From Cuniculiplasma divulgatum (GTDB taxonomy: Archaea; Thermoplasmatota; Thermoplasmata; Thermoplasmatales; Thermoplasmataceae): a stretch of 64,000 bases of DNA. Where the stretch lies: assembly GCA_031200235.1 (NCBI GenBank), contig CP133595.1, positions 1,240,001 through 1,304,000 of the forward strand. The letters run 5' to 3'. This document shows, piece after piece, positions 1 through 64,000 of the stretch. Every line of letters starts with the position of its first letter. The stretch's first letter is position 1. Both the position numbers and the translations under genes were made by a program. The notes beneath the pieces were generated by a model. That model saw only the letters and a program-made list of their open reading frames with translations. It was not told the DNA's origin and did not search any database.

Positions 1-973
1 CCACATACTGCCAGAGCCTCTGCTGGTAAATCTGTTCCCTGATCTCCTCAAGCTCATTGAAGATTGCAGAAAGGTTGTGCATGGAAAGCAGTTTGAAGCG
101 CTCTTCTGGGGTGGCATTCCTGACCTCATCCACGGTGTATTTACCGTAAAGGGGGCTCCACCTGGGAAATGATCCTATCTTTGAAAGGTCCCTGGACCCG
201 TCTTGGAAAAGCATTCTGTTGTCCCTGGCATACTTGACATAGGATGCAGAATCGAAAATGTCAACGCCCAGGAGAACAGCCATTCCCATGAACATTGGAT
301 GTCCCCCGCCGAAAAGGTGTATGGGCTTGGAAAAATCAGCATTGATCTTGCTGGAAATTATGACATCAACAAGATCATCATAGCGGTAGTTTTCAAGCAG
401 AGGGACAACACCACCTATGGGGAGGTATCCTGCCTGGGATGAGCTCATGAGTTCAGCAGACATCTTCCTGAGGTCCATGTGAAGCGACCCCTGTATGGGC
501 CCTGCCATTATGGTATCATCAACGGGAGGCAATTCAGCCATTCTCCTGTGTGTCTCCAGTACGGCCTCCTTTGCCCGGTCATGGGAAAAATCAGGTTCTG
601 AGAATATGTCAAGTATTGTGGATATGTCACTTCCTATTTTCCTCTGGAAATCCACTATCTCAACATTTGAAAATTCAACGTCGGAGTAAACATGGCTCTG
701 GAAGGTGCCACTGTCGGTCATTATTGGCCCGTCGAATCCAAGCAGGGAATGAACCCCATATTTCTCGGCTCTTTCCCTAAGTTTCGGATTTCTCCTGATT
801 ATGTAGCTGTTCGTTATGAACGCTCTTGCTCCCAGACTGACCATTTCCTCTGTGGTGAGTGTGGGTATATTGGGGTTTACAACCGGAAGGATTGTGGGGG
901 TCTGGATATCACCGTGTGCTGTGGAAAATTTCCCGATCCTTGCCAGGCCATCCCTGTGTATGATTTCCAACAC
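1..973 (-). CDS. tgtA: Archaeosine tRNA-guanine transglycosylase, N-terminal part (3' end outside window)
   Basis: Reading the minus strand from about 973 gives an open frame to the window edge (about 323 residues, no stop). It begins by exchanging guanine-15 of tRNA for preQ0, the first step to archaeosine. Visible hallmarks are the TGT motif TDSGTFQSH, with the nucleophilic Asp region, and FGGGHPMFMGMA further on. The start is GTG at 971-973 or TTG at 968-970; both follow the Shine-Dalgarno-like GAGGT at 976-982, and I cannot choose between them. It lies about 20 bases after the ABCE1 stop, so it is probably the last known member of that operon. The C-terminal and PUA regions are not in the window. 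Confidence 0.88.
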   Translation of the reverse strand, partial: MLEIIHRDGLARIGKFSTAHGDIQTPTILPVVNPNIPTLTTEEMVSLGARAFITNSYIIRRNPKLRERAEKYGVHSLLGFDGPIMTDSGTFQSHVYSDVEFSNVEIVDFQRKIGSDISTILDIFSEPDFSHDRAKEAVLETHRRMAELPPVDDTIMAGPIQGSLHMDLRKMSAELMSSSQAGYLPIGGVVPLLENYRYDDLVDVIISSKINADFSKPIHLFGGGHPMFMGMAVLLGVDIFDSASYVKYARDNRMLFQDGSRDLSKIGSFPRWSPLYGKYTVDEVRNATPEERFKLLSMHNLSAIFNELEEIREQIYQQRLWQYV

Positions 974-992
974 TGTACCTCAATGCGGGATG

Positions 993-2765
993 TCATCCCG
1001 AATAATAGTAATTTCCGGACTCTCTCTGGGATTTGTCAAGCCTGCTGTTGATCTTGTTTATTCTTGGGCGCTTGGTGGTGGCGTCCCTCCGGAATGTCAC
1101 ACCCGCATCCCTGAGGAACATGTTCATTCCATCCTTCATGGACATGGGGCCCCGTGAAAAGCCCTCCTTCCCGGGAGTACCGTTGAAAACTATGAGTGCA
1201 TCTGAAATCAGGTCAATGAGATACACATCATGATCAATTACGAAGGCGCTCCTCTTGTTGTTTTCCATTACCCGCCTTATTATTCTAGCTGCGGACATCC
1301 TGTAAGCACTGTCAAGGTGGGCAGAAGGCTCATCGATTATGTACAGGTCTGCATCAAGGGATAAAGTCAGGGCGATTGAAACCCTCTGCAGCTCACCACC
1401 TGAAAGGTCTCCCACATTATTATCAAAGAGTGAATCAACTTCCAGGGGCTTCATGACCTCATTCTTGACCATGGCGCTGTCCATCCTTTCCTTCAGGGCC
1501 TGGTAGAGCAGCTCAGACACAGTACCCTGAAAATCTGACGAGATGTACTGGGGCTTGTATGATATCTTCAGAGTCCTTGATAATGATCCCGTGGTTGGTG
1601 TCATTATGCCGGCAAGCATCTTTGCAAAGGTGGACTTCCCAAGTGCATTTCTTCCCAGAACACCGATAACCTCGCCATTGCGTATCAACCCGTTTTCCAC
1701 CTTCAGGGTGAAGCCCTCAAGTTCCATGGAGAGGTCTGACCACGAGGCAATTTCAGACCCGCTGTCAGTCCTCCTGGCTGATTTCTCCTGGAAATCTATT
1801 GAATAATTCCTTATCCTGACATTTTCCTCCCTCAGGTATCCTTCAAGAAAAGAATTTATCGCTTTGTTGCTGGTTCTCTGCTCAGTTATGATTCCATAGG
1901 CACCAGACTGGCCGTATACCAGATGAACGCTATCAGCCATCCAGTCCATGAGGGCCAGATCATGCTCAACAACCATGACGGTCTTGGTTCTTGACAGTTC
2001 CTGGATTATTTTGGCAACCCTGATCCTTTCGGCCACATCAAGGTAGGATGACATCTCGTCAAAGAGATATATGTCCGCGTCTTTCAGCAGAGTTGTGGCA
2101 ATGGCCAGCTTCTGCAGCTCACCGCCAGAGCATGCCTTTACGTCCCTGTCCAGTGATCCCTGCATTTCAAGCTGTGATACCACATCATCGAACCTGTTCT
2201 GAGGGTCATTCCTTCGCAGGATTTCTCCAAGAGTCCCATTCACTACCCTTGGAATCAGGTCAACGTTCTGATCCTTCAGGACAGCTTTCCTCTTTCCTTC
2301 ATAGATGTCCTGGAAATAAGTGCCCATAAGAGAGGTTGCAAAATAACGTATGACGTTGTCTTTTGAAGCCTCTTCCTCATACTTGCCGAAGTTAGGCACC
2401 AGCAGCCCTGAAAGTATCTTCAGTGTTGTTGTCTTGCCCATCCCATTCTGCCCCAGGATGGCTGTAACCTTACCCTGTTCCAGAATTGGGAGTGAATAGA
2501 GGCGGAAAGAATTCAGCCCGTACTGGTGGGTAATTTCTGAGTTCAGCTCATCCGGCAGCCCGATAATCTTTATTGCGCCAAAGGGGCACCGATGCACGCA
2601 TATGCCGCATCCGATGCACAGCGGCTCATTTATGACCGGTTGCTCATCCGGCACCGGAAATTCTATTGTAGGCGTTCCACTGCGTACAGGTGGGCAGTAA
2701 TACTGGCATTCATGGTGGCATCTCTTTGGATGGCACCTTTCCCGATCAAGTACAGCGATCTGCAA
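993..2765 (-). CDS. abce1: ABCE1/Rli1 ribosome recycling ATPase
   Basis: 590 residues, normal length for ABCE1, which splits ribosomes after termination using two ABC ATPase domains and an Fe-S domain. The N-terminus carries two [4Fe-4S] cysteine sets (C11, C16, C20, C24 and C50, C53, C56, C60). Walker A of the first ABC domain is GQNGMGKT (105-112), with signature CSGGELQKL; the second has GRNALGKST and LSGGELQRV. The start is TTG at 2763-2765, preceded by AGGTG that overlaps the TAG stop of the upstream gene, implying coupled translation. It sits between the unknown gene at 2774 and tgtA, all on the minus strand with gaps of 8-20 bases. Confidence 0.97.
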   Translation of the reverse strand: MQIAVLDRERCHPKRCHHECQYYCPPVRSGTPTIEFPVPDEQPVINEPLCIGCGICVHRCPFGAIKIIGLPDELNSEITHQYGLNSFRLYSLPILEQGKVTAILGQNGMGKTTTLKILSGLLVPNFGKYEEEASKDNVIRYFATSLMGTYFQDIYEGKRKAVLKDQNVDLIPRVVNGTLGEILRRNDPQNRFDDVVSQLEMQGSLDRDVKACSGGELQKLAIATTLLKDADIYLFDEMSSYLDVAERIRVAKIIQELSRTKTVMVVEHDLALMDWMADSVHLVYGQSGAYGIITEQRTSNKAINSFLEGYLREENVRIRNYSIDFQEKSARRTDSGSEIASWSDLSMELEGFTLKVENGLIRNGEVIGVLGRNALGKSTFAKMLAGIMTPTTGSLSRTLKISYKPQYISSDFQGTVSELLYQALKERMDSAMVKNEVMKPLEVDSLFDNNVGDLSGGELQRVSIALTLSLDADLYIIDEPSAHLDSAYRMSAARIIRRVMENNKRSAFVIDHDVYLIDLISDALIVFNGTPGKEGFSRGPMSMKDGMNMFLRDAGVTFRRDATTKRPRINKINSRLDKSQRESGNYYYSG

Positions 2766-2773
2766 TTCAGCAC

Positions 2774-3205
2774 CTAGTTCATCTTCCAGTACTCATCAGG
2801 AATATCATCATATATCTGGAAGTCCTGGTTTTTCTCAATCTTCGTGGTAACCGTCTTCATCTTTGACAGCTCAATAATGCGGTTCACATTGAGTATCCAG
2901 TAATGTATTCTCCATTCCCTTCCGTCATACAGGGTGGTTTCCTCCCTCTCTGTCTGGAGAATGCCAATATCTTCCATGGTATAGAAAGCATCCCTGTCCT
3001 CGGGCTCAAGCATGTTGTCTATGACCCGATCATTGTACCCAAAAAAGTTGATGAGGTGTTCGGCTGCCTCAAAAGCTTCTTCCGGGCTCATGCTCCTGTT
3101 CTGCAGGCTGAGGCCTTTGCTTATGGCCACTGACAGTTCATCAATGTTTGTGTAATTCCTGTGGTACCCAATACCCTCAATAGGGCGGTCTTCACTGTTT
3201 TCCAT
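2774..3205 (-). CDS. Conserved-looking hypothetical protein, first gene of the ABCE1-tgtA operon
   Basis: I do not recognise this 143-residue protein. It is soluble, acidic, rich in Glu and Asp, and has no signal or membrane segment; an aromatic stretch (WRIHYWILNVNRI) lies near residue 100. The frame extends upstream to 3310, but that extension is hydrophobic, A+T-rich promoter-like DNA, so the ATG at 3203-3205 is preferred; GAGGATCG lies before it. A TATA-like TTATTAATAA lies around 3250-3262. The TAG stop overlaps the ribosome site of ABCE1, suggesting a translation-linked role, though that is only an inference from position. Confidence 0.7.
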   Translation of the reverse strand: MENSEDRPIEGIGYHRNYTNIDELSVAISKGLSLQNRSMSPEEAFEAAEHLINFFGYNDRVIDNMLEPEDRDAFYTMEDIGILQTEREETTLYDGREWRIHYWILNVNRIIELSKMKTVTTKIEKNQDFQIYDDIPDEYWKMN

Positions 3206-3387
3206 GTTGGTTTCGATCCTCTTAGTCACGCAAGTAATCCTAATTGTAATTTTATTAATAAGATTATCTGGCAATAGAAAAATCAACAAAATGTCATAAA
3301 ATTTTATCAAATTATGTTTATTTATTCATAAAGTCAGGGGTCCATATGGCAGTAACTGTCATGTAGCTTCTTTGCCGGATCGGGCAG

Positions 3388-3397
3388 GATAAATATG
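3388..3397 (+). promoter_or_regulatory. TATA box of folP
   Basis: GATAAATATG at about 3388-3397 lies roughly 25 bases before the folP ATG at 3418, with no Shine-Dalgarno between. This is the spacing expected for a leaderless archaeal transcript. Confidence 0.5.
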
Positions 3398-3417
3398 TCT
3401 GAGTTATATCAGGCTCA

Positions 3418-4434
3418 ATGTCCACAGGTGTATTTGCTTTTCCTGCAAGAAATACCAATGATCCATTCCATGGGGGATACCCTGAGAATTTTGAACTGAT
3501 CAGTGTGGAGGAAATCCATGAAGGCGGTGTCGTTCCTCTAGAGCCTGTAAACATATGGGGAAGGTTATATTTCCATTATATCTCAAGGGAAATCGCCAAT
3601 CTGAATGTGGATGCCAGGATTGGGGCCCGGCTCATTGAAAGCAGGCACGTCAGCAAGATCCACACCAGAATCATGGCCATCATCAATACAACTCCAGATT
3701 CCTTTTACCCAGGTTCCAGGCACAGTGTTCCCGATAAGTATGTGGACAGCATACTTGATCAGAAGCCAGACATCATTGATATAGGTGGGGAAAGCACCAG
3801 GCCAGGCAGTGCCCCTGTAAGCACAGCAGAAGAAATTGAGAGAATCAAGCCGGTGCTGGATTACATAACCTCAACTTCCAGCATTCCTGTGTCGCTTGAC
3901 ACAAGGCATACGGAGGTAGCCGATCACTTCAGGGACAGGATCAGCATGCTTAATGACATCACCGGATTTTCGGACCAGCGGATGATCCAGATTGCTGCTG
4001 AGAGTAAATTGCAGTGTGTTGTCATGCATATGCGCGGTACTCCCAAAACCATGCAGTCTATGACTCATTACGGGGACCTCATTGCGGAGACAGTCAAAGA
4101 AATCCAGGAGCGCGTTATCCGCATGATGGATTCCGGAGTGGAGCCTAACCGGATCGTCGTGGATCCCGGAATTGGATTCGCAAAGGATACCGCTGGGAAT
4201 ATGGATATATTGAGGAATATCAGATCCTACAGGTTCGGCTTTCCATTGCTTGTGGGAGTTTCGCGTAAGGCATTCATAGGAAATATAACCGGTCGTGATG
4301 TGCAGGGAAGACTTCCCGGAACCATTGCCCTAACCGCATATCTTGCAGCAGAAGGGGTGGATATTGTAAGGGTTCACGATCCAGCTGAAAATTCGGATGC
4401 TGTGAAAATTATAGAAGCCCTGAAAAATCAGTGA
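3418..4434 (+). CDS. folP: Dihydropteroate synthase
   Basis: 338 residues. It condenses p-aminobenzoate-type precursors with the pterin pyrophosphate in folate-like cofactor synthesis. The TIM-barrel core starts near residue 85 with MAIINTTPDSF (86-96), followed by DIGGESTRPG (121-130), DPGIGFAK and GVSRKAFIG, all classical DHPS signatures. About 80 residues precede the core, longer than bacterial FolP; such extensions occur in archaeal members. It converges with the Fur-family gene and overlaps its end by 7 bases. Confidence 0.95.
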   Translation: MSTGVFAFPARNTNDPFHGGYPENFELISVEEIHEGGVVPLEPVNIWGRLYFHYISREIANLNVDARIGARLIESRHVSKIHTRIMAIINTTPDSFYPGSRHSVPDKYVDSILDQKPDIIDIGGESTRPGSAPVSTAEEIERIKPVLDYITSTSSIPVSLDTRHTEVADHFRDRISMLNDITGFSDQRMIQIAAESKLQCVVMHMRGTPKTMQSMTHYGDLIAETVKEIQERVIRMMDSGVEPNRIVVDPGIGFAKDTAGNMDILRNIRSYRFGFPLLVGVSRKAFIGNITGRDVQGRLPGTIALTAYLAAEGVDIVRVHDPAENSDAVKIIEALKNQ

Positions 4435-4853
4435 TCATAGCCGTTTCTGCGGCATTCGCGGCATACGCCCTTCAGAATTAAACTTGCCTGTTCTATCAAG
4501 TTTCCATCCACGTCTATTGAGCGGAAAAGAGAATCCTCGTCCATATCCATGTCGTAGATGTTCCCGCATACCGTGCAAAGGAAATTGGCATGGAATTTTG
4601 TGTTGGTCTCAAACCATGTTGTGCCGTTGAGTTCAAGGGATTTCAATGTGCCTGCGGACTGCAGTGCCTTGAGTATATTGTAGACTGTTGCCAGGGTGAT
4701 GGTTGGCTCTTCCTCCCTTATTGCGTTGAATATCTTTTCTGCAGTGAAGTGTCCTGGGCTGTGATCCCTCACGTAATCTATAACGGTGAGCCTCTGCGGT
4801 GTTATCTTGAAACTTGATTTCCTTAGGGAATCAACATAATAGTCCCGTTCCAT
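4428..4853 (-). CDS. Fur/PerR-family metalloregulator
   Basis: 141 residues, the usual Fur size. The N-terminal winged helix (about 10-75, with ITPQRLTVIDYV and TLATVYNIL) should bind DNA; the C-terminal dimerisation part has a structural zinc site from C93/C96 and C131/C134. FHANFLC provides the usual histidine near the zinc site. It may sense iron, peroxide or zinc; the sequence does not settle which. A palindromic A+T motif lies between its TATA box and start codon, which suggests autoregulation. Confidence 0.9.
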   Translation of the reverse strand: MERDYYVDSLRKSSFKITPQRLTVIDYVRDHSPGHFTAEKIFNAIREEEPTITLATVYNILKALQSAGTLKSLELNGTTWFETNTKFHANFLCTVCGNIYDMDMDEDSLFRSIDVDGNLIEQASLILKGVCRECRRNGYDH

Positions 4854-4866
4854 GAGGTTATATTTC

Positions 4867-4879
4867 TAATTAGTAATTA
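4867..4879. promoter_or_regulatory. Candidate Fur-family operator at its own promoter
   Basis: TAATTA-G-TAATTA forms a 13-base near-perfect palindrome 14 bases upstream of the regulator's ATG. A TATA-like TTATAAAC (minus strand, about 4886-4893) predicts transcription starting near 4866, so the palindrome would cover the start site. Protein binding is inferred only. Confidence 0.4.
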
Positions 4880-4978
4880 ACATTTGTTTATAACATATAT
4901 GCCCCAGAGCTACTTGAGATATGCCCGCACCACCCTTATTTAAGGTCATTTATTTTATCTGGGACTGAATAACCCGTC

Positions 4979-6250
4979 ATGAAGGTTTTCGGCATAACTG
5001 CCCCAATGACTGGTTCAGGAAAGACAACAGTGACGCTGGCCTTTCTTTCCAGGCTTAAAAATTCCACCGGATTTAAGATTGGTCCGGATTATATAGATGG
5101 CGGCCTTTCCTCAAGAGTCACCGGAAACAGGACATGGAACATTGATCGCTGGATACAGGGGAAAGCATATTCCAGCGTACTGGCAGGAGCTGCTTCAAAA
5201 TATGACTACGGAGTTGTTGAGGGCGTCATGGGACTTTATGATTCAGGGTCACCAATAAACCTGAGTACATATTATTACTTCAGGAAGTTTTCGATTCCGT
5301 ATGTTCTGGTCATCGATGTATCAAAGCTCGCTGAATCAGCCTATTACATTGCAAAATCCTTCATAACCCGTCTTACTCTGGGCGTAGTTATCAACAGGTA
5401 TGCATCCCAAAAGCACCTTGAGATGGTATCCAAACCCTTCACAGAACATGGAATACCAATAATAGGAGCAATACCGCGGGAAGACCGCTTCACTGTCCCG
5501 GAAAGACATTTGGGATTGCACACCGGGCAGGAGATGGATGACATCTTGGAGAAAGCCTCCTTGGTATCAAATTATCTTGAAATGGACTTCATAGAAAATC
5601 TGCCTGAGAGAGAGTTTCAGCAGCCCAGCCCTGCCAGGATTTCAGGTGGTGGAAAAAATATCTGGATAGCCCTCGACAGGGCATTCAACTTCTATTATGC
5701 AGATTCCATATGGGGGCTTGAAAGGATTGGCAATGTGAACTACTTTTCTCCCATATCCGGGGAACGTCCAGAGAATCCAGATATGGTTTATTTTGGCGGA
5801 GGCTATCCCGAGCTTTATGCACCGGAACTTTCTGCCAACCATGCGCTGAGTGGAATGATCAGGGATTATTCTGAATCGGGGGGCAACATAATTGCAGAAT
5901 GCGGTGGGCTGATGTATCTTGAGAAGGATATGGAGACTGAATCCGGGGTTTATTCCATGGGGGGTGTATTTAACGGTACTGTGAAGAAGAATGAAAGGCT
6001 CACACTCAGCTATACGCAGCTTAAGGCCGTCCAGGATTCCCTGCTTTTCAGGAAGGGAGAAGTCGTGCGGGGGCATGAATTTCATTACAGCAGCATAGTC
6101 GACCAGGGAGAGAAGTCTCTGGTTAACATCATAGGAAAAGGCATAGACGGAATGGACGGGCTTAAGATAAAAAACACGCTGGGGTCATATTCCCATTTCT
6201 CCCTGAACAGGTATTCCAAACGGCTTGAAAGGAAAATAAACGGACACTAG
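4979..6250 (+). CDS. cbiA: Cobyrinic acid a,c-diamide synthase
   Basis: 423 residues. An ATP-dependent glutamine amidotransferase that amidates the a and c side chains of cobyrinic acid in cobalamin synthesis. The N-terminal MinD-like ATPase has GSGKTT at 13-18 and KIGPDYID; the C-terminal class I amidotransferase has the nucleophile C308 in AECGG and a later HEFHYS. No methanogenesis genes are nearby, so the related F430 enzyme CfbB is unlikely. TATA-like ATTTATTTTATC about 25 bases upstream indicates a leaderless ATG start. Confidence 0.93.
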   Translation: MKVFGITAPMTGSGKTTVTLAFLSRLKNSTGFKIGPDYIDGGLSSRVTGNRTWNIDRWIQGKAYSSVLAGAASKYDYGVVEGVMGLYDSGSPINLSTYYYFRKFSIPYVLVIDVSKLAESAYYIAKSFITRLTLGVVINRYASQKHLEMVSKPFTEHGIPIIGAIPREDRFTVPERHLGLHTGQEMDDILEKASLVSNYLEMDFIENLPEREFQQPSPARISGGGKNIWIALDRAFNFYYADSIWGLERIGNVNYFSPISGERPENPDMVYFGGGYPELYAPELSANHALSGMIRDYSESGGNIIAECGGLMYLEKDMETESGVYSMGGVFNGTVKKNERLTLSYTQLKAVQDSLLFRKGEVVRGHEFHYSSIVDQGEKSLVNIIGKGIDGMDGLKIKNTLGSYSHFSLNRYSKRLERKINGH

Positions 6251-6582
6251 GGATCGATGTTGTTGCGGTATGTTATCATAACGGCAACTCTTCTGCGCGA
6301 ATCAGATAGGATTTCTTCTATGGGCATCTTCAGGCGATATATGCGCCTGCTCCTCCCTTTTCCCATTACGTATTTCACGTCCATTGCCATTATGTAGCCG
6401 GTTCTAAGCAGTGTCTTCAGGCTTTCTGAAGCCCTGGACGAACTCATCCCAAGATAGAGGGTAAATTCAGGAAGGCCCACATCACTGACCTGCTCCAGCA
6501 TAGCAAGTATCTTTGACTGATTCTTTGTAAACCCGCCATCCCTGAGCATGGCGAAAACTGTATCGGCACGTTTGGAATCCAA
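6247..6582 (-). CDS. Winged-helix transcriptional regulator (MarR/TrmB-like)
   Basis: A small HTH protein; residues through GLPEFTLYLGMSSSRASESLKTLLRTGY form a winged helix resembling TrmB or MarR-like archaeal regulators, with a basic C-terminus (GKGRSRRIYRL). There is no effector domain. The open frame reaches 6675, but a TATA-like AAATATTT at 6603-6610 predicts an mRNA start near the TTG at 6580-6582; ATG at 6598-6600 is the alternative, and the longer forms would overlap the hisS promoter. It overlaps the cbiA end by 4 bases (convergent). Target genes are unknown. Confidence 0.7.
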   Translation of the reverse strand: MDSKRADTVFAMLRDGGFTKNQSKILAMLEQVSDVGLPEFTLYLGMSSSRASESLKTLLRTGYIMAMDVKYVMGKGRSRRIYRLKMPIEEILSDSRRRVAVMITYRNNIDP

Positions 6583-6674
6583 CTGAATAAATATTAACAT
6601 GAAAATATTTAAATGTATTGTTCCGAGACCATAAGAATGAAATCGGATATATATCCTGAGTGAATGCCTTGACA

Positions 6675-7955
6675 ATGAAATTTGAAAGCCTGAGGGGTTT
6701 CAGGGACATATATCCTGAAGATGCAGAGCCAAGGGAGAACATGTTCAACACGGCCAAAAGGGTTGCGCATTCCTTTGGGTTCCAGATAATAGACTTTCCA
6801 AGCCTTGAACCGCTTGATCTCTACAGAATAAAATCAGGTGATGAGCTTGTGAGCCAGACTTTCTCCTTTGTTGACAAGGGGGGCAGGGAAGTTACAATGG
6901 TCCCTGAAGCAACACCTTCGGTTGTGAGGATGCTTACCTCAAAGAAAGATCTTCAGAAGCCCGTAAGATGGTTCAGCCTTCCCAAGATATGGAGGTATGA
7001 GGAGCCACAGTCAGGCAGGCTCAGGGAACACGTTCAGTTCAACGCGGATCTTTTTGGTCCGGACACACCTGATGCTGACGCGGAGATAATAGGCCTGGCG
7101 GTAACGATTCTGGATTCACTCGGACTGTCTGGAAACTATGAGATAAGGATGAATCACAGGGGAATGATGGAGCAGATACTGAAGTCCATGAAAGTTGAGG
7201 ACACAGCACGTGCGTTCTCTGTTATTGACAGATTCCGGAAGCTCAAAGAAGACGAATTTATTGAGGCACTGGGTTTCATCAATATCTCCGGAAAACCCGC
7301 TGAAATGATCCTGAAGCTTGCAGGCACCAGAGTTGAATCCGTATACCTGAAGCAGGCAGTTTCGGAGATAGTCCCCCTCACACAGGATCTATCAGATATC
7401 CTGGACAGGATGGCAAAGACAATGGAGATGGTATCACTCTTCACGGATTCGCGTGTTGTGGTTGATTTTTCAATCGTAAGGGGGCTTTCTTACTATACAG
7501 GCATTGTGTTTGAGGCCTTTGATGTCATGGGTGAGCTCAGGTCAATACTTGGTGGCGGTAGATACAACAGCCTTTCGACGCTGCTTTCCGGGCAGGAGAT
7601 TCCCGCTGTCGGTTTTGGTATGGGCGATGTGGTTCTGGAGCTCCTGCTACGGAGAAACGGTTTGTGGAACAGGCGAACTGCAACTGACGGTTATTACGTG
7701 TGCATGGCATCTGACGGAGTTGAGATGTATTCAATGAGGTTGGCAGCGGAAGTGAGGAAGCGTGGGAAAACTGCAGTGCGCGATTCCGGTGGAAGGAAAT
7801 TGTCCGCGCAGCTAAGGGCAGCATCTTCGGCAGGACTGGCAAAATCCGTAATAATAGGGGCAAGAGAGGTGGAGACAGAATCAGTGACAATAAAGGATAT
7901 GGTTTCTGGAAAGCAGTCAACCATATCATACGCTGAATTTCTGGATTCTCTTTGA
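6675..7955 (+). CDS. hisS: Histidyl-tRNA synthetase
   Basis: Class II synthetase that charges tRNA-His. The N-terminus (LRGFRDIYPEDAEPRENMF) leads into motif 1; motif 2 contains RYEEPQSGRLREHVQFNAD, and GLSYYTGIVFEAF plus GGGRYNSL are the HisRS-specific and motif 3 regions. The frame opens at 6660, but TATA-like GATATATAT at 6643-6651 points to the ATG at 6675 as a leaderless start (427 residues). A strong 12-base-pair hairpin begins at its stop codon. Confidence 0.96.
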   Translation: MKFESLRGFRDIYPEDAEPRENMFNTAKRVAHSFGFQIIDFPSLEPLDLYRIKSGDELVSQTFSFVDKGGREVTMVPEATPSVVRMLTSKKDLQKPVRWFSLPKIWRYEEPQSGRLREHVQFNADLFGPDTPDADAEIIGLAVTILDSLGLSGNYEIRMNHRGMMEQILKSMKVEDTARAFSVIDRFRKLKEDEFIEALGFINISGKPAEMILKLAGTRVESVYLKQAVSEIVPLTQDLSDILDRMAKTMEMVSLFTDSRVVVDFSIVRGLSYYTGIVFEAFDVMGELRSILGGGRYNSLSTLLSGQEIPAVGFGMGDVVLELLLRRNGLWNRRTATDGYYVCMASDGVEMYSMRLAAEVRKRGKTAVRDSGGRKLSAQLRAASSAGLAKSVIIGAREVETESVTIKDMVSGKQSTISYAEFLDSL

Positions 7956-7983
7956 AGCAATAGGTGCTTCGACCTGTTGCTTC
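7954..7983 (+). other. Strong hairpin overlapping the hisS stop codon
   Basis: Positions 7954-7965 pair with 7972-7983 (12 pairs, one U-G) around the 6-base loop GCTTCG. No T-run follows, so it does not look like a simple archaeal terminator. It could be a 3' UTR stability or processing element. Confidence 0.55.
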
Positions 7984-8172
7984 AGGGGATTCTGACTTGC
8001 AGCCTTTATTGAGTTTTCGCAAATTTGTATCCAAATAGGACTGGTGCCTTTGGATAGATCCCATATTTGCCGTGAATCTGTAATTTCTTACTGTCAATGA
8101 TTTACAGACTAAGCAGGTTTCGCTTGAAAAAATTTATATTGGCTGGGAAGTTTATAGTACGAGGGTGAGATT

Positions 8173-8406
8173 GTGTCCTTGGCATTTATTCTGATAAGCA
8201 CGGTTCCCGGAAAGGAGCATGAAGTATACAACAAGATATCCAAGATACAGTATGTGGTGGAAATACATCCACTGTTTGGAGAATACGATCTTATCGTTAA
8301 GATAGATGCAAAGGATTACAGTGAGCTTGGAAAAATCGTGATCGAACAGATCAGGACAATCGACGGTGTTATAGATACCAAAACCCTTACTGGCATAAAG
8401 CTATGA
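8173..8406 (+). CDS. Stand-alone RAM (Lrp/AsnC ligand-binding) domain protein
   Basis: 77 residues covering only the effector-binding beta-alpha-beta fold of Lrp/AsnC regulators, with no HTH. The pattern FILISTVPGKEHEVYNKI, then GEYDLIVKIDA and TKTLTGIKL, is typical. Single-domain RAM proteins can bind amino acids or form mixed oligomers with full-length Lrp proteins. The GTG start at 8173 follows a strong Shine-Dalgarno (GAGGGTGAG), and TATA-like sequence lies near 8136-8146. The next gene's ribosome site overlaps its stop codon. Confidence 0.85.
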   Translation: MSLAFILISTVPGKEHEVYNKISKIQYVVEIHPLFGEYDLIVKIDAKDYSELGKIVIEQIRTIDGVIDTKTLTGIKL

Positions 8407-8419
8407 GGTGCATATCTTA

Positions 8420-8731
8420 ATGATAGTTTTCGACACATGGAACTGGGAAGTATTTTTGTTTGTGATTCTGGGGCTCCTTGCATTATCGCTGTTTGTGCTG
8501 GGAGTTCTGACTGCGTACTTTGGCAGCGGAAAGAGCAGAACAGTGGGTTCGCTACTTCTGGTTGTAGGTATCGTGATAGGAATAATCATGGTTTACTTCG
8601 GACATTACAGAATGCCCGATATTCACCTGCTGCAGAATGTGATCATTGGTGCCATATTCTATATTGTGGCAGCCATAATAGGGGTTGTAATAGGTCTCCT
8701 GGTCTTCCTGGGTGCCATAATGAAGACCTGA
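8420..8731 (+). CDS. Small integral membrane protein (three predicted helices)
   Basis: About 103 residues with three hydrophobic helices (roughly residues 8-30, 38-58 and 74-100 counted from the ATG) separated by short loops. No family is recognised. The frame opens at a GTG at 8408, but GAGGTG at 8405-8410 is better placed as the ribosome site of the ATG at 8420. It is translationally linked to the RAM-domain gene. Confidence 0.65.
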   Translation: MIVFDTWNWEVFLFVILGLLALSLFVLGVLTAYFGSGKSRTVGSLLLVVGIVIGIIMVYFGHYRMPDIHLLQNVIIGAIFYIVAAIIGVVIGLLVFLGAIMKT

Positions 8732-8768
8732 GTCTTCAATTAACAATATTAATACTTGATTTTTTCAG

Positions 8769-9224
8769 TTGATCCAGACATTTTTCCGGTTCAGCACGTT
8801 GTCATCCCCAACATTTTCATATTATGATCAATACTCCTCCGTGAAGGATTCCTATTATTCCTTGATTCTTGCGATGGCAGGTTTCGTGATTCTTGCAGGT
8901 GCAGCAATACTCAGATTTTCCGGCCTTGTGCCACTGTACCTGACCTATCTCACAATTGTTGCCGCAGCCATAATTTTTGTCGATGCCTATTTTGTTTACA
9001 AAGGAAGCCATGCAGCAAAGTCAATGGGGATTCTGCTGGGCATAATTGCCATGATTGTATCTTCCAACCCGGCTCACTTCTCAGCTCTGGCAAGATTCGG
9101 TTCATCTCCTGCCCTTTCTGGTGCTGACATTACCATGGTACTGGGTTTCTATCTGCTTCCAGCTGTGTATATTATTTCATATGTCCTTGAAACGATTTCC
9201 AGCAGGGAAGGGCTCAGGCAATAG
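8769..9224 (+). CDS. Integral membrane protein (about four helices)
   Basis: 151 residues; an aromatic, serine-rich N-terminus is followed by four hydrophobic segments between about residues 30 and 142. Function unknown. The only early start is TTG at 8769-8771, about 22 bases after a TATA-like AATATTAATA (8745-8754), suggesting a leaderless TTG start. It belongs with neighbouring small membrane genes in a run of unknowns before hemA. Confidence 0.6.
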   Translation: MIQTFFRFSTLSSPTFSYYDQYSSVKDSYYSLILAMAGFVILAGAAILRFSGLVPLYLTYLTIVAAAIIFVDAYFVYKGSHAAKSMGILLGIIAMIVSSNPAHFSALARFGSSPALSGADITMVLGFYLLPAVYIISYVLETISSREGLRQ

Positions 9225-9321
9225 ATCATCCATCCAAAATACTTGATGAAGCAGTTGAGGAGATATTTACGAAAAAAATTCTTAGACAAAGTATATAGGA
9301 ATCCATTCTCATAACCATCTA

Positions 9322-9639
9322 TTGAAGTCTCGAAATATCTGCAGCGAATGCAATGGAACCGGTTACACGCATAACGGCGACCTGCAGATATGCAATGCAT
9401 GCTATGGATTGGGAAAACCATATAGGCAGGATAATTTCTCGATTCAAAGGCGAAGGGAGGCAAACATTGTCATACTTATTTTGGGGTTTATGCTTGCCGC
9501 CCTCATACTGTCAACCGGACAGTTGAAAATGAAGTGGGTTCTTATTGTTGTGGGAGTCTACCTGTGGATCATGATGGGAAGCATCGCCTCATTCTTCGCT
9601 TCAATTCCGGCACGTATCAGGCATAAAATAGTGCAGTGA
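9322..9639 (+). CDS. Zinc-ribbon (CxxCxGxG) small membrane protein, paralogue of the 48199 gene
   Basis: 105 residues. The N-terminus has two DnaJ-type CxxCxGxG repeats (C7/C10 and C24/C27), expected to bind zinc; two hydrophobic helices follow at about residues 49-64 and 72-92, then a basic tail. The same architecture occurs at 48199-48561. The start is TTG at 9322, with TATATA at 9292-9297 giving a leaderless spacing of about 27. The role may be membrane-anchored chaperone-like or redox binding, but this is not shown. Confidence 0.65.
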   Translation: MKSRNICSECNGTGYTHNGDLQICNACYGLGKPYRQDNFSIQRRREANIVILILGFMLAALILSTGQLKMKWVLIVVGVYLWIMMGSIASFFASIPARIRHKIVQ

Positions 9640-9724
9640 CTGGATGTTTATATTATGGAACTTTCCAATAAAAAACTGAATTTAAATATATTTTAAGAAT
9701 CTGGAGCGTAGGTCCCCGGAGACC

Positions 9725-9751
9725 ATGGACACTCCGAGATATTCGTGTTGA
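9725..9751 (+). CDS. Possible 8-codon leader ORF upstream of hemA
   Basis: ATG GAC ACT CCG AGA TAT TCG TGT TGA encodes MDTPRYSC. It follows GGAG closely and stops two bases before the hemA ATG at 9754. A TATA element at about 9681-9694 puts the mRNA start near 9712, so the ORF would lie inside the hemA leader. Translation is unproven. Confidence 0.25.
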   Translation: MDTPRYSC

Positions 9752-9753
9752 AT

Positions 9754-10938
9754 ATGACGTCATTTGGTGCCATTATATGGAATTACAGGCTTGATCCACC
9801 ATCATTCAATGAAATGGTGTCACTGACTCCGGAAAAGATAGATAATCTGGCTGCCAGCGTATCGCAGCACTATGTGGTACTTTCAACCTGCAACAGGGTT
9901 GAAATCTATTTCACAACTTCTGACGATTCGCCCCACGTGGACATGGCCGGTGGGATTTATCTTTCTGGACTGGATGCAGTTTCACATCTTTTCAGGGTGG
10001 CATCCGGGCTCGAATCCATGTCTTTGGGAGAGCATGAGATACTGGCCCAGATCAAGAGTTCCTATGAGAAATACAGTAAAATGAACAGGACCGACAAGCT
10101 CATTTCCCTCATTTTCCGGAAGGCAATAAGTACGGGGAAACTTGCAAGGGAAAATACCAGCATCTCAAGGGGAAAAACTTCCATACCTGTGATCGCACTT
10201 GATCTGGCTGCAGGAATCAGGTCCATACCGGAATCATCTGTTCTGGTCATAGGGATGGGGCAGATGGCGGAGACGTTCATAAGGTACCTTGTTAAGACAC
10301 CTCCACGGAAACTCACAATTGCAGGGCGCAACAGCAATCTGGGAGAGGAACTTGCCAGGCGGTATGGCGGGGTATATGTCAGCACGGATAGGTTGCCGGA
10401 GGCTGTCAACCAGAGCGATATAATCATCGCTGCAACGTCTTCAAAATCAATACTGATACATCCTGGAGACATTTCGAAATCAGGACTGCAGGTTTTTATT
10501 GACATATCAAACCCCATAAATATAGACCAGGGGGTAAGATATATTCCGGAGAAGGTGGTCATTGACCTGAATACAGTGGAGGGAATTGCTTCCCGGAACA
10601 GGGAATCAAAACTGTCAGAGATACCAAAGGTCGAGGCCATAATCGATGAATCACTGGCAACGTTCTCGAAAAAACTCATGGAGTTCCAGGCTGAGGAATT
10701 TATCACCAGATCTTATTCTTATGCAGAGGAAATAACAAGGAGCGAAGTGGATCGGCTTCTGGAGGAGATCAGGAAAGGCAGGAATCCCGATGACGTGAGG
10801 CTGAAGATGGTAAACTCCCTAGTTAAAAAACTGCTGGGGCAGTATGCCACATCACTTCGTGATGCCGCCCTGAGCCATGATTCAGAAAAAATGAAAATTA
10901 TCAGCTCAGCATTCCTGAATGACGGAACGAATTCATGA
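9754..10938 (+). CDS. hemA: Glutamyl-tRNA reductase
   Basis: Converts glutamyl-tRNA to glutamate-1-semialdehyde, the first committed step of C5-pathway tetrapyrrole synthesis. The catalytic cysteine lies in STCNRVEIY; ESMSLGEHEILAQIK and the NADPH-binding VLVIGMGQMAE region are characteristic, followed by a C-terminal helical dimerisation part. The frame opens at GTG 9745; ATG 9754 gives 394 residues. It converges on hemL, which performs the next step, with a 6-base overlap of coding ends. Confidence 0.95.
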   Translation: MTSFGAIIWNYRLDPPSFNEMVSLTPEKIDNLAASVSQHYVVLSTCNRVEIYFTTSDDSPHVDMAGGIYLSGLDAVSHLFRVASGLESMSLGEHEILAQIKSSYEKYSKMNRTDKLISLIFRKAISTGKLARENTSISRGKTSIPVIALDLAAGIRSIPESSVLVIGMGQMAETFIRYLVKTPPRKLTIAGRNSNLGEELARRYGGVYVSTDRLPEAVNQSDIIIAATSSKSILIHPGDISKSGLQVFIDISNPINIDQGVRYIPEKVVIDLNTVEGIASRNRESKLSEIPKVEAIIDESLATFSKKLMEFQAEEFITRSYSYAEEITRSEVDRLLEEIRKGRNPDDVRLKMVNSLVKKLLGQYATSLRDAALSHDSEKMKIISSAFLNDGTNS

Positions 10939-12168
10939 AATTGATTTGAGACTGTTCCTTGATGCCTCCACCACTTTCCCTAGATCGTCGAGAGTATGTA
11001 CGGAACTGGTGAAACATGCCTCAAACTGCGATTTCGGGATAAATACCCCATTGTTCAGCATGGTGTTAAAGAACCTTGTGTAAAGGTCAGTACGTGACCT
11101 CAAGGCAGCTGCTCCATCTGTAATTTCACGGTTATTGAAGAATACAGTGAACATGGTTCCTGATCTGTTGAACTGAATATCTATGCCCTTTTGTCCGGCG
11201 AAGTCCACTATTTCGTCACCAAGTTTTGTCACATACGAACATATGCCGGTATAGTCGACATTCTTCAACTCCTGCAGTGTGGCATATCCTGCAGCCATTG
11301 CAAGAGGGCTTCCGGAGAATGTGCCCTGCTGGTAGAAGGTACCACTGGGTGCAACATCCTCCATTATTTCACGGCGGCCCCCGAACATTCCAACAGGCAA
11401 CCCTCCGCCTATGATCTTTCCAAGCGTCGTCATGTCCGGTTTCACACCAATCATATCCTGATAGCCGCCGTATGATGATCGGAAACCAGTTATGACCTCG
11501 TCAAAAATAAGAATTGAACCACTGTCACTGGTCAGTTCCCTGGAAGCCTTCAGGAATTCCGGATCCGGTGGCACAACCCCAACATTTCCCAGAACCGGTT
11601 CCGTGATAAATGCCGCAATCCGCGGTCCAAGATTCCTGAAAACCGTTTCAAGGCCAGGTATATCATTGAAGGCAATTTCCAGTGTTGAATACCTTGCCGG
11701 GTCAGTATCCGGCTTATATGGAGCTGCAGACAGGGCCATATCGTGTGCGCCGTGGAATCCACCCGAAATCTTGAGAATCAGATCCCTGCCCGTATGGTGC
11801 CTCGCAAGCCTCAGAGCATGCATTGTTGCCTCCGTACCGGAATTTGTGAATCTCATCATCTCTACGGAGGGAATTGCTTCCCTTATGGCCTTACCAAGCT
11901 GTATCTCCCCTTCTGACGGAGCGCCAAAAAGTATTCCGCGTTCCATCTGGATCTGAAGTGCTTTCATTACTCTCTGATTCCCGTGTCCCAGGATGAGGGG
12001 ACCGAATGCCAGGCAGTGATCAACATATTCCCTGCCATCGGCATCATAAATCCTGGATCCTGATGCAGACCTGATGAATCTGGGGTAAGGTTCATAGAAA
12101 CGCACTGGTGAGTTCACTCCACCCGGAAAGATCTCCCTTGATTCCTTATAAAGTGATTCCGAAGACAT
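10933..12168 (-). CDS. hemL: Glutamate-1-semialdehyde 2,1-aminomutase
   Basis: 411 residues, a PLP enzyme of aminotransferase class III that makes 5-aminolevulinate from the hemA product. Signatures include SPVRFYEPYPRFI, RFTNSGTEATMHALRLAR, FDEVITGFR and TTLGKIIGGGLPVG with the PLP lysine. The convergent arrangement with hemA keeps the first two porphyrin steps together without forming one operon. Confidence 0.95.
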   Translation of the reverse strand: MSSESLYKESREIFPGGVNSPVRFYEPYPRFIRSASGSRIYDADGREYVDHCLAFGPLILGHGNQRVMKALQIQMERGILFGAPSEGEIQLGKAIREAIPSVEMMRFTNSGTEATMHALRLARHHTGRDLILKISGGFHGAHDMALSAAPYKPDTDPARYSTLEIAFNDIPGLETVFRNLGPRIAAFITEPVLGNVGVVPPDPEFLKASRELTSDSGSILIFDEVITGFRSSYGGYQDMIGVKPDMTTLGKIIGGGLPVGMFGGRREIMEDVAPSGTFYQQGTFSGSPLAMAAGYATLQELKNVDYTGICSYVTKLGDEIVDFAGQKGIDIQFNRSGTMFTVFFNNREITDGAAALRSRTDLYTRFFNTMLNNGVFIPKSQFEACFTSSVHTLDDLGKVVEASRNSLKSIS

Positions 12169-12298
12169 GGCAAGAAATCGGCACCTGAGATTTAGCTTCT
12201 TTCATTGAAGTTTCAGTCCTGCCGTTATGCGGCATTTTTCATAGGCAAACCTTTTGAGAAAAGTCAGATTAATTACCATACATACCATGGGGTTGCAA

Positions 12299-13237
12299 AT
12301 GGTGAATGAGAAATCCTTCGTAGAGGAAGCAATCCAGGAGATAAGATCAAAGCTTACGGATCGCGGCATCCTGGCATGTTCTGGTGGGCAGGACAGCACA
12401 CTCCTTGCGGTGCTGGCCAACAGGGCTGCTGGAGAGAAGGTCCTTACTGTGTTCGTTGACACGGGCCTTCTCAGAAAGGGTGAACCTGAAAGAGTGGAAG
12501 CCATTTTCAAGAGATTTTCCCTGAACTACCGCATAATTGATGCCTCAGATCGCTTCCTGTCAGCCCTGAAGGGCATATCAGAGCCAGAGCAGAAGAGGAA
12601 GATCATAGGCAAGACCTTCATCGATGTTTTTGAGGAGGTGGCAAAGGAATATGGCGCAAAATTCCTCCTGCAGGGAACAATTGCCCCAGACTGGATTGAG
12701 AGCGGCGGTAGCGTCCGGGAAGTAATCAAGAGCCACCATAACGTTGGCGGCCTCCCGGAGAAAATGAACCTGAAGCTTATTGAACCACTCAGGGACCTTT
12801 ACAAGGATGAGATACGGGATATTTCACGTTTCGTAGGGTTAGATACGGATGTACAGCCTTTTCCCGGCCCCGGACTTGCCGTACGAATAATTGGGGAGAT
12901 CACCAGGGAGAAGGCCGATCTCCTGAGGGATGTAACGGAGATAGTGGAACGTGGTGTCAGGGATGAGTATGCTGATGCATCGGGCAGGCCCTGGCAGTAC
13001 TTTGCAGTGCTCCTGCCGGTTCAGAGCACCGGCATACATGGAGACAAGAGAACTTATGGCAACACGGTGGCCATAAGGATGATTGATACCAGCGATGCAA
13101 TGAGCGGCACATTCACGAGGCCATCATGGGACTTCCTGGACAGAATTTCCACCGAGATAACCAACGAGGTGAAAGGCATAAACCGCGTTGTTTATGATGT
13201 GACGAATAAGCCGCCGGCAACAATTGAATGGGAATGA
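12299..13237 (+). CDS. guaAb: GMP synthase subunit B (ATP pyrophosphatase)
   Basis: The synthetase half of two-subunit archaeal GMP synthase; it adenylates XMP and accepts ammonia from a separate glutaminase subunit, which is not in this window. The PP-loop appears as SGGQDS, followed by [11 protein letters not shown], the central [15 protein letters not shown] region, and a C-terminal dimerisation domain ending PPATIEWE. The frame opens at 12254; ATG 12299 ([12 protein letters not shown]) matches the normal N-terminus, ATG 12287 is the alternative. guaB, the preceding step, is at 23939. Confidence 0.93.
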
Positions 13238-13307
13238 AAAATTCAGGTCTTCAGGTAATTTAAATATATGGCGAAGCATTGTGGGTAGTTATCATTAAAG
13301 GGATATC

Positions 13308-13910
13308 ATGACAGAAGAGGAATTATTGCTTTCGGAAGAGGAATACCAGAAATCCGGCATTCACATAGGAACACAGGTAAAGTCAAAGGATATGCAGGAG
13401 TACATCTTCAAGATCAGGAACGACGGCCTTTACATCCTTGACATCAAGAAGACCAACAGCAAGCTCATAGTTGCAGGAAAGATGCTGTCCAGGTTCAAGC
13501 CCTCTGAAATACTGGTCGTAGCCCAGAGGCAGTATGCATTCAAACCAGTCACAAAGTTTTCAGAAGTGGTTGGGGCAGAATCCATAGTCGGCAGGTTCAT
13601 TCCGGGCACCCTGACCAACCCACAGCTGTCCAGCTACAGGGAAGCAAAGGTAATCATAATCACCGATCCCCTGGCAGACACGCAGGTCATGAAGGAGGCA
13701 AAGAGGGTTGGAGTGCCAATAGTGGCTCTCTGCGATGCAAACAATAAGACTGATTTCGTTGACCTCATAATACCCACAAACAACAAGGGAAGAAGATCCC
13801 TGGCAGTGATATACTGGCTGCTGGCAAGGGAGATCCTGAAGAACCGTGGTACCATAAGGGATTACTCGGAGTTCAACTACACCATTGACGATTTCGAGTC
13901 CCAGATCTGA
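13308..13910 (+). CDS. rps2: 30S ribosomal protein S2
   Basis: 200 residues. Archaeal S2 features include GIHIGTQVKSKDM, YILDIKKTNSKL, GRFIPGTLTNP and the terminal NNKGRRSLAVIYWLLAREIL. It belongs to the small-subunit body near the decoding platform. Its 3' end overlaps convergent endA by 34 bases. A TATA-like TTTAAATATA lies near 13259-13268, and it appears to be transcribed singly. Confidence 0.97.
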   Translation: MTEEELLLSEEEYQKSGIHIGTQVKSKDMQEYIFKIRNDGLYILDIKKTNSKLIVAGKMLSRFKPSEILVVAQRQYAFKPVTKFSEVVGAESIVGRFIPGTLTNPQLSSYREAKVIIITDPLADTQVMKEAKRVGVPIVALCDANNKTDFVDLIIPTNNKGRRSLAVIYWLLAREILKNRGTIRDYSEFNYTIDDFESQI

Positions 13911-14845
13911 TGGTCATTGAGAAAGGGGTCCCTTACCCTGATAATTTTTACATATGCAGTCCTTGAACCGGATCTTCCGGCAAATACCATTTCTTTCCTT
14001 ACGCCCTGCGCGACCCTTACGGCCCTGCTTATTTTGTACCATTCCTCAGTTTCCTCAAGCACATGCACAAGGAACTCTGCATGGGCATCAATGTTAACAC
14101 CATAAACCCTGAAATTTGCTCCGTACTTGAATCCTGTTCTCACTATGAATCCCCTGGACACAAGATCGCGGAAAACCCTCATGGTGAGGCTCTCATCGTT
14201 ACCTGCCGTTCCGGACAGAAGTGAAGATTCGTATTCGTTCAGGAGCCTTATGCTCCCAAGGGTCGTCCCCATCCACTCAGGTATGCCGCTGTCCTCGGAT
14301 GCAGGGGTACCATTGAGATCAACTATGTTTTTTGGGTTACCCAGCGCAGTCCTGACATTACCTTCAGGTTCAAACGGTCTGGCAATGAACATTGTGATAT
14401 CGTGATCGTCGTCTATGGCTGCATAGATCGAATCATTGCCCGCTACGAGCTGGGAAAATGTAATGGTGCGGTCTTCCCTGACCGTGACAACAGGTCCCCT
14501 GTAATCCTCACGTGGCGTTCTTCTGTAATACATGGAGTTGTTCTCAACCTTCACCAGGAAGCCCTTTGATTTCAGCAACTGAAACAGGTAGAAGCGATCG
14601 GTGAACCCTGGGGGCTGATCAAACGCGCTGATGAGGGAAAGAAGGCTTCTCATGGAGGGATTCTCCGCTGTGATTCTTCCCTTAATAACAAGATAGAGCG
14701 CCTCGTACGGATCCAGGTAGAGGATCCCGGAAATTATCCTGCCCACTCTGTACTTGCTCTGCAGATGAGAGGGCCCCTTCCCCTCTTCTATGGAAAAGAC
14801 AACCTTCTGGCATATTGCCCTATGCGGTCCGCTGCCTTTTTGCAT
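13877..14845 (-). CDS. endA: tRNA splicing endonuclease, two-repeat type
   Basis: About 322 residues, consistent with the alpha-2 class in which each chain carries two endonuclease units. The C-terminal unit keeps the catalytic elements: Tyr in YGANFRVYG, His in AHAEFLVHV and Lys in RVAQGVRKEMVFAG. The N-terminal unit is degenerate. It cuts bulge-helix-bulge introns; a suitable substrate, tRNA-Trp, is at 30173 in this window. The start at 14845 has GGAGAAGG just before it, inside the end of the GTPase gene, so the two are probably co-translated. Confidence 0.9.
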   Translation of the reverse strand: MQKGSGPHRAICQKVVFSIEEGKGPSHLQSKYRVGRIISGILYLDPYEALYLVIKGRITAENPSMRSLLSLISAFDQPPGFTDRFYLFQLLKSKGFLVKVENNSMYYRRTPREDYRGPVVTVREDRTITFSQLVAGNDSIYAAIDDDHDITMFIARPFEPEGNVRTALGNPKNIVDLNGTPASEDSGIPEWMGTTLGSIRLLNEYESSLLSGTAGNDESLTMRVFRDLVSRGFIVRTGFKYGANFRVYGVNIDAHAEFLVHVLEETEEWYKISRAVRVAQGVRKEMVFAGRSGSRTAYVKIIRVRDPFLNDHQIWDSKSSMV

Positions 14846-15350
14846 AAACCTTCTCCACAAGGCTGTCGGTGATGCTGTTCAGCAGCTCCGGAATGCCTTC
14901 ACCGGTCCGCGAGGATACCATCACATAGTCCACTTTTTCCTTTTTTCCAATCTTCTCAATATCCTCAGTCCAGATCTGGGCCTCGTACTTCATGTCAGAT
15001 TTAGTTCCCACAAGCAAAATCTGGGGTTTTTTCTCAAAAGTCTTGGAATATTTCACTATGTCATGGGCAAAGTCCAGTGAAGCAGGGTTTGTGACATCCA
15101 CCAGCACAAGTATTATGTTGGATCCTGGAAGAAACCTTTCTGCCTCCGGGCCATCAGATATTTCCTGGAGCAGCAGATCAGCAGATATCTTGGTGCCGTC
15201 CCTGTCAACAACAAGACGCTTCCTTGAAAGCAGTTTTGAAGCCGAACCAGGGCTGTCAGAATCGTATACTACCCGGGATATGAGGGCACTTTTGCCGGTA
15301 CCTTTGCCTCCGGCAACACTAACTTTCCAGGCAACACGATCCATGACCAT
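14820..15350 (-). CDS. Ras/Rab-like small GTPase
   Basis: About 176 residues. G1 is GGKGTGKS near the N-terminus, the G4-like motif is GTKSD and G5 is SSRTGEG; the normal DxxG of G3 is replaced by a less typical EISDGPE. This suits the archaeal Ras-superfamily group, whose roles are mostly unknown. ATG 15350 lies about 27 bases from a TATA-like ACTATAAG (minus strand, 15375-15383); the frame also opens at TTG 15356. It overlaps endA by 26 bases. Confidence 0.8.
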   Translation of the reverse strand: MVMDRVAWKVSVAGGKGTGKSALISRVVYDSDSPGSASKLLSRKRLVVDRDGTKISADLLLQEISDGPEAERFLPGSNIILVLVDVTNPASLDFAHDIVKYSKTFEKKPQILLVGTKSDMKYEAQIWTEDIEKIGKKEKVDYVMVSSRTGEGIPELLNSITDSLVEKVYAKRQRTA

Positions 15351-15356
15351 TGGCAA

Positions 15357-15716
15357 TTGATTAGGAGGATTTTCTTATAGTTTTTGCTGGTGAAATCTCG
15401 GTTCGTTGCAAATTGCCGTCGCAGTACAGAAAGTTACAAATACGGTATGCTCTGTTCCGATATTTCCGCGGAAATATCATGAATTTTCCTCAGCTTTACT
15501 GCAGGGAAGTCTGCATTATTGAGGCAATCTGTGTGACTTCGTGTTCTCCGACATTTTGACGCTATTCAATATTCGCTATTGATCACTGTTCTGGAGGAAT
15601 GCCATATTGTTACGTCTCAGCATAATATTCTGTCAACCTTGTAAAACGTTGGCTCTGACAATGATTCGCACTGAATAGGTTTATTAACTTTTTGGGCATA
15701 CTTGGATGGTGACATT
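15357..15716. other. 360-base intergenic region containing a perfect palindrome
   Basis: There is no convincing gene here. A 20-base perfect palindrome is at 15459-15478. A 26-codon Cys-rich frame (15479-15559) begins immediately after it but has no TATA or ribosome site. The aminotransferase promoter (TTTATTAAC, about 15680-15688) lies at the right end. Confidence 0.5.
15459..15478. repeat. Perfect 20-base palindrome GATATTTCCGCGGAAATATC
   Basis: All ten base pairs match, and symmetry ends exactly at these borders. It lies 120 bases upstream of the GTPase start and 240 bases before the aminotransferase. Its form suits a dimeric regulator's binding site or a short RNA hairpin. Confidence 0.6.
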
Positions 15717-16925
15717 ATGGAATTCAAGTTTTCAGATAACCTGAAGAATATGAAGCCTTCCGAGATAAGGGAACTCCTCAAATATGCGACCAACAAGAAT
15801 CTCATATCATTCGGTGGGGGCATGCCCAATCCCGAAACGTTTCCAATGGCAGACCTCAAGTCCATTATGGATGACGTGATGAATCAGTATGGGACAATTG
15901 CTCTGCAGTATGGGAACACTGGAGGCCTCAACGAGCTGCGCACGGAAATAGTACGCCTTGTCAGGGAAACTGAAAACATAAAGAGTTCAGAATCGCAGGT
16001 CCTTGTTACAGCCGGATCACAGCAGGGGCTCTATGAGTTAGCAAAGATACTTGTGAATCCTGGTGACGCCATAATTACAGAAGAGCCGACGTACGTTGGC
16101 GCCATATCGGCGTTTGACGCCAATGATGCGGATATGCATTCCATCCCAATGGACGAGAATGGGATCAAGACAGAACTGGTTGAAGCCGAAATCAAGAAAC
16201 TCATATCAAAGGGAAAGAAACCCAAGTTCATATACACAATACCAACATTCCAGAACCCTACCGGGGTAACCCTGAGTCTGGAAAGAAGGCGCCACCTCAT
16301 AGAAATCTCTCAGAAATACCAGATTCCACTGGTTGAGGACAACCCGTATGGGGAACTGAGGTATGATGGGGATAGGATACCATCTCTTAGATCGCTTGAC
16401 CCGGAAGTCATATATCTTGGCACATTCTCCAAGATCATGTGTCCGGGACTCAGGATGGGCTTCACAGTGGCTCCCGAGTCCTTCATATCAAGAGTGAACC
16501 TTCTGAAGCAGGCTCTTGATCTGTCCTCAAGCACCTTCAGCCAGTTTGTGGCGTGGCAGTACCTTGCCAGAGACGAGGTGAAGAAGCAGATTCCCAAGAC
16601 AATCAAATTGTACAGGAGAAAGAGGGATACCATGTTCAGGGCACTTGAAGAGTATTTTCCAGATGGATCAAGCTGGTCAAAGCCGCTTGGCGGAATGTTC
16701 CTCTGGGCCACAGTTGATTCCAGGATAAACACCACGGATATGCTGCAGGATGCCATACAGGATGGGGTAGCCTATGTCAGTGGAAACGCTTTCTCTCCGG
16801 CCAGGGCTCAGGCAAACAGCATGAGGCTGAACTTCACGTTCTCCGAAGATGAACAGATTTACGAGGGAATCAAGAGGCTCGCTTCTGTACTGGAGAAGAA
16901 AATGTCCGTGCTTCAGCCCCAGTAG
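15717..16925 (+). CDS. PLP-dependent aminotransferase (class I, LysN/aromatic-like)
   Basis: 402 residues from the ATG at 15717. It begins MEFKFSDNL and shows SFGGGMPNPETFP, GSQQGLYELAKIL, PTFQNPTGVTLS, VEDNPYGELRY and the PLP-lysine site YLGTFSKIMCPGLRMGF. This fits the MocR-related fold type I group that includes 2-aminoadipate and aromatic aminotransferases; the exact substrate is uncertain. The frame opens at TTG 15702, but GGTGA precedes the ATG. The CoaD fusion gene starts 12 bases after its stop, so they are likely co-transcribed. Confidence 0.88.
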   Translation: MEFKFSDNLKNMKPSEIRELLKYATNKNLISFGGGMPNPETFPMADLKSIMDDVMNQYGTIALQYGNTGGLNELRTEIVRLVRETENIKSSESQVLVTAGSQQGLYELAKILVNPGDAIITEEPTYVGAISAFDANDADMHSIPMDENGIKTELVEAEIKKLISKGKKPKFIYTIPTFQNPTGVTLSLERRRHLIEISQKYQIPLVEDNPYGELRYDGDRIPSLRSLDPEVIYLGTFSKIMCPGLRMGFTVAPESFISRVNLLKQALDLSSSTFSQFVAWQYLARDEVKKQIPKTIKLYRRKRDTMFRALEEYFPDGSSWSKPLGGMFLWATVDSRINTTDMLQDAIQDGVAYVSGNAFSPARAQANSMRLNFTFSEDEQIYEGIKRLASVLEKKMSVLQPQ

Positions 16926-16937
16926 GCTGATAATACC

Positions 16938-17924
16938 ATGATCACAGTACTGGGGGGATCTTTCACAAGATTCCACAAAGGGCATATGCTGATGCTGGAT
17001 GCTGCTATCAGGACAGGAAATCACCTGATCGTGGGTCTCGCATCAGATGATTTTCTTAAGAGCCACAAGGCGTATGATGCGCCCAGATATTCTATGAGAA
17101 AGCGTGCCCTTGATAACTATATATCCCGGTTCACATCGGATTATGAAATATATCCTCTTGATTCGAGAAACGGGAACGCTGATGCTTCTGCTGAATACGA
17201 TACCATTGTTGTATCAAGAGAAACCCGTGCCCAGGCTGAAGCAATAAATTCGTCAAGGATCCGGAAGGGGCTCAAGCCATTGAGGATCGTGGAGGTACCC
17301 ATTGCTCTGGCAGAAGACCTTTTTCCCATAAGCTCCAGCAGGATTGTGAAGGGAGAAATCAGGGCTAACGGCCGCAGGGTCACGCCAGTCCTCATAGGAA
17401 TATCCACTGCCAACAGCCTCAAGGTCATGGCTCTGGATAGATATATTTCAAAAGTAATGAGAAATTATGAGATCTTTCGCAATCAGGAGTATGAACTGGA
17501 GACAGATCAGCCACTGGGCATCGACACACAGATAAGTGCAATGAAGAGGGCTCAGTCCGCCCTGGGATCCCGGGATTATGGTGTTGGTGTTGAATCCGGT
17601 GTATATATGGATCGGATTACTGGAAGCGCGATTGACATCCACTACTGTGTGGTCATTGACAGGTATTCCAGGGTTACAGTGGGTACGGGAAGCGGTTTCG
17701 CCATTCCACCGGATATCGTCAGGGGAATCAGAAACGGGCTTACGGAATCTCAGGCTTTTGTAGAATCCTATGGCGGAACGGACCCCGGATCAACTTCAGG
17801 TATTGCAGGAATAATCTCGGGCAACAGGATCACCAGACAGGAACTTGTTTATGAGGCCATCAGGAATGCATTCATCCCAAGGACCGGCGCTTCATTCTAT
17901 GGCTTGGATGAAAAGATCCAGTGA
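16938..17924 (+). CDS. coaD: Fusion of phosphopantetheine adenylyltransferase and inosine/xanthosine triphosphatase
   Basis: 328 residues in two parts. Residues 1 to about 150 are archaeal CoaD: GGSFTRFHKGHMLML with the HxGH nucleotidyltransferase motif, and ISSSRIVKGEI; this step makes dephospho-CoA. Residues about 155-328 match the YjjX/DUF84 house-cleaning NTPase (GIDTQISAMKRAQ, GVGVESGV, TVGTGSGFAIPP), which removes deaminated purine triphosphates. No frameshift or stop separates them, so one polypeptide is made. Why the activities are joined is unknown. Confidence 0.87.
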   Translation: MITVLGGSFTRFHKGHMLMLDAAIRTGNHLIVGLASDDFLKSHKAYDAPRYSMRKRALDNYISRFTSDYEIYPLDSRNGNADASAEYDTIVVSRETRAQAEAINSSRIRKGLKPLRIVEVPIALAEDLFPISSSRIVKGEIRANGRRVTPVLIGISTANSLKVMALDRYISKVMRNYEIFRNQEYELETDQPLGIDTQISAMKRAQSALGSRDYGVGVESGVYMDRITGSAIDIHYCVVIDRYSRVTVGTGSGFAIPPDIVRGIRNGLTESQAFVESYGGTDPGSTSGIAGIISGNRITRQELVYEAIRNAFIPRTGASFYGLDEKIQ

Positions 17925-18034
17925 GTTTCGCCGCTCACCAATATTCCCATTATTCTTCTCATGGAGTCCTTAAAAGTGTTCCTGCACATCTACATAATGG
18001 TTAAGTACGGGGAAGCCATTAAAAAAAGAGCATA

Positions 18035-18334
18035 ATGGTTACCAAGGAGGAAATTCTGGAGCAGCTGAAACAGGTTTCAGATCCGGAAATAGGCATGGAC
18101 GTGGTTAACCTTGGTCTCGTTTATGATGTGGAGATCAATGGCGACAGGGTCTATATTAAGATGACAATGACCGCTCCCACGTGCCCCGTTACACCATGGA
18201 TACTTTCTGAAGCTCAGAGGATAGTGGAGAACATGGAGGGTGTTGAGGCTGCAGATATAGAGCTAGTATGGGACCCGCCATGGAATCCTTCAATGATGAC
18301 AGATGAGGCCAAGGAAGCCCTGAATATGACATAG
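18035..18334 (+). CDS. MIP18/SufT-like (DUF59) iron-sulfur assembly protein
   Basis: 99 residues of the MIP18 fold: QVSDPEIGMDVVNLGLVYDVEI, then TMTAPTCPVTPWI with the conserved cysteine, ending ELVWDPPWNPSMMT. Family members help deliver or assemble Fe-S clusters, and several clients are encoded here (ABCE1, radical SAM enzymes, uracil-DNA glycosylase). It is a single gene between coaD and tbp. Confidence 0.9.
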   Translation: MVTKEEILEQLKQVSDPEIGMDVVNLGLVYDVEINGDRVYIKMTMTAPTCPVTPWILSEAQRIVENMEGVEAADIELVWDPPWNPSMMTDEAKEALNMT

Positions 18335-18380
18335 GATTCCCGCTATTGGTGGGACCTCTCTGAGTATAGTATTATCATTC

Positions 18381-18421
18381 GAGAATCTGTCTTTTTATTT
18401 TGAATAAGGATCGAGATTCTC
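18381..18421. repeat. Inverted repeat GAGAATCT / AGATTCTC upstream of tbp
   Basis: 18381-18388 and 18414-18421 are perfect 8-base complements separated by 25 bases, between the sufT-like stop and the tbp TATA box. It could be a transcript-end structure or an operator; either is inference. Confidence 0.35.
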
Positions 18422-18451
18422 TCATGAAACGACGCACCTTTAAATACCCTT

Positions 18452-18459
18452 TTTATATA
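18452..18459 (+). promoter_or_regulatory. TATA box of tbp
   Basis: TTTATATA within TTTTTATATAG, about 25 bases before the tbp ATG at 18479. The layout implies a leaderless mRNA, and TBP would bind its own promoter. Confidence 0.65.
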
Positions 18460-18478
18460 GTGAACGAAAGGGTTATTT

Positions 18479-19033
18479 ATGAGCGAGAGAGAAAAGATTA
18501 CAGTGGAAAACATCGTGGCTTCTACGTCACTGGCGGAACATCTTGATCTGAGCAGGATTGCACTTGCACTTGAGGGATCGGAATACGAGCCCGAACAGTT
18601 TCCTGGCCTTATCTACCGTCTCCATGAACCAAAGACAGCTGTTCTCATATTCAGGAGTGGCAAGGTCAACTGCACAGGCGCCAAGAATCTTGCAAATGTG
18701 AAGCTCACAATCGACACAATAATCCAGAAGCTGAAAAAGGCCGGTATTGAGGTATATGACAACCCTGATATTGTTGTCCAGAACATAGTTGCCGTATATG
18801 ATCTCGAGGCGGAACTTAACCTCACGGATATTGCCATGTCACTTGGGCTGGAGAACGTGGAGTATGAGCCTGAGCAATTCCCGGGCCTCGTTTACAGGGT
18901 CGAGGAGCCAAAGGTGGTTCTCCTGCTTTTCGGATCTGGAAAGGTGGTCTGTACCGGTGCAAAGGAAGAAAGCGAGATTGAGCAGGCCGTCATAAAGGTG
19001 AAGAAGGAACTTCAGAAAGTTGGCCTGATCTGA
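18479..19033 (+). CDS. tbp: TATA-box-binding protein
   Basis: 184 residues made of two imperfect repeats, each carrying LxLSxIA-like and EYEPEQFPGLxYRxxEPK segments plus FRSGKVNCTGAK or FGSGKVVCTGAK. It nucleates RNA polymerase II-type transcription with TFB. The gene ends exactly where convergent truD ends (19033/19034). Confidence 0.98.
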   Translation: MSEREKITVENIVASTSLAEHLDLSRIALALEGSEYEPEQFPGLIYRLHEPKTAVLIFRSGKVNCTGAKNLANVKLTIDTIIQKLKKAGIEVYDNPDIVVQNIVAVYDLEAELNLTDIAMSLGLENVEYEPEQFPGLVYRVEEPKVVLLLFGSGKVVCTGAKEESEIEQAVIKVKKELQKVGLI

Positions 19034-20251
19034 TCACCAGGTCATGTTATTTTTCAGAATTTCCCTTATAAGGGATGTTGCATAAATCCCTCTGCCAAGG
19101 TTGAATTCCATTATTCCATCACTGTTAATGGTAAGGTCTGACTGCAGGCAGGACACAACCCTTCTTTCTCCGGATGATGAAAATTCCGGATATGACCGGA
19201 GGCGGAACATTCCGGGATTCACGCCCTCTTCATCAAGTATATTCTTTTCGAATTCACCCTGTGGGCCATCCGTCAGATGAGTATCAAATCCTATGAGCGG
19301 TGCCGAGGGCCTGAGCCTGTTCTGTCTCACTGCGTCCTCCAGGATTCCCCGGTTCATTGAGTTGACCCTGATCTCCTTCCTTGCGTCGCTGTTGAACAGT
19401 CCGTCAACAGGATATAGAACATCACCTTCATTGACAGAGTTGATTCCAAGTTCCCTGATACGCATGGATACGATCCTATTGAAGAGATATGACTGGTATG
19501 CATGAACGAACATCATTCCCAGATTCTTGGGGAACGCAGCCAGTGACCCCCTGAGGGTTCCATGCTCCAGCATGTATCCAAGAAGTGTTCTCTCAAAGTT
19601 TAGATGCATGGGAAATTCCTTCAGCGCCAGCCTTGCATCCATGGTGGAGGCAAAATCCTTCCTGTAATATTCTGTGTCTATCTCTGGATCATATATGTAT
19701 TCCAGGGCAGCCTCCTCATCCTTACCCTCAACAAGCAGCTTTCCAACCCGGTGAGTGTTGGTCCTGATGCTGCCGAACCGCTGAAGCCCGAAATAATTTG
19801 GAAATCCACCCGAGGCATTCAGCTCTTCAAGCAAGTCACCAAGTAGACCTATGTCGTCACGATTCAGGTGAAGGTTAACGGTGAACCTGTTGCCAATAAG
19901 ATCGCCAAGGGCAAGCATCCGGTCTGTTCTGAACCAGTCCAGGATTTCACAGTCTGATATGCTGATGGTGGATGGGTCAAAATCATGGTTTATGCTGAAA
20001 TACTGTGTGGTCACAGCGTGTTTATCCTTGGTTCCGCAGTATGTTATGCGCTTGTGGCTGATATGGAGTTCCCTGGCCAGGAAGATTATGAACCGGTTTG
20101 TATCCCATTCCCTGAGTTTTGCCCTGATGACAATGTATTTGCCGTTGTCTGATCTCCGGATCCACTTTGGAATTTCCTGCACAAGAAAATCCTCCGGAGT
20201 CTGTTTGAAAACACCCCTGAGCGGCTTTGTGTCGGTTACATAACTTTCCAT
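19034..20251 (-). CDS. truD: tRNA pseudouridine(13) synthase
   Basis: About 405 residues. The TruD catalytic segment ITYCGTKDKHAVTTQYFS contains the catalytic Asp; FPNYFGLQRFGSIRTNTH, the TruD insert region and LGRGIYATSLIREIL follow. It isomerises U13 of tRNAs. ATG 20251 (MESYVTDTKPLRG) is chosen; the frame starts two codons earlier. It follows mqnC by under 30 bases on the same strand, probably one transcript, without an obvious functional link. Confidence 0.94.
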   Translation of the reverse strand: MESYVTDTKPLRGVFKQTPEDFLVQEIPKWIRRSDNGKYIVIRAKLREWDTNRFIIFLARELHISHKRITYCGTKDKHAVTTQYFSINHDFDPSTISISDCEILDWFRTDRMLALGDLIGNRFTVNLHLNRDDIGLLGDLLEELNASGGFPNYFGLQRFGSIRTNTHRVGKLLVEGKDEEAALEYIYDPEIDTEYYRKDFASTMDARLALKEFPMHLNFERTLLGYMLEHGTLRGSLAAFPKNLGMMFVHAYQSYLFNRIVSMRIRELGINSVNEGDVLYPVDGLFNSDARKEIRVNSMNRGILEDAVRQNRLRPSAPLIGFDTHLTDGPQGEFEKNILDEEGVNPGMFRLRSYPEFSSSGERRVVSCLQSDLTINSDGIMEFNLGRGIYATSLIREILKNNMTW

Positions 20252-20279
20252 GCCCACCGACAGTTCATGTTCAGGCGGG

Positions 20280-21389
20280 TCAAGCCGGGTAATGGCCTAT
20301 CACTCTGTAAAGGTTATCTCTCTCCACAGCTTCCATTCCTATCTGGTTAAGCCCGTTTATTATGGCATCCTTCCTGAGGTTGCCCACCTGCTTTCCAGTG
20401 GCAGGAATAACCTTCTCATCGTATATGGTGCCGCCCCAGTCATTCGCCCCGAAAAGTACGGACATCTGCCCCATCTGGATTCCATTGGTCAGCCATGAAC
20501 TCTGGATGGTTGGAATGGAATTATTCAGGACAATCCTGGATATGGCTATATTGCGAAGTACGTCTGCGCCGCCGGCGCGGTACATCACCGCCCCAGACTT
20601 CTGAAGCTGGGTATTGCCCGGCTCAAAGTTCCACGGAGTGAAGCTCAAAAATCCGTTGTACTTGCTCTGAAGATCAACCAGAGCAAGCAGATGATCTGCT
20701 TTGTGGCGTGATTCCTCAACATGGCCAAACATCATTGTGGCGGAACTGTGGACGCCAAGCCTGTGGGCAGTTTCCATCACTTCAAGCCACTGCTTCCCAC
20801 TGCCTTTCGGCCTGCCAAGAACCTTCCTGACATCATCGTCAAATATCTCGGCACCTGCGCCGGGTATTGACTGCATGCCAGCTTCCACAAGTGATTTTAT
20901 GATATCTGCCACACTTGTATGTTCCTTTCTGGCAATAAATGATATCTCCGACGTGGAGAGTCCATGAATCCCCAGATCCGGATAAGCTTCATGAATTGAA
21001 CGGAAGAGATCGGTATAGTATTCAAGAGGAAGGGCAGGATTCACTCCTCCCTGTATGAGCAGCTGCGTGATATGGAAATTCCTGTAGTATGGCTCAATTT
21101 CCTTTATGACCTGTTTCTTTGTAAGAAGGAAGGCATCAGATTCTGTACCAGTTCTGTAAAATGCACAGAAATTGCACCTGACGTTGCATATGTTGGTGTA
21201 ATTCAGTATCATATTGGATACGAATGAAACGGTGTTCCCGGATTTCTCCTGTGCAAGGAATCTGGCAGCCTGGCCCAGAGAATTGAGGTCTGCTTCATCA
21301 TACATGAAAATAATATCGTCCCTGGTGGGTATTTCACCACTCTGTACGCTTCTCAGAATATCATCAACCTGGTCAGGCTGTTTGAGCAT
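20280..21389 (-). CDS. mqnC: Cyclic dehypoxanthinyl futalosine synthase (radical SAM)
   Basis: 369 residues. The radical SAM cluster motif is C68-x3-C72-x2-C75; QGGVNPALPLEYYTDLFRSI and SSWLTNGIQMGQMSVLFGANDWGG match the MqnC/CofH group and favour MqnC. It would cyclise dehypoxanthine futalosine in menaquinone synthesis. A TATA-like GATTAATAG about 25 bases upstream supports ATG 21389 as a leaderless start. mqnE and mqnA lie on the opposite strand next door. MqnE/CofH cannot be fully excluded from sequence alone. Confidence 0.85.
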   Translation of the reverse strand: MLKQPDQVDDILRSVQSGEIPTRDDIIFMYDEADLNSLGQAARFLAQEKSGNTVSFVSNMILNYTNICNVRCNFCAFYRTGTESDAFLLTKKQVIKEIEPYYRNFHITQLLIQGGVNPALPLEYYTDLFRSIHEAYPDLGIHGLSTSEISFIARKEHTSVADIIKSLVEAGMQSIPGAGAEIFDDDVRKVLGRPKGSGKQWLEVMETAHRLGVHSSATMMFGHVEESRHKADHLLALVDLQSKYNGFLSFTPWNFEPGNTQLQKSGAVMYRAGGADVLRNIAISRIVLNNSIPTIQSSWLTNGIQMGQMSVLFGANDWGGTIYDEKVIPATGKQVGNLRKDAIINGLNQIGMEAVERDNLYRVIGHYPA

Positions 21390-21679
21390 AGTCCTTTATT
21401 GATAATGACTATTAATCCTTTGGCAAATTGTTCCGGTTGCTGTTGGAATCGCGTCCCGTGCCATTATATTATGCCAGGGCACTTAACTCTGCCAGGTACA
21501 GAAAAACACCGTTAAACCAGGATCAACCGGCGTGATACAGGGTGCTGAGCAACTTCATGACTTCCAGAAGCCTGGCGAATAACTGGGCAATGGATGAGGT
21601 AGAGGAAATGGATCATTACCGGAATGGGTGAAAATGAATCCACTAGAAACGGTTAACTACAATCAGGTAATTTTGAACA

Positions 21680-22795
21680 ATGGAAGGTTTTTCCCAGTAT
21701 CCTCTGGATTACTGGACAGAGCAGATTAGGGCTGGCTATCCCCTTTCCTTCAAAGAAGGAGTTGCCATGGAAAAGGACTTGAATCTTTACCAGCTCATGA
21801 AACTGGCAAACAATCTCACGTCTGTGCAGGTTGGCAATGTGGTCTCATATGCCGTTTCTTATAATATAAACTATTCAAATTACTGTACAGCTAGCTGTCC
21901 CATATGTGCATTTTATGTTCCCATGAAAATGAAGGGTAAGACGGACAGGGGGTATGAGCTGTCACTGGATCAGATAAGGTCTGAGCTGGGCAAGGCAAAG
22001 GCTGCCGGTGCCACAGAAATCCATATAGTTGGCGGTTTTAACAGTGATCTTCCAGTAGAATACTACGAGGAAGTTTTCAGGACAGTCAAGAGGGAAATTC
22101 CTGACATAACCCTCAAGGCGCTTACCATTCCAGAGATTGATTTCATAGCCCGCACAACCGGAAACAGCCTTACCGAGATATTGAGCAGATTCAGGGCTGC
22201 CGGGATGGATGCACATACCGGTGGTGGAGCGGAGATATTTGACGCAGAAGTAAGGAAACAGATCACAACACCGCAGAAAATATCCGGCGAGAAATGGCTG
22301 GAGGATGCAAAGGTAATACACAGCATGGGAATACCAGGCAATTCAACAATGACATACGGCCACGTGGAGAAGATCGAACACATCATAGATCACATAATAA
22401 GGATAAGGGACAACCAGCGTGAAGTGCCGGGATTTCTCTCCTTTATCCCACTGAAGTTCAGCCCTGACAACACACCTCTCCAGAAAAGTGGAAGGGTCAG
22501 GATGCCCGCATCAGGAGAGACAGACCTGAAGGTCATAGCCCTTGCCAGGATACTTGCAGGGCAGGATATACCAAACATAAGCGTGTACTGGGTGTCACTG
22601 GGCAAGGGAATAGCACAGGTTGCACTCACGGGCGGCGGCAGTGATCTTGTTGGTACAGCATTCAGCGAGAAGATATTCGGGGCTACAGACAGGAAAGAGG
22701 GCACAAGTGTGGAGGAACTGAATGAACTCGTCAGGCAGATTGGAAAGATACCTGCCCAGAGAGACACATTCTACAGGATAAAAAATTATTTTTAG
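21680..22795 (+). CDS. mqnE: Aminodeoxyfutalosine synthase (radical SAM)
   Basis: 371 residues. The motif C69-x3-C73-x2-C76 binds the SAM-cleaving cluster; HIVGGFNSDLPVEYYEEVFRTVK and ISVYWVSLGKGIAQVALTGGGSDLVGT fit MqnE. It joins SAM and carboxyvinyloxybenzoate, the product of MqnA. ATG 21680 lies about 25 bases after GGTTAACTA. It diverges from mqnC across 290 bases in which I see only promoter-like sequence and very short frames. Confidence 0.85.
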   Translation: MEGFSQYPLDYWTEQIRAGYPLSFKEGVAMEKDLNLYQLMKLANNLTSVQVGNVVSYAVSYNINYSNYCTASCPICAFYVPMKMKGKTDRGYELSLDQIRSELGKAKAAGATEIHIVGGFNSDLPVEYYEEVFRTVKREIPDITLKALTIPEIDFIARTTGNSLTEILSRFRAAGMDAHTGGGAEIFDAEVRKQITTPQKISGEKWLEDAKVIHSMGIPGNSTMTYGHVEKIEHIIDHIIRIRDNQREVPGFLSFIPLKFSPDNTPLQKSGRVRMPASGETDLKVIALARILAGQDIPNISVYWVSLGKGIAQVALTGGGSDLVGTAFSEKIFGATDRKEGTSVEELNELVRQIGKIPAQRDTFYRIKNYF

Positions 22796-22807
22796 AAACC
22801 ACCCGGT

Positions 22808-22981
22808 TCAAGGATGCTGTTCTCCCGAAAGCCTGAGGAGGACACCATGAGCATGGGTCCATGCAGGCACATTCTGAAGGGCCACGGCTATACCATGGTG
22901 ATAACCAGCCGCAATGGCTGTACCGGCCACAACAGCACTTCCTGCCGTTAGTACGATTTTTGCTGCAAGTGCGCTCATCAT
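22808..22981 (-). CDS. 57-residue small protein with hydrophobic N-terminus
   Basis: A complete frame on the minus strand between mqnE and mqnA: ATG ATG at 22981/22978 and TGA at 22808-22810. Residues 2-26 form an Ala/Val/Gly-rich helix that could insert in the membrane; the rest contains several His (YHHG, WTHAH, EQHP). The TATA element TATAAAATATT (23004-23014, plus-strand reading) lies about 27 bases from the ATG, matching the leaderless layout of neighbours. No homologue is recognised. His residues suggest metal or heme contact, but only as inference. Confidence 0.55.
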   Translation of the reverse strand: MMSALAAKIVLTAGSAVVAGTAIAAGYHHGIAVALQNVPAWTHAHGVLLRLSGEQHP

Positions 22982-23003
22982 TAAACTTTCAGCTTAACTG
23001 AGC

Positions 23004-23013
23004 TATAAAATAT
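23004..23013 (-). promoter_or_regulatory. TATA box of the 57-residue protein gene
   Basis: AATATTTTAT on the minus strand, centred about 27 bases before the ATG at 22981. No competing gene on that strand would use it. Confidence 0.5.
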
Positions 23014-23106
23014 TCTGGTACAGATCTGCAGTTCTGTCCAAATGCTTTGCAGAATGATCATAACTGTTACATTTTTGACACTGGGTGCAATTACCATAAG
23101 AACTGA

Positions 23107-23856
23107 ATGATTGGACTCATAAATTTCACCCATAGCTGTCCTCTTCACAGGGCTTATCCAGATCCTGCTGGAATGGTCATGGATTCGCCCCGTGGAATAA
23201 TCTCTTCCATCCTTGACGGGAGCATTGCCTGTGGAATGGTGTCACTGCTGGAATATTTCAGCCACAGGGATGTTCTGGAACTTGAGAATTCTGCAGTTAT
23301 TTCATCCATTGGTCCTGTGATCTCAACATTGCTTGTTTCCCGAGGAACGCTTCCCCATAAGGGCATGGAAATCGCAGTCACGCGGCATACCAGGACAACG
23401 GAGATGTACCTGAAATATATCCTGCGGAGTGAAGGCATTGAATATGAAACAAAACCAAGCAGCAGCACTGAGGCCCAAGACCTTCTCAATGAAGCGGAGT
23501 TTGCACTTGTCATAGGGGATGAGGCACTCAGTGCATTCAGCAGCGGATTCAGGATTATATGGGACATAGGTTACGAATTCAACCGCATCAGTTCCCATGC
23601 ACCTGTATTTGCAGTGACAGTGAAGAGAAAGGGAGTGGGCTGCTCACGGGAGATAGGGCATCTCAACAGTGCCATGATGCATGCCCATGAGTTCAGGGAT
23701 GAATGCACGGTGGAATCAGCCAGGAAGCTTGGAATTTCCAGTGCAATAATGAAGCGGTACTATTCTCTTGTAAGGTATGAGTTTACCACAGAAACCTTAA
23801 AATCCATTGAATTTGCTTCATCCATAGCCCATGAACTGTATGGGATTGAATCCTGA
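23107..23856 (+). CDS. mqnA: Chorismate dehydratase
   Basis: 249 residues of the MqnA/MqnD substrate-binding-protein fold. The start MIGLINFTHSCPLHRAY matches the MqnA N-terminus, followed by LDGSIACGMVSLLEY, SIGPVISTLLVSRG and a C-terminal helical segment with RYYSLVRYEFTTETLKSIEFA. It would dehydrate chorismate to open the futalosine route. With mqnE and mqnC, three of the steps are here; mqnB and mqnD are not in the window. Confidence 0.83.
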   Translation: MIGLINFTHSCPLHRAYPDPAGMVMDSPRGIISSILDGSIACGMVSLLEYFSHRDVLELENSAVISSIGPVISTLLVSRGTLPHKGMEIAVTRHTRTTEMYLKYILRSEGIEYETKPSSSTEAQDLLNEAEFALVIGDEALSAFSSGFRIIWDIGYEFNRISSHAPVFAVTVKRKGVGCSREIGHLNSAMMHAHEFRDECTVESARKLGISSAIMKRYYSLVRYEFTTETLKSIEFASSIAHELYGIES

Positions 23857-23938
23857 TCCAGACCTGTACAGGGCCATTGAATGGAGATCCAGAATGGGCT
23901 CTGAACAGATTTATTTAGGCGTTTAGCCTTACGTCAAC

Positions 23939-25396
23939 ATGTTCACAGATAAATTCCAGCAGATAAGGGAAGCCCTCACGTATGACGATGTCCTTCTGAT
24001 TCCTTCCAGAACTGCAGTGGAACCCAGGGAAGTAAATATTTCATCAAATTTTTCCAGGCACATAAAACTCAAGGTTCCCATTGTGAGTTCCCCCATGGAT
24101 ACTGTCACAGAGAGCGGAATGGCAATGGCCATGGCAAAGCAGGGGGCACTGGGAATAATTCACAGAAACATCACCATGAACCAGCAGATAGGCTTTGTAA
24201 GAAGAGTCAAAAGAGAGGAGACCATTGTAATAAGGAATGTGCACACTGTATCCCCTGAGACAACAATAGACGATCTCAGGGATATAATGAGGACAAAGAA
24301 CATCGGGGGACTTCCGGTGGTCTCCGGCGAGAAACTGGTGGGCATCGTGACCCGCAGGGATCTGGACTTTGCAGGAAAGGGAAGAAACACTGTTGAGGAC
24401 ATAATGATCCGGAAGGTCATATCCGCCAATGACAATATACCAATTGAGGAAGCGGTGGAGATACTGCACAAGAACAGGATAGAGAAGCTGCCGCTGGTGG
24501 ACAGGAATGGCAGGGTTGTGGGGCTCATAACCGCCAAGGACATAAGAAACAGGGAGAAATTCCCGGAAGCAAGCAGGGATGAAAACGGCCAGCTTCTTGT
24601 TGGGGCAGCCGTTGGCCCCTTTGATCTGGAAAGGGCGCAGGCACTTGAAAAGGAGGGCGTGGATGCCATAGTAATTGATACTGCTCACGCCCACAATGAG
24701 AATGTGCTGAACTCCATCAAGAAGATGAGGAAACTTGTATCGGTTGACATAGTGGCAGGTAATATAGCCACCGCCGAGGCTGCGGAGGATCTCATCTCAC
24801 TTGATGTGGACGGCCTGAGAGTTGGGATAGGGCCCGGTTCCATATGTACTACCAGAATCATCGCTGGAATCGGAGTCCCACAGATCACTGCTATTTCAGA
24901 TGTGGCTGAGATTGCGGCCAAGCACGGTGTCCCGGTTATTGCAGATGGCGGAATCCGCTTTTCAGGGGACATTGTGAAGGCCATAGCTGCAGGGGCCGAT
25001 GCGGTAATGCTTGGGTCAATATTCGCCGGAACAGAGGAGAGCCCCGGATCCGAGATGATAATGAACGGCAGGAAATACAAGGCTTACAGGGGAATGGGTT
25101 CACTGGGCGCCATACAGACTGGAATTTCCGATCGGTACGGAAAGATTGGATCAAACAAGTTTGTAGCAGAGGGCGTCGAGGGAGCAGTTCCATTCAAGGG
25201 AAGAGTTGACGAGGTTCTTTTCCAGCTTACGGGAGGAATGAAGTCAGGAATGGGGTATGTTGGAGCGCGGGATATCAGCGAACTCAAGACAAAATCAAGG
25301 TTTGTCAAGATAACATCCAGTGGCCTGAGGGAGAGCCATCCACATGACATAAGGATAGTCAGTGAGCCTCCAAATTACCAGATTTATCAGGTGTAG
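23939..25396 (+). CDS. guaB: IMP dehydrogenase
   Basis: 485 residues, full length. It oxidises IMP to XMP with NAD. The barrel holds DDVLLIPSRTAVEP, SPMDTVTES, and the catalytic loop GPGSICTTRI with C303; two CBS domains occupy roughly residues 95-215, and GMGSLGAI with a later YVGA flap is present. It supplies XMP to GuaAb (12299). ATG 23939 is about 25 bases after TTTATTTAGG, so the mRNA is probably leaderless. Confidence 0.97.
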   Translation: MFTDKFQQIREALTYDDVLLIPSRTAVEPREVNISSNFSRHIKLKVPIVSSPMDTVTESGMAMAMAKQGALGIIHRNITMNQQIGFVRRVKREETIVIRNVHTVSPETTIDDLRDIMRTKNIGGLPVVSGEKLVGIVTRRDLDFAGKGRNTVEDIMIRKVISANDNIPIEEAVEILHKNRIEKLPLVDRNGRVVGLITAKDIRNREKFPEASRDENGQLLVGAAVGPFDLERAQALEKEGVDAIVIDTAHAHNENVLNSIKKMRKLVSVDIVAGNIATAEAAEDLISLDVDGLRVGIGPGSICTTRIIAGIGVPQITAISDVAEIAAKHGVPVIADGGIRFSGDIVKAIAAGADAVMLGSIFAGTEESPGSEMIMNGRKYKAYRGMGSLGAIQTGISDRYGKIGSNKFVAEGVEGAVPFKGRVDEVLFQLTGGMKSGMGYVGARDISELKTKSRFVKITSSGLRESHPHDIRIVSEPPNYQIYQV

Positions 25397-25449
25397 AGGG
25401 AAAAAATCCCTTTCCATCTGTTTATATTCCAGAATTCAATTAGCATGGA

Positions 25450-26307
25450 ATGATGAAAAAACCCGTGGCTATTGCTGCACTTGCCGTGATTGCCGTGGCA
25501 ATCCTTCTGGTGCCTGCAGTCAACGCAACTTCCGTTACAGTTATGTTGAATCCAGATAATGATAGCGCAACTGTGAACGCCTATTTCAATTCAACACTGA
25601 CAGTAAATGTTTCAGAATCATCCACTTTATTATCATCCCTGCTGGCTGTTGTATCAGGAATTTTGCCGGAGAATTCCTCATATAATGGATATATTTCAGA
25701 TAATTCAACGGCTTTCAAAGCGGTAAATGCTTCCATTCAGGAAAGGGACAGTAAAGCTGTGCTTCAGAATCTATCATACAGCTTAGTCAGCAGCGTTTCC
25801 AACTCAACTACAGACGGATATAAGGTAATGGTCATCCAGACTTCTGCAGAACTGGCAATGAATATCAGCGGGATTTTCAGCAACCACAGCGCCAACCTCT
25901 CATGGAGATCATTCCAGGTTACAAGTGGTCTGAGTCTGGGAGGCAGCTACAGCGGAATCGTCAAGGTCAACAATTCCGGCGTGAACGTGTTCAACCTGTC
26001 TGCCTTTCAGGTCTCCCTGACAAAGTGGAACAGAACATATGATGCAGCCACAAATACCACGACCTTCAGTTACAACGCAGGAACAACTGGCAATTATTCC
26101 TGGAGCCTCAGTGGAGGAAATGTTAACGTGTCACTGCTCATTGATCCATCCTATACAATCTCAACTCCAGGATATGCCGTCGTGTCCTCCAATAACGTTA
26201 ATGTCACTTCCCCTCCAAGGTCATCTCCAGCAGCTTACTACGTCATTGCCACCATTCTCGTAATCGGTGCAGCGGTATCATTCTATTTCGCAAGGAGAAG
26301 GCGCTGA
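25450..26307 (+). CDS. Sequon-rich surface protein with signal peptide and C-terminal anchor
   Basis: 285 residues. An N-terminal Lys pair and hydrophobic stretch (residues 5-25) form a signal sequence; a second helix near 264-280 followed by RRRR anchors the C-terminus. I count about 19 N-x-S/T sequons in the exterior part, an extreme density suggesting heavy N-glycosylation of an acid-exposed surface protein. The mature part is Ser/Asn/Val-rich and beta-like. No family is recognised. It lies 53 bases after guaB with its own A+T-rich upstream. Confidence 0.75.
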   Translation: MMKKPVAIAALAVIAVAILLVPAVNATSVTVMLNPDNDSATVNAYFNSTLTVNVSESSTLLSSLLAVVSGILPENSSYNGYISDNSTAFKAVNASIQERDSKAVLQNLSYSLVSSVSNSTTDGYKVMVIQTSAELAMNISGIFSNHSANLSWRSFQVTSGLSLGGSYSGIVKVNNSGVNVFNLSAFQVSLTKWNRTYDAATNTTTFSYNAGTTGNYSWSLSGGNVNVSLLIDPSYTISTPGYAVVSSNNVNVTSPPRSSPAAYYVIATILVIGAAVSFYFARRRR

Positions 26308-26400
26308 TCCTTCTCAAATTCTTCATGGCATAATATGCTGGAGCCAGATGATATCAGTTAATGGGGGCGACTAACTGGCAGGACTACACCCACTGACTGT

Positions 26401-27018
26401 TCAGTAAAACACCTTCACGGAATGCAGTTCAAGAACACTGTTGCTTATGCCGTCCTGTATGTCATTCATGAGGCGGAAAATCCTTACGAAATTGTCCTTG
26501 AATCTTTCCATCCTTTTGGGATTCCGCAATATGGCTGCGGGGTGGTACTGCGGGGCAAGTATATGTCCTGAAAGATACATGAAGCGCCCCTCAACCTCTG
26601 AGACCTTCCCCAGGTTTGACCCCAAAATTAGAGATACTGATTTTAGGGCAGCATTGCCCATTGGAACCATGATGCGAGGCCTGAGTGCAGCAATCTCCTT
26701 TTTCAGATAGTCAGAACACTGCCTTATTTCGCCCATCTTTGGAGATTTTCCTATCATCGGTCTGCATCTCACAGAATTTGTTATATACAGATCATGGGGA
26801 AGAATCCCGGCATATTCAAGTGCCCTGTTCAAGAGCTGTCCACTTCTGCCGACGAACGGTTTTCCCACCTCATCCTCCTTTGCCCCAGGTGCTTCACCAA
26901 TTATCATTATGCGTGGTGAATCGCTGCCAAAACCGCATACAGCATTTTTCCTGGAGAGGTACAGATCACATTTCTTGCACATTGATATTTCAGAGCAAAG
27001 ATCACGTAGTTCCTGCAT
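26401..27018 (-). CDS. Uracil-DNA glycosylase, family 4 (Fe-S)
   Basis: 205 residues. GEAPGAKEDEVGKPFVGRSG (41-60) and the later HPAAILRN loop are UDG motifs; C14, C17, C85 and C101 are placed to hold the [4Fe-4S] cluster of family 4. It removes uracil from deaminated DNA, a frequent lesion in hot acid. The tail after residue 185 is short and variable. Confidence 0.93.
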   Translation of the reverse strand: MQELRDLCSEISMCKKCDLYLSRKNAVCGFGSDSPRIMIIGEAPGAKEDEVGKPFVGRSGQLLNRALEYAGILPHDLYITNSVRCRPMIGKSPKMGEIRQCSDYLKKEIAALRPRIMVPMGNAALKSVSLILGSNLGKVSEVEGRFMYLSGHILAPQYHPAAILRNPKRMERFKDNFVRIFRLMNDIQDGISNSVLELHSVKVFY

Positions 27019-27087
27019 CTTCAGGACTTCATGGGGAGGAACCTATAAAACTATTCAGCGCACAACTCTGTTTGTAGCTGTCCAGAA

Positions 27088-28008
27088 TCAGACCTCTTCG
27101 CCGGGGGCTTCCAATATTTTTTCATCGCGGGCAGACCTGCTCTTCCAGGAACTCAGGAATATCCCGGCACCAATGAGCGCAAACCCACCATACGTGAACA
27201 GGGTGTTATTTTCCTTCAGGATGAAATAGCTGAAAACTATTGACAGGGCTGGAACCGTGAAGAAAAAGGCCGAGATTTCCGACACGGAATACTTTGTGTA
27301 GAGCCTCATGTAAATCCAGTAAGCCACGGACGTGCTCAGGGCCCCCATGTATATCATGATGATAAGGAACTGGGGTGTCAGCCTCGCAAAGTTCACAAGG
27401 TGAAATGGAAAAACCACTGCCGCAACAATGGGGAGTGCATATAGAAACTGCAGTGAGTTCACTGTCATGCTTCCCACCTCAAGGAGGTACTTGCGGAAGA
27501 ATACTGTTGCCAGCGACCAGCTGATGGCAGCCAGAATAAGAAGCACAAGCCCCAGTCCGGGTCTTATGAAGAGCTGCTGGATGAAGATAAAAATGAGCCC
27601 GGCAAAGCCCACAGCAGTTCCGGCTACCCTTGCCCGTGAGAGCTTCTCTCCCAGCAGCAATGCCGATAGTGCAATGGTGATCACAGGATATGAATAAATT
27701 ATGATGGATGAAAGTGCTGAACTTTCCGTTGATTCTCCAACAAACCAGAAGCCCATGAAAAATATGAGGTTAAGAATGGAGAATACCAGAATCTTCAGGT
27801 TCGTGGCCAGATCACGTGGGAAGTGGATTCCTTTCCTGAAGATTATGAAGGATGCTATGGCTGCGAAGAATATTCGGAAAAACAGCAGTGATAATGAGGA
27901 TTGGTAAACAATGGCGAATTTAACGAGCGGGTAGTTCAGGGCCCAGAATGAGGCCATTGCTATGAAGCCCGCGGTATCCTCTGCTTTTGACACAGTATGT
28001 GCATTCAC
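27088..28008 (-). CDS. EamA/DMT-family transporter
   Basis: 306 residues with about ten transmembrane helices in two homologous EamA halves (GFIAMASFWALNYPLVKFA and GLVLLILAAISWSLATVFF begin them). The substrate could be an amino acid or other metabolite; sequence does not tell. The start is GTG at 28006-28008 just after a T-rich promoter-like tract. It ends in a charged cytoplasmic tail. Confidence 0.85.
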   Translation of the reverse strand: MNAHTVSKAEDTAGFIAMASFWALNYPLVKFAIVYQSSLSLLFFRIFFAAIASFIIFRKGIHFPRDLATNLKILVFSILNLIFFMGFWFVGESTESSALSSIIIYSYPVITIALSALLLGEKLSRARVAGTAVGFAGLIFIFIQQLFIRPGLGLVLLILAAISWSLATVFFRKYLLEVGSMTVNSLQFLYALPIVAAVVFPFHLVNFARLTPQFLIIMIYMGALSTSVAYWIYMRLYTKYSVSEISAFFFTVPALSIVFSYFILKENNTLFTYGGFALIGAGIFLSSWKSRSARDEKILEAPGEEV

Positions 28009-28089
28009 TTAAAAAATAAATCCTTATTGTGTTCACTGGGTAACGGAATTACACTAAAGGGTTAAGTAAACTAGGGCTATTTGGCAATC

Positions 28090-29508
28090 ATGCCGGATCA
28101 GCTTTTCAGCGACAGAGTTTCGATCCTGGAGTATTTCCACAAGCACGGAATTCTTGTCTCACCGCAGGCACTTAACATCATACTGGAAAGGAGCATGGGA
28201 TCGCTCATACCAAGGCTCCTGTCGCAGGAGGTTGAATCAGCAGGATATATTGATGACAAGGCTGTTAGAAAGCTGATTCGCGGTGAACAGAAAACGGAGA
28301 GAATGGATTATGAAGTCAACCTGCCGGACATAAGGGTGAACAGCTCAGTTGAGGACTTCCGGAAGATGTTCGTGAGCAGGTACGAGAAATTGAGGAAAAT
28401 CGTATCACTTTCTGGGACAATGCGCGGGTCCATGGACATAAGGACGGCAAAGAAGACATACGGCGAGGTAAAAATTGTTGGCATGGTGTCATCCGTGGAT
28501 GTCACCAGGAACGGCCACAAGCGTGTACTGCTTGAAGACATGGACGACAGCATCCAGGCAATAATAATGAAGGACAAGGGGCTGTCCAACGAACTCATCA
28601 TCCAGGACGAAGTCATCGGGGTGATTGGGTCTGTCAGCAGGGGGCCAGGAGAACCTGTCCTGTTTCCAAACGAGATTGTCAGGCCGGACATACCGTATCG
28701 TGTCATGGAGGATACTGGGAAGGAACCGGTATATGTCGCATCACTATCCGACATTCATGTAGGTTCCAAAACATTCAGGAAGGATGATTTCCGCAGGCTG
28801 CTGAACTGGATAAAGTCCTCAGACAAGGAAGCAGCAAACCTGAAATATCTCATTCTCAGCGGTGACGTGGTTGATGGTATTGGTGTCTACCCCGGACAGG
28901 AGGATGATCTGGAACTCATTAACCCCTCTGAACAATACGGGAAACTAGGCGAGTACCTTAGCGAGATCCCGGAGGACATACAGATATTCGTCATGCCGGG
29001 AAATCACGATGTGGTCAGGCTTGCTGAGCCTCAGCCGAATTTCACCGGAAAGCTGAAGGAAATATTTCCGGAGAATGCCGTCATGCTTCCAAACCCTTTC
29101 AACCTGAAGCTGGAGGGCAAGAACGTTCTGCTTTATCATGGTATGTCCCTGAACGACATGATAGAGCTTGTCCCCGGCGCCAATTACACATCCATAGGCA
29201 AGGCCATAGAAGAAATGCTGAAGAGAAGGCATCTTGCCCCTAAGTATGGTGGAAAGACACCCCTGATCCCGTCGCCCAATGATTATCATGTTATTGAGGA
29301 AGTTCCGGATATTTTCATAACTGGCCACATACATTCGCACTATCTGGGGAATTACAGGGGAGTGAGGTATGTGAACTCATCAACCTGGCAGTCACAGACA
29401 GATTACCAGAAGATGATGAATTTCTCGCCGAACCCTTCAATAATGACAATGTTCGATCTTCACTCACGATCTACAATAATAAAAAATTTTGAAAACCCTA
29501 GTCCATAA
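28090..29508 (+). CDS. polD1: DNA polymerase D small subunit (DP1)
   Basis: 472 residues. Euryarchaeal PolD small subunit: N-terminal helical region, OB fold (VKIVGMVSSVDVTRNGHKRVLLED) and a calcineurin-like 3'-5' exonuclease domain with SDIHVGS, SGDVVDG, GNHD and TGHIHSH metal ligands. It is the proofreading partner of the DP2 catalytic subunit, which is not in the window. The frame opens at TTG 28081; ATG 28090 is preferred. It converges with the next gene with only one base between stops. Confidence 0.94.
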   Translation: MPDQLFSDRVSILEYFHKHGILVSPQALNIILERSMGSLIPRLLSQEVESAGYIDDKAVRKLIRGEQKTERMDYEVNLPDIRVNSSVEDFRKMFVSRYEKLRKIVSLSGTMRGSMDIRTAKKTYGEVKIVGMVSSVDVTRNGHKRVLLEDMDDSIQAIIMKDKGLSNELIIQDEVIGVIGSVSRGPGEPVLFPNEIVRPDIPYRVMEDTGKEPVYVASLSDIHVGSKTFRKDDFRRLLNWIKSSDKEAANLKYLILSGDVVDGIGVYPGQEDDLELINPSEQYGKLGEYLSEIPEDIQIFVMPGNHDVVRLAEPQPNFTGKLKEIFPENAVMLPNPFNLKLEGKNVLLYHGMSLNDMIELVPGANYTSIGKAIEEMLKRRHLAPKYGGKTPLIPSPNDYHVIEEVPDIFITGHIHSHYLGNYRGVRYVNSSTWQSQTDYQKMMNFSPNPSIMTMFDLHSRSTIIKNFENPSP

Positions 29509-29509
29509 A

Positions 29510-29851
29510 TCAGAAAGTTTTCTTAATGATCTCTTCGATTTCTTTCCTGAATGTGCCTACAAAATCCGATACAGCCTCATCCTTTATGGAACTGGGTGTG
29601 CTGAGGAGTCCTATCTCCGCAGTGACCTTTGCCATCCTTGCCATGGCATCATATTCCTTGAATTTGCTTTCCATGAACTTTTCAAGTATACTCATTATCT
29701 CGTTCTTAATCTCTTCATTCTGGTTTATCTTCCTCTTAAGATATTCCTTCACAAGGTCCTTGATAATCTCATGAAGAGCCTCAAAATACAGGTCTTCCGA
29801 GGGCATTGCCTTGAAGAAGTTGCTAAGGTATCTTTCAATGTCTTCTGCCAC
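29510..29851 (-). CDS. Helical hypothetical protein
   Basis: 113 residues, strongly charged, nearly all helix-forming, with Lys/Glu heptad-like stretches (residues 27-60) and a basic end (EIIKKTF). I recognise no family. A GTG start at 29849-29851 sits about 26 bases after TTTATTTAC (minus strand), supporting a leaderless mRNA and a real gene. It faces polD1 tail to tail. Confidence 0.65.
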   Translation of the reverse strand: MAEDIERYLSNFFKAMPSEDLYFEALHEIIKDLVKEYLKRKINQNEEIKNEIMSILEKFMESKFKEYDAMARMAKVTAEIGLLSTPSSIKDEAVSDFVGTFRKEIEEIIKKTF

Positions 29852-29992
29852 AGATCATCAGGCAATCTTTGTAAATAAATTCTGTTATCCGGTCCGTTTT
29901 TTACAGGTCACCATTACGGAACAAGCACGTTCAAAGATTCCGGGCACAGAAAATACGCAGTGGATGGTTAAAGATAAATAAAACCATTGGAT

Positions 29993-30061
29993 ATGGAAGA
30001 ACTCACTGCCTTTCAATCTAGGTTCAGTGACTACTGGATTGCAGAAATTTCAGAGGTGTAA
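29993..30061 (+). CDS. Possible 22-codon ORF upstream of eL41
   Basis: ATG GAA GAA ... GAG GTG TAA encodes 22 residues ([20 protein letters not shown], then EV). Its last codons form the Shine-Dalgarno GAGGTG of the eL41 gene, and its stop lies two bases before the eL41 TTG. Such an arrangement suggests coupling. However, the best TATA (ATAAATAAAA, about 29974-29983) would place the mRNA start near 30000, inside this ORF; only the weaker TTAAAG upstream would include it. Confidence 0.35.
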
Positions 30062-30063
30062 CA

Positions 30064-30171
30064 TTGAAGAGAAGCTCAAGAGACTGGAAAAAGCGCGGTA
30101 AAATGCGCTGGAAATGGAGAAAAAAGAGAATTCGAAGACTGAAGAGAGAACGGAAGGCAAACAGAGAGTAA
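30064..30171 (+). CDS. rpl41e: Ribosomal protein eL41
   Basis: 35 residues, too small for routine gene calling. From the internal ATG 30103 the protein reads [20 protein letters not shown] plus RE, closely matching the eukaryotic/archaeal eL41 helix (KWRKKRxRRLKR). The start is most likely TTG 30064, 5 bases after a perfect GAGGTG; this adds [13 protein letters not shown]. eL41 is a single helix at the subunit interface. Its TAA stop is one base before tRNA-Trp, so both should come from one transcript. Confidence 0.82.
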
Positions 30172-30172
30172 C

Positions 30173-30314
30173 GGGAGCATGGGGTAATCAGGCCATCCTA
30201 GCGGGCTCCAGTCAGGTTATGATTAACTATGGGTCACCTGAATTTGTGATGAGTGACTGGAACTATGAACCAGGAAGAGACCCGTAGATCTGGGTTCGAA
30301 TCCCAGTGCTCCCA
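30173..30314 (+). tRNA. trnW: tRNA-Trp (CCA) with intron
   Basis: Exons 30173-30211 and 30280-30314. Acceptor GGGAGCA pairs with TGCTCCC (30307-30313), discriminator A30314; the anticodon stem GCGGG pairs with CCCGT around loop CTCCAGA with anticodon CCA at 30208-30210; the T arm is CTGGG-TTCGAAT-CCCAG. CCA is not encoded. The intron is assigned to the canonical 37/38 site, which gives a complete cloverleaf. The D-stem is the weakest element. It is the only tRNA seen in the window. Confidence 0.93.
30212..30279 (+). ncRNA. tRNA-Trp intron carrying a box C/D methylation guide
   Basis: 68-base intron. Box C-like ATGATTA (30219-30225), D' CTGA (30238-30241), C' GTGATGA (30246-30252) and D-like ATGA (30265-30268). 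The guide at 30227-30235 pairs with 30279-30287 (nine pairs, one G-U), placing the fifth base before D' (30233) on position 39. The guide 30254-30261 pairs perfectly with 30207-30214, placing the fifth base before D (30260) on C34. Archaeal tRNA-Trp introns of this kind are known to direct methylation of 34 and 39; here position 39 is C. Confidence 0.85.
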
Positions 30315-30329
30315 CTAGCCACACGCACA

Positions 30330-30335
30330 TTTTTT
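30330..30335 (+). terminator. T-run after tRNA-Trp
   Basis: Six T residues about 16 bases after the tRNA end, the kind of tract at which archaeal RNA polymerase terminates. The remaining DNA to 30608 holds no gene I can support. Confidence 0.45.
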
Positions 30336-30608
30336 CTCAATATAAAGTCAAGTTTTTCCACTGTTCTGCGGCTTTTCTTTCAAAGGAAAAACCCACTTCA
30401 CGCTTTGATATGCATTACATAATTCCATGATCTCTTCGTACTTTGCAGCATTGAATCTTTGCATCACATGGGTTTTATCACTTCAAGAAATGGTTTATGC
30501 AATTGATCATTTTGGATGCCTGTTGGGGTTCCACATCCCTTAGAGTACTTTTATTAAAAATAAGAAAAACAGGTGGATGTGTCTGAGATCAAAGGGATTT
30601 GAAAAGGT

Positions 30609-32072
30609 TCACTGCCCCTGTCCGAGAGAGAACCCGGGTTTCCCATCAAATGTGAATAGACCTTCAGTTTTCACAGGAGGATACCCTGACCTGACAAGTC
30701 GGGTCAACAGTGCAAGTACATCCTCATCTGATACAGTCTCTGCCGATCCGGGGGGTTGGAACCGGCAGCGCCAGTGATCAACGCAAAAAGTTTCTGGCAT
30801 TCCGCCCGGATATACCTTGGTTCCCCTGTTTGTGATCATTGTTAGTGAGAACTCAGGTCCCGCAACTTTTTCAAGACTCTTCCCAAGTGTTTCCGGATTC
30901 CCCTGCCAGTCAAGAAATACGTCAATACCAACAAGTTTTTTATCGGGCCTCTTCCCTGGTGTAAGCGTGATCTGAATGGGTGGAAGCTTATCCGGATAGC
31001 TGACTGCCTTCAGCTTTGTTGGCTTCTGCCCCAATCTGCTTATAACAGCTTCGGCAAACTCTCTGGTTCCAACCTTTTCAGTTGAAACTTCAGGATCATA
31101 TATGTCGTAGGTGTGAATTCCGTCCTCGATGGTCTTAAGCCACGCATTATGCACGCGTTCAGCCACCTTACCCTGCCCTATGTGCACCAGCATCTGAACC
31201 GCCGCAAGAAGCAGACCCGATGGATTCGCAACATTCTGCCCGGCTCTCCGTGGAGCTGATCCGTGTATGGCTTCAAACATTGCAATGCCGTCCCCCACAT
31301 TGGCGCTTCCGGCGAGCCCAACCGATCCTGCTATCTGCGCAGCCACATCAGAAAGAATATCTCCATAAAGATTTGGAAGAACCAGTACATCAAAATCTTC
31401 GGGAGTGTCAGCCAACTTTGCCGCGCCGATGTCAACTATCCAGTGTTCGCTCTTAATGTCCGGGTATTCCTTCGATACCTCGTCAAAGACTTTGTGGAAT
31501 AAGCCATCGGTCATTTTCATTATGTTATCCTTGGTGAAGCAGGTTACCTTATGCCGCCCGTATCTTCTGGCGTATTCAAAGGCATACCTGATAAGTCTCT
31601 CAGATCCGGGTCTCGATATGAGCTTGAGGCATTGTACAACTTCATCCGTCTGCCTGTGCTCAATACCTCCATATAGATCCTCTTCATTTTCCCTGATTAT
31701 TACCACGTCCATGTTCGGATGCTTGGTGAAGACAAATGGCGCATAGGAGGGGCACTGCCTGACATTTGCATAAAGCCCGAGAGTTTTCCTGATGGTAACG
31801 TTCAAGCTCTTGAAACCCCCTCCTTCAGGCGTGGTGATTGGTGCCTTCAAAAAAACTCTGGTTCTCCTCAGTGATTCCCATGCCGAAGGCTCTATACCTG
31901 AGGTGATACCCTTCAGATAGACGGATTCGCCTATCTGAATGGGTTCAATCTTCAGTCTGGCTCCCCCAGCCATTATTATTGATAGTGTTGCCTCCATAAT
32001 TTCCGGGCCTATTCCGTCTCCATAAGCAACGGTAATTGGCGTTGCAGGATTATCGTGTTCATCAGATTGCAT
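30609..32072 (-). CDS. icd: Isocitrate dehydrogenase with C-terminal extension
   Basis: 487 residues from ATG 32072. The beta-decarboxylating dehydrogenase core contains YGDGIGPEIM, SLNVTIRKTLGLYANVRQCPS, IIRENEEDLYGGIEH and NLYGDILSDVAAQIAGSVG. About 150 extra residues at the C-terminus (after YPDKLPPIQI) form a small domain, as in the larger Thermus-type isocitrate dehydrogenases, unlike the roughly 400-residue archaeal enzymes. It makes 2-oxoglutarate; cofactor preference is not certain. Confidence 0.85.
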   Translation of the reverse strand: MQSDEHDNPATPITVAYGDGIGPEIMEATLSIIMAGGARLKIEPIQIGESVYLKGITSGIEPSAWESLRRTRVFLKAPITTPEGGGFKSLNVTIRKTLGLYANVRQCPSYAPFVFTKHPNMDVVIIRENEEDLYGGIEHRQTDEVVQCLKLISRPGSERLIRYAFEYARRYGRHKVTCFTKDNIMKMTDGLFHKVFDEVSKEYPDIKSEHWIVDIGAAKLADTPEDFDVLVLPNLYGDILSDVAAQIAGSVGLAGSANVGDGIAMFEAIHGSAPRRAGQNVANPSGLLLAAVQMLVHIGQGKVAERVHNAWLKTIEDGIHTYDIYDPEVSTEKVGTREFAEAVISRLGQKPTKLKAVSYPDKLPPIQITLTPGKRPDKKLVGIDVFLDWQGNPETLGKSLEKVAGPEFSLTMITNRGTKVYPGGMPETFCVDHWRCRFQPPGSAETVSDEDVLALLTRLVRSGYPPVKTEGLFTFDGKPGFSLGQGQ

Positions 32073-32284
32073 CAATACCCTGATAAAATTGCCAATACTT
32101 CAAACTTCGGATCACAGGGCAATACTGGTGAACATGGCAACTAAAGGTTTCACCTGCTCCCCGGCTGGAACGGTTTCAGATAGGACTTTCCGTTATTTCA
32201 ATTCACAATATACCTGATAGTCTGGGCAAACCTGTACATTTTCATCAATTGTTTAATTATTGATTAAGAAATATAGTGTCATAA

Positions 32285-33424
32285 ATGAACAGATACCTGA
32301 CTACAGGTCTCATCACAATGATGTTCGCATCTGTGTTCCAGTACTCATGGAATGCATTTGAGCTCACTCTGCCCATTGTTTCAGGCATTGACAAATATAC
32401 CCTGAGCCTGGTCTTCACACTGTTCATAATCATATCATCGGTATCACAGATCTTCTCAGGCATTTTTGCAGATTACATTGGTCCAAGGAAAGTTTACATT
32501 GTCTCACTGATAATTTCAGGAGCAGGGCTGGTGCTTTCAAGCCAGTCCAGGAACGTATCAGAATTTGCCCTCTTCTGGCTTGTTGGTTCCGTTGGAGAGG
32601 GTTCTCTTTACGGAATTTCTGTGAACATGGCCCTGAAGTGGAATGAGGGAAACAGGGGCTTTGCATCTGGATTTGTTGGCATGGGATTTGGAATTGGTGC
32701 CGTGTTTGCAAATCCCTTCATTTTCATTTTCAAAAACTTCCGGCTACCCATGCTCATTATCGGGATACTGATGCTGGCTGTGCTGTTGGCTCTCTCAAGA
32801 TTTGTGGATTATCCTGTTTTGAAGAGCGGCAGATCACCTGCCAGCGTCATAAGAGAGGGCCGCTGGTGGCTGATCTTTTCGTCCTATTCCTTTGCAGGAT
32901 CACCACTCCAGCTGTTTTCCTTTTTCCTGCTGTTTCTTTCTCTGAAATTCGGCATATCATACCTGGTGCTGGTGACCATAATATTCCCGCTCATAAGCGG
33001 CATAGGGCGCCCCTTTATCGGAAAGATATCGGACAGTATCGGCAGGACGAGAGCCATAATATTCATTCTCATATTCATACTGGTTGGGTCTGTTCTGGCT
33101 TATCTAGGAACTGAAATATCAATACTTGCTGCTTCCATTCTTATTGCGCTATTCGGGGGATCACTTTTCACCCTGTATTCTTCACACGTCAGCGATCTGT
33201 ACGGTTCAAAATATTCCACGGCCAACAACGGAATACTCTACTCTGGAAAAGCAGTTGCCGGAATTGCAGGCGTATTCATTTTCACCATAATAGACACATC
33301 ATATGGAATAGGCAACGCCATGTATTTCATAATGTTCCTGGGAATACTTTCCATTGCAACGTTCCTTATAAGTACAGTGCATTCAAGAACTATTATGCCG
33401 GTCAGTGCCTCAGCAAAAAGGTGA
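32285..33424 (+). CDS. Major facilitator transporter (OFA-like)
   Basis: 379 residues, about twelve transmembrane helices. The first-half loop DYIGPRKVYIVSL and the second-half GKISDSIGRTRAII are the MFS loop 2-3 and 8-9 motifs; the layout resembles the oxalate/formate antiporter group. Substrate unknown. It diverges from icd across 210 A+T-rich bases and converges with the next MFS gene. Confidence 0.85.
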   Translation: MNRYLTTGLITMMFASVFQYSWNAFELTLPIVSGIDKYTLSLVFTLFIIISSVSQIFSGIFADYIGPRKVYIVSLIISGAGLVLSSQSRNVSEFALFWLVGSVGEGSLYGISVNMALKWNEGNRGFASGFVGMGFGIGAVFANPFIFIFKNFRLPMLIIGILMLAVLLALSRFVDYPVLKSGRSPASVIREGRWWLIFSSYSFAGSPLQLFSFFLLFLSLKFGISYLVLVTIIFPLISGIGRPFIGKISDSIGRTRAIIFILIFILVGSVLAYLGTEISILAASILIALFGGSLFTLYSSHVSDLYGSKYSTANNGILYSGKAVAGIAGVFIFTIIDTSYGIGNAMYFIMFLGILSIATFLISTVHSRTIMPVSASAKR

Positions 33425-33460
33425 TGGGCATCCGAGAAGTGTAACTCCTGGAGGAATTGA

Positions 33461-34663
33461 TTAGGTTGTAGTGCTCTCCTCCGTTTTTACCCCGAATGCA
33501 CGCATCATTGATCTCATGGCAAAATAGGTGAGGGGTGCAACTGCTATGGCAATTATTGCAGCTCCTTCAAGCACAAGGGGAAAATAGATAAATCTGGATA
33601 GTGCAGAAAACAGCAATGCCATTACGGGTGAGGCACCTGCCGAAAACAGAACCGATATTGAATTGTACCTTCCGGTGAGATCATTTGGTATGACTTTGAG
33701 CGAGAAAGCCGAAAGCTGCACGTTTATGATTATAACATCAACGCCCATGGCTAAAGTCAGGAATGGCTCAATGAAGACATCAGGATCAATGGCTACCGCA
33801 AGCAGCAGGATGCCGATAAACAGCACCTCTACGGTGACAAGTATTAGAGAAAGCTTTGAAGAAATCTTTCCCATGGAGATAAGCAATCCCCCAAGAACTG
33901 AACCAACAGGAAATCCCAGCAGGAAAAGTGTATAGTAATAAGCAGGGGCATGCAGAACTATCCTTATGAGCCCTGATCCATAAACATCAAGCGAGATGAA
34001 GAGTCCATTGAGAATCAGGCTCAAGACCAGCAGGAAAGCCATCTTGCGGATGAAAACAAACACCTCGCCATAGTTCTTCCCGTGAGTATCGGCTCTTTCC
34101 ATGACAATTGGAAAACTGAGGGCTGCAGAAAGGAAAGCTAAGGCCACAAGAAAGATCCTGAGGTAAGACATGCCAAGATAGATCATTGCCCCTCCCCCAA
34201 TTATCCCAAGTATTTCTGAAATTGCAGTTCCGGTCTGATTCATGGATACTGCTTTTCCATATTGATCCTCCGGCATGATGCTCTTTATCATGCCCTGCAG
34301 TGAATCGGAAGCCACCCAGGCCAGAAGCGATGATATGAGGTCAACAACCATTATGATGAGAATGGTGTCTCCCAAGAAGAGAAGTGAGTAAGCCAGCACA
34401 AGGATTCCATCTGCTATGAAAAAAACCCTGCTCCTGTTCCTCCTGTCCAGCAGATGCCCCTCTGGAATTACTATGAGGAGGTAGCCCAGCAGAGAGAAAG
34501 CGGGAACAAGGCCAGCCAGGAAAACGGAATGAAATTTCGCTACAAGTTCCCAGATGAAGTAGACATAGAACAGGAAAGTGCTTGCCTTTGCCAGATTCCT
34601 TGCAATAAGAAATCTGTAGAATATGCGCCTGTTTACTTCCAGGTGTAAGTTATTGTCAGTCAT
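33461..34663 (-). CDS. Major facilitator transporter
   Basis: 400 residues from ATG 34661-34663. About eleven to twelve helices, with the MFS loop PEGHLLDRRNRSRVFFI. It resembles the MFS drug-efflux/lysophospholipid-type group. The start codon overlaps an inverted repeat shared with the divergent regulator, so the pair probably forms a regulated export module. Confidence 0.85.
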   Translation of the reverse strand: MTDNNLHLEVNRRIFYRFLIARNLAKASTFLFYVYFIWELVAKFHSVFLAGLVPAFSLLGYLLIVIPEGHLLDRRNRSRVFFIADGILVLAYSLLFLGDTILIIMVVDLISSLLAWVASDSLQGMIKSIMPEDQYGKAVSMNQTGTAISEILGIIGGGAMIYLGMSYLRIFLVALAFLSAALSFPIVMERADTHGKNYGEVFVFIRKMAFLLVLSLILNGLFISLDVYGSGLIRIVLHAPAYYYTLFLLGFPVGSVLGGLLISMGKISSKLSLILVTVEVLFIGILLLAVAIDPDVFIEPFLTLAMGVDVIIINVQLSAFSLKVIPNDLTGRYNSISVLFSAGASPVMALLFSALSRFIYFPLVLEGAAIIAIAVAPLTYFAMRSMMRAFGVKTEESTTT

Positions 34664-34678
34664 ATAAGTACACTTATA
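34663..34678. promoter_or_regulatory. Candidate operator TATAAGT-AC-ACTTATA
   Basis: A perfect 7-base inverted repeat with a 2-base spacer, overlapping the MFS start codon and 36 bases before the HTH gene. The position suits a repressor that blocks its divergent target. Confidence 0.5.
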
Positions 34679-34714
34679 CGTAATGTTTATGCTTATAGAT
34701 AAACTTGTCCATTC

Positions 34715-35347
34715 ATGGATCAGAATCAAAGGATTGAAACACTATTATCAGCCATATCCAACAGGACAAAACTTTCCATTATCACCCTGCTGGTTCGCCG
34801 AAAGCGGATGACGGTGACGCAGATGTCAAAACTCATCGGCACTACACGCTCAAACCTCTACCAGACCATAGGGGACCTCGTAAGCAGCGGAATCATAAAT
34901 GAGCCGGAGGCAGTGGTAAACAGGAATTACGTGGAGAAATACTACACATTGAATGAACCCCTGTTCCAGGAACTTGACTCCGAGGTGTGGAACAGGAGGT
35001 TGCAGTCGCTCTCAGAGGATCAGTCAAGGGAGATCGTGGTATCATTTCTTCTGTCCCAGTCAATGAATCTGCAGATCATAGCTCAGGAAATTCAAATGTA
35101 TCCCGAAAGAAGCTCGCCAAAAATTAAGGAGTTGCTGAAGGGTGACAGGATATTCATGAGTTATGGCAGAACATCCGATGCAACATATAGCAAATTTCTT
35201 GATCACGAGAAATCGCTTATAAAGATCTTTCAGGAGAATCCGGACGATGACGGCGATAATACATACGTGATTCTGGGAATTCCGGGTCTGATGGACTTCG
35301 GGGAACCTGAAAAATCCGGCCGCAGTAAAGCAAAGAGGAGGGAATGA
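34715..35347 (+). CDS. ArsR-like winged-helix regulator
   Basis: 210 residues. The N-terminal winged helix (SNRTKLSIITLLVRRKRMTV and TTRSNLYQTIGDLVSSGII) resembles archaeal ArsR/PadR-like proteins; the C-terminal 110 residues are helical, without a known ligand motif, ending in a basic tail (GRSKAKRRE). It probably represses the divergent MFS gene through the inverted repeat between them. Whether it also affects the VWA triad 33 bases downstream is unknown, since that has its own TATA. Confidence 0.78.
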   Translation: MDQNQRIETLLSAISNRTKLSIITLLVRRKRMTVTQMSKLIGTTRSNLYQTIGDLVSSGIINEPEAVVNRNYVEKYYTLNEPLFQELDSEVWNRRLQSLSEDQSREIVVSFLLSQSMNLQIIAQEIQMYPERSSPKIKELLKGDRIFMSYGRTSDATYSKFLDHEKSLIKIFQENPDDDGDNTYVILGIPGLMDFGEPEKSGRSKAKRRE

Positions 35348-35380
35348 CAAAATTTATTAGAAGAAAGGCTTCGTCTGATC

Positions 35381-36226
35381 ATGTCATACACATCTGAAAT
35401 AAGCAGGCGAAACCCAGGACTGTTCATTTTCATGGTTGATCAGTCCAGATCCATGAGCCACAAACTTGGCGGCACACTGAGATCAAAATCACAGGAGGCT
35501 GCTGATGCCATAAACAGGCAGATTTATGAGCTCATATACAGGTGCACGAAAACAGATGGCGTCAGGGACTATTTTGATATTGGTATAATAGGCTATGGCG
35601 CCGCTGCAGATACTGCTGCATCATTGCTTAAGGAAGCTGACATAGTTCCAATTTCGAAGCTGGCTGCCAGCCCTCTGAGAATGGAAAAGAGAACTGAGAA
35701 AGTTACCGATCCGGACGGAAGTGAGGTTGAAACAGAATTCGAATTTCCGGTGTGGTTTGAACCAGTCGCAAACTCCAACACACCAATGGTGAAGGCATTC
35801 CAGCTTGCAAAGGAATGGATCGATGACTGGTCCGCGGAGCACAGGGATTCTTACCCGCCTGTGGTCATAAATATCTCTGATGGCGCAGCAACCGACGGAG
35901 ATCCCATGAAAATTGCCAGGGAAATCATGGAAATGAGCACTTCGGATGGCAAGGTGCTTCTCTGGAACTGCCATCTTTCTGAGCTTAAGGGGGCAAGGCC
36001 GCTGGCGTTTCCATCCGATCAAGCTGTCCTTCCAAGGGATGACAAGTTTGCACAGCAGCTCTTCGACATGTCAAGTGTCCTTCCTGACAGCTTCCTGAGC
36101 ATTGCGCAGGAGCGGTCGCTTGATGTGAACAGCAACTCCCGCGCATATGTATTCAATGCGGGACTTGACGAACTGCTGGAACTGCTTGACATAGGAACAA
36201 GGGCCCCAACAGAAAATCTTCAATGA
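35381..36226 (+). CDS. VWA-domain protein of a TerY-P-like triad
   Basis: 281 residues. The von Willebrand A fold begins LFIFMVDQSRSMS, with MIDAS D20-x-S22-x-S24; VVINISDGAATDGDP holds the later MIDAS residues. It matches the TerY-like VWA proteins found with PP2C phosphatases and protein kinases. TATA-like AAATTTATTAG around 35350 is about 26 bases upstream of ATG. The stop overlaps the phosphatase start (ATGA), so translation is coupled. Confidence 0.88.
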   Translation: MSYTSEISRRNPGLFIFMVDQSRSMSHKLGGTLRSKSQEAADAINRQIYELIYRCTKTDGVRDYFDIGIIGYGAAADTAASLLKEADIVPISKLAASPLRMEKRTEKVTDPDGSEVETEFEFPVWFEPVANSNTPMVKAFQLAKEWIDDWSAEHRDSYPPVVINISDGAATDGDPMKIAREIMEMSTSDGKVLLWNCHLSELKGARPLAFPSDQAVLPRDDKFAQQLFDMSSVLPDSFLSIAQERSLDVNSNSRAYVFNAGLDELLELLDIGTRAPTENLQ

Positions 36227-36966
36227 GCGGCATTCAGGTCCTGGGCTTCAGGATGAGCAAGCTTGGCAACAGGTCCACGGACTGTGAGGATTTCTACAGC
36301 TGGGATCTTGCCAGGATGAAGTTTGCCATGGCAGATGGTGCCAGTTCATCCATATTTTCTGATATCTGGGCCCGATCCCTTACACAGGCTGCTATGGATG
36401 TCAATCTCTCCCTGGATGACAGTCCAGATTCCCTCCTTTTAAGCGTGATGAAAGCCGCCAGGAAGAACTGGTATGGCAGTATACAGTGGGCCGGGCTGCC
36501 GTGGTTCCTTCGCAACAAATCCGTATCTGGATCCCATTCAACTCTCCTTCTGATGCAGGCATGGCCTCTTGCTTCATCGTACCGTTATTCTGCTGTTGCC
36601 GTTGGAGACACCTGCATGTTTGTCCTGAAGGGCCAGAAGGTCGAGGATTCTTTTCCACTGAAGCAGTATTCTGATTTCGGGAACACTCCGTCACTGGTAT
36701 GGAGCGGAAAAGGAAGCCCCATATCGGCAAATGTCAGGATGGCTCTTCCAAAATACTCTGCAGTATCCGGGACAATTGCCCCAGGCAGCACTGTGATACT
36801 GGCAACAGATGCTGTCTCAAAATGGATTCTGGAGCATGGGAAACCGCAGGAAATCCTGGAAGTTATGGGAAATGATCACGCCATGAAAGGATTCATAAGC
36901 AGGGAGATCAACGCCAGAAGGATGCGCAACGACGACACGGCAATCGTAGCCATACGCATCACGTGA
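36223..36966 (+). CDS. PP2C-family protein phosphatase of the triad
   Basis: 247 residues with PPM/PP2C metal motifs: RSTDCEDFYSW near residue 20, FAMADGASSS (D38), VGDTCMFVL and NDDTAIVAI near the C-terminus. It should remove phosphate from Ser/Thr, probably reversing the adjacent kinase. It overlaps the VWA gene by 4 bases, and overlaps the convergent kinase gene end by 8 bases. Confidence 0.9.
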   Translation: MSGIQVLGFRMSKLGNRSTDCEDFYSWDLARMKFAMADGASSSIFSDIWARSLTQAAMDVNLSLDDSPDSLLLSVMKAARKNWYGSIQWAGLPWFLRNKSVSGSHSTLLLMQAWPLASSYRYSAVAVGDTCMFVLKGQKVEDSFPLKQYSDFGNTPSLVWSGKGSPISANVRMALPKYSAVSGTIAPGSTVILATDAVSKWILEHGKPQEILEVMGNDHAMKGFISREINARRMRNDDTAIVAIRIT

Positions 36967-38371
36967 TGATCTGGTCAAGGGAAAAGCCATCCCACAACGG
37001 ATCCTTAGACAGGAACTGGAGAAGAAGATCAATGATTTTCTTTATATTCCTGCTCCTGGTTTTCCTGAGTTCAGAGAAAACTGCGGATTCTGACGGTTTC
37101 AGGTAGTCAGGCTTCCTGAGTATAAGGCAGTCTGGATCGTCGCCGTTGAATTTCTCCCACAGTTCAGGCTTTATGGTCAGTGCCTGCATAGCTAGCTGTA
37201 TTACAACCACAGAGAAGGTGTCAAGCTTTTCGCTGTATGTGTCAGCCTTCCTTCCGGGATGCTGGAAATCAGCATGGCCAAGCTCTGTTGCTCTCTCTCC
37301 CTTGAAAGCAGGGATGAACATTCCGTCGTAGTCCACGAATTTTATCTTCCCCTTTGAGTCTATGATTATGTTGTCACCTGAAAGGTCACCATGGGCTATC
37401 CCTGCTGACTGAAGAGCCATAGCAGCCTCAACAATGCGATTTCCAGTTGTCTTAAGGATTCTAGGTTCCGAGATGTGTGCCGATATGAACTGATTCAGAG
37501 TTGTCCCCTCTATCCATTCCATCCGGAGCATTGGGAAGTAAACGCCGTTAACCTTCCGCGTCTTGATACCCTCCGGGTAATATACGAAATGCGTCAGGCA
37601 GTCTGGCGCATTTTGCAGGCTGTTAAGGTATGAACTGATGGTGCTGTATCTCTGGTTTATGCTCAGAGATTTCTTGGTGAAGCATTTGAGGGCATAGAAT
37701 TTTCCGTCTCCCGTTGATATTTTGTAAATGGAGCCGTAATTGCCGGAAGCATGGACATACCAGGACGGGTTCTTAGGATTCCTTACGGCTTCCCAGGTAT
37801 CAGTTTTGCCAATGGACGGGCTCAGGTTAAGTTTGAGTGTCTGGAAGGACTGCTCATAATCCTGCCCGGAAGGCCACTGCCCGTTGTATACCGGTGGAAC
37901 TTTCTGGATTATCCTTGTCACGGTCTGTGTGATGCCGCTTCCTCTGGTGGATCCTGATTGCTGCGGCGGGGGCGCTGACGGAGTGACAACCGGATTGGAA
38001 GCAGGAACTGAGGTTACCGACGGAGCTGAGGCAGGCTGTGATGACGGCACCTTCTTTGCCACAACAGGTTGTGTTTTTGCATTGAGCGCATCATATATGC
38101 GTATGGCCATCTCCAGGACGCCTCTCCATTCATCCATGTCCGGTACAGAGAAAAGTATCCTCTTCCCAGCATTGTCAACTATGCAGAGTTTCTTCAGTAT
38201 CCTACCCTCAATGGAAGCCGCGTACATCTTCTCCAGGGGTATCTGGATTCCTTTTCCCCCATCATCAGGGATGAAGGAAATGCCTCCCGCAGAGAGGATG
38301 AGCGATCCTTTCTGTCCATCAAGGGAGGCCGAAGTCCCCTTGAAAATTGTGGATCTCTCGTTCTGGGCCAT
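36959..38371 (-). CDS. Ser/Thr protein kinase of the triad, with N-terminal PH-like domain
   Basis: 470 residues. Residues 1-95 resemble a bacterial PH/GRAM-type beta domain; 100-150 are a Pro/Ser/Ala-rich linker; the kinase follows with GNYGSIYKI (210-218), the ATP lysine K229 in YALKC, the catalytic loop HGDLSGDN (327-334) and VDYDGMF (346-352) in place of DFG. GHADFQHP after the DYDG is typical of kinases of the TerY-P triad. It is transcribed toward the phosphatase rather than in the same direction, which is unusual for this trio. Confidence 0.88.
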   Translation of the reverse strand: MAQNERSTIFKGTSASLDGQKGSLILSAGGISFIPDDGGKGIQIPLEKMYAASIEGRILKKLCIVDNAGKRILFSVPDMDEWRGVLEMAIRIYDALNAKTQPVVAKKVPSSQPASAPSVTSVPASNPVVTPSAPPPQQSGSTRGSGITQTVTRIIQKVPPVYNGQWPSGQDYEQSFQTLKLNLSPSIGKTDTWEAVRNPKNPSWYVHASGNYGSIYKISTGDGKFYALKCFTKKSLSINQRYSTISSYLNSLQNAPDCLTHFVYYPEGIKTRKVNGVYFPMLRMEWIEGTTLNQFISAHISEPRILKTTGNRIVEAAMALQSAGIAHGDLSGDNIIIDSKGKIKFVDYDGMFIPAFKGERATELGHADFQHPGRKADTYSEKLDTFSVVVIQLAMQALTIKPELWEKFNGDDPDCLILRKPDYLKPSESAVFSELRKTRSRNIKKIIDLLLQFLSKDPLWDGFSLDQIIT

Positions 38372-38432
38372 TTCTCAGTCCATATTCACCCATGAGTTCT
38401 TAAGGGTTGGCATTGTCTGGTAGATTCAGTTC

Positions 38433-39212
38433 TCAATAGGGATATCTTGTGAGCCCACCATCTATTGGGATATTTGCTCCGTTTATGTACGACGCCTCAG
38501 GGCTGCAGAGGAAGCTTACCAGGTGGCCAATTTCATCAGGTTCCCCAATCCTTCCAACAGGTATGCTTGAGATTATCTTCCTCTTCTCTTCCTCAACGGA
38601 AGTCATGTTCAGGCGGGAATTCCGTTCTATGACTGCGCCGAGCCTTTCTGTAAGAAAATATCCCTGGGAGATGGAATTCACAGTCATTCCCTTTCTTCCA
38701 AGTTCTAGGCTGAGAATCTTGCCCAGATTCACAACTGCAGCCCGCAGTGAACCTGAGATGGCAAATCCCTCATAGGCCTCCCTGGTGGTCATTGATGTTA
38801 TGAATATGATCCGCCCCTCCGACCCAATGATCTTTACAGTTTCTCTCACAAGTCCTACGGTTGCCCTGACGAACATTGAGATGTAACGGCTCCAGTCTTC
38901 GTCTCCTATATCCATGAAAGGGGCAAGCTTGGGATCGCCATAGTTAACAACAAGCGTATCAATACCACCCATGGATTTGGAAGCTTTCTCAACAATGTCG
39001 GCCGGATCCTCTGTGACCATGTTGAAGACTGATGATTCCACTCGGAGCCCTCTTTTTCGAAGCAAACCTGCGGAAGCCTCAATCCTGCTGCTTCCCGATG
39101 TCATGAAAATTGTCGCTCCCTTTTCCGCAAGCACAGAGGCAATGGCAAACCCAATTCCTGAACTTGCAGCGGTTATGAGCACTTTTCGTTCACTGAGTCT
39201 CTTCTGATTCAT
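38433..39212 (-). CDS. Short-chain dehydrogenase/reductase, atypical active site
   Basis: About 259 residues from ATG 39212 (39224 possible). The Rossmann motif TAASSGIG and the NYGD strand are intact, and it ends with GANIPIDGGLTRYPY. The usual Tyr-x3-Lys is absent: the region reads EGFAISGSLRAAVVNLGK, as in some FabG-like relatives. It may therefore have altered chemistry or bind a ligand only. It is transcribed alone, toward the kinase gene. Confidence 0.8.
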   Translation of the reverse strand: MNQKRLSERKVLITAASSGIGFAIASVLAEKGATIFMTSGSSRIEASAGLLRKRGLRVESSVFNMVTEDPADIVEKASKSMGGIDTLVVNYGDPKLAPFMDIGDEDWSRYISMFVRATVGLVRETVKIIGSEGRIIFITSMTTREAYEGFAISGSLRAAVVNLGKILSLELGRKGMTVNSISQGYFLTERLGAVIERNSRLNMTSVEEEKRKIISSIPVGRIGEPDEIGHLVSFLCSPEASYINGANIPIDGGLTRYPY

Positions 39213-39434
39213 GGTATCACACATGCCTTTCCGCAGTAATCTTAGTTTCCATGGTAATGAAACATGATGCACCGATTATCCGAAAGTGATTCATGCCAGT
39301 TCCAGTGCATGGTTGGGCACAAATCCATCTTTCCTGTGAATCAGGATCGGCATATGCCTGGCCATCATCTCTGCAATTTCTGATTATTGAGAATATAGAG
39401 AATATTCTTTTATACTAATATACCATGATAAGGC

Positions 39435-40124
39435 ATGAAAGTTCTCATATATTCCGATATTCACTCAAATCTGGAGGCAATGAAGGAAATCCTGAAGAGG
39501 GAAAAATTTGACAGTTCAATTTTCCTTGGCGACGCAGTTGATTATGGTCCAAAACCTGCCGAAACCCTGGACCTGATAATGGAGAACATGGATTATGGTG
39601 TGATGGGGAACCACGACTATGCGGCCGTTACGGGCGAAGACTGCAAATGCGCACCCGAAATGCATGATCTCAGTGAATTTTCAAGAACAGAGGTTACACT
39701 CCCCAATCTGTCAAAGGAAGACCTGGGGAAACTTGGCGCACTGAAGGAAACCATTGAGGCCGAGATAGATGGCAGGAAGATTTTCATGACTCACGCATCT
39801 CCAAACAACCACCTCTTCGGCTATCTTTTCGCAACTGAGGCAGAAATGGTCTGGAAGGATAAGCGGTATTCCTCATACGATCTTATACTGGTTGGGCACA
39901 CGCATTTTCCAATGCTGTACCGTGGCAGGATAATCAACCCTGGAAGCGCCGGGCAGCCCCGTGACGGGGACTGGCGTCCCATGTATGCTGTCCTGGATAC
40001 AGAATCAGGGGATATCACGTACAAAAGGTTCAGGTATGACAATAACGAGACCTGGAGGCAGATCAGGGAAGTAGTTCAGGAGGGGTCACCATATCTGGAT
40101 CAGCTCAGAAAATTCTATTTCTGA
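39435..40124 (+). CDS. Metallophosphoesterase (YfcE/MJ0936-like)
   Basis: 229 residues. The calcineurin-like metal site is complete: SDIHSN, FLGDAVDYG, GNHDYA, THASPNNH and VGHTHFP. Family members cleave phosphodiesters such as 2',3'-cyclic nucleotides, or act as phosphatases; the substrate is unclear. Cys pair CKC near residue 72 is unusual. TATA-like TTTATACTAATATA lies about 25 bases upstream of ATG. Confidence 0.88.
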   Translation: MKVLIYSDIHSNLEAMKEILKREKFDSSIFLGDAVDYGPKPAETLDLIMENMDYGVMGNHDYAAVTGEDCKCAPEMHDLSEFSRTEVTLPNLSKEDLGKLGALKETIEAEIDGRKIFMTHASPNNHLFGYLFATEAEMVWKDKRYSSYDLILVGHTHFPMLYRGRIINPGSAGQPRDGDWRPMYAVLDTESGDITYKRFRYDNNETWRQIREVVQEGSPYLDQLRKFYF

Positions 40125-40130
40125 GAAGAA

Positions 40131-40970
40131 TCAGAACAGTGTACCGAAGTCAGATTTCTTCTCCTCCAGCCATTCTTCCTGCTGGCTGTTGCACCTGACA
40201 CCATATCTTTCTGCCATGGATTCTATGTTTTTCACAAGGTTCAGGTGCCATGCCTTATCCACGTGGTATGATCTCTCTGCAACAAATCCTGGAACAGTGG
40301 AGTTCATAAGGCGGTTGGCTGCAACATATGGGACATAGGTATCGAAAATCACCCTTGAGCCGCTACGTGATGCAAGAGAAAATATTGCATCCATCTCATC
40401 AGGTTCATCATTGAATCCACGTATTATGGGCCCAAGGAATATCCATGTCTTAACACCCGAGTCTGAAAGATACATCAGGGCATCTCCGCGGGATCTGGGT
40501 GATGGGGCATGGGGCTCAATTATCCTGGCTTTCCTGTCATCAAGTGTTGTGATGGTGATCCCAACATCGCTGGAATTCCTGTGTGCTGCATATATTTCTG
40601 CATCCCTCCTGACAAGTGGCGACTTAGTCTGGACCGTTACCCTGAATCCAGATCTCAGGAGAAGATCAGCTGAAGCACCGCTGAGGCCGTACTTTGCCTC
40701 AACCGGCTGGTACGGATCTGTGACAGTTGAAATGCCAACAATCCCCCTCTTCATGCCTTTTATCTCCGCCTTCAGGAGATCCATAAGGTTGGTCTTGACG
40801 TAAACGACTTCCCCCCAGTTCTCTGCTGCATCCGCTATGCGGGTAAAGTCAACTGCATAACAGTATTTGCAGCCGTGAAGGCATCCTGAATAAGGGTTCA
40901 GCGCGTAATCCAGCTCAGCCATTCCAGATTTGGATATGGCAGTTTTGGCCCTGTATTCTACAACTCTCAT
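40131..40970 (-). CDS. Radical SAM protein (SplB-like)
   Basis: 279 residues from ATG 40970. The cluster motif is C30-x3-C34-x2-C37 in SGCLHGCKYCYA, followed by VGISTVTDPYQPVE and VTVQTKSPLV, typical of COG1533 proteins distantly related to spore photoproduct lyase. The start lies one base after the nreA stop, so the two are an operon. A DNA-repair role is inferred from that partner. Confidence 0.88.
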   Translation of the reverse strand: MRVVEYRAKTAISKSGMAELDYALNPYSGCLHGCKYCYAVDFTRIADAAENWGEVVYVKTNLMDLLKAEIKGMKRGIVGISTVTDPYQPVEAKYGLSGASADLLLRSGFRVTVQTKSPLVRRDAEIYAAHRNSSDVGITITTLDDRKARIIEPHAPSPRSRGDALMYLSDSGVKTWIFLGPIIRGFNDEPDEMDAIFSLASRSGSRVIFDTYVPYVAANRLMNSTVPGFVAERSYHVDKAWHLNLVKNIESMAERYGVRCNSQQEEWLEEKKSDFGTLF

Positions 40971-40971
40971 G

Positions 40972-42222
40972 TCAAATCCTGAAGTACCTGTCAAGGTTGT
41001 TGTATTTCAGGGCGGGGACGACCTTTGATCTGCCCGTCCATCGTGATGGCTCCACCTTCATGAATTTAGAGATGTAAGCAATAGCCTCATCCAGGGTGTC
41101 GAACTGCACCGGCTGTGATCTGAAGAGTTCCCTCATGTTCTCCCTGACATACCATACGCCCACCGGGAGGTTGAAGCCGGGATATATTTCACGCCAGGTT
41201 ATGGCGCCTCCTGATCTCCTCATGCCTGAGAATTTCTCAGCTACAGCCAGCCTTGCCGAATAATAGCACCCACCGATGCCAGGGTAGTCTTTCCTCCCGT
41301 TGTAGCCCTCGTCATCTATTTCCACGAAAGCATCTTCGCCCCACTGGTTCCATGTGCTGCCAGGAAACCATGATTCACCCCATTCGTACATCCAGCTTGA
41401 AGGAGTGAGAATCGCCATGAAAAGATTGCCCGGAGTCGGCCTTACAAAGGCAAGAAACTTGTCAATCTGGGGTAGATCCTTGGCCTTCTCCACCAGATCA
41501 TCAGATAGGTTCTTGTCAACGGCAGTGATTGACCACCTGGTGGGAACAACCTTCCTGGCCTTCCCTATGCCAACAGCACCAACACTGAGTATTTTTGATA
41601 TTCTCGAAACATCCACTCCACTTGAATAGAGATATTTCATTGCCTGGTTTGCCTTCAGATCAGTGTCTCCGTAAACCTTCTCAACATCCTTCCCCGGTGA
41701 GGCTCCTGAAACTTCTATCCTTCGCACAGGAGCGGAAGGCCCCATGGGAGGCAGATGCTCATCAAGAACAATATCTGAGGACACCAGATTTCGGTCAAAC
41801 ACCATGTCAACTTCCACGGATTTCTGGGAGAGTGCCATGAGCTGGATCTCCTGGAATACCCGATCCGGTGAGGCAGCGTCGTCTGTCTTCACGTCCATCC
41901 CTCCCCTTATGAGGGAAAGCCTCATTGAGAGAAATTCCTCCATGGGCATTCCAAGCCATGATGGCGTATCCTCGTAAACGGATGTATCTCCGTGCTCAGG
42001 TGGCGTTGATGGATAAATCTTGATGCGGGGATATCCGTATCTTCCAACAAAAACACTTGGAGGTGATGATCCGGAAATGGAATTACCACGTACACTGGAT
42101 ACTCTGGGCTGCACCATGTACTTTACGGAAATTGGGCAGAAAGTCAGGCCACACAACATCCTGGCTCCCCTGCAATTGAGGCACAGGGATGCCGGTATCT
42201 TCATTGTGGCCTTAACCTGCAT
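40972..42222 (-). CDS. nreA: NreA-like DNA repair protein
   Basis: About 416 residues from ATG 42222. An N-terminal zinc-type cluster (CLNCRGARMLCGLTFCPI) leads to the Nre core (SVFVGRYGYPRI, TRWSITAVDKNLSDDL). The last residues, NNLDRYFRI, resemble a PCNA-interacting PIP box, as reported for haloarchaeal NreA, which acts with PCNA in repair of alkylation-type damage. The frame reaches 42276, but a TATA element 25 bases upstream favours 42222. Confidence 0.88.
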   Translation of the reverse strand: MQVKATMKIPASLCLNCRGARMLCGLTFCPISVKYMVQPRVSSVRGNSISGSSPPSVFVGRYGYPRIKIYPSTPPEHGDTSVYEDTPSWLGMPMEEFLSMRLSLIRGGMDVKTDDAASPDRVFQEIQLMALSQKSVEVDMVFDRNLVSSDIVLDEHLPPMGPSAPVRRIEVSGASPGKDVEKVYGDTDLKANQAMKYLYSSGVDVSRISKILSVGAVGIGKARKVVPTRWSITAVDKNLSDDLVEKAKDLPQIDKFLAFVRPTPGNLFMAILTPSSWMYEWGESWFPGSTWNQWGEDAFVEIDDEGYNGRKDYPGIGGCYYSARLAVAEKFSGMRRSGGAITWREIYPGFNLPVGVWYVRENMRELFRSQPVQFDTLDEAIAYISKFMKVEPSRWTGRSKVVPALKYNNLDRYFRI

Positions 42223-42240
42223 ATGAACAGATTGGCAACT

Positions 42241-42250
42241 GATATTTAAG
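42241..42250 (-). promoter_or_regulatory. TATA box of nreA
   Basis: ACTTAAATATC on the minus strand (about 42240-42250) lies about 25 bases before ATG 42222, giving a leaderless start for the nreA and radical SAM operon. Confidence 0.5.
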
Positions 42251-42344
42251 TTATATTTTTTCGCAGTCGATACCACGTGGCATAAACTTTACGGGCCTAC
42301 AGCCATGTAAAGTTAAATTCCATAATAGCAATACGGGGGAGATA

Positions 42345-42773
42345 ATGACACTGAAACTTGACGCAAGATTGCTCTATGAAATAATGTCGGAGTTCCATAC
42401 CCTGGGTGATGAGGAATATGGAGGGCAGGGAACGTTCCAGGAGGCCATTCTGGTTGGATACATATACGGTCTCCTGACTGAAAATCCCTCAAGCGTCATG
42501 ACGCTGGATTCCGGTACGCACAAGGTTTTCAGTTATGGCGGGTACAGCTATATCATCTGGTTTGACGAAATATACGCATATGCGGAAGATGATGAGGATG
42601 AGAAAGAGCCACATGATCAGGCCACCGAAACATTCGAGGTTAAGATAGAGGACGTCTCGGAGGATGATGACCGTGAGGGCGATGACGATGAAGCGGTCCT
42701 TCTCCCGGTTGCAGTAGAGGGCCCTTACACGGCTGACGACATAAAAGATTTCCTGGCAAACGGTGACCTCTGA
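42345..42773 (+). CDS. Acidic hypothetical protein
   Basis: 142 residues; a folded-looking N-terminal 80 residues (FHTLGDEEYGGQGTFQEAIL, SYGGYSYIIWFDEIYAYAE) are followed by a very acidic segment (residues 84-125, including EDDDREGDDDE). No family recognised. A GGGGGAG ribosome site precedes ATG by 4 bases. It begins a run of three unrecognised genes transcribed in one direction. Confidence 0.72.
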   Translation: MTLKLDARLLYEIMSEFHTLGDEEYGGQGTFQEAILVGYIYGLLTENPSSVMTLDSGTHKVFSYGGYSYIIWFDEIYAYAEDDEDEKEPHDQATETFEVKIEDVSEDDDREGDDDEAVLLPVAVEGPYTADDIKDFLANGDL

Positions 42774-42820
42774 AAGGCGTACAGATAAACTAATATATCG
42801 ATTTGGAGCTGATCACAGCA

Positions 42821-43642
42821 TTGAGAAAGGAGGAGTTCCTGGAAATAATTTCCCAGCACATAGGTGCCCCAAGATCCGGGGTGCTCTTTTTCGGTATGGT
42901 ATTTTTACCCAGCATGAAGGACGTACCACTTTCTGATATAATCCCTGGCAAGATATTTGTCCTTCCCTATGACCAGAATTTCAGGATTTCAATGTCAAGG
43001 CACCCGGAGGTTAGTCTTCCTCCGGCAATGGGGCAGAGGTTCATACTCCTGCAGGAAGACTTCCGTTCAATTCCAGGACTGCTGGAAGGCTTGGGATACG
43101 TGATGACCGGCTTCAAGGCTGAGAACCATGGAAGAACAGTGATGGATATATCTCAGCCCGGGCACGCCGGAAAATTCTGGAATCTGCTCAAGGATGACAG
43201 GGAAATTGAATTTTCTGAGATATCCCTGAGCAGGGGTGAAACTTCCATAAAAATAAGGAGGGATATGGAAATCCGTATCTCAAATCCACACGCAGGCACT
43301 CCGGAACTCATTCTTGCCCTGGTGGAAAAGGCCGCCGTCCAGAGGGATCTGTACCAGATGATCATGGAATCCCTTGGAAAGAAGAGGAACGACGTGGAGT
43401 TCTGCCTCCAGGAGCCGATTACACTGCCCGTGGGCATGACAAAATTCAGGGGTAAGCCCGGAAACCAGGAGAGGCTATCAGTGACCCGGGAATCTGACCG
43501 TGGAATTGTTGTAAGCACCGGCTCCGGGGTTTGTGAAGTCATGGAAGACGGCGGAGGCATTGCGGTTCTGCCGGACCCTTCACTTACCCTCATAGATGTT
43601 CTCCATGTCATGGACGTTCCGGGAGGATGGAAAGATGACTGA
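42821..43642 (+). CDS. Hypothetical protein, middle gene of the unknown trio
   Basis: About 273 residues, no membrane segment or known motif. The frame opens at TTG 42803, but TAATATAT at 42791-42798 is 26 bases before the in-frame TTG 42821, so a leaderless start there is preferred. The C-terminus holds a short beta-like region (RGIVVSTGSGVCEVMEDGGG). It overlaps the next ATG by 8 bases, indicating coupled translation. Confidence 0.7.
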   Translation: MRKEEFLEIISQHIGAPRSGVLFFGMVFLPSMKDVPLSDIIPGKIFVLPYDQNFRISMSRHPEVSLPPAMGQRFILLQEDFRSIPGLLEGLGYVMTGFKAENHGRTVMDISQPGHAGKFWNLLKDDREIEFSEISLSRGETSIKIRRDMEIRISNPHAGTPELILALVEKAAVQRDLYQMIMESLGKKRNDVEFCLQEPITLPVGMTKFRGKPGNQERLSVTRESDRGIVVSTGSGVCEVMEDGGGIAVLPDPSLTLIDVLHVMDVPGGWKDD

Positions 43643-44426
43643 AGGCATCAGGGCGAGAAACATGCTGCTCAGGTCTCAGGCCGAATCTTTTCTGGGCATC
43701 TCATTCATTGTGGATGCCTTCCGCATTAACTGGAAATCAACCGGACTGGTACCCCTGTCATTCTTCCAGAGGAATGGCTTATGGATGTCCGCAGTTGGAC
43801 GCAAATCCCTGGACACATGGGTCCCGGATTACCTCATTTTCAGCGGTGACCGCGAGACATCCGCGAAGGCCGGTCGTATAATTTCCGAGGTTACCGATGA
43901 ATTCGCGTCAATGGGCGTGAAAACCCCGGCACCAGTGGCAGTGATTCAGTCCGGCGGGAACCCATACCCAGGAAAGTTCCCGGCCATAATAATTCAGCCG
44001 GGCAATTCAGGCATAGCATACCAGGATTCAGGCCTCACCGGAATGACCACTGTACTGGACAATTTGAAACGTCTCCCCCTTATTCCAGTACCACTGTACA
44101 ATGCCGAAATGCCTGAGTACATGAAGGCTCTGCTGATCACCAGAAATCTTTCGCTGAAGTCCCCTGTGGAACTCCAGAGGCTTGTTGCCGGATCGGTGGA
44201 GTTCGCTTTTTCAAGATCCTCTGGGTTCTCACGCGAAGCCATAAGGAAGGATCTGCAGTCGGTCATCACAGGGCTGGTGAAATCAAGGACGCTGGTGAAA
44301 AGAGGAAATTTCGTCTATTATTCCCAGGACAGCGATGAGTTCAGAAGGAAATTTGCAAGGAATTTCATGGAATATTCAGCGAAGATTTCCAGGCGGACAA
44401 TATTTGATTTTGTTCCTGAAGCATAG
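43635..44426 (+). CDS. Hypothetical protein, last gene of the unknown trio
   Basis: 263 residues from ATG 43635, inside the end of the preceding gene. The central part (PVAVIQSGGNPYPGKFPAII) looks alpha/beta; the C-terminal 70 residues, with SREAIRKDLQSVITGLVKSRTLVKRGNFVYY, resemble a winged helix. No known family. Together with the preceding gene it likely forms a two-protein unit. Confidence 0.7.
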   Translation: MTEGIRARNMLLRSQAESFLGISFIVDAFRINWKSTGLVPLSFFQRNGLWMSAVGRKSLDTWVPDYLIFSGDRETSAKAGRIISEVTDEFASMGVKTPAPVAVIQSGGNPYPGKFPAIIIQPGNSGIAYQDSGLTGMTTVLDNLKRLPLIPVPLYNAEMPEYMKALLITRNLSLKSPVELQRLVAGSVEFAFSRSSGFSREAIRKDLQSVITGLVKSRTLVKRGNFVYYSQDSDEFRRKFARNFMEYSAKISRRTIFDFVPEA

Positions 44427-44443
44427 AGGCAATTCCTTACGCA

Positions 44444-45343
44444 TCATATGATCAGCCCAAAGATCATCCCAAGCAGGGGTGATATAACCCATGTTGCTAC
44501 TGTGATGAGGAATGGTTTTGAGGCCATTGCTTTGTTCCTGTATGAAAGTCCGCTGCCAAATACGCTGGAAGTCAGTGTCTGTGTGTTGCTGAGAGGTAAG
44601 CCAAGGAATGTTGCCCCCTCCACCAGTGCTGACGAGATCACAAGTGACACGAAAGCATTGGTGTAACGCATCATGTACATCTCCTGGCCAACCCTCTTGA
44701 TGATTCCTCTGCTGAGAAACAGCGATCCCAGGACTATTCCCACTATCATGAAGAGAACATTGAAGCCGCTTATGCCGGCTACCTGCTCTATGAATCCAAG
44801 TGTGTTTGCACCAAGCGTGAACGCCGTGAGGAATGACACAACTATTAGGGCGATTTTCAGGGACAGGGCAAAGTTCCAGACGTTCCTTGGCTGGGCAGAT
44901 GCAAGCTTACGGTTGAGGATGAAGGCGAAAGCTATGGACATAATGGGTGCCAGAACCCATGTAATAATTATGAGTGTGACCAGAGGCACATCAACGGAAA
45001 ATCCGTAGTGAATGGAGAGTCCAAGAGAAATGCCCACAAGGGCCATTGTCAGAGATAGGGGAACCCTGAGAAATGCTGCAAGCAGGAATATTACAAGGGC
45101 TATACCCAGCGAAAAGGCAATGATCTCATGCACCCTGGGAATCAACCGGAATGCGGTCATGCTCAGGCTGTGCCCCTGGATCAGAAGCCCGGCACTGAAT
45201 CCGGCCATGCCAATCATCAAGCCGCCAATCCTGGAAAGAATCCTTGACCCTATGAGCGTACCCACGGCAGCGGACATGTTGTTGCCCGCCACAAGAGCTG
45301 TCAGGGTTGTGGCAAGTACCAGTATGATTACTGAGTAGAACAT
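44444..45343 (-). CDS. pit: Pit-family inorganic phosphate transporter
   Basis: 299 residues, about eight or more helices. The repeated signatures are GNNMSAAVGTLIGSR near the N-terminus and GLPLSNTQTLTSSVFG near the C-terminus, as in PiT permeases (Na+ or H+ coupled). It is short for the family. It starts immediately after the PhoU-like gene stop (45345), so both are co-expressed. Confidence 0.9.
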   Translation of the reverse strand: MFYSVIILVLATTLTALVAGNNMSAAVGTLIGSRILSRIGGLMIGMAGFSAGLLIQGHSLSMTAFRLIPRVHEIIAFSLGIALVIFLLAAFLRVPLSLTMALVGISLGLSIHYGFSVDVPLVTLIIITWVLAPIMSIAFAFILNRKLASAQPRNVWNFALSLKIALIVVSFLTAFTLGANTLGFIEQVAGISGFNVLFMIVGIVLGSLFLSRGIIKRVGQEMYMMRYTNAFVSLVISSALVEGATFLGLPLSNTQTLTSSVFGSGLSYRNKAMASKPFLITVATWVISPLLGMIFGLII

Positions 45344-45344
45344 T

Positions 45345-46028
45345 TTATCTTGTTATTGACACACTGATGGTGTGCACAAGATCCCCTATGTCCTCACAGT
45401 CATCAAGCATGTCATCAAGTTTGTGCACCAGCTCCGTGAGATGCACAAAAATTATGTATGGCAGGCTGTCTGCTGAGTTGTAGATTTCGTCTATGAGGTT
45501 GTCCTTCAGGTCATCTACCTTCTCCTCAAGCTTCTGTATCAAGGTCCTTGCCTCACCCATTTCCTGGAAATCCTTGGCCTCAAGGAGATGGCGCACCTGG
45601 TCAAGTGCCTCCAGATTGTTCTGAAGAATGCGGATGCATACATCATACCCTCTCCTGAGAAAATCCCTTGTCCAGTCATCAAAACGGTGGGTGTTTTCAT
45701 GAACTCTTTTAATCTCCCTGCTGACGAAATATGACTTGTCCAGCAGGTCATCGCATGTCTCCACCAGGGTGATGAGATTGTCCATGAGGTTTGAGCTGAT
45801 TGCGCCACCGGTTATCTGGTCCTTCATTGAAATTGTTATATCGTCTCCCTTCTTCTCAATGTCCCTGATTATGGCGTTCAGCTGGACTTTCTTGCCATCC
45901 TCTATGCTGAGCATCTCAATGAGTGTCTTTGAGGATTTCTCAGCCAGATCCACATACTGAGTGAGATTCTGCAGCTGGTTCCTTTCGCCCACAACCATGA
46001 TTTTCTTCAGGAAATTGGCATTGACCAT
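45345..46028 (-). CDS. PhoU-like (DUF47) accessory protein
   Basis: About 227 residues, all-helical, with repeated PhoU-type patterns (SSNLMDNLITLVETCDDLLDKS). DUF47 proteins commonly accompany Pit transporters and modulate them. The frame opens at 46103, but TATA-like ATTATATTAAT lies 25-30 bases before ATG 46028. Confidence 0.88.
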   Translation of the reverse strand: MVNANFLKKIMVVGERNQLQNLTQYVDLAEKSSKTLIEMLSIEDGKKVQLNAIIRDIEKKGDDITISMKDQITGGAISSNLMDNLITLVETCDDLLDKSYFVSREIKRVHENTHRFDDWTRDFLRRGYDVCIRILQNNLEALDQVRHLLEAKDFQEMGEARTLIQKLEEKVDDLKDNLIDEIYNSADSLPYIIFVHLTELVHKLDDMLDDCEDIGDLVHTISVSITR

Positions 46029-46119
46029 TCTGCTCCCATATTTATCAGGTATTAATATAATGTCATGCAATAGTTCTGCTTTCACCAGCATGGATAAAAA
46101 CATTTAACAGGAATTTGCT

Positions 46120-46767
46120 ATGACGCTTCTATTGCTGAACCTCATAGTATTCTACCTGTCAATTGTGGCTACAGTATTCGCAATCCTGAACCCCATAGGT
46201 GCTGTACCAACACTCATGGTTCTCACCGATGGATATACCGCCAGTGAAAAGAAGAGGGTCATATTCAAGAGCATCATGGTGGCCTCCGGCATGATTCTTG
46301 GCTTCATGTTTTTGGGAATTTACATATTCCTGGTTCTTGGCATAGATATCTCTGACTTTAAGGTCGCAGGAGGTATTCTCCTCTTTAAAGTTGCATTCGA
46401 CATGCTCCAGGGAAAAGTATCAAACACCAAACTGACCCCCCAGGAAACTCAGGAAAGCATTGACAGAGAGGCTGTGGGAATTGTCCCAATAGGCACTCCG
46501 CTCCTGGCTGGCCCAGGAACAATAACCACGGCAATGATATATTTCAACTCCCCACAGTATTTCATATCCGAAAGGATAGCCGTTATACTTGCGGTCATCA
46601 CCGTGCTGTTGATATCGTACATAGTTCTCAGGCTGTCAAATCCGCTTTTCAACCGCCTGGGAAAAACCGGGGCTCTCATTATTTCCAGGATAATGGGTCT
46701 TCTGCTGGCATCAATAGCAATAGAATTCATCACAAGCGGGCTGTTCACCATAATACATACGCTTTGA
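46120..46767 (+). CDS. marC: MarC-family membrane protein
   Basis: 215 residues, six helices. NPIGAVPTLMVLT near residue 25 and PLLAGPGTITTAMIY are the MarC/UPF0056 signatures. The family is widespread, with disputed function. It diverges from the phosphate-transport operon. Confidence 0.88.
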   Translation: MTLLLLNLIVFYLSIVATVFAILNPIGAVPTLMVLTDGYTASEKKRVIFKSIMVASGMILGFMFLGIYIFLVLGIDISDFKVAGGILLFKVAFDMLQGKVSNTKLTPQETQESIDREAVGIVPIGTPLLAGPGTITTAMIYFNSPQYFISERIAVILAVITVLLISYIVLRLSNPLFNRLGKTGALIISRIMGLLLASIAIEFITSGLFTIIHTL

Positions 46768-46854
46768 ATTTCAATGAGGCCAGGCTTGTGGATCCCATCA
46801 TGGTTGATCCCAGCTATAAATTTATTAGTTCAAAACATTTGGCCCTTTGTTAAA

Positions 46855-47307
46855 ATGTTCAAGATGACAGTGGTATCAACTCCAACCAGGGTTATGGATG
46901 AGAATATAGACAAGAACATAGCGTATTTCCTGTCGGATATCGGTTACATACCCCGGCTGAATCCGGGCACGGATTTCCAGGCTATTTCTCAGTCTGCATA
47001 TTTCAGGCTTTTCAAGGAATGTTTCCTGATGAATCCTGAGAGATACTGGACAGGCGAGGACCTTCTCACGTACCTCAAGACAAGCCGCACAACTCTTTAC
47101 AGGCATCTGAACAAGCTCAAGTCCATGGACATACTTGAGGAGATACAGGAAGGCAAGACAAAGAAGTACAGGATGCGATCCGGGGACATCATGAAGGCGT
47201 GGAACTGGGTCGAGGTCAACGTTAAGATGGCACTGGAAAATTACAGGAAAACGGTGGAACACATCTGGCGCCTCTCCAGAGCGGAAACCGGCCGCGGCAA
47301 AACATAA
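46855..47307 (+). CDS. Winged-helix transcriptional regulator
   Basis: About 150 residues from ATG 46855. A winged helix at roughly residues 60-110 (YWTGEDLLTYLKTSRTTLYRHL) is followed by a helical C-terminus. The frame opens at 46774, but a strong TATA (TATAAATTTATT, about 46815) lies inside that extension. Target unknown. Confidence 0.78.
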   Translation: MFKMTVVSTPTRVMDENIDKNIAYFLSDIGYIPRLNPGTDFQAISQSAYFRLFKECFLMNPERYWTGEDLLTYLKTSRTTLYRHLNKLKSMDILEEIQEGKTKKYRMRSGDIMKAWNWVEVNVKMALENYRKTVEHIWRLSRAETGRGKT

Positions 47308-47346
47308 AGTTTTTTACTGAGTGCTAAATTGCGCGGCGAGGGGAAC

Positions 47347-47664
47347 GTGGCGAAAACAAATCTTTCCCGGATTGCAGAGTTGTTGATGAATATGGATATG
47401 ATAGAAATTAAAAAGGGAGGCAAGTACAGGGTCATTTCAAATAGCGGAAAGGATGAACCCATGGAGACAATGGGTGAATTTGTTGGCTACACGCTGCTTG
47501 GAGAAGAGGGCGCTGTATGTTTCAGGATCGAGGCTGAAAATGGGAAGAATGTACTCAGGCTCATACCGGTTTCAGGACTTATTGCAATAGAATTTGGCGA
47601 CGAGGAATTGCTCACGGCCGGTAAGAAAACTGACGACTCTGACAAAACCACCTATTTCAACTGA
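47347..47664 (+). CDS. Small hypothetical protein
   Basis: 105 residues. GTG start at 47347, three bases after GAGGGGAAC, which is a good ribosome site. The first 30 residues may be a helix-turn-helix-like segment (SRIAELLMNMDMIEIKKGG), followed by a beta-rich part. No family recognised. Its 3' end overlaps the convergent thpR by 13 bases. Confidence 0.65.
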   Translation: MAKTNLSRIAELLMNMDMIEIKKGGKYRVISNSGKDEPMETMGEFVGYTLLGEEGAVCFRIEAENGKNVLRLIPVSGLIAIEFGDEELLTAGKKTDDSDKTTYFN

Positions 47665-48173
47665 AATTCTTCCAGGGGATCGTATACCGGGCCTTCGGGC
47701 CTGAGTACGCTTCTATAAAGAAAAATACTTCTGATTTCCTCTATCCACTGAATGCTCGCATATTTTTTCTCAAGATCCTGTACGTTGACAGGGTCACGGA
47801 ACCTTGAAATTGTTATGTGTGGAACAAATTTCCTGCTTTCACGGGTGAAACCGGTAAGGGCGGAATCCAGTACCATATGATTGTATCTGATTTCAGCGGA
47901 ATCTTCAAGGTTTAGGTAAAGAACTCCTGCAGATGCGGGAGACGGGAAAGCCGAAAGGCCTCTGATCTTAACGGTGAAACGGCGAAGTTCCAGCGAACGG
48001 ATCCGGCTTGAAATGCGATCAACAGAGGCGGCGTCAACCTCCCCAAGAAAAACAAAGGTGAGGTGGAGGTCAGGAGTATTCACGGGTTTTGATACGGGGA
48101 TGCGCCTGATATCCTGGAAAAGTTCCCCAAGACCATCAAATCTGGTTATCTTTGAACCAACAAAAACTCTCAT
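47652..48173 (-). CDS. thpR: RNA 2',3'-cyclic phosphodiesterase (ThpR/LigT)
   Basis: 173 residues from ATG 48173. The two HxTx motifs are HLTF and HITI, the catalytic pair of the 2H phosphoesterases. It opens cyclic phosphates on RNA ends, or acts in tRNA end handling. A longer frame overlaps the next gene and is not needed. It follows the zinc-ribbon membrane gene on the same strand. Confidence 0.9.
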   Translation of the reverse strand: MRVFVGSKITRFDGLGELFQDIRRIPVSKPVNTPDLHLTFVFLGEVDAASVDRISSRIRSLELRRFTVKIRGLSAFPSPASAGVLYLNLEDSAEIRYNHMVLDSALTGFTRESRKFVPHITISRFRDPVNVQDLEKKYASIQWIEEIRSIFLYRSVLRPEGPVYDPLEEFQLK

Positions 48174-48198
48174 GAGGTCATTCACATCCTCCCCGTTC

Positions 48199-48561
48199 CT
48201 AAGAGGATCGGGAGTGTTTTTCGCTCCTGAGATGTCTCTCATGAAGGTGCAGGTATATGCCGTTAGCTATGATCCCAGCATAGTAGCCGAAGAATATGAG
48301 CAGAAAGGTGTAGATGAAATTAAGCTTGAGATTCCTTGTGAGGAAAAATACGATTGCATAGTATATTCCCATTCCGGCCAGTATTGAGATTATGGAATTC
48401 CTGCTCATGGCTACATGCAGCTGAGCATCCAGCCCGTTTTCAGATGAGGTTTCCACATAGCCCAGTCCCCAGCAATTATTGCAGACATCAAGAACGCCAT
48501 TTTCGTCCCTGATCCAGCCTGAACCCCCACATTTGTCACAGAGAATCCTCAATTCTCTCAC
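48199..48561 (-). CDS. Zinc-ribbon (CxxCxGxG) small membrane protein, paralogue of the 9322 gene
   Basis: 120 residues. Two CxxCxGxG repeats (C8/C11 and C27/C30) resemble a DnaJ zinc-binding half, then two hydrophobic helices (about 55-72 and 78-102) and a His/Arg-rich tail. Same architecture as the protein at 9322-9639, though it differs in the tail. It lies upstream of thpR with 25 bases between. Confidence 0.68.
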   Translation of the reverse strand: MRELRILCDKCGGSGWIRDENGVLDVCNNCWGLGYVETSSENGLDAQLHVAMSRNSIISILAGMGIYYAIVFFLTRNLKLNFIYTFLLIFFGYYAGIIANGIYLHLHERHLRSEKHSRSS

Positions 48562-48733
48562 CTCAATTTATAATGAATCAAAAGTATATAGGTTTTGTTA
48601 TTGAGCAAAAAAAGCGTATTATGTGGTCTGAGCATAATAATATGGATGATATTATTTTACTTTATAAATTCACAGTTACCCAGAATTGATATCATCAATA
48701 AAAACAGGTGAACTGAGGATGATGAGCCATGGA

Positions 48734-48742
48734 TTATATATT
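48734..48742 (+). promoter_or_regulatory. TATA box of gcvH
   Basis: TTATATATT, about 25 bases before ATG 48762. A longer frame at 48729 would contain it, so the shorter start is favoured. Confidence 0.5.
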
Positions 48743-48761
48743 TCACCGTGATCATGGGGGC

Positions 48762-49136
48762 ATGACAAAGATTCCCGATGGCCTGAAGTACACAAAGACA
48801 CACGAGTGGTATAGGATAGAGGGAGATACGCTGACAATGGGGATAAGCGACTATGCACAGAATCAGCTCACTGATATAGTGTACATAGATCTGCCGTCCA
48901 AGGGAACCAAAAGGAAGGCAGGGGAAGCACTTCTGACAATAGAATCCGTGAAGTCTGCGGAGGACGTTTACAGCCCGGCAGACGGGGAGGTCATTGATGT
49001 GAATTCAGCTCTTGCAGATTCACCAGAAGCAGTGAACAAGGACTGCTACGCAAACTGGATGGTCAAGATGAAGGTGACCGGTAAGCAGGTCGATTCCATG
49101 GATGCCGCCCAGTACAGGAAGTTTATTGGAGAATAA
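48762..49136 (+). CDS. gcvH: Glycine cleavage system H protein
   Basis: 124 residues. The lipoyl-lysine is K64 in ESVKSAED, and GLKYTKTHEWYRIE is the standard N-terminus. It carries the aminomethyl group between the P, T and L proteins, which are not in this window. The rlmE start lies 8 bases past its stop. Confidence 0.95.
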   Translation: MTKIPDGLKYTKTHEWYRIEGDTLTMGISDYAQNQLTDIVYIDLPSKGTKRKAGEALLTIESVKSAEDVYSPADGEVIDVNSALADSPEAVNKDCYANWMVKMKVTGKQVDSMDAAQYRKFIGE

Positions 49137-49143
49137 TCCCGGC

Positions 49144-49734
49144 ATGCCCGATCACAGGGATAAATATTATTATCTTGCAAAAAAGGAGCGGTACAGAAGC
49201 CGTGCTGCCTTCAAGCTCATGGAGATCCAGACAAAGTTTGATCTTCTCAGGCCTGGGCAATACGTTCTGGAAGTGGGATCATCACCAGGGGGGTGGTCCC
49301 AGATAATCACCAGCATAACGAGAAATCCTGTTATCTCAGTGGATATCAACCAGATGGAACCACTGGATAATGTGATATTTGTTAGGGGGAAAATTGAGGA
49401 CCCGAGGACTGTTGACAGAATTGGGGAAATAATGCAGGGTGCTGGCATAAAGCATTTTCAGGGGATTGTTTCAGATGCCATGATTCACACCAGCGGCATA
49501 CATGACAGGGACCACGCTTCTTCATATCTACTGTGCCAGTCCGTGATGAATCTGGTGGGCAGATTTCTGGAAGACGGTGGCTTTGTGCTTCTCAAGCAGT
49601 TTCAGGGAGACCTGACAGTCCAGTTTGTAAACCAGTGGAAGAAACATTTCAGGAACTCAAGAACAACGAAAGTTTCTGCTTCCAGAGATTCCAGCAGCGA
49701 AATTTACATCATCTTTGAAGGTTATGTTGCCTGA
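49144..49734 (+). CDS. rlmE: 23S rRNA 2'-O-ribose methyltransferase RlmE/FtsJ
   Basis: 196 residues. YRSRAAFKLMEI, the SAM loop LEVGSSPGGWSQII and the catalytic-tetrad context DAMIHTSGIHDRDH, then KQFQGD with the second catalytic Lys, match FtsJ. It methylates a uridine of the A-loop of 23S rRNA or related sites. The frame opens at 49102, but ATG 49144 aligns with the family. It converges with the next gene, overlapping by 13 bases. Confidence 0.93.
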   Translation: MPDHRDKYYYLAKKERYRSRAAFKLMEIQTKFDLLRPGQYVLEVGSSPGGWSQIITSITRNPVISVDINQMEPLDNVIFVRGKIEDPRTVDRIGEIMQGAGIKHFQGIVSDAMIHTSGIHDRDHASSYLLCQSVMNLVGRFLEDGGFVLLKQFQGDLTVQFVNQWKKHFRNSRTTKVSASRDSSSEIYIIFEGYVA

Positions 49735-50387
49735 TCAGGATCTGCTTGGGCATAACCCATTGAGATAAGCACATCCCTTATGCCTTTGTAAAACTCGTGA
49801 TCACATACTATGATGTGGTTCTCAACATAATCCTGGGTTACAAATTCCCTGACCTTTCCGGCTATATAGCTCATGCGCATCTGTTCAAGCTTTCTCCTTC
49901 CCCTGATGGCTTTCTGTTTCTCGGCCCATGCCTCCGCAAATTCATATTCATTGGTATCGTGGTAGTCTGCATTTAGCACTCTCTTCTTTCTCATGGAATC
50001 CCTGAGGAGGTCAAAAGACCTGATGTTCTGGGTGTATGCTGTGTTGTATGTTTCATCATCCATGTCAATGCCAGTGACGCGGCTTCCGCTTTTTTCGGAA
50101 TAATTGATCACTTCAATGTATATGGGTGGGGGCGTCATTACCTCCCCATATTTCCTGAGCCTGATACCGTAAATTATCTCGTAATCAGACAGATTCATCT
50201 CAAATGGGTCCTTGAGAAATTCCCTCAGGCCGTTCACCTCCGACGGAGCTATGGTAACAAGTATGATTTCGGGGTTCATTGTGTTCAGAACTGATTTTAA
50301 GTCATCACCATGGGATATGAGCCCCTTCACTCCGGAATAGACCCTGATATTCCTGTTGTTTTCCGGATTCCTGAATTCCCTGTACAT
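49722..50387 (-). CDS. TraB/ChaN-like superfamily candidate
   Basis: 221 residues. The pattern of an alpha/beta core (MNPEIILVTIAPSEVNGL), PPPIYIEVINYSEKSG, VTGIDMDDETYN and an Arg-rich helical segment suggests the TraB/EreA-ChaN type fold; this is a weak resemblance and the function is unknown. Its start overlaps the last base of the upstream HTH gene (50387), so it is co-translated with it. Confidence 0.6.
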   Translation of the reverse strand: MYREFRNPENNRNIRVYSGVKGLISHGDDLKSVLNTMNPEIILVTIAPSEVNGLREFLKDPFEMNLSDYEIIYGIRLRKYGEVMTPPPIYIEVINYSEKSGSRVTGIDMDDETYNTAYTQNIRSFDLLRDSMRKKRVLNADYHDTNEYEFAEAWAEKQKAIRGRRKLEQMRMSYIAGKVREFVTQDYVENHIIVCDHEFYKGIRDVLISMGYAQADPDQAT

Positions 50388-51337
50388 CAGGAAGTTTTCC
50401 TTTTCTCAATAATTCTCTGCAGTTGTTCCTTCTCAGAAATGCCCCTGAGTTCATTGACGCTTATGACAGGGCATCCGGCTATGTTCTCACGTTCAGTGCT
50501 CATTCTGCTTACCAGGAAAGCATCATTCTCGAATATTGCACTGACGTTTCTAAGTGCTTCAATGCGGTCCCTCTTGCCGTTAAGGGTTTCAAGAAGACCA
50601 ACAAGAAGAAACTCCCTCATGGATTCCCTTGTGATTGCATCAAAAGGCGCCCTCCTCATTGCATGGAAGTCGAAGCCGTTTCCTATCATTATCTCAAGAA
50701 CCTCCCGAAGGAACTCGTTTGTGATTTCGCCATCCTCGGAGGGCATCTGCAGAGAATCTGATATCTCCATAAGATTTATGGACTTCCTGAGGTCTTCCCT
50801 GAGTATCTCTTCAAGCTTCAGGAAAACATCCACAGTCACTGCACTTCCACTTTCATAAAGCGATATGGACCTCCTTGAAACCCCGATTTTGTTGGAAAGA
50901 TACCCAATGGAGTAACCCAGTTCCTCACGCCTTCTGTGAAGCAGTTCACCATCTATGGACACATAGAAGCCACCGGGACCTGAAGATATGCACGGTTGGT
51001 CTCCATCCACATAGTCACTGAAACTCTCAGCAGACAGTATGGGAATGCTGTGGCGGTAGTATATGACTCCTCTCTCAAGGGCACCTGATCCTGCCTTCTC
51101 CCCAATTACCAGGGGAGTGCCGTCAGTCAGTTTTGATATTCGTATCATCTCAAGGGCATTGGGGCTCTTGAATGTGTCAATGTTCTGCAGGATCTTAATG
51201 ATAAGCCTGAGCCTGTCTCTCTTAGCGATGAGATCGAAACTCAGGAGGTTACCCAGATTTGGATCGGAGACGTTGAAACCCTCCCTTAGCAAAATCTGGA
51301 AAACTTTTCTCAAGACTGCTGCCCTGCGATCATCCAC
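50387..51337 (-). CDS. HTH_XRE-type archaeal regulator with long flanking domains
   Basis: 316 residues. A Cro/CI-type helix-turn-helix lies at about 130-185 (LHRRREELGYSIGYLSNKIGVSRRSISLYESG). The N-terminal part resembles the archaeal putative transcriptional regulator family of about 310-330 residues. The GTG start (51337) is about 25 bases from TATATAAAC (51359-51367), suggesting a leaderless GTG. The gene is coupled to that at 49722. Confidence 0.85.
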   Translation of the reverse strand: MDDRRAAVLRKVFQILLREGFNVSDPNLGNLLSFDLIAKRDRLRLIIKILQNIDTFKSPNALEMIRISKLTDGTPLVIGEKAGSGALERGVIYYRHSIPILSAESFSDYVDGDQPCISSGPGGFYVSIDGELLHRRREELGYSIGYLSNKIGVSRRSISLYESGSAVTVDVFLKLEEILREDLRKSINLMEISDSLQMPSEDGEITNEFLREVLEIMIGNGFDFHAMRRAPFDAITRESMREFLLVGLLETLNGKRDRIEALRNVSAIFENDAFLVSRMSTERENIAGCPVISVNELRGISEKEQLQRIIEKRKTS

Positions 51338-51420
51338 GAAAACAATTATTAAAAATCGTATATAAACATTGCGAATAGTGGTTAAGAGGTTTCAGTCCGG
51401 AACAATCTCCAGGAAAGAAC

Positions 51421-52020
51421 TCATTCCTCAGTTTCATCAACAAACAGACTGGTGGAAAGCTTGGTTGTGCAGACCTTGACTTCGCACTTGCTGCAGATTG
51501 GCTCAAGATCAAGATCTTCCGATGTTTCCACTGTGACCTTCCTGACACCGTCTATCTCCGAAAGAGCAGCAAAGGTCCGGGGAGGAACTGTATGATAGAT
51601 GATTGCCCTTATGTATATGTCCTCCTTCTCGAAATTTCTTCCCTCAATCTCTTTCAGGTAGCAGCCGTATTTTTTTACTGTGGAAAGGAATTCTGGTAAA
51701 ACGGTGCCAAAATAGCCTGGTGCTATTCTCAAAATGACGGTCTGGTGTCCCATAAGCGGCGCAATGCTTCCCATGTCCGGTATGGGCCTCAATCTACCCA
51801 TAAGCTCCTTGATCTCCGGTTTGGATTCAATGATTTTTATGGTATCGTATACGGTGCGGCGGTTGACCCCAAGGGTCTTGGCAACTTCACTTATTGAAAC
51901 CTCGATCCCGTCAACGTAAAATTTACCGTCCCTGATGGAAATACCACGGTTAAAGACGCCTTCCACAACTTTCCTCTTGATGGGGTGATCTTTGAAATAT
52001 TCCTCAAGGATTAACAGCAT
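51421..52020 (-). CDS. ACT-domain-type amino-acid metabolism regulator with HTH
   Basis: 199 residues from ATG 52020. An HTH (VSISEVAKTLGVNRRTVYDTIKIIES) is followed by an ACT-like domain (TVILRIAPGYFGTVLPEFL) and a Cys-rich tail (CSKCEVKVC) that may bind metal. This matches archaeal ACT-domain regulators. The frame reaches 52119, but TATATAAAAA at 52041-52050 places a leaderless start at 52020. Confidence 0.83.
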   Translation of the reverse strand: MLLILEEYFKDHPIKRKVVEGVFNRGISIRDGKFYVDGIEVSISEVAKTLGVNRRTVYDTIKIIESKPEIKELMGRLRPIPDMGSIAPLMGHQTVILRIAPGYFGTVLPEFLSTVKKYGCYLKEIEGRNFEKEDIYIRAIIYHTVPPRTFAALSEIDGVRKVTVETSEDLDLEPICSKCEVKVCTTKLSTSLFVDETEE

Positions 52021-52040
52021 GATTGCTACCATTCCATCCC

Positions 52041-52050
52041 TATATAAAAA
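52041..52050 (-). promoter_or_regulatory. TATA box of the ACT-domain regulator
   Basis: TTTTTATATA on the minus strand, 25 bases before ATG 52020, within a well-separated promoter region. Confidence 0.5.
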
Positions 52051-52150
52051 GTATGTAGCTAATATGGATGGTCTTCTAGATATGTAATGCCATGAATGGG
52101 TTGGTGACCAGAAGCCCACCCCCTATATAGATTTCAATTCTGGCCTGTGA

Positions 52151-53920
52151 TCACCCTGTCAGAAATTTTCCTCGCAGCGTTTCAGATCCTGCAGGGATCT
52201 GCTCGCTCTCAGTAATCTCATAATATTCATACGGGGCATCAGATAGTTTCACCGGAACAGTGTATATAAGCCCGCGCCTGAAGAAGGTAACGGTAACGTT
52301 CTGTCCAGGATGGAATGCTGCAAGATTGTCCACCTTAAGGCGCTTTACCTCTTCCTTCATTTCCTTCAGGAAAACGTCTGTGAACCTGAAGTTATCCACA
52401 GCCAGAATTTCATCTTTCGGATTGATCCCAGCCTCATATGCAGGACTCCCTTCCACAACGGAATCAACGACGTACCTGCCTCCATTTGTTCTCACTATAA
52501 TCCCAAGGTAAGCTTTATTTGACGGTTCAACACCATCCACTTTCCGGTAGCCCTTCCTCAGAGAATAGCCAAAGGGCTTCAGGTAGTCCTGGAATTCAAG
52601 TTTTCCAGGCTCCCGCACATATTTAGCGAAGAATTCAGAGAAATCCCTGCCGGTAACATCCTTGAGTGTTGTGATTATGTCCTTTTCAGTATATCCCTTT
52701 CCGTCCTTGTTGTATTTTTCCATAAGGGACCGGTACATGTCGTCAAGCGACTTTGCACCATGAGTTGCATCGATGATCATGGAATCCAGTACAAAGCCAA
52801 GAAGCTCCCCCTTCAGGTAATATGAGATGTAACTGTTTATATTATTTGGGGTCGGCCGGTAAAGCTTGATCCAGGCATCAAACGAGGATTCGGATGCTGA
52901 TGTGTTTCTTGATCCCGGAAGAAAATCATGGTATCTCATATTTTCCGCCAGATACCTGAAGTATTCCTTCTGGTCAACAAGTCCGGCCCGCATCAGGACA
53001 TGGTATCCATAGAAGTTGGTGAAGCCTTCAGCTATCCACAGCATTGTTGTATAGTTCTCTTCCTTGTAGTTGAAGGGCCCCAGCTCAATGGGTCTTATCC
53101 TCTTTACGTTCCACAGATGGAAGAATTCGTGGGATGTGACAGAAAGAAAATGCTTGTACTTATCGAAGGGAGAGAACGTGAACCGGTCTATATCTATGGT
53201 GGTTGAATTCAGATGCTCCAGTCCGCCAGACTGGTCTTCTTCTGAAACCAGGTGATAGATGAAAACATATCTTTTGTATGGAAGGTGCCCGAAGATTTTT
53301 GCATACTGTTCCACTATTTTTCTGACATCTGAAGATAATTTCTCCTCATCCTCGTTTCCCCGGCCATAGAGGACGATTTCATGTTCTTTACCATCCACGG
53401 TGAAGAAGAGGCTTCGATGTTCTCCTATCTCTATGGGGCAGTCGGCCAGTATGTCGTACGTAACTGCACGGTATCTGTTGTCGGACAGTTTCTCCAGTCC
53501 GGTTGAGACTTTCCAGTTACCAAAGGGCTTAATTACCAGTTCAAGCGACTGGTCCTTGTAACCCTCCACATAAAGAAAGACGCTTGTTCCATTCAGAAAA
53601 GCATGAGTGGAATCCACATGGCTGGTATGAACGCTCAATTCATTTGCATAAACTTCATAGGTAATCTTTATGGAATGGATATCCTTGGTGTTAACCTTCC
53701 ACGTGGATTTATCTTTCTTCTGCACATCCAGCTGATCTGATCCCGAATATGCCCGAAGGTTGCGAACAAATCTGGCGAAATCGTAGATCTCATAAGACCC
53801 CGGAGCCCAGGCTGGCATTGTCAGGAGCATGTTATCCTCACTGAAGTCATCAATGCTCATGGTTACGCCGTAAAAATGAGTCTGGGGTTTATCCATTTCC
53901 AACAGATACTGAAGCTTCAT
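52151..53920 (-). CDS. M61-family peptidase with PDZ domain
   Basis: About 589 residues. HEFFHLWN near residue 265 holds the zinc His pair with catalytic Glu, and the later EGFTNFYGY supplies the third ligand Glu; a PDZ domain with NKAYLGIIVRTNGG occupies about 450-545. M61 enzymes are glycyl-type aminopeptidases. No signal peptide is apparent, so it is probably cytosolic. ATG 53920 is preferred over TTG 53941. Confidence 0.92.
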   Translation of the reverse strand: MKLQYLLEMDKPQTHFYGVTMSIDDFSEDNMLLTMPAWAPGSYEIYDFARFVRNLRAYSGSDQLDVQKKDKSTWKVNTKDIHSIKITYEVYANELSVHTSHVDSTHAFLNGTSVFLYVEGYKDQSLELVIKPFGNWKVSTGLEKLSDNRYRAVTYDILADCPIEIGEHRSLFFTVDGKEHEIVLYGRGNEDEEKLSSDVRKIVEQYAKIFGHLPYKRYVFIYHLVSEEDQSGGLEHLNSTTIDIDRFTFSPFDKYKHFLSVTSHEFFHLWNVKRIRPIELGPFNYKEENYTTMLWIAEGFTNFYGYHVLMRAGLVDQKEYFRYLAENMRYHDFLPGSRNTSASESSFDAWIKLYRPTPNNINSYISYYLKGELLGFVLDSMIIDATHGAKSLDDMYRSLMEKYNKDGKGYTEKDIITTLKDVTGRDFSEFFAKYVREPGKLEFQDYLKPFGYSLRKGYRKVDGVEPSNKAYLGIIVRTNGGRYVVDSVVEGSPAYEAGINPKDEILAVDNFRFTDVFLKEMKEEVKRLKVDNLAAFHPGQNVTVTFFRRGLIYTVPVKLSDAPYEYYEITESEQIPAGSETLRGKFLTG

Positions 53921-54063
53921 TTGTGTGACCAAAGTTTGCAAGAGCTAACTTTAGTTAAATCTTTGTACATCAAATATAATGAGACGGTTTGGAGTGAACT
54001 GTTGCCTCCGATCTAGTAAACAGAAAAAGAATAATGGTGTGATTTTTCAGTATAATGCTGCCA

Positions 54064-54936
54064 TCAAAGAAATCTCAGTAATGCGAATATTATGAACACC
54101 ACTGTCAGATATGGGCTGGAATACTTGAATAGTGAGAATGAACTTTTCCTGTCAGGTTTTCTCAGGAATCGGACAATGTAGATCAGCACTGGGACTGCCG
54201 GAATGCCAATCAGGATTATGTAAAGTAATTTCGCTCCTCCAAACAAGACAGGGATAAAGGAAAACAATACAAGCAGGATTGCCGAGAACGAAATGCAGTC
54301 AGCAGAAACACGGTCTGAGTAAACAACAGGAAGCATTGGCACACCGGCACGGGCGTAATCGTCACGGTACATGTATGCAAGACTCCAGATATGGATAGGT
54401 ATCCATACAATCACCAGTGAGAAGAGGAACCAGGGAATGAACGAAGAAACAGTGGAGATCATGTACCATCCTACCAGTACAGGTATGCCTCCGGAGAATC
54501 CTCCTAATATTACGCTCCACGGGGTCTTCCGTTTGAGAAGATAACTGTAAACGAGCACATTATCTGCCACCCCGGCAGCCATGAAGCCAGCTGCAATGAA
54601 TCTGTTCATGGCCAGGGGTATGGCAATTGAAATTGCTATAAGCTCCGAGCCATTAACCAGTGCTGAAGTGGGTGTCACAGCACCTGTTACCATGGGCCTG
54701 CGGTTTGTTCTCAGCATTCTTGAATCTATGTCCCGATCCAGATAGTTTGTCAGGGACTCGGCTCCGGCTGAGCCGGCAGCAAGTGCAACTATAACGGCAG
54801 TCAGCAGCGACAGATACCCAAAATTGAAGGTGGGGATGGCAATAATGGCAGACATGGCTCCTACAAAGACCAGGAGACCCCAGACTTTTGGCTTTGTAAA
54901 CCTAACATAAACCATGGCTTTTTCCATCGTGCCCAT
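54064..54936 (-). CDS. ctaB: Protoheme IX farnesyltransferase (heme O synthase)
   Basis: About 290 residues, nine helices. NYLDRDIDSRMLRTNRRP and WIPIHIWSLAYMYRDDYARAG, then MLPVV, are CtaB-specific among UbiA prenyltransferases. It makes heme O for heme-copper oxidases. ATG 54936 lies 25 bases after ATTTTATTAAT, so the frame's earlier ATG (54957) is less likely. No oxidase subunit of familiar type is adjacent. Confidence 0.92.
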   Translation of the reverse strand: MGTMEKAMVYVRFTKPKVWGLLVFVGAMSAIIAIPTFNFGYLSLLTAVIVALAAGSAGAESLTNYLDRDIDSRMLRTNRRPMVTGAVTPTSALVNGSELIAISIAIPLAMNRFIAAGFMAAGVADNVLVYSYLLKRKTPWSVILGGFSGGIPVLVGWYMISTVSSFIPWFLFSLVIVWIPIHIWSLAYMYRDDYARAGVPMLPVVYSDRVSADCISFSAILLVLFSFIPVLFGGAKLLYIILIGIPAVPVLIYIVRFLRKPDRKSSFSLFKYSSPYLTVVFIIFALLRFL

Positions 54937-55147
54937 ACCATAGAATTTGTTTTGCATTAATAAAATGGGAACCTTATCAGTTATACGCCTTTGCCTGTGA
55001 TTATGCGTGCGAATTCAGATTTTCCCTGGTTTTTATAGCCTAGAATCTAACAGGTGAATGTTCATGAAAAATTTGTATCTCGATTGGCATGAATATAGTC
55101 TGTTTTCGTCATAGGATAACAATAATTATCCTTCAAGAGGTAGCGTC

Positions 55148-55183
55148 ATGAATGAATTCGCCATTATTTTTTCATTTATGTAA
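55148..55183 (+). CDS. Possible 11-residue peptide ORF
   Basis: ATG to TAA, encoding MNEFAIIFSFM, preceded 7 bases earlier by AAGAGGT. It lies in the 290-base gap before the membrane gene at 55250. No other support; the gap also contains that gene's TATA element (55214-55226). Confidence 0.15.
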   Translation: MNEFAIIFSFM

Positions 55184-55249
55184 CTATATAATTACCATGC
55201 CTTTCAAATTAGGTATTATTTTATTAAATGGTCTTGCGGTTGAAGTGCT

Positions 55250-56656
55250 ATGCCTCAAAAATATGGAAATTCGAGCGCATTAGAATTTTTGCTTAACCCG
55301 AAGATGAATATGGGACTGGTGCTGGCGTTTATCACATTCTTTCTCATAATCAGTCCACTGCTTCCCGGTGTCACGTGGTTCAAGCTTGGTGACTTCACTC
55401 TGGACATGGTGAACTTCTATCATACCATCATGATACCGTTTGCCTTCCTTCTTATACTGTATACCTCTGAATTGCTCGATCTTGGTTCCCTTGCCAGGAA
55501 GAGCATCAACATAAGTACGATTCCAATTCTCTTCTTCACAATCCTGGGGATGGCATTCTTTTATTCCACTTCTGCACAGACTGCCGATTATGTATTCCAG
55601 GCCATAAGGGATGTTTGGATGATCGTAATTGCCCTCATATTCCTTGTTTATCTTATCATAATGCCTTTTAAAAACACCCAGAAGTTCAAGGCAATATGGG
55701 GCGCATATACTCTAATTGTCATAGCAACTATATCAGCTGGGATTGCAGGTGTTATGGGAATGGTGTACGAATACGGTAACCTATTCGGGTATGCTTCACT
55801 TCCGGCATTCAACAGTTATGTCACTGCCTGGGGAGGCCTGCAAACATTTCTTGGAAACCTTGTGACGTCCCACTCCCATGAAATGCTTCCTGCAGTCATG
55901 GGCGGCATAGTTGCAGTTGCAGCTGTTACCATGGGCTATGATAAGCTTCAGGGATGGAAGAGACATATCGTGAACGCAGGAATGATCATTGCTGTTGCGG
56001 GAACAATATCCATGACATACCTCTATCTCATATCATCATTCGGGACATATGTGATTCCTGCCATTGCACCATTCGGCCCGGGAGGCATGAACGGGCTGGC
56101 ACTGGATGACAGTCAGACTGGAATAGTCGGCTGGGGAGCCCTTCTTGCCATAATTGGCCTATACTACTTATTATCTTCAAACAGGACCCAGAGGCTTGTG
56201 CAGATGGCAGAACTTCTGACCTGGATAGCCACAATGGCTGTCATGATTGGAGTTGGATACACCATGGAATTCAATGAAGCCTACTACGGTTTCGGTTCGC
56301 CAGGAACACCTCCCACAGGAGGTCCTGGATACCTGTATGATATGGCATTTACCAATGGCCACCTGCTCTTTGCTTTCTTCATGATGCCACTTATGGCGGG
56401 AATTCTGCTAGTATTCCTGAAATATGTTTCAGGAATGGAACTTGGAAGGAGGATGATTCTCTACTTCATATTTGCCGGTATAATCCTTGGTGGTTTTGGA
56501 GTTCTCGTGTACACCATAAATCTGTTCTGGCTGCCTGAAGCCATAGGCCTTGCACTGCTTGTCATATCCATTCTAATGGTAACTGTAGCATACTTTGCTG
56601 GGAATAAAGCAGCAAGAACATTTGCACCTGCATCAAGTGGTGCAAAATCTCAGTAA
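55250..56656 (+). CDS. Twelve-helix membrane protein with conserved-position histidines
   Basis: 468 residues, about twelve helices, no recognised family. Histidines in membrane-side positions include FYHTIMIPF near residue 58, SHSHEMLP near 205-207 and NGHLLFAF near 370, which could bind heme or metal, as in oxidase-like or NnrS-like proteins; this is inference. TATA-like TATTATTTTATTA at 55214-55226 implies a leaderless ATG. It diverges from ctaB, a link to heme metabolism. Confidence 0.7.
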   Translation: MPQKYGNSSALEFLLNPKMNMGLVLAFITFFLIISPLLPGVTWFKLGDFTLDMVNFYHTIMIPFAFLLILYTSELLDLGSLARKSINISTIPILFFTILGMAFFYSTSAQTADYVFQAIRDVWMIVIALIFLVYLIIMPFKNTQKFKAIWGAYTLIVIATISAGIAGVMGMVYEYGNLFGYASLPAFNSYVTAWGGLQTFLGNLVTSHSHEMLPAVMGGIVAVAAVTMGYDKLQGWKRHIVNAGMIIAVAGTISMTYLYLISSFGTYVIPAIAPFGPGGMNGLALDDSQTGIVGWGALLAIIGLYYLLSSNRTQRLVQMAELLTWIATMAVMIGVGYTMEFNEAYYGFGSPGTPPTGGPGYLYDMAFTNGHLLFAFFMMPLMAGILLVFLKYVSGMELGRRMILYFIFAGIILGGFGVLVYTINLFWLPEAIGLALLVISILMVTVAYFAGNKAARTFAPASSGAKSQ

Positions 56657-56839
56657 CAACACGAGTCAAAGTTCCATACCTCCTTTTTTAATTTTTCAAA
56701 ACATTTTCAGAATTTTATCTTCCTTTAACGTAAATGAAAGGCAATCTATTCTGGTTCAGGTTAATAATCAAATCCGTTCCTGCATCACAGAGGCTATGAA
56801 AAAAAGGGTGCATTATGGCCACAATCCTCTGCTATCCCT

Positions 56840-57118
56840 CTACTTATCGTCATCATCATCGTGCTCGTACTGTCCTAGGTTCAGACCACCAGCCTTATAT
56901 GATGACCTTATGGCGTTCATGCGATTTGTCATGTCATTGTATCCTCTAACGTTATTTTCCTTCAGGTCATCCTTCAGGGATTTTATGAGATGCCTTATCT
57001 CGTTCTCCCGTTCATTCCGCGAGATGGAATCCGTTTCACCTGACCCCGATCTTGCTGCCATTTTCATGGCATGAAGTTCCCTCTTAAGTTCCCTTATTTT
57101 TGCCCTTCTGGAATCCAT
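56840..57118 (-). CDS. Small charged coiled-coil protein
   Basis: 92 residues: basic N-terminal helices (AKIRELKRELHAMKMAARSG), a helical middle and an acidic end (EHDDDDDK). Unknown function. TATAATAAG (minus strand, about 57139-57148) lies 25 bases before ATG 57118, matching local leaderless promoters and supporting a real gene. Confidence 0.6.
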   Translation of the reverse strand: MDSRRAKIRELKRELHAMKMAARSGSGETDSISRNERENEIRHLIKSLKDDLKENNVRGYNDMTNRMNAIRSSYKAGGLNLGQYEHDDDDDK

Positions 57119-57217
57119 GTTTTTATGACCCAGACCTACTTATTATACTTTCACATCCAATGAAAACTCAAAACTCTGGAAGAAAATTTAGACTAAAACC
57201 AAGGTAGATTCGGCAAA

Positions 57218-58417
57218 TCAGTATATGGTTCCTATCTCGGAATAACGGGAAGTTATCAGCTTGCCTGTCCTGAATCGCTCCCTGCCGAAAGGCCGCCAGT
57301 CAAACTCACATTCTTCCGGCTCCCTTTCCATGAGCATATCCGCAACCATTCTACCATAGGCGGGACTCAGCTTGAATCCGTGTCCACTGAGGCCGGCAAA
57401 TACATACACTGAATCAAGCCCTTCAGATGACAGTTCATCACATATAACCTGTCCATCAGGACTCATGTCATACAGTCCATTAAGTGTGGATATCAGGGTT
57501 GCTTTCCCCATTGAGGGAAGCCTTTTGGCGATTCTTGGCAGGTACTCTTCAATATAGTTCTGGTCTGCTGTCTCCGGAAGATTGGAATGGATATCCACGG
57601 ATTGCTCATCAACTGCAGGGTCCAGACTCCCCACAGCGGTAATACTGGACCCCTCCATCTTGTAATAAGCAAGCTGATGCGGGTCCCAGAGAGTGGGTTT
57701 AGGTCCACGGTACTCCTCAGGTCTTCTCAGGTAGATTATGGAATGCATCGATGCAGTTATGGGTAAAAGTTTCTGAGGAGAAATCCCTGAGCGAGCCAGG
57801 ATATCGTTGGTCCAGACATTTGTAGCGAGAATTATTTTCTTTCCTCTTATTTTTGTCCCGTCGCTGAGTTCCACTTTGGGGCCACTCCCGGTGGATTCAA
57901 CAGACCGGACACTCTTCTTGAGGATAAGGTTCGCACCGAGTTCTTTAGCCCTGGACATGAATGAATTTGCTGTTGACACCGGGTCAGCATAGCCACTGTC
58001 CGGCTCGTATGTGACGTAATCGTAGCCATCCAGATTCACGTCAGGATAGAACTTTCTTATGTCCGCAGGGGCAATTTCCTGCTCGTTTACCCCAATATCC
58101 CTGAGCATTGCAACATTGTCTCTGGCGACGTCCGCATATTTCTCATCGAATGGGAAAATCATGCCAGTCTTTGTGAATCCCGAATAACCGATGGAGTTGA
58201 AATTTTCAAAGAATTTCAGTGAGTACAGCGACATCTCTGCAATTATACGGTTACTGTAATGAGTTCGAACAAGCGCACTTGATTTTCCAGTGTTTCCAGC
58301 AGCCACAGCATTTTCCTCGATCACTGTCACTTCCTGGCCCGCTGATGCAAGGTGATATGCAATGCTGGTGCCAGTGCTCCCTGCACCTACTATGAGGTAA
58401 TTTTCTTGATCTCCCAT
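57218..58417 (-). CDS. FAD-dependent oxidoreductase (DAO/sarcosine oxidase type)
   Basis: 399 residues. The N-terminal dinucleotide motif is VGAGSTGTSIAYHL, followed by SSALVRTHYS and the C-terminal YVFAGLSGHGFKLSPAYGR typical of glycine/D-amino-acid oxidase relatives. It diverges from the proline-racemase-family gene, so D-proline, hydroxyproline or sarcosine-like substrates are plausible. TATA-like ATTAATGAG lies about 25 bases upstream. Confidence 0.87.
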   Translation of the reverse strand: MGDQENYLIVGAGSTGTSIAYHLASAGQEVTVIEENAVAAGNTGKSSALVRTHYSNRIIAEMSLYSLKFFENFNSIGYSGFTKTGMIFPFDEKYADVARDNVAMLRDIGVNEQEIAPADIRKFYPDVNLDGYDYVTYEPDSGYADPVSTANSFMSRAKELGANLILKKSVRSVESTGSGPKVELSDGTKIRGKKIILATNVWTNDILARSGISPQKLLPITASMHSIIYLRRPEEYRGPKPTLWDPHQLAYYKMEGSSITAVGSLDPAVDEQSVDIHSNLPETADQNYIEEYLPRIAKRLPSMGKATLISTLNGLYDMSPDGQVICDELSSEGLDSVYVFAGLSGHGFKLSPAYGRMVADMLMEREPEECEFDWRPFGRERFRTGKLITSRYSEIGTIY

Positions 58418-58497
58418 GATTCACCCAAGAACTCATTAATTATCATAGTATAAATTTACTCATTTCTAATATGACTAAACTTATGTATACATTCATG

Positions 58498-58527
58498 AGA
58501 CGTATAAATCAATATACTAATACGTCT
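58498..58527. promoter_or_regulatory. Inverted repeat AGACGTAT / ATACGTCT between divergent genes
   Basis: 8-base arms at 58498-58505 and 58520-58527 with a 14-base spacer, in the 206-base A+T-rich region between the oxidoreductase and racemase-family genes. Its location suits an operator controlling both. Confidence 0.4.
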
Positions 58528-58622
58528 TAAAATTTTAATTTCATTCATATGAGTGTTTTAAAAAAATCCGGGAAGAATACTGTGTTGGAATAATTTATAA
58601 GTATGGTGAATTTAAGTATTTC

Positions 58623-59651
58623 ATGAGTAAGTTTAGAACCTCAAAAAAAGAGTTATCTACCATAGAATTACATAATGCAGGAATGCCGGTTAGAATCTTG
58701 ATAATGCCAAATATACCTGGGAAGAATATGGTTGAAAAGAAGGAATTCTGTGAGGAAAATTATGACTGGATTCGTAAAATGCTTATTTTTGAGCCTAGGG
58801 GAGGAAGTAACTATTACGGGATCCTAGTAACCTCTCCCTCCGTAGATTTCGCAGATTTCGGTGTTCTTTACATGGATGCAGCAGGGTGGCATGATATGTG
58901 TGGACATGCCTCGATAGGATTCGCCAGTTACGCTCTTGAGCATAAGTTGATAAATGTTGCTGAAGATAGGCCCGAAGTAGTATTAGATACACCTGCCGGG
59001 ATCGTGCATCTTTCTGCGGATTTAGATAATGGATCTGTTAAACAAATGCATATGATCAACGTCCCTTCCTTCGTTACGAAAACAAAAATAACTAATTTAA
59101 GAAAATATGGCAACATCAATGTAACTATAGCTTTCGGGGGAGACTTCTATGGGATCGTAGACATGGATGACCTGCATCTTAAATGGAAACCTGAAGTTCT
59201 TCCAGAACTAATTGAAATTACTAAAGAGATATGGAACAATTTTAAAAATGAACAGCCCATCCATCCTCTAGATATACATTTAAAAGGCCTCTACGGTATT
59301 AGATTCTCTCAAAAAGTTTCCCAAAACCCACCGCAATATTATGGAATCCTGATATTCGGTTCGCCTGAGCGCTCCCTCATAGACAGATCGCCATCAGGAA
59401 CCAGTTCATCTGCTCACCTAGCTTACCTTTACAATCTAGGTAAAATAGATACTCAAATGGATGTGGAATTCCTTAGTGCAATAGATACCAAGTTCATTGG
59501 TAGAATTCAGGGGATTGTAAAAGTTGGAAATTATGATGCAATAGTTCCGGAAATTAAAACAGAAGACAAGGGATATCATCTGACTGGTTTTGCAACATGG
59601 ATTGTGGACCCTGACGATTCTCTGGGTGAAGGTTTTCTACCGTTGCGATAG
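58623..59651 (+). CDS. Proline racemase/hydroxyproline dehydratase family enzyme
   Basis: 342 residues. The first catalytic cysteine is C93 in DMCGHASIG. The second site reads DRSPSGT with S258, where racemases have Cys and trans-3-hydroxyproline dehydratases usually have Thr; so the reaction cannot be assigned with confidence. The gene is A+T-rich, and both early Leu codons are TTA, rare in neighbours. TATA-like AATTTATAAG is about 26 bases upstream of ATG. Confidence 0.85.
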   Translation: MSKFRTSKKELSTIELHNAGMPVRILIMPNIPGKNMVEKKEFCEENYDWIRKMLIFEPRGGSNYYGILVTSPSVDFADFGVLYMDAAGWHDMCGHASIGFASYALEHKLINVAEDRPEVVLDTPAGIVHLSADLDNGSVKQMHMINVPSFVTKTKITNLRKYGNINVTIAFGGDFYGIVDMDDLHLKWKPEVLPELIEITKEIWNNFKNEQPIHPLDIHLKGLYGIRFSQKVSQNPPQYYGILIFGSPERSLIDRSPSGTSSSAHLAYLYNLGKIDTQMDVEFLSAIDTKFIGRIQGIVKVGNYDAIVPEIKTEDKGYHLTGFATWIVDPDDSLGEGFLPLR

Positions 59652-59851
59652 ATTCCTTAAAGAGATCTTTAAACTAAAATAACGATAATAGCCCTGGTCC
59701 ACGCGATTTTTCCAAAAAACCAGCACATATAAAATATATTTCTGCTCAAATATTTGCCATAGTGCATGCGATATGGAAATTCATAAGAGAAAGAACTATC
59801 AATTAATGACTTTGCGAAATTCTTATATGATACATTTACGTAACATTTTAA

Positions 59852-61498
59852 ATGAATGAAGAAGTAGATATTGAACAGGGATCAGTTTTAAGGAGAAAAT
59901 TTACGCTGGCTGACGCTGCACTTTTTGGTATAGGAGGTGCTGTAGGTTCAGGCATTCTCTTTGCCGCCGCTTATGGTACATTCTATGCAGGACCTGCAGT
60001 GATCATATCATGGATAATTGCAGCGATAATGATAGTAATTGTAACAATACCTTACGCTGAATTTTCCTCTATGGCTCCAAGAGGTGGTATAAGTGCCAGA
60101 ATTTCTTATTATGCCTATGGAAAATACGGTGGCTTTATATCTGGATGGTCTTTATTTTTGTGGGCTGTTATGATCCCACCAATAGAAGCGGTTGCAGTAT
60201 CAGAATATGCGGCTTATTATATCCCACAGCTTTATAAAAACAACGCACTTACACCTTATGGAATTGGTCTCTCCATTCTAATTACCGTAATATTTGTATT
60301 CATTAACCTAGCCGGGATCTCAAGAGTTGGGAAATTCAACACCGGAATTACGTGGCTCAAAATTGCAAGTGTAATTGCGCTCCTCATAATAGTTCCACTG
60401 ATCATTTTTCATCCAAGCAATTTTACAGTACCCTCATTTATTCCAAAGTCAGGATGGAGCGGAATATTTATAGCAATACCTGCAACAGGAATACTCTTTT
60501 CATTTGGAGGATATCGGCAGGTTGCTGATATGGCAGGAGAAATAAAGAATGCCAAAAAGAATCTGCCTATTGCAATTGGACTTACTCTAGCTGTTCAAAG
60601 CATTTTTTATATAGCTATGTCCATAGTCATAGTCGGGGCTGTAAATTGGAACTCACTTGGAGTAGCACCTGGGAACTGGAGTGCAGTTTCTTCCCTTTCC
60701 TCACCCTTGGCAGATTTAATGAAAGGAAATCTTTCGGTTCTAACCGGTGACCCAGCGGTCATGATATCCGGTCTTATCCTACTTGCACTTTTGTTCGCGA
60801 TATTCTCGCCACTAGGAACATTCGGTGTTTATCTCACTGCAAGTTCAAGAATAGTTTTTGGCTTCTCCAGAGAAGGGGCGCTGCCAAAGGAAATAGGCAA
60901 AACAGACAAGAGAGGCGTTCCAATATATACAATTATTATCGTAGCAGTGATAGGCGATCTCTTCTTAATTCCACTTCCAAGTTGGGAATCTCTGGTCGAT
61001 TTTGTTGTGGTAGCTGCAGTAGTTAATTTTGCTATAGTTGCAGCTTCGTTGCCCGTAATAAGGAAATTACATCCTGGGATAGATAGGCCATTCAAGGTGC
61101 CGTTCTCAAGGACTTGGTCATTAATTGCATTTGTTATAGCCAGCATACTAGTATATTGGGCCACCTATCCAACAACGCTGTATGCACTAAGTGCAACTCT
61201 TCTGGGTAGTGTAGTATTTCTCTATCAGGCATATAAATCAAAATGGAAAGACCTCAATCTCAAAAATTCCATATGGATACCAATTTACATAATCGGTCTC
61301 CTCATCTTTTCTTATATAGGCGGGCCAGCGACTGGGGGCATAGGAATCCTCAAGTTCCCAGTGGATGACTTTGCAGTAATCATCTACGGAATAATTTTTT
61401 GGGTTGTATCCCAAGTCGTGGCACCAAAAGTCCCTGTCGCAGATTTGCAAAAGCTGGTAGAGAATGCACCAAAAGAGGAACAGGAAGGAATCCCATAA
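59852..61498 (+). CDS. APC-family amino-acid permease
   Basis: 548 residues, about twelve or more helices. FGIGGAVGSGILFA near the N-terminus is the APC motif; GYRQVADMAGEIKNAKKNLP and SSRIVFGFSREGALPK are typical. It likely imports a proline-type or other amino acid for the neighbouring enzymes. Start TATA (CTTATATG, 59822-59829) is 27 bases upstream. Composition is A+T-rich. Confidence 0.9.
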   Translation: MNEEVDIEQGSVLRRKFTLADAALFGIGGAVGSGILFAAAYGTFYAGPAVIISWIIAAIMIVIVTIPYAEFSSMAPRGGISARISYYAYGKYGGFISGWSLFLWAVMIPPIEAVAVSEYAAYYIPQLYKNNALTPYGIGLSILITVIFVFINLAGISRVGKFNTGITWLKIASVIALLIIVPLIIFHPSNFTVPSFIPKSGWSGIFIAIPATGILFSFGGYRQVADMAGEIKNAKKNLPIAIGLTLAVQSIFYIAMSIVIVGAVNWNSLGVAPGNWSAVSSLSSPLADLMKGNLSVLTGDPAVMISGLILLALLFAIFSPLGTFGVYLTASSRIVFGFSREGALPKEIGKTDKRGVPIYTIIIVAVIGDLFLIPLPSWESLVDFVVVAAVVNFAIVAASLPVIRKLHPGIDRPFKVPFSRTWSLIAFVIASILVYWATYPTTLYALSATLLGSVVFLYQAYKSKWKDLNLKNSIWIPIYIIGLLIFSYIGGPATGGIGILKFPVDDFAVIIYGIIFWVVSQVVAPKVPVADLQKLVENAPKEEQEGIP

Positions 61499-61872
61499 TG
61501 GAGCCGAAATAAATTAACTTGAGAAAGTATTTTTTTATTCATCAACATTTTTCATTATGAAACAAAGGAATGCCAAAATAAAAGATATCATCAAAGGGCA
61601 CGGACGTTGGCCCGCATAAAAAAATTCTATTTATTGTGAAAGTATTCGAATTTAGAAGTTTCTGCGAAACATAGTGACAAGCCTTGCAGTTGTATTGGGC
61701 CATTGAGTTCACTCAATGATGAGGAATTGAAATTCAAAATTACGTTCCAATGGATTAAGCATTCACTATAGTATTTCTCACTCCATGCCATACCAATAAA
61801 ATATAACTATATAAAAAAGAGACGAATCATAATGGTTTGTTCTTTATTCTTCAAGAAAAAACTGGATTTTAT
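61499..61872. other. A+T-rich intergenic region with one inverted repeat
   Basis: About 370 bases without a supported gene. A 20-codon frame begins at ATG 61557, without a ribosome site. The inverted repeat CATTGAGT-TC-ACTCAATG at 61701-61718 is the only structure noticed. Confidence 0.4.
61701..61718. repeat. Inverted repeat CATTGAGT-TC-ACTCAATG
   Basis: 8-base perfect arms with a 2-base spacer in the A+T-rich gap between the permease and the AAA+ ATPase. Both neighbours end toward it (convergent), so a terminator or border element is more likely than an operator. Confidence 0.4.
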
Positions 61873-63372
61873 TTAGTCGTAGGATCGGTCTTCCCTGTAA
61901 TTATGGAAATTCATCAGGTACTCTTCCCCTCTCTGTGCAATGGTTGACTCAGAGGAAACTGCAGAGCCCATTGTCCCATAATATTTCTTGATCTTCTCTT
62001 CAACAGGAAGATAAAGCTTGAGCGCCTCAAGAACATCTCTTTTCTCCACCAGTGGCTGTTCCTTGGACACAGCTATGTCTCCAGCTGCCCTGATAAGACC
62101 ACCAAGTTCCCTCAATCTGAGTGTCAGAGAATGATCCTTACCATCAACCTGTTTTGCCCTCCTAGCGCCTTCTTCCACAATTACGCTGGCGGCTTCAAGC
62201 GTCATGTGCGGTATTTTCCCGTCCATTATTATCTCCTGAGCTATGAACTGAAGGTATTTCATGCGATTGACAGGAGTATCCGGCATTGCTATTTCCATCA
62301 ATATCTCATAGCCATTTCCGACTATCCTGGACCTCAGGGGGCTCAGTATGTACTGGAGATCCTGTATGTTGCACGCCGCTACCAGAATAAAGTCAGCAGG
62401 CACGTGATCCACCCTGACACTTGCTCCTGCACTCTGTGGATTGCGCCCTGTTATTGGAAAACTTTTTTCCTGCATTGCTGTCAGAATGAACCTCTGGAGG
62501 TTTCCTAGATGTGTAATCTCATCTATGAACAGTACGCCTTCATGGGATTCATGCACAGATCCTGGAATTACTCTTTCATATGGAAGTGTGCCCAGCTGTG
62601 GATGGCCACCGTAAGGATCGTGCCTGACGTCACCCAGTAGTTCAGTCTCACTGGCTCCAGTTGCCAGCACAAATGGATTGCGATCTATGGGAACTATGAT
62701 CTTGCTGGGGCTCTTCTTCTCCATTTTCCTTCTGCGTTCAAGGGTCTTCTCATCAAGTATCCGTATACGATCTCCAAATCTCTCGTAGACAATGACTTCC
62801 TCGCGTTCACCAACTCTCCTGGTGGAAGTGACTTTTTCTGTGTTGTTCTGGACGCCAAATGCGGCGCCTATCACGTTGAATACGTCTCCAAATGGCCCCT
62901 GGGTTTGCGCCTGTACCTTGGGATTATTGCAGTTAGGACAGACCGCATCAGTTGGAAGGGAGAAGAACCCGCACCTTGGGCACCTGTATCCAAGCCTTTC
63001 GGCTACGGATGCTGGTGCATCCCGTGGATCTATAACCTCACCCTCAACCATGTTCATCTCATCCTTTTCCTGCTTGATCTGGATTCCGGTCTTGACCTCA
63101 ACAAATGGTCTTTCTGGATACTGCGGATTGTGCACCACCCTGATTTCTTCTTTCGGCCTTGGGAGATAGAATGAGATTGCCTGGGCAATCATTGATTTTC
63201 CCACACCTGGAGGACCAACCAGAAGAAGGTGTCTCCTCTGCTTTGCAGCTATCTGGGCCATCTTGACGGCCTCATCCTGTCCTATCACCCTGTCGAGAGG
63301 ATTCGACGGGATAGGTATCTGGGAGGTATCTGAATACTCTCCCATATCTGAATTCAAATATGACGTTCCCAT
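61873..63372 (-). CDS. LonB-like AAA+ ATPase without protease domain, with zinc ribbon
   Basis: 499 residues. Walker A is GPPGVGKS (53-60), with the LonB-type lead-in VIGQDEAVKMAQIAAKQRRH; Walker B is VLFIDEITHL. A zinc ribbon (C131, C134, C145, C148) is inserted between, where LonB has its membrane segment. The protein ends after the ATPase lid; no S16 Ser-Lys protease domain follows. It starts within the dnaG end (19-base overlap), so they are one operon. ATG 63345 is an alternative start. Confidence 0.87.
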   Translation of the reverse strand: MGTSYLNSDMGEYSDTSQIPIPSNPLDRVIGQDEAVKMAQIAAKQRRHLLLVGPPGVGKSMIAQAISFYLPRPKEEIRVVHNPQYPERPFVEVKTGIQIKQEKDEMNMVEGEVIDPRDAPASVAERLGYRCPRCGFFSLPTDAVCPNCNNPKVQAQTQGPFGDVFNVIGAAFGVQNNTEKVTSTRRVGEREEVIVYERFGDRIRILDEKTLERRRKMEKKSPSKIIVPIDRNPFVLATGASETELLGDVRHDPYGGHPQLGTLPYERVIPGSVHESHEGVLFIDEITHLGNLQRFILTAMQEKSFPITGRNPQSAGASVRVDHVPADFILVAACNIQDLQYILSPLRSRIVGNGYEILMEIAMPDTPVNRMKYLQFIAQEIIMDGKIPHMTLEAASVIVEEGARRAKQVDGKDHSLTLRLRELGGLIRAAGDIAVSKEQPLVEKRDVLEALKLYLPVEEKIKKYYGTMGSAVSSESTIAQRGEEYLMNFHNYREDRSYD

Positions 63373-64000
63373 GAAACTACCTTTACCTCCATGGGCTTCT
63401 TCGTGATGTGGCCCAACTTGGCGCCATATATGTTCTTCACGCCTTTCTTGAAAGCCACGTCGATAAGCCTCTGGGATATAACTCCGCCCGTGATTATTGT
63501 ATCACCCGAATCAAGCTCCTCCATCCTGTCAACAGCTTCAGAAACCGGATAGGAAGCAATGATCTTGCCCTCGGCGTCATATATCTCTGTGAGCTTGTCC
63601 CTGGTAAGTTCGTTTCCGTGCTTCTCGACAGATCTGGGATTGCTCAGGCTGAACTCTTCCTCCTTTTCAGGTTCTGGTTCTGATTTCGGTTCCGGCGGTG
63701 CTTCACTTTCCACAGCCTGTGGCTGAGGTTCCTCCACAACCTGTCTCGGTTGCCTTCTCTCTTTCTGGGGGCGCTCTTCTTTAACTTCCTCTATGACAAC
63801 CCTGGCGTTCTTTATCTCAGTCAGTGATTTTGCCTCCTCGTATCCGCGTTTCTGCTGAGATTTCGTATGGTTCTCCGTGGAATTCTTCTCAGTGAGTTCC
63901 TTCAGCTCCTCGGCCATTCCCCTCATGGACAGGTACTGTTCAATGGGAGTCTTGTACCTGAGTGCCTTGACTATTTGCTTGTATGTCAGCTCTTCAACTT
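63354..64000 (-). CDS. dnaG: Archaeal DnaG primase-like protein, C-terminal part (5' end outside window)
   Basis: The frame is open to the window edge, giving about 214 residues of C-terminal sequence; it reads VEELTYKQIVKALRYKTPIE into an acidic Pro/Glu-rich linker (about 65 residues), then DTIITGGVISQRLIDVAFKK and GAKLGHITKKPMEVKVVSW, the C-terminal domain of archaeal DnaG. The Toprim domain lies outside. Archaeal DnaG is chiefly known as an exosome subunit with primase ability. It shares an operon with the AAA+ ATPase. Confidence 0.88.
   Translation of the reverse strand, partial: VEELTYKQIVKALRYKTPIEQYLSMRGMAEELKELTEKNSTENHTKSQQKRGYEEAKSLTEIKNARVVIEEVKEERPQKERRQPRQVVEEPQPQAVESEAPPEPKSEPEPEKEEEFSLSNPRSVEKHGNELTRDKLTEIYDAEGKIIASYPVSEAVDRMEELDSGDTIITGGVISQRLIDVAFKKGVKNIYGAKLGHITKKPMEVKVVSWERHI

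Follow-up and report, generated by a model that had tools for sequence, protein, structure and literature searches.

A tRNA-Trp intron of Cuniculiplasma divulgatum that very probably also serves as a dual box C/D methylation guide, with a compensated K-turn pair

Introduction

Does the intron that interrupts the tRNA-Trp(CCA) gene of the archaeon Cuniculiplasma divulgatum also direct the modification of the tRNA from which it is removed, and if so, at which positions? The gene lies at 30173-30314 (+) of the window, i.e. the whole stretch of 64,000 nucleotides that was analysed, and a sequence-only reading of this stretch had proposed that the intron is a box C/D guide which, by the fifth-base rule, targets positions 34 and 39. 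A guide intron in pre-tRNA-Trp has reportedly been described for Haloferax volcanii, by Clouet d'Orval in 2001 and by Singh in 2004, and this type of intron is the same as sR50 of Pyrococcus.

Results

The acceptor, D, anticodon and T stems of the tRNA all pair in the gene, which is the sole tRNA-Trp(CCA) match in the 2.0-Mb genome; neither ARAGORN (bacterial settings) nor Rfam at gathering thresholds found it when run on the window. Reading the sequence directly and checking the stems, we assigned tRNA positions 1-37 to exon 1 (30173-30211, +), which has C34 at 30208 and ends in ...GCGGG-CTCCAG(37), and positions 38-73 to exon 2 (30280-30314, +), which starts with A38-CCCGT and has C39 at 30281. 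Direct reading and homologues place an intron of 68 nt at 37/38 (30212-30279, +). In the order C, D', C', D and all on the forward strand, it contains box C (ATGATTA, 30219-30225), aligned to the canonical RTGATGA of relatives in family f3; box D' (CTGA, 30238-30241); box C' (GTGATGA, 30246-30252), placed by alignment and box offsets; and box D (ATGA, 30265-30268), with spacers of 12 nt both from C to D' and from C' to D. A short stem flanks the C/D K-turn, its 5' strand at 30215-30217 (+) pairing with its 3' strand at 30269-30271 (+), and all three of its pairs show changes on both sides. The coordinates and box calls of the sequence-only reading were thus right. Throughout, f1 is the label of the family of the window species, and other labels with f, g, G and L denote families, genera, genomes and loci, respectively.

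A search of the order yielded homologues in 90 of 117 genomes. We extracted 87 intron-bearing pre-tRNAs from the order and aligned 52 distinct rows, across which boxes and guides are kept; the alignment of Thermoplasmatales introns therefore bears out the proposed box C/D guide and its targets, which by the fifth-base rule are positions 34 and 39. When the boxes in 145 introns were placed from target complementarity and the fifth-base rule alone, an NTGA was present at the box D position in 132 (ATGA in 103, CTGA in 24) and at the box D' position in 129 (CTGA in 126).

Some introns depart from this arrangement. L101, L105, L115, L145 and L149 (mostly Hadesarchaea) and L116, L130, L151 and L194 (Thermoprotei) lack a box D where one is predicted; the centre of these tRNA-Trp introns is D'/C'-like, they have the anticodon-complementary ACTGGA, which the scan required, and in some from Hadesarchaea exon base G37 would be the first base of a box-C-like GTGAAGM. 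Separately, one genome has a second tRNA-Trp copy (L062, G066:C10:116351-116492), which lies about 1.8 kb away from the first. This copy has substitutions in its acceptor stem, its D arm and its D' guide and may be a duplicate in decay.

The D guide, TGACTGGA (30254-30261, +), pairs with 30207-30214 (+), i.e. U33 to G37 and the first three intron bases, by eight of eight possible Watson-Crick pairs, and G30260, the fifth base before box D, pairs with C34 (30208), exactly as had been claimed from the sequence. Among the 52 distinct rows, 99.3% of the cells of this duplex are paired and 18 double changes occur, compared with at most 42% pairing for slid versions. The pair at intron base 2, for instance, is C-G in 34 rows and U-A in 18, with the guide changing along, and in the distant relative L272 the change of G37 to A37 is accompanied by a matching change in the guide. 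Taken together, the pairing and its covariation give strong support to the prediction that C34 is 2'-O-methylated, which we consider very likely. Because the duplex includes intron bases, this modification would have to precede splicing. A loose search for stand-alone C34 guides (CTGGANNNNTGA) returned too many matches to interpret.

The D' guide, CTATGGGTC (30227-30235, +), was said to pair with 30279-30287 (+) and to target position 39, and the pairing is borne out as well: all nine pairs with intron base -1 and positions 38-45 can form, one of them G-U, and G30233, the fifth base before box D', pairs with C39 (30281). The duplex is paired in 85% of cells in the 52 distinct rows, with 21 double changes, and slid versions reach at most 43%. 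The partner at intron base -1 is lost in 7 of the 52 rows, and G37, which is the same letter as intron base -1, is paired with the D' guide in every f1 row checked. With the intron -1 pair unconserved and the G37 pair kept, modification of C39 could either precede or follow splicing, which sets it apart from that of C34. At the level of the class, most introns end in AA and have a D' guide with a matching TT (GGGTTT), which suggests that in these relatives the precursor is the D' target. The match between D' guide and tRNA-Trp is just 5-6 consecutive nt long in many relatives.

The sequence-only reading had noted the C at position 39 as a difference from other euryarchaea. This C is not special to the genome, as 143 of 147 parsed introns have C39 and a review gives 'Cm34 and Um39 (or Cm39)' (PMC6313347). 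In P. furiosus, C39 of tRNA-Trp is a predicted guide target at which methylation was not detected (PMC7668247). Common in relatives and listed in the review, yet undetected in P. furiosus, C39 is thus neither peculiar nor secure as a target. We therefore see methylation of C39 in the window lineage as likely, with moderate support, weaker than that for C34. Both duplexes, of 8 bp for the D guide and of 9 bp including a G-U for the D' guide, fall below the rule of nine consecutive Watson-Crick pairs that has been used for archaeal rRNA targets (PMC4644070).

A different possible target for the D' guide came to light in 34 introns from five other families and part of f3, in which this guide reads AAGAGGGTCA. 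Loci of this type are L263-L267, L269 and L270 (f29, f30, f33 and f34), L268 (f31) and, in f3, which has species of the DHVE2/Aciduliprofundum group, L074-L076, L084, L085 and L087. AAGAGGGTCA is a perfect 10-11-nt complement of UGACCCUCUU in helix 69 of 23S rRNA (site 1916/1917-1926, ..AUGACCCUCUU..), and the fifth base falls on a C that, judging by eye from the conserved loop of helix 69, is C1920 in E. coli numbering. The introns concerned pair with tRNA-Trp over just 5-6 nt, and the distal half of AAGAGGGTCA is invariant while tRNA positions 42-45 vary (GCCG, GCGG, GTCG, GCTG). The 23S site is identical in the window genome (L339) and in f3 (L287), and for the other families it was assumed from conservation.

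It could thus be argued that the true target of the D' guide is 23S C1920, reached in trans by the excised intron, and that the pairing with C39 is a by-product of the pentamer GACCC. This reading gains from the long match in the 34 introns and from the failure of their guide to follow the tRNA, and just 2 of 300 guides with random flanks around the same core reached 11 bp anywhere in rRNA. Two stand-alone C/D RNAs, in genomes G006 and G025, share the D' guide, and methylation in archaea is predicted to cluster in helices 68, 69 and 71 (PMC4644070). In the window species, however, the D' guide forms 6 pairs at C1920, compared with the at least 9 consecutive pairs to 23S 1916-1926 that were asked of a C1920 guide and with 9 (one G-U) to tRNA-Trp; its other rRNA match, of 8 bp, is not better than random (76 of 300). 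Furthermore, the D' guide follows tRNA-Trp in much of f1, in f2 and f5 and in most of the class. We therefore regard 23S C1920 as an unlikely true target, and for the window species a D' guide that is still directed at 23S was rejected on its 6 bp. A stand-alone C1920 guide with boxes was looked for in 0.86 Mb of the genome of this species, and none was found.

Since the tRNA-Trp C39 site and the 23S C1920 site share GACCC, the D' guide seems able to switch between them, and target switching around this pentamer would be the simplest account of the pattern. Judging from the complementarities, the chances are about even that in f29, f30, f31, f33, f34 and part of f3 the intron is bifunctional, the D guide directing C34 and the D' guide 23S C1920, and that the window lineage stands on the tRNA side of the GACCC switch.

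The two stand-alone RNAs mentioned above (L297, G006:C1:1353115-1353163, and L304, G025:C2:328662-328715), which carry AAGAGGGTCA as D' guide, have a D guide that fits CUCAUAGGGC, probably C34 of pre-tRNA-Met, a target assigned by eye; we take them to be of the tRNA-Met C34 guide type sR49. Their C-D' half is almost the same as in the f3 tRNA-Trp introns, which suggests paralogy.

Boxes C (ATGATTA) and D (ATGA) of the window intron had been called degenerate, and here the earlier claim has to be revised. The 4b:4n pair of the K-turn consists of the sixth base of box C and the first base of box D, an assignment that we take from established K-turn structure, and in the window intron this pair is U-A in place of G-C, i.e. 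a compensated pair. Among 134 distinct introns we counted U-A in 104, G-C in 16, and A-U and C-G in 3 each; four introns are real mismatches (L236, L239, L242, L257); L083 and L168/L170/L176 were mis-parsed in this count and are U-A and G-C by eye. The pair is U-A in 32 of 32 f1 and 7 of 7 f5 introns and G-C in 12 of 12 f3 introns, these relatives having textbook RTGATGA/CTGA boxes. The internal C'/D' pair is G-C in 131 of the same 134 introns, and a canonical stand-alone C/D RNA of the window genome (L305, G000:C1:830586-830633), conserved in most genomes examined, has G-C at both K-turns, as do its close relatives. As C'/D' and the stand-alone RNAs stay G-C, the change is confined to the terminal C/D motif of the intron.

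The C/D stem and K-turn pair are 92% paired, with 35 double changes and a covariation of 0.413, compared with 0.077 in shuffles. Because both changes compensate, the unusual boxes C and D should make a working K-turn. The K-turn core (UGA / GA) and a closed 4b:4n pair are present, and motif and covariation point to binding by L7Ae. In L024, of genus g6, the terminal boxes are more eroded (ATGTTTA with AAGA), and both guides and C'/D' are kept.

The genome encodes fibrillarin (2.3e-54), Nop5 (1.1e-36) and L7Ae (1.2e-22), and fibrillarin turned up in each of the order's 51 good genomes. The gene for the splicing endonuclease (3.5e-21) lies within the window, at 13877-14860 (-), about 16 kb from its intron-containing substrate. 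In G024, the only genome of family f4, the tRNA-Trp intron (L089) is 15 nt long and has no guide; fibrillarin and Nop5 were not found in G024, as if guide and machinery had been lost together, a reading tempered by the 86% completeness of the assembly. A scan for sigma-70-type promoters is uninformative for an archaeon.

The bulge-helix-bulge is known in a form with two 3-nt bulges and a 4-bp helix. The 3' strand of its central helix, GAAG (30274-30277, +), pairs with 30206-30209 except for an A opposite C34, so that three of the four pairs are formed in the window. The base opposite C34 is A in all f1, G in f2-f4 and U or A in most relatives of the class. That this mismatch is tied to guide function was considered and rejected, as f2 and f3 combine guides with a perfect helix. 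Since the D guide duplex excludes the bulge-helix-bulge, methylation and splicing would be alternate states of the precursor.

The pairing between intron and anticodon might also be purely structural, holding the precursor for splicing and guiding no methylation. The predicted single-strand fold, with an unremarkable z-score of -1.5, indeed places the D guide on its anticodon-loop target in cis, and some introns of Hadesarchaea and Thermoprotei keep ACTGGA without NTGA at D, in a scan that required ACTGGA. A structural role alone is nevertheless improbable, more so than the 23S target: the boxes stand exactly at the fifth-base offset, the C'-D spacer is 12 nt in 140 of 145 introns, the K-turn pairs covary, and the guide duplex competes with the bulge-helix-bulge instead of forming it. 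A chance look-alike without function, which might be read from the short guides and from two boxes that are off consensus (box C at position 6, box D at position 1), is in practice refuted by conservation: the arrangement is kept across order and phylum, guides, K-turn and stems covary across the 52 distinct homologues of the order, and none of 20,000 shuffled introns had at least 8 pairs in both guides, with 7 of 20,000 having NTGA at both box positions predicted by the fifth-base rule.

Discussion

Having weighed these readings, we find it highly probable, from pairing, box placement and covariation, that the tRNA-Trp intron has a second role as a dual box C/D methylation guide for C34 and C39. 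In the sequence of events that we propose, pre-tRNA-Trp would be transcribed, L7Ae would bind the K-turns C/D and C'/D', as motif and covariation suggest, and Nop5 and fibrillarin, whose genes are present, would then join. The D guide, which can pair across the 5' splice site, would direct 2'-O-methylation of C34 before splicing, and the D' guide, which can pair with positions 37/38-45, may direct methylation of C39, the less certain of the two reactions. The splicing endonuclease would finally remove the intron at the bulge-helix-bulge; this structure and the guide duplex probably compete for the anticodon loop.

Two aspects of these results are new. The first is the phylum-wide compensated C/D K-turn pair, which scans based on the consensus would call decay. 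The second is evidence that, in several families, a guide in a tRNA intron has a better fit to rRNA than to its host tRNA. If the latter reading is true, a tRNA intron would link the modification of tRNA and ribosome; this would explain why the D' guide is retained where its match to the tRNA is poor, and would be a clear case of guide target switching.

The window intron is a new member, and a compensated variant, of the pre-tRNA-Trp box C/D guide introns known already. The H. volcanii type has been reported in at least 29 archaea; Cm34/Um39 have been shown for this precedent, and the choice between action in cis and in trans was left open, in vitro data being in favour of trans (PMC2584109). 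The window intron shares with this type its location at 37/38, the four boxes, a D guide for C34, a D' guide for position 39 and the intronic nature of the guide, with intron sequence required for C34. The H. volcanii type differs in having an intron of 103 nt rather than 68 nt, U rather than C at position 39 and G-C rather than U-A as C/D K-turn pair, and an A opposite C34 in the bulge-helix-bulge helix sets the window intron apart. Stand-alone archaeal C/D sRNAs share with it the box order, the 12-nt spacers and the fifth-base rule but, unlike the window intron, lie outside a tRNA and have G-C at both K-turns. With regard to the consensus of archaeal box C/D k-turns, the 3-nt bulge, the tandem G-A/A-G and the U-U at 3b:3n are the same here, whereas the 4b:4n pair, for which G:C is strongly conserved in archaeal box C/D K-turns (PMC5689011), is U:A in the window intron and in most tRNA-Trp introns of the Thermoplasmatota.

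What the first reader, a model, noticed from the sequence alone, without database searches (positions are those of the whole stretch)
35381..38371. VWA, PP2C phosphatase and kinase triad in a Thermoplasmatales genome
Three adjacent genes encode a MIDAS VWA protein, a PP2C phosphatase (4-base overlap) and a Ser/Thr kinase with VDYDGMF and GHADFQHP, the composition of the TerY-P triad described mainly in bacteria. Here no tellurium-resistance ter genes are adjacent, and the kinase is encoded on the opposite strand. It may be a phosphorylation switch with an unknown target.
Basis: partly seen in the sequence, partly recalled or inferred. Interest (0 to 1): 0.68.

Follow-up and report, generated by a model that had tools for sequence, protein, structure and literature searches.

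The report
Archaeal TerY-P kinase–phosphatase switch
Three neighbouring genes in an acid-loving archaeon form a protein on/off switch (a kinase, a phosphatase and a metal-binding helper) whose bacterial cousins are a rare anti-virus system, but here it is a nearly universal single-copy gene set whose kinase carries a different attachment or sensing domain in each archaeal branch.

Summary
TerY-type VWA (35381-36226 +) and PP2C (36223-36966 +, 4-nt overlap) converge on a Ser/Thr kinase (36959-38371 -). All three match the PADLOC TerY-P profiles (E 1.9e-86, 9.6e-23, 4.4e-63). The kinase matches only its catalytic half; the C-terminal OB tail of the anti-phage kinase is absent.

In archaea the triad is single-copy. 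TerY is in 23 of 35 high-quality genomes of the family, and all 12 misses fall in genera g2, g5 and g14, one EF-2 clade. TerY and kinase co-occur 52/1/1/23. The kinase is convergent in 47 of 47 archaeal loci and co-directional in 12 of 12 bacterial loci. No TerD was found in 11 genomes, and no third partner is linked. A close E. coli TerY-P is in 4 of 5,426 genomes.

New: the archaeal kinase carries an N-terminal domain swapped by lineage: PH fold here (AF2 pLDDT 86, Z about 12), an unrelated soluble domain, or transmembrane helices.

Best reading: a TerY-P switch turned into a housekeeping, probably membrane- or protein-localised phospho-relay. Its target is unknown. New variant of a known kind.

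The parts
35381..36226 (+). TerY-type VWA (MIDAS) protein, 281 aa
   Evidence: PADLOC TerY E=1.9e-86 over residues 1-275; MIDAS residues invariant in 17 archaeal homologues; dN/dS 0.02-0.03
36223..36966 (+). PP2C-family phosphatase, 247 aa, ATGA overlap with TerY
   Evidence: PADLOC PP2C E=9.6e-23, Pfam PP2C_2 E=5e-5, just below gathering score; acidic residues invariant in 31 archaeal rows
36959..38371 (-). TerY-P-type Ser/Thr kinase, 470 aa, converging on PP2C with an 8-nt overlap
   Evidence: PADLOC STK_OB E=4.4e-63, profile 41-285 of 562 only; Pfam Pkinase E=3.8e-13; AF2 pLDDT 84, protein-kinase fold
38078..38371 (-). N-terminal PH-fold domain of the kinase, residues 1-98
   Evidence: AF2 pLDDT 85.8, seven strands plus C-terminal helix; Foldseek hits SSRP1, TFIIH p62, GRK2 PH; VIA-align Z about 12; G22, L24, F33, G56, V76, W82 invariant in 15 rows
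37892..38077 (-). disordered Pro/Ser/Thr-rich linker, residues 99-160
   Evidence: pLDDT mostly under 50 at 100-158; the three parts compared: dN/dS 0.13 linker, 0.09 PH, 0.05 core
36962..37891 (-). kinase core, residues 161-470, with pre-kinase motif WPSGQDYEQSFQ (37841-37876) and HGDLSGDN (37370-37393)
   Evidence: the pre-kinase motif is shared with bacterial TerY-P kinases (YPSLEQYxxAFQ); catalytic motifs aligned

Best explanation
This is the archaeal branch of the TerY-P triad, kept as a housekeeping reversible-phosphorylation switch. The kinase phosphorylates one or more Ser/Thr targets and the PP2C removes the phosphate. The metal-binding VWA protein, the most conserved of the three, most likely works as the adaptor that holds kinase, phosphatase and substrate peptide together through its MIDAS metal. 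The kinase is placed or triggered by its N-terminal domain: a PH-fold domain in this genome, transmembrane helices in Thermoplasma and its relatives, an unrelated soluble domain in Cuniculiplasma and its relatives. This takes the place of the C-terminal OB tail of the anti-phage form, so the input has probably changed from nucleic acid to membrane, envelope or protein state. Shown: gene composition, intact catalytic and metal residues, conserved convergent order, near-universal single-copy presence, one-clade loss, domain swaps. Inferred: enzymatic activity, complex formation, the adaptor role, input and target, and a non-defence role.
For: Profiles. Single copy in the family: TerY in 53 of 77 genomes (one genome shows a split, stop-interrupted copy). 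23 of 35 high-quality genomes have it, and the 12 misses are g2 (3), g5 (8) and g14 (1), one clade at SH-aLRT 100 in the EF-2 tree. 52/1/1/23 co-occurrence, with one exception explained by a contig end. Convergent kinase in 47 of 47 archaeal loci. No other gene family shared by more than 13 of the 70 loci (loci partly redundant; three larger clusters there are antisense shadow frames of the triad itself). Bacterial contrast: 4 of 5,426 E. coli genomes, beside an IS element and type I RM genes. N-terminal swap with unrelated profiles. Expression: in C. divulgatum, VWA protein CSP5_0782 was detected by mass spectrometry and is 1.21-fold up in cold (PMC7285479); gene order in L034 (ADH, helicase, kinase, PP2C, TerY) fits CSP5_0778 to CSP5_0782.
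Against: No activity, complex or target has been measured. Wide conservation does not exclude defence. Some bacterial triad kinases are already TM-fused (actinobacteria, PMC7159879), and the alphaproteobacterial kinases sampled (L121, L127, L134) also lack the OB tail, so loss of the tail is not unique to archaea. The loss in g2, g5 and g14 shows that the triad is dispensable in some acidophiles. The presence in f14 looks like horizontal transfer (AU p=0.037).
Confidence: 0.6

Rival explanations
1. It is an anti-viral defence system like the bacterial TerY-P, fixed in Thermoplasmatales because of constant virus pressure.
For: Best profile matches are the PADLOC defence models. Bacterial homologues with 43-46% identical TerY (L107-L117) are of the TerY-P type that RefSeq names in E. 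coli, next to type I RM genes.
Against: Single copy and present in all 23 high-quality family genomes outside the loss clade; no PADLOC hit other than a helix-turn-helix match among 10 neighbouring genes; OB tail absent; no relative found in phage or IMG/VR collections. Defence genes are usually patchy.
Confidence: 0.2
2. It is a metal- or oxidant-stress switch in the sense of the Ter systems, with the VWA metal site as the sensor.
For: MIDAS residues invariant; PP2C is itself a metal-dependent family (recalled); metal sensing is the published hypothesis for the triad (PMC11090510); the organisms live in acid, where metals are abundant (recalled).
Against: No TerD in 11 genomes; MIDAS sites usually mediate ligand binding rather than sensing (recalled); no link to metal-resistance genes; the acidophiles of the loss clade lack the triad.
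Confidence: 0.12
3. The kinase is an independent neighbour and only TerY-PP2C form a unit; the convergent order reflects shared terminators.
For: Opposite strand, so no shared transcript.
Against: 52/1/1/23 co-occurrence; the 3' ends overlap or lie within 11 nt in 31 of 31 rows read; all three trees recover the archaeal set and most of its subgroups; all three are adjacent and co-directional in bacteria.
Confidence: 0.04

Closest known systems
TerY-P anti-phage system (Gao et al. 2020, seen through PMC7699616 and PMC11090510; PADLOC TerY/PP2C/STK_OB)
   Same: Same three protein families, same kinase motifs, TerY 43-46% identical to the proteobacterial homologues.
   Different: OB tail missing, PH-fold N-terminus added, kinase gene flipped, near-universal in the family rather than 4 of 5,426 genomes as in E. 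coli.
[quoted passage not shown] pylori islands (PMC4978471); passages read
   Same: VWA + PP2C + kinase.
   Different: The CoCoNuT kinases carry a C-terminal zinc ribbon (PMC11090510) and the triads sit with McrBC-like, helicase or nuclease genes; no nuclease or helicase is linked to this triad across the family.
Kinase-PP2C-vWA sets in actinobacterial GAP1-N2 GTPase systems (PMC7159879, one passage read)
   Same: Same trio; the kinase may be fused to TM helices, as in the Thermoplasma branch.
   Different: Tied to GTPase conflict systems in actinobacteria; no such link here, and no PH domain mentioned in the passage read.
Eukaryotic PH-domain kinases such as GRK2 (structural match)
   Same: PH fold joined to a protein-kinase domain.
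   Different: Sequence identity about 13%, and in the matched GRK2 chains the PH lies C-terminal to the kinase (recalled; aligned at residues 555-668); an analogy of layout, not shown to be common descent.

Membership tests
TerY-P triad, broad sense (TerY + Ser/Thr kinase + PP2C; PMC4978471) | TerY-family VWA with intact MIDAS | tested here: met
   E=1.9e-86; residues invariant
TerY-P triad, broad sense (TerY + Ser/Thr kinase + PP2C; PMC4978471) | PP2C phosphatase encoded next to TerY | tested here: met
TerY-P triad, broad sense (TerY + Ser/Thr kinase + PP2C; PMC4978471) | kinase of the TerY-P kinase family next to them | tested here: met
   STK_OB E=4.4e-63 against 1.5e-9 for the next model; motifs
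Tellurium-resistance (ter) gene cluster | TerD-family genes present or linked | tested here: not met
   TerD in 0 of 11 genomes, so it is not filed as a ter cluster; stand-alone TerY-P does not need ter genes
Stand-alone anti-phage TerY-P (STK_OB type) | C-terminal OB-fold tail on the kinase | tested here: not met
   window kinase matches profile 41-285 of 562; bacterial controls L175 1-552, L107 1-559, L113 1-530; only 121-127 aa follow DYDG in 42 of 43 archaeal kinases
Stand-alone anti-phage TerY-P (STK_OB type) | co-directional operon TerY-PP2C-kinase | tested here: not met
   convergent kinase in 47 of 47 archaeal loci, co-directional in 12 of 12 bacterial
Stand-alone anti-phage TerY-P (STK_OB type) | protects against phage or virus | not testable with these tools
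   needs a virus challenge
CoCoNuT type II/III-A TerY-P | zinc-ribbon tail and cnu genes alongside | tested here: not met
   no room for a tail; no shared nuclease or GTPase neighbour; 10 neighbours without such PADLOC hits
PH-domain superfamily (N-terminal domain) | seven-strand barrel closed by a C-terminal helix bearing a conserved Trp | tested here: met
   predicted model, pLDDT 85.8, Z about 12, W82 invariant in 15 rows; not a solved structure; no Pfam hit at E<=1 for the window domain itself

The most novel reading that the evidence does not exclude
A defence-type phospho-switch was captured once by the Thermoplasmatales, became a core cellular signalling device, and then evolved by exchanging the kinase's input domain (PH fold, transmembrane helices, soluble domain) while TerY stayed almost unchanged. 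It would be an archaeal PH-fold protein kinase with its dedicated phosphatase and metal-dependent adaptor, reading membrane or envelope state in these wall-less (recalled) cells.
Probability: 0.4. Interest if true: 0.72.

Novelty: new variant of a known kind. Interest (0 to 1): 0.52.

Why it matters
TerY-P is known as a sporadic defence or stress module whose mechanism is unsolved. A clade in which it is single-copy, near-universal and free of nuclease partners isolates the switch from its effectors and makes its core function testable. It would also supply a defined kinase-phosphatase pair for archaeal Ser/Thr signalling: in G058 (genus g16, Thermoplasma by contig match) the triad kinase is the best Pkinase match, with only one other, weaker match.

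Tried and rejected
Third partner: ORF clustering over 70 archaeal loci (L032-L051, L059-L106, L129 and the window; partly the same genomes) found no family linked to the triad beyond 13 loci, apart from antisense shadow frames of the triad genes. The ArsR-like gene 33 nt upstream of TerY is found only in L059 and L061, so it is not part of the system.

Viral carriage: IMG/VR scan with the window TerY gave none; 0 of 50,697 phage records; 2 of 72,556 plasmid records, both cyanobacterial.

PH and soluble N-terminal domains as diverged versions of one domain: rejected, hhalign probability 0.3. The Ig-like label for the soluble type rests on sub-threshold Pfam hits and is not claimed.

Lipid binding by the PH fold: not tested. 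Pfam did not recognise the window domain.

f1 TerY as one clade without f14: disfavoured (p-AU 0.037), so transfer to f14 is likely but not firm.

In one search the N-terminal type of G057 was labelled by hand; could not assign it (its kinase ORF is interrupted). G057 was left out of the kinase and PP2C trees.

Literature: searches found no paper on a TerY-P triad in Thermoplasmatales. The founding paper (Anantharaman 2012, PMC4104200) is not held, so it may already list archaeal members.
Full report
Observation. The window is G000:C1:1240001-1304000 of a 2,006,340-base genome. TerY and PP2C overlap by 4 nt. The kinase, on the other strand, overlaps the PP2C 3' end by 8 nt. Pfam alone is weak (VWA 0.0016, PP2C_2 5e-5, Pkinase 3.8e-13), but the TerY-P profiles of PADLOC are decisive. 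NCBIfam gives no TerY-P model match.

Catalytic state. MIDAS residues D20, S22, S24, T134 and D167 are invariant in 17 archaeal TerY proteins. PP2C E22, D23, D38, D129, D196, D237 and D238 are invariant in 31 archaeal rows. Kinase K229, H327-G328-D329, N334 and D347 are invariant in 29. Roles of these residues are from general knowledge of the families. Against relatives L059 and L060, dN/dS is 0.02-0.03 for TerY and 0.07-0.09 for PP2C and kinase (kinase against L060 only; NG86). Against L061 synonymous sites are saturated for TerY and kinase, and the PP2C value is 0.21.

Distribution. TerY: 53 of 77 genomes of the family, 16 of 19 genera; 0 of the 40 further genomes of the order (53 of 117); 55 of 400 drawn from the class, of which 44 are in f1, 7 in family f14 and 4 are weak matches in f15. 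PP2C: 54 of 77. Kinase by strong match: 53 of 77, counted from the rows; weaker rows there were not counted. TerY against kinase: 52 both, 1 TerY only, 1 kinase only, 23 neither. The kinase-only genome G033 ends 125 bases after PP2C. The TerY-only genome G064 shows a PP2C reading frame that runs antisense into the kinase, consistent with a deletion or misassembly. Of 35 high-quality genomes 23 have TerY; the 12 without are g2 (3), g5 (8) and g14 (1). An EF-2 tree joins these three genera at SH-aLRT 100 inside the family, so one loss suffices. Misses elsewhere are in genomes under 90% complete.

Named relatives. The genome scan kept 80 of 94 confirmed loci: 49 archaeal, all Thermoplasmata (including Thermoplasma, Cuniculiplasma, Thermogymnomonas and Ca. 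Sysuiplasma), and 31 bacterial. The search used two strict patterns, so divergent members elsewhere may be missed. In 47 of the 49 archaeal loci a kinase is on the contig, and in all 47 it faces TerY-PP2C; L088 and L089 show no kinase before the contig ends. Of 13 bacterial loci with PP2C (L107-L119), 12 have a kinase, all co-directional. The other 18 bacterial loci, mostly Alphaproteobacteria, have no PP2C hit, and 17 have a co-directional kinase. The 3' ends of PP2C and kinase overlap by 8-23 nt in 25 of 31 archaeal rows and lie 0-11 nt apart in the other 6 (G057 dropped, L085 repeats L036).

Kinase architecture. Archaeal and bacterial triad kinases share a pre-kinase motif (WPSGQDYEQSFQ / YPSLEQYNQAFQ), HGD(L/I)xxxN, (V/I)DYDGM and GHxxFQHP. 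Accessory sequence has moved ends: archaeal kinases have 111-267 residues before the motif where the script found it, and 121-127 after DYDG in 42 of 43 (L070 was missed by the script); TerY-P kinases L107-L119 have 2-41 residues before the motif where found (L119 has a long N-terminus in which it was not found) and 256-445 after. Kinases L121, L127 and L134 are short at the C-terminus too (144-157 after), so tail-less forms exist in bacteria. PADLOC STK_OB covers three bacterial controls almost fully and five archaeal kinases only to position 268-285 of 562.

N-terminal domains. Among 43 archaeal kinases read (window included) have the PH-type N-terminus, 14 have predicted transmembrane helices by hydropathy, and 14 have another soluble domain; the assignment uses the sequences. 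Profile scores on a second set agree for PH, soluble and TM rows except the broken G057 (some rows were also in the profiles, and G007 and G034 score lower). PH and soluble profiles do not match each other. The PH domain model has pLDDT 85.8; the best PDB matches are PH-fold domains such as those of SSRP1, TFIIH p62, GRK2, neurofibromin and ARAP3. On the TerY tree the three types form three groups (TM 99/97, PH 100/99, soluble 100/99), needing two changes. The kinase-core tree recovers the PH group but leaves Thermoplasma's place among the TM group open, and the PP2C tree leaves the deep order open. The archaeal-bacterial split is 100/99 for TerY and kinase and 88/89 for PP2C. Bacterial rows include long branches.

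Transfer. f14 (Sysuiplasma-like) TerY sits beside g18 (99/96), although EF-2 places f14 outside f1; p-AU 0.037. That the named loci L083, L096, L098 and L103 are f14 is inferred from L096 (Ca. Sysuiplasma) and from their separation from f1 rows. A transfer within Thermoplasmata is likely.

Contrast with bacteria. A close DNA relative of the Pantoea TerY is in 4 of 5,426 E. coli genomes; in strain G3/10, RefSeq names the three genes TerY-P anti-phage, near an IS5-like transposase and next to type I RM genes. This counts one DNA lineage only. Ten neighbours of the window triad give no PADLOC match at 1e-5 apart from a helix-turn-helix match to Csa3.

Expression. PMC7285479 (passages only) reports C. 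divulgatum VWA protein CSP5_0782 among proteins 1.21-fold up in cold, and CSP5_0778 as an alcohol dehydrogenase-type reductase. That CSP5_0782 is this TerY is inferred from gene order and from my recall that G008's size fits C. divulgatum.

Mechanism. The published idea for the triad is a metal-sensing phosphorylation switch, and OB-tailed versions are stand-alone anti-phage systems (PMC11090510). In this branch the tail that suggested nucleic-acid binding is gone, and an N-terminal domain that differs between lineages (TM, PH or another soluble domain) has been added. The common denominator of TM and PH types is localisation, so membrane- or protein-tethered input is the most economical reading. 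It is an inference. TerY's slow change, against fast change of PP2C and kinase (90%, 54% and 59% identity to L061), fits a hub that binds several partners.

Verdict. A real, conserved, probably active triad of the broad TerY-P kind; not a member of the STK_OB anti-phage type, since two of its features were tested and not met; a new variant with housekeeping distribution. Target unknown.

Noticed in passing
L169 6165-11863 (G000:C1:1716164-1721862), about 440 kb from the triad: A second phospho-signalling cluster by reading of the ORFs: VWA (394 aa), zinc-ribbon + FHA (182 aa), PPP-type phosphatase (290 aa), multi-TM Ser/Thr kinase (787 aa), zinc-ribbon protein. FHA-kinase pairs also lie close together in G065 and G030.
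   Followed up: partly
G124 and G135 (family f14), aEF-2 gene, loci L165 and L164: EF-2 reading frame of 1049-1053 aa instead of about 735, with the profile match split near position 40: looks like an intein.
   Followed up: no
L072 5352-7500 (G064), L174: TerY intact, but the PP2C frame runs into the kinase antisense: a deletion or an assembly error.
   Followed up: no
L104 (G069) and L079 (G057, Thermogymnomonas acidicola): Interrupted triad reading frames in two genomes (stops inside); degraded genes or sequencing errors.
   Followed up: no
G055 (g14) C4:139975-140721 and C1:616581-617519: A genome without the triad has two other strong protein kinases (1225 and 615 aa frames; E 2e-62 and 1.5e-25).
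   Followed up: no
window 40131-42276 -: A radical-SAM gene next to NreA is found near the triad in 12 other locus entries (some from the same genomes); probably chance synteny.
   Followed up: partly
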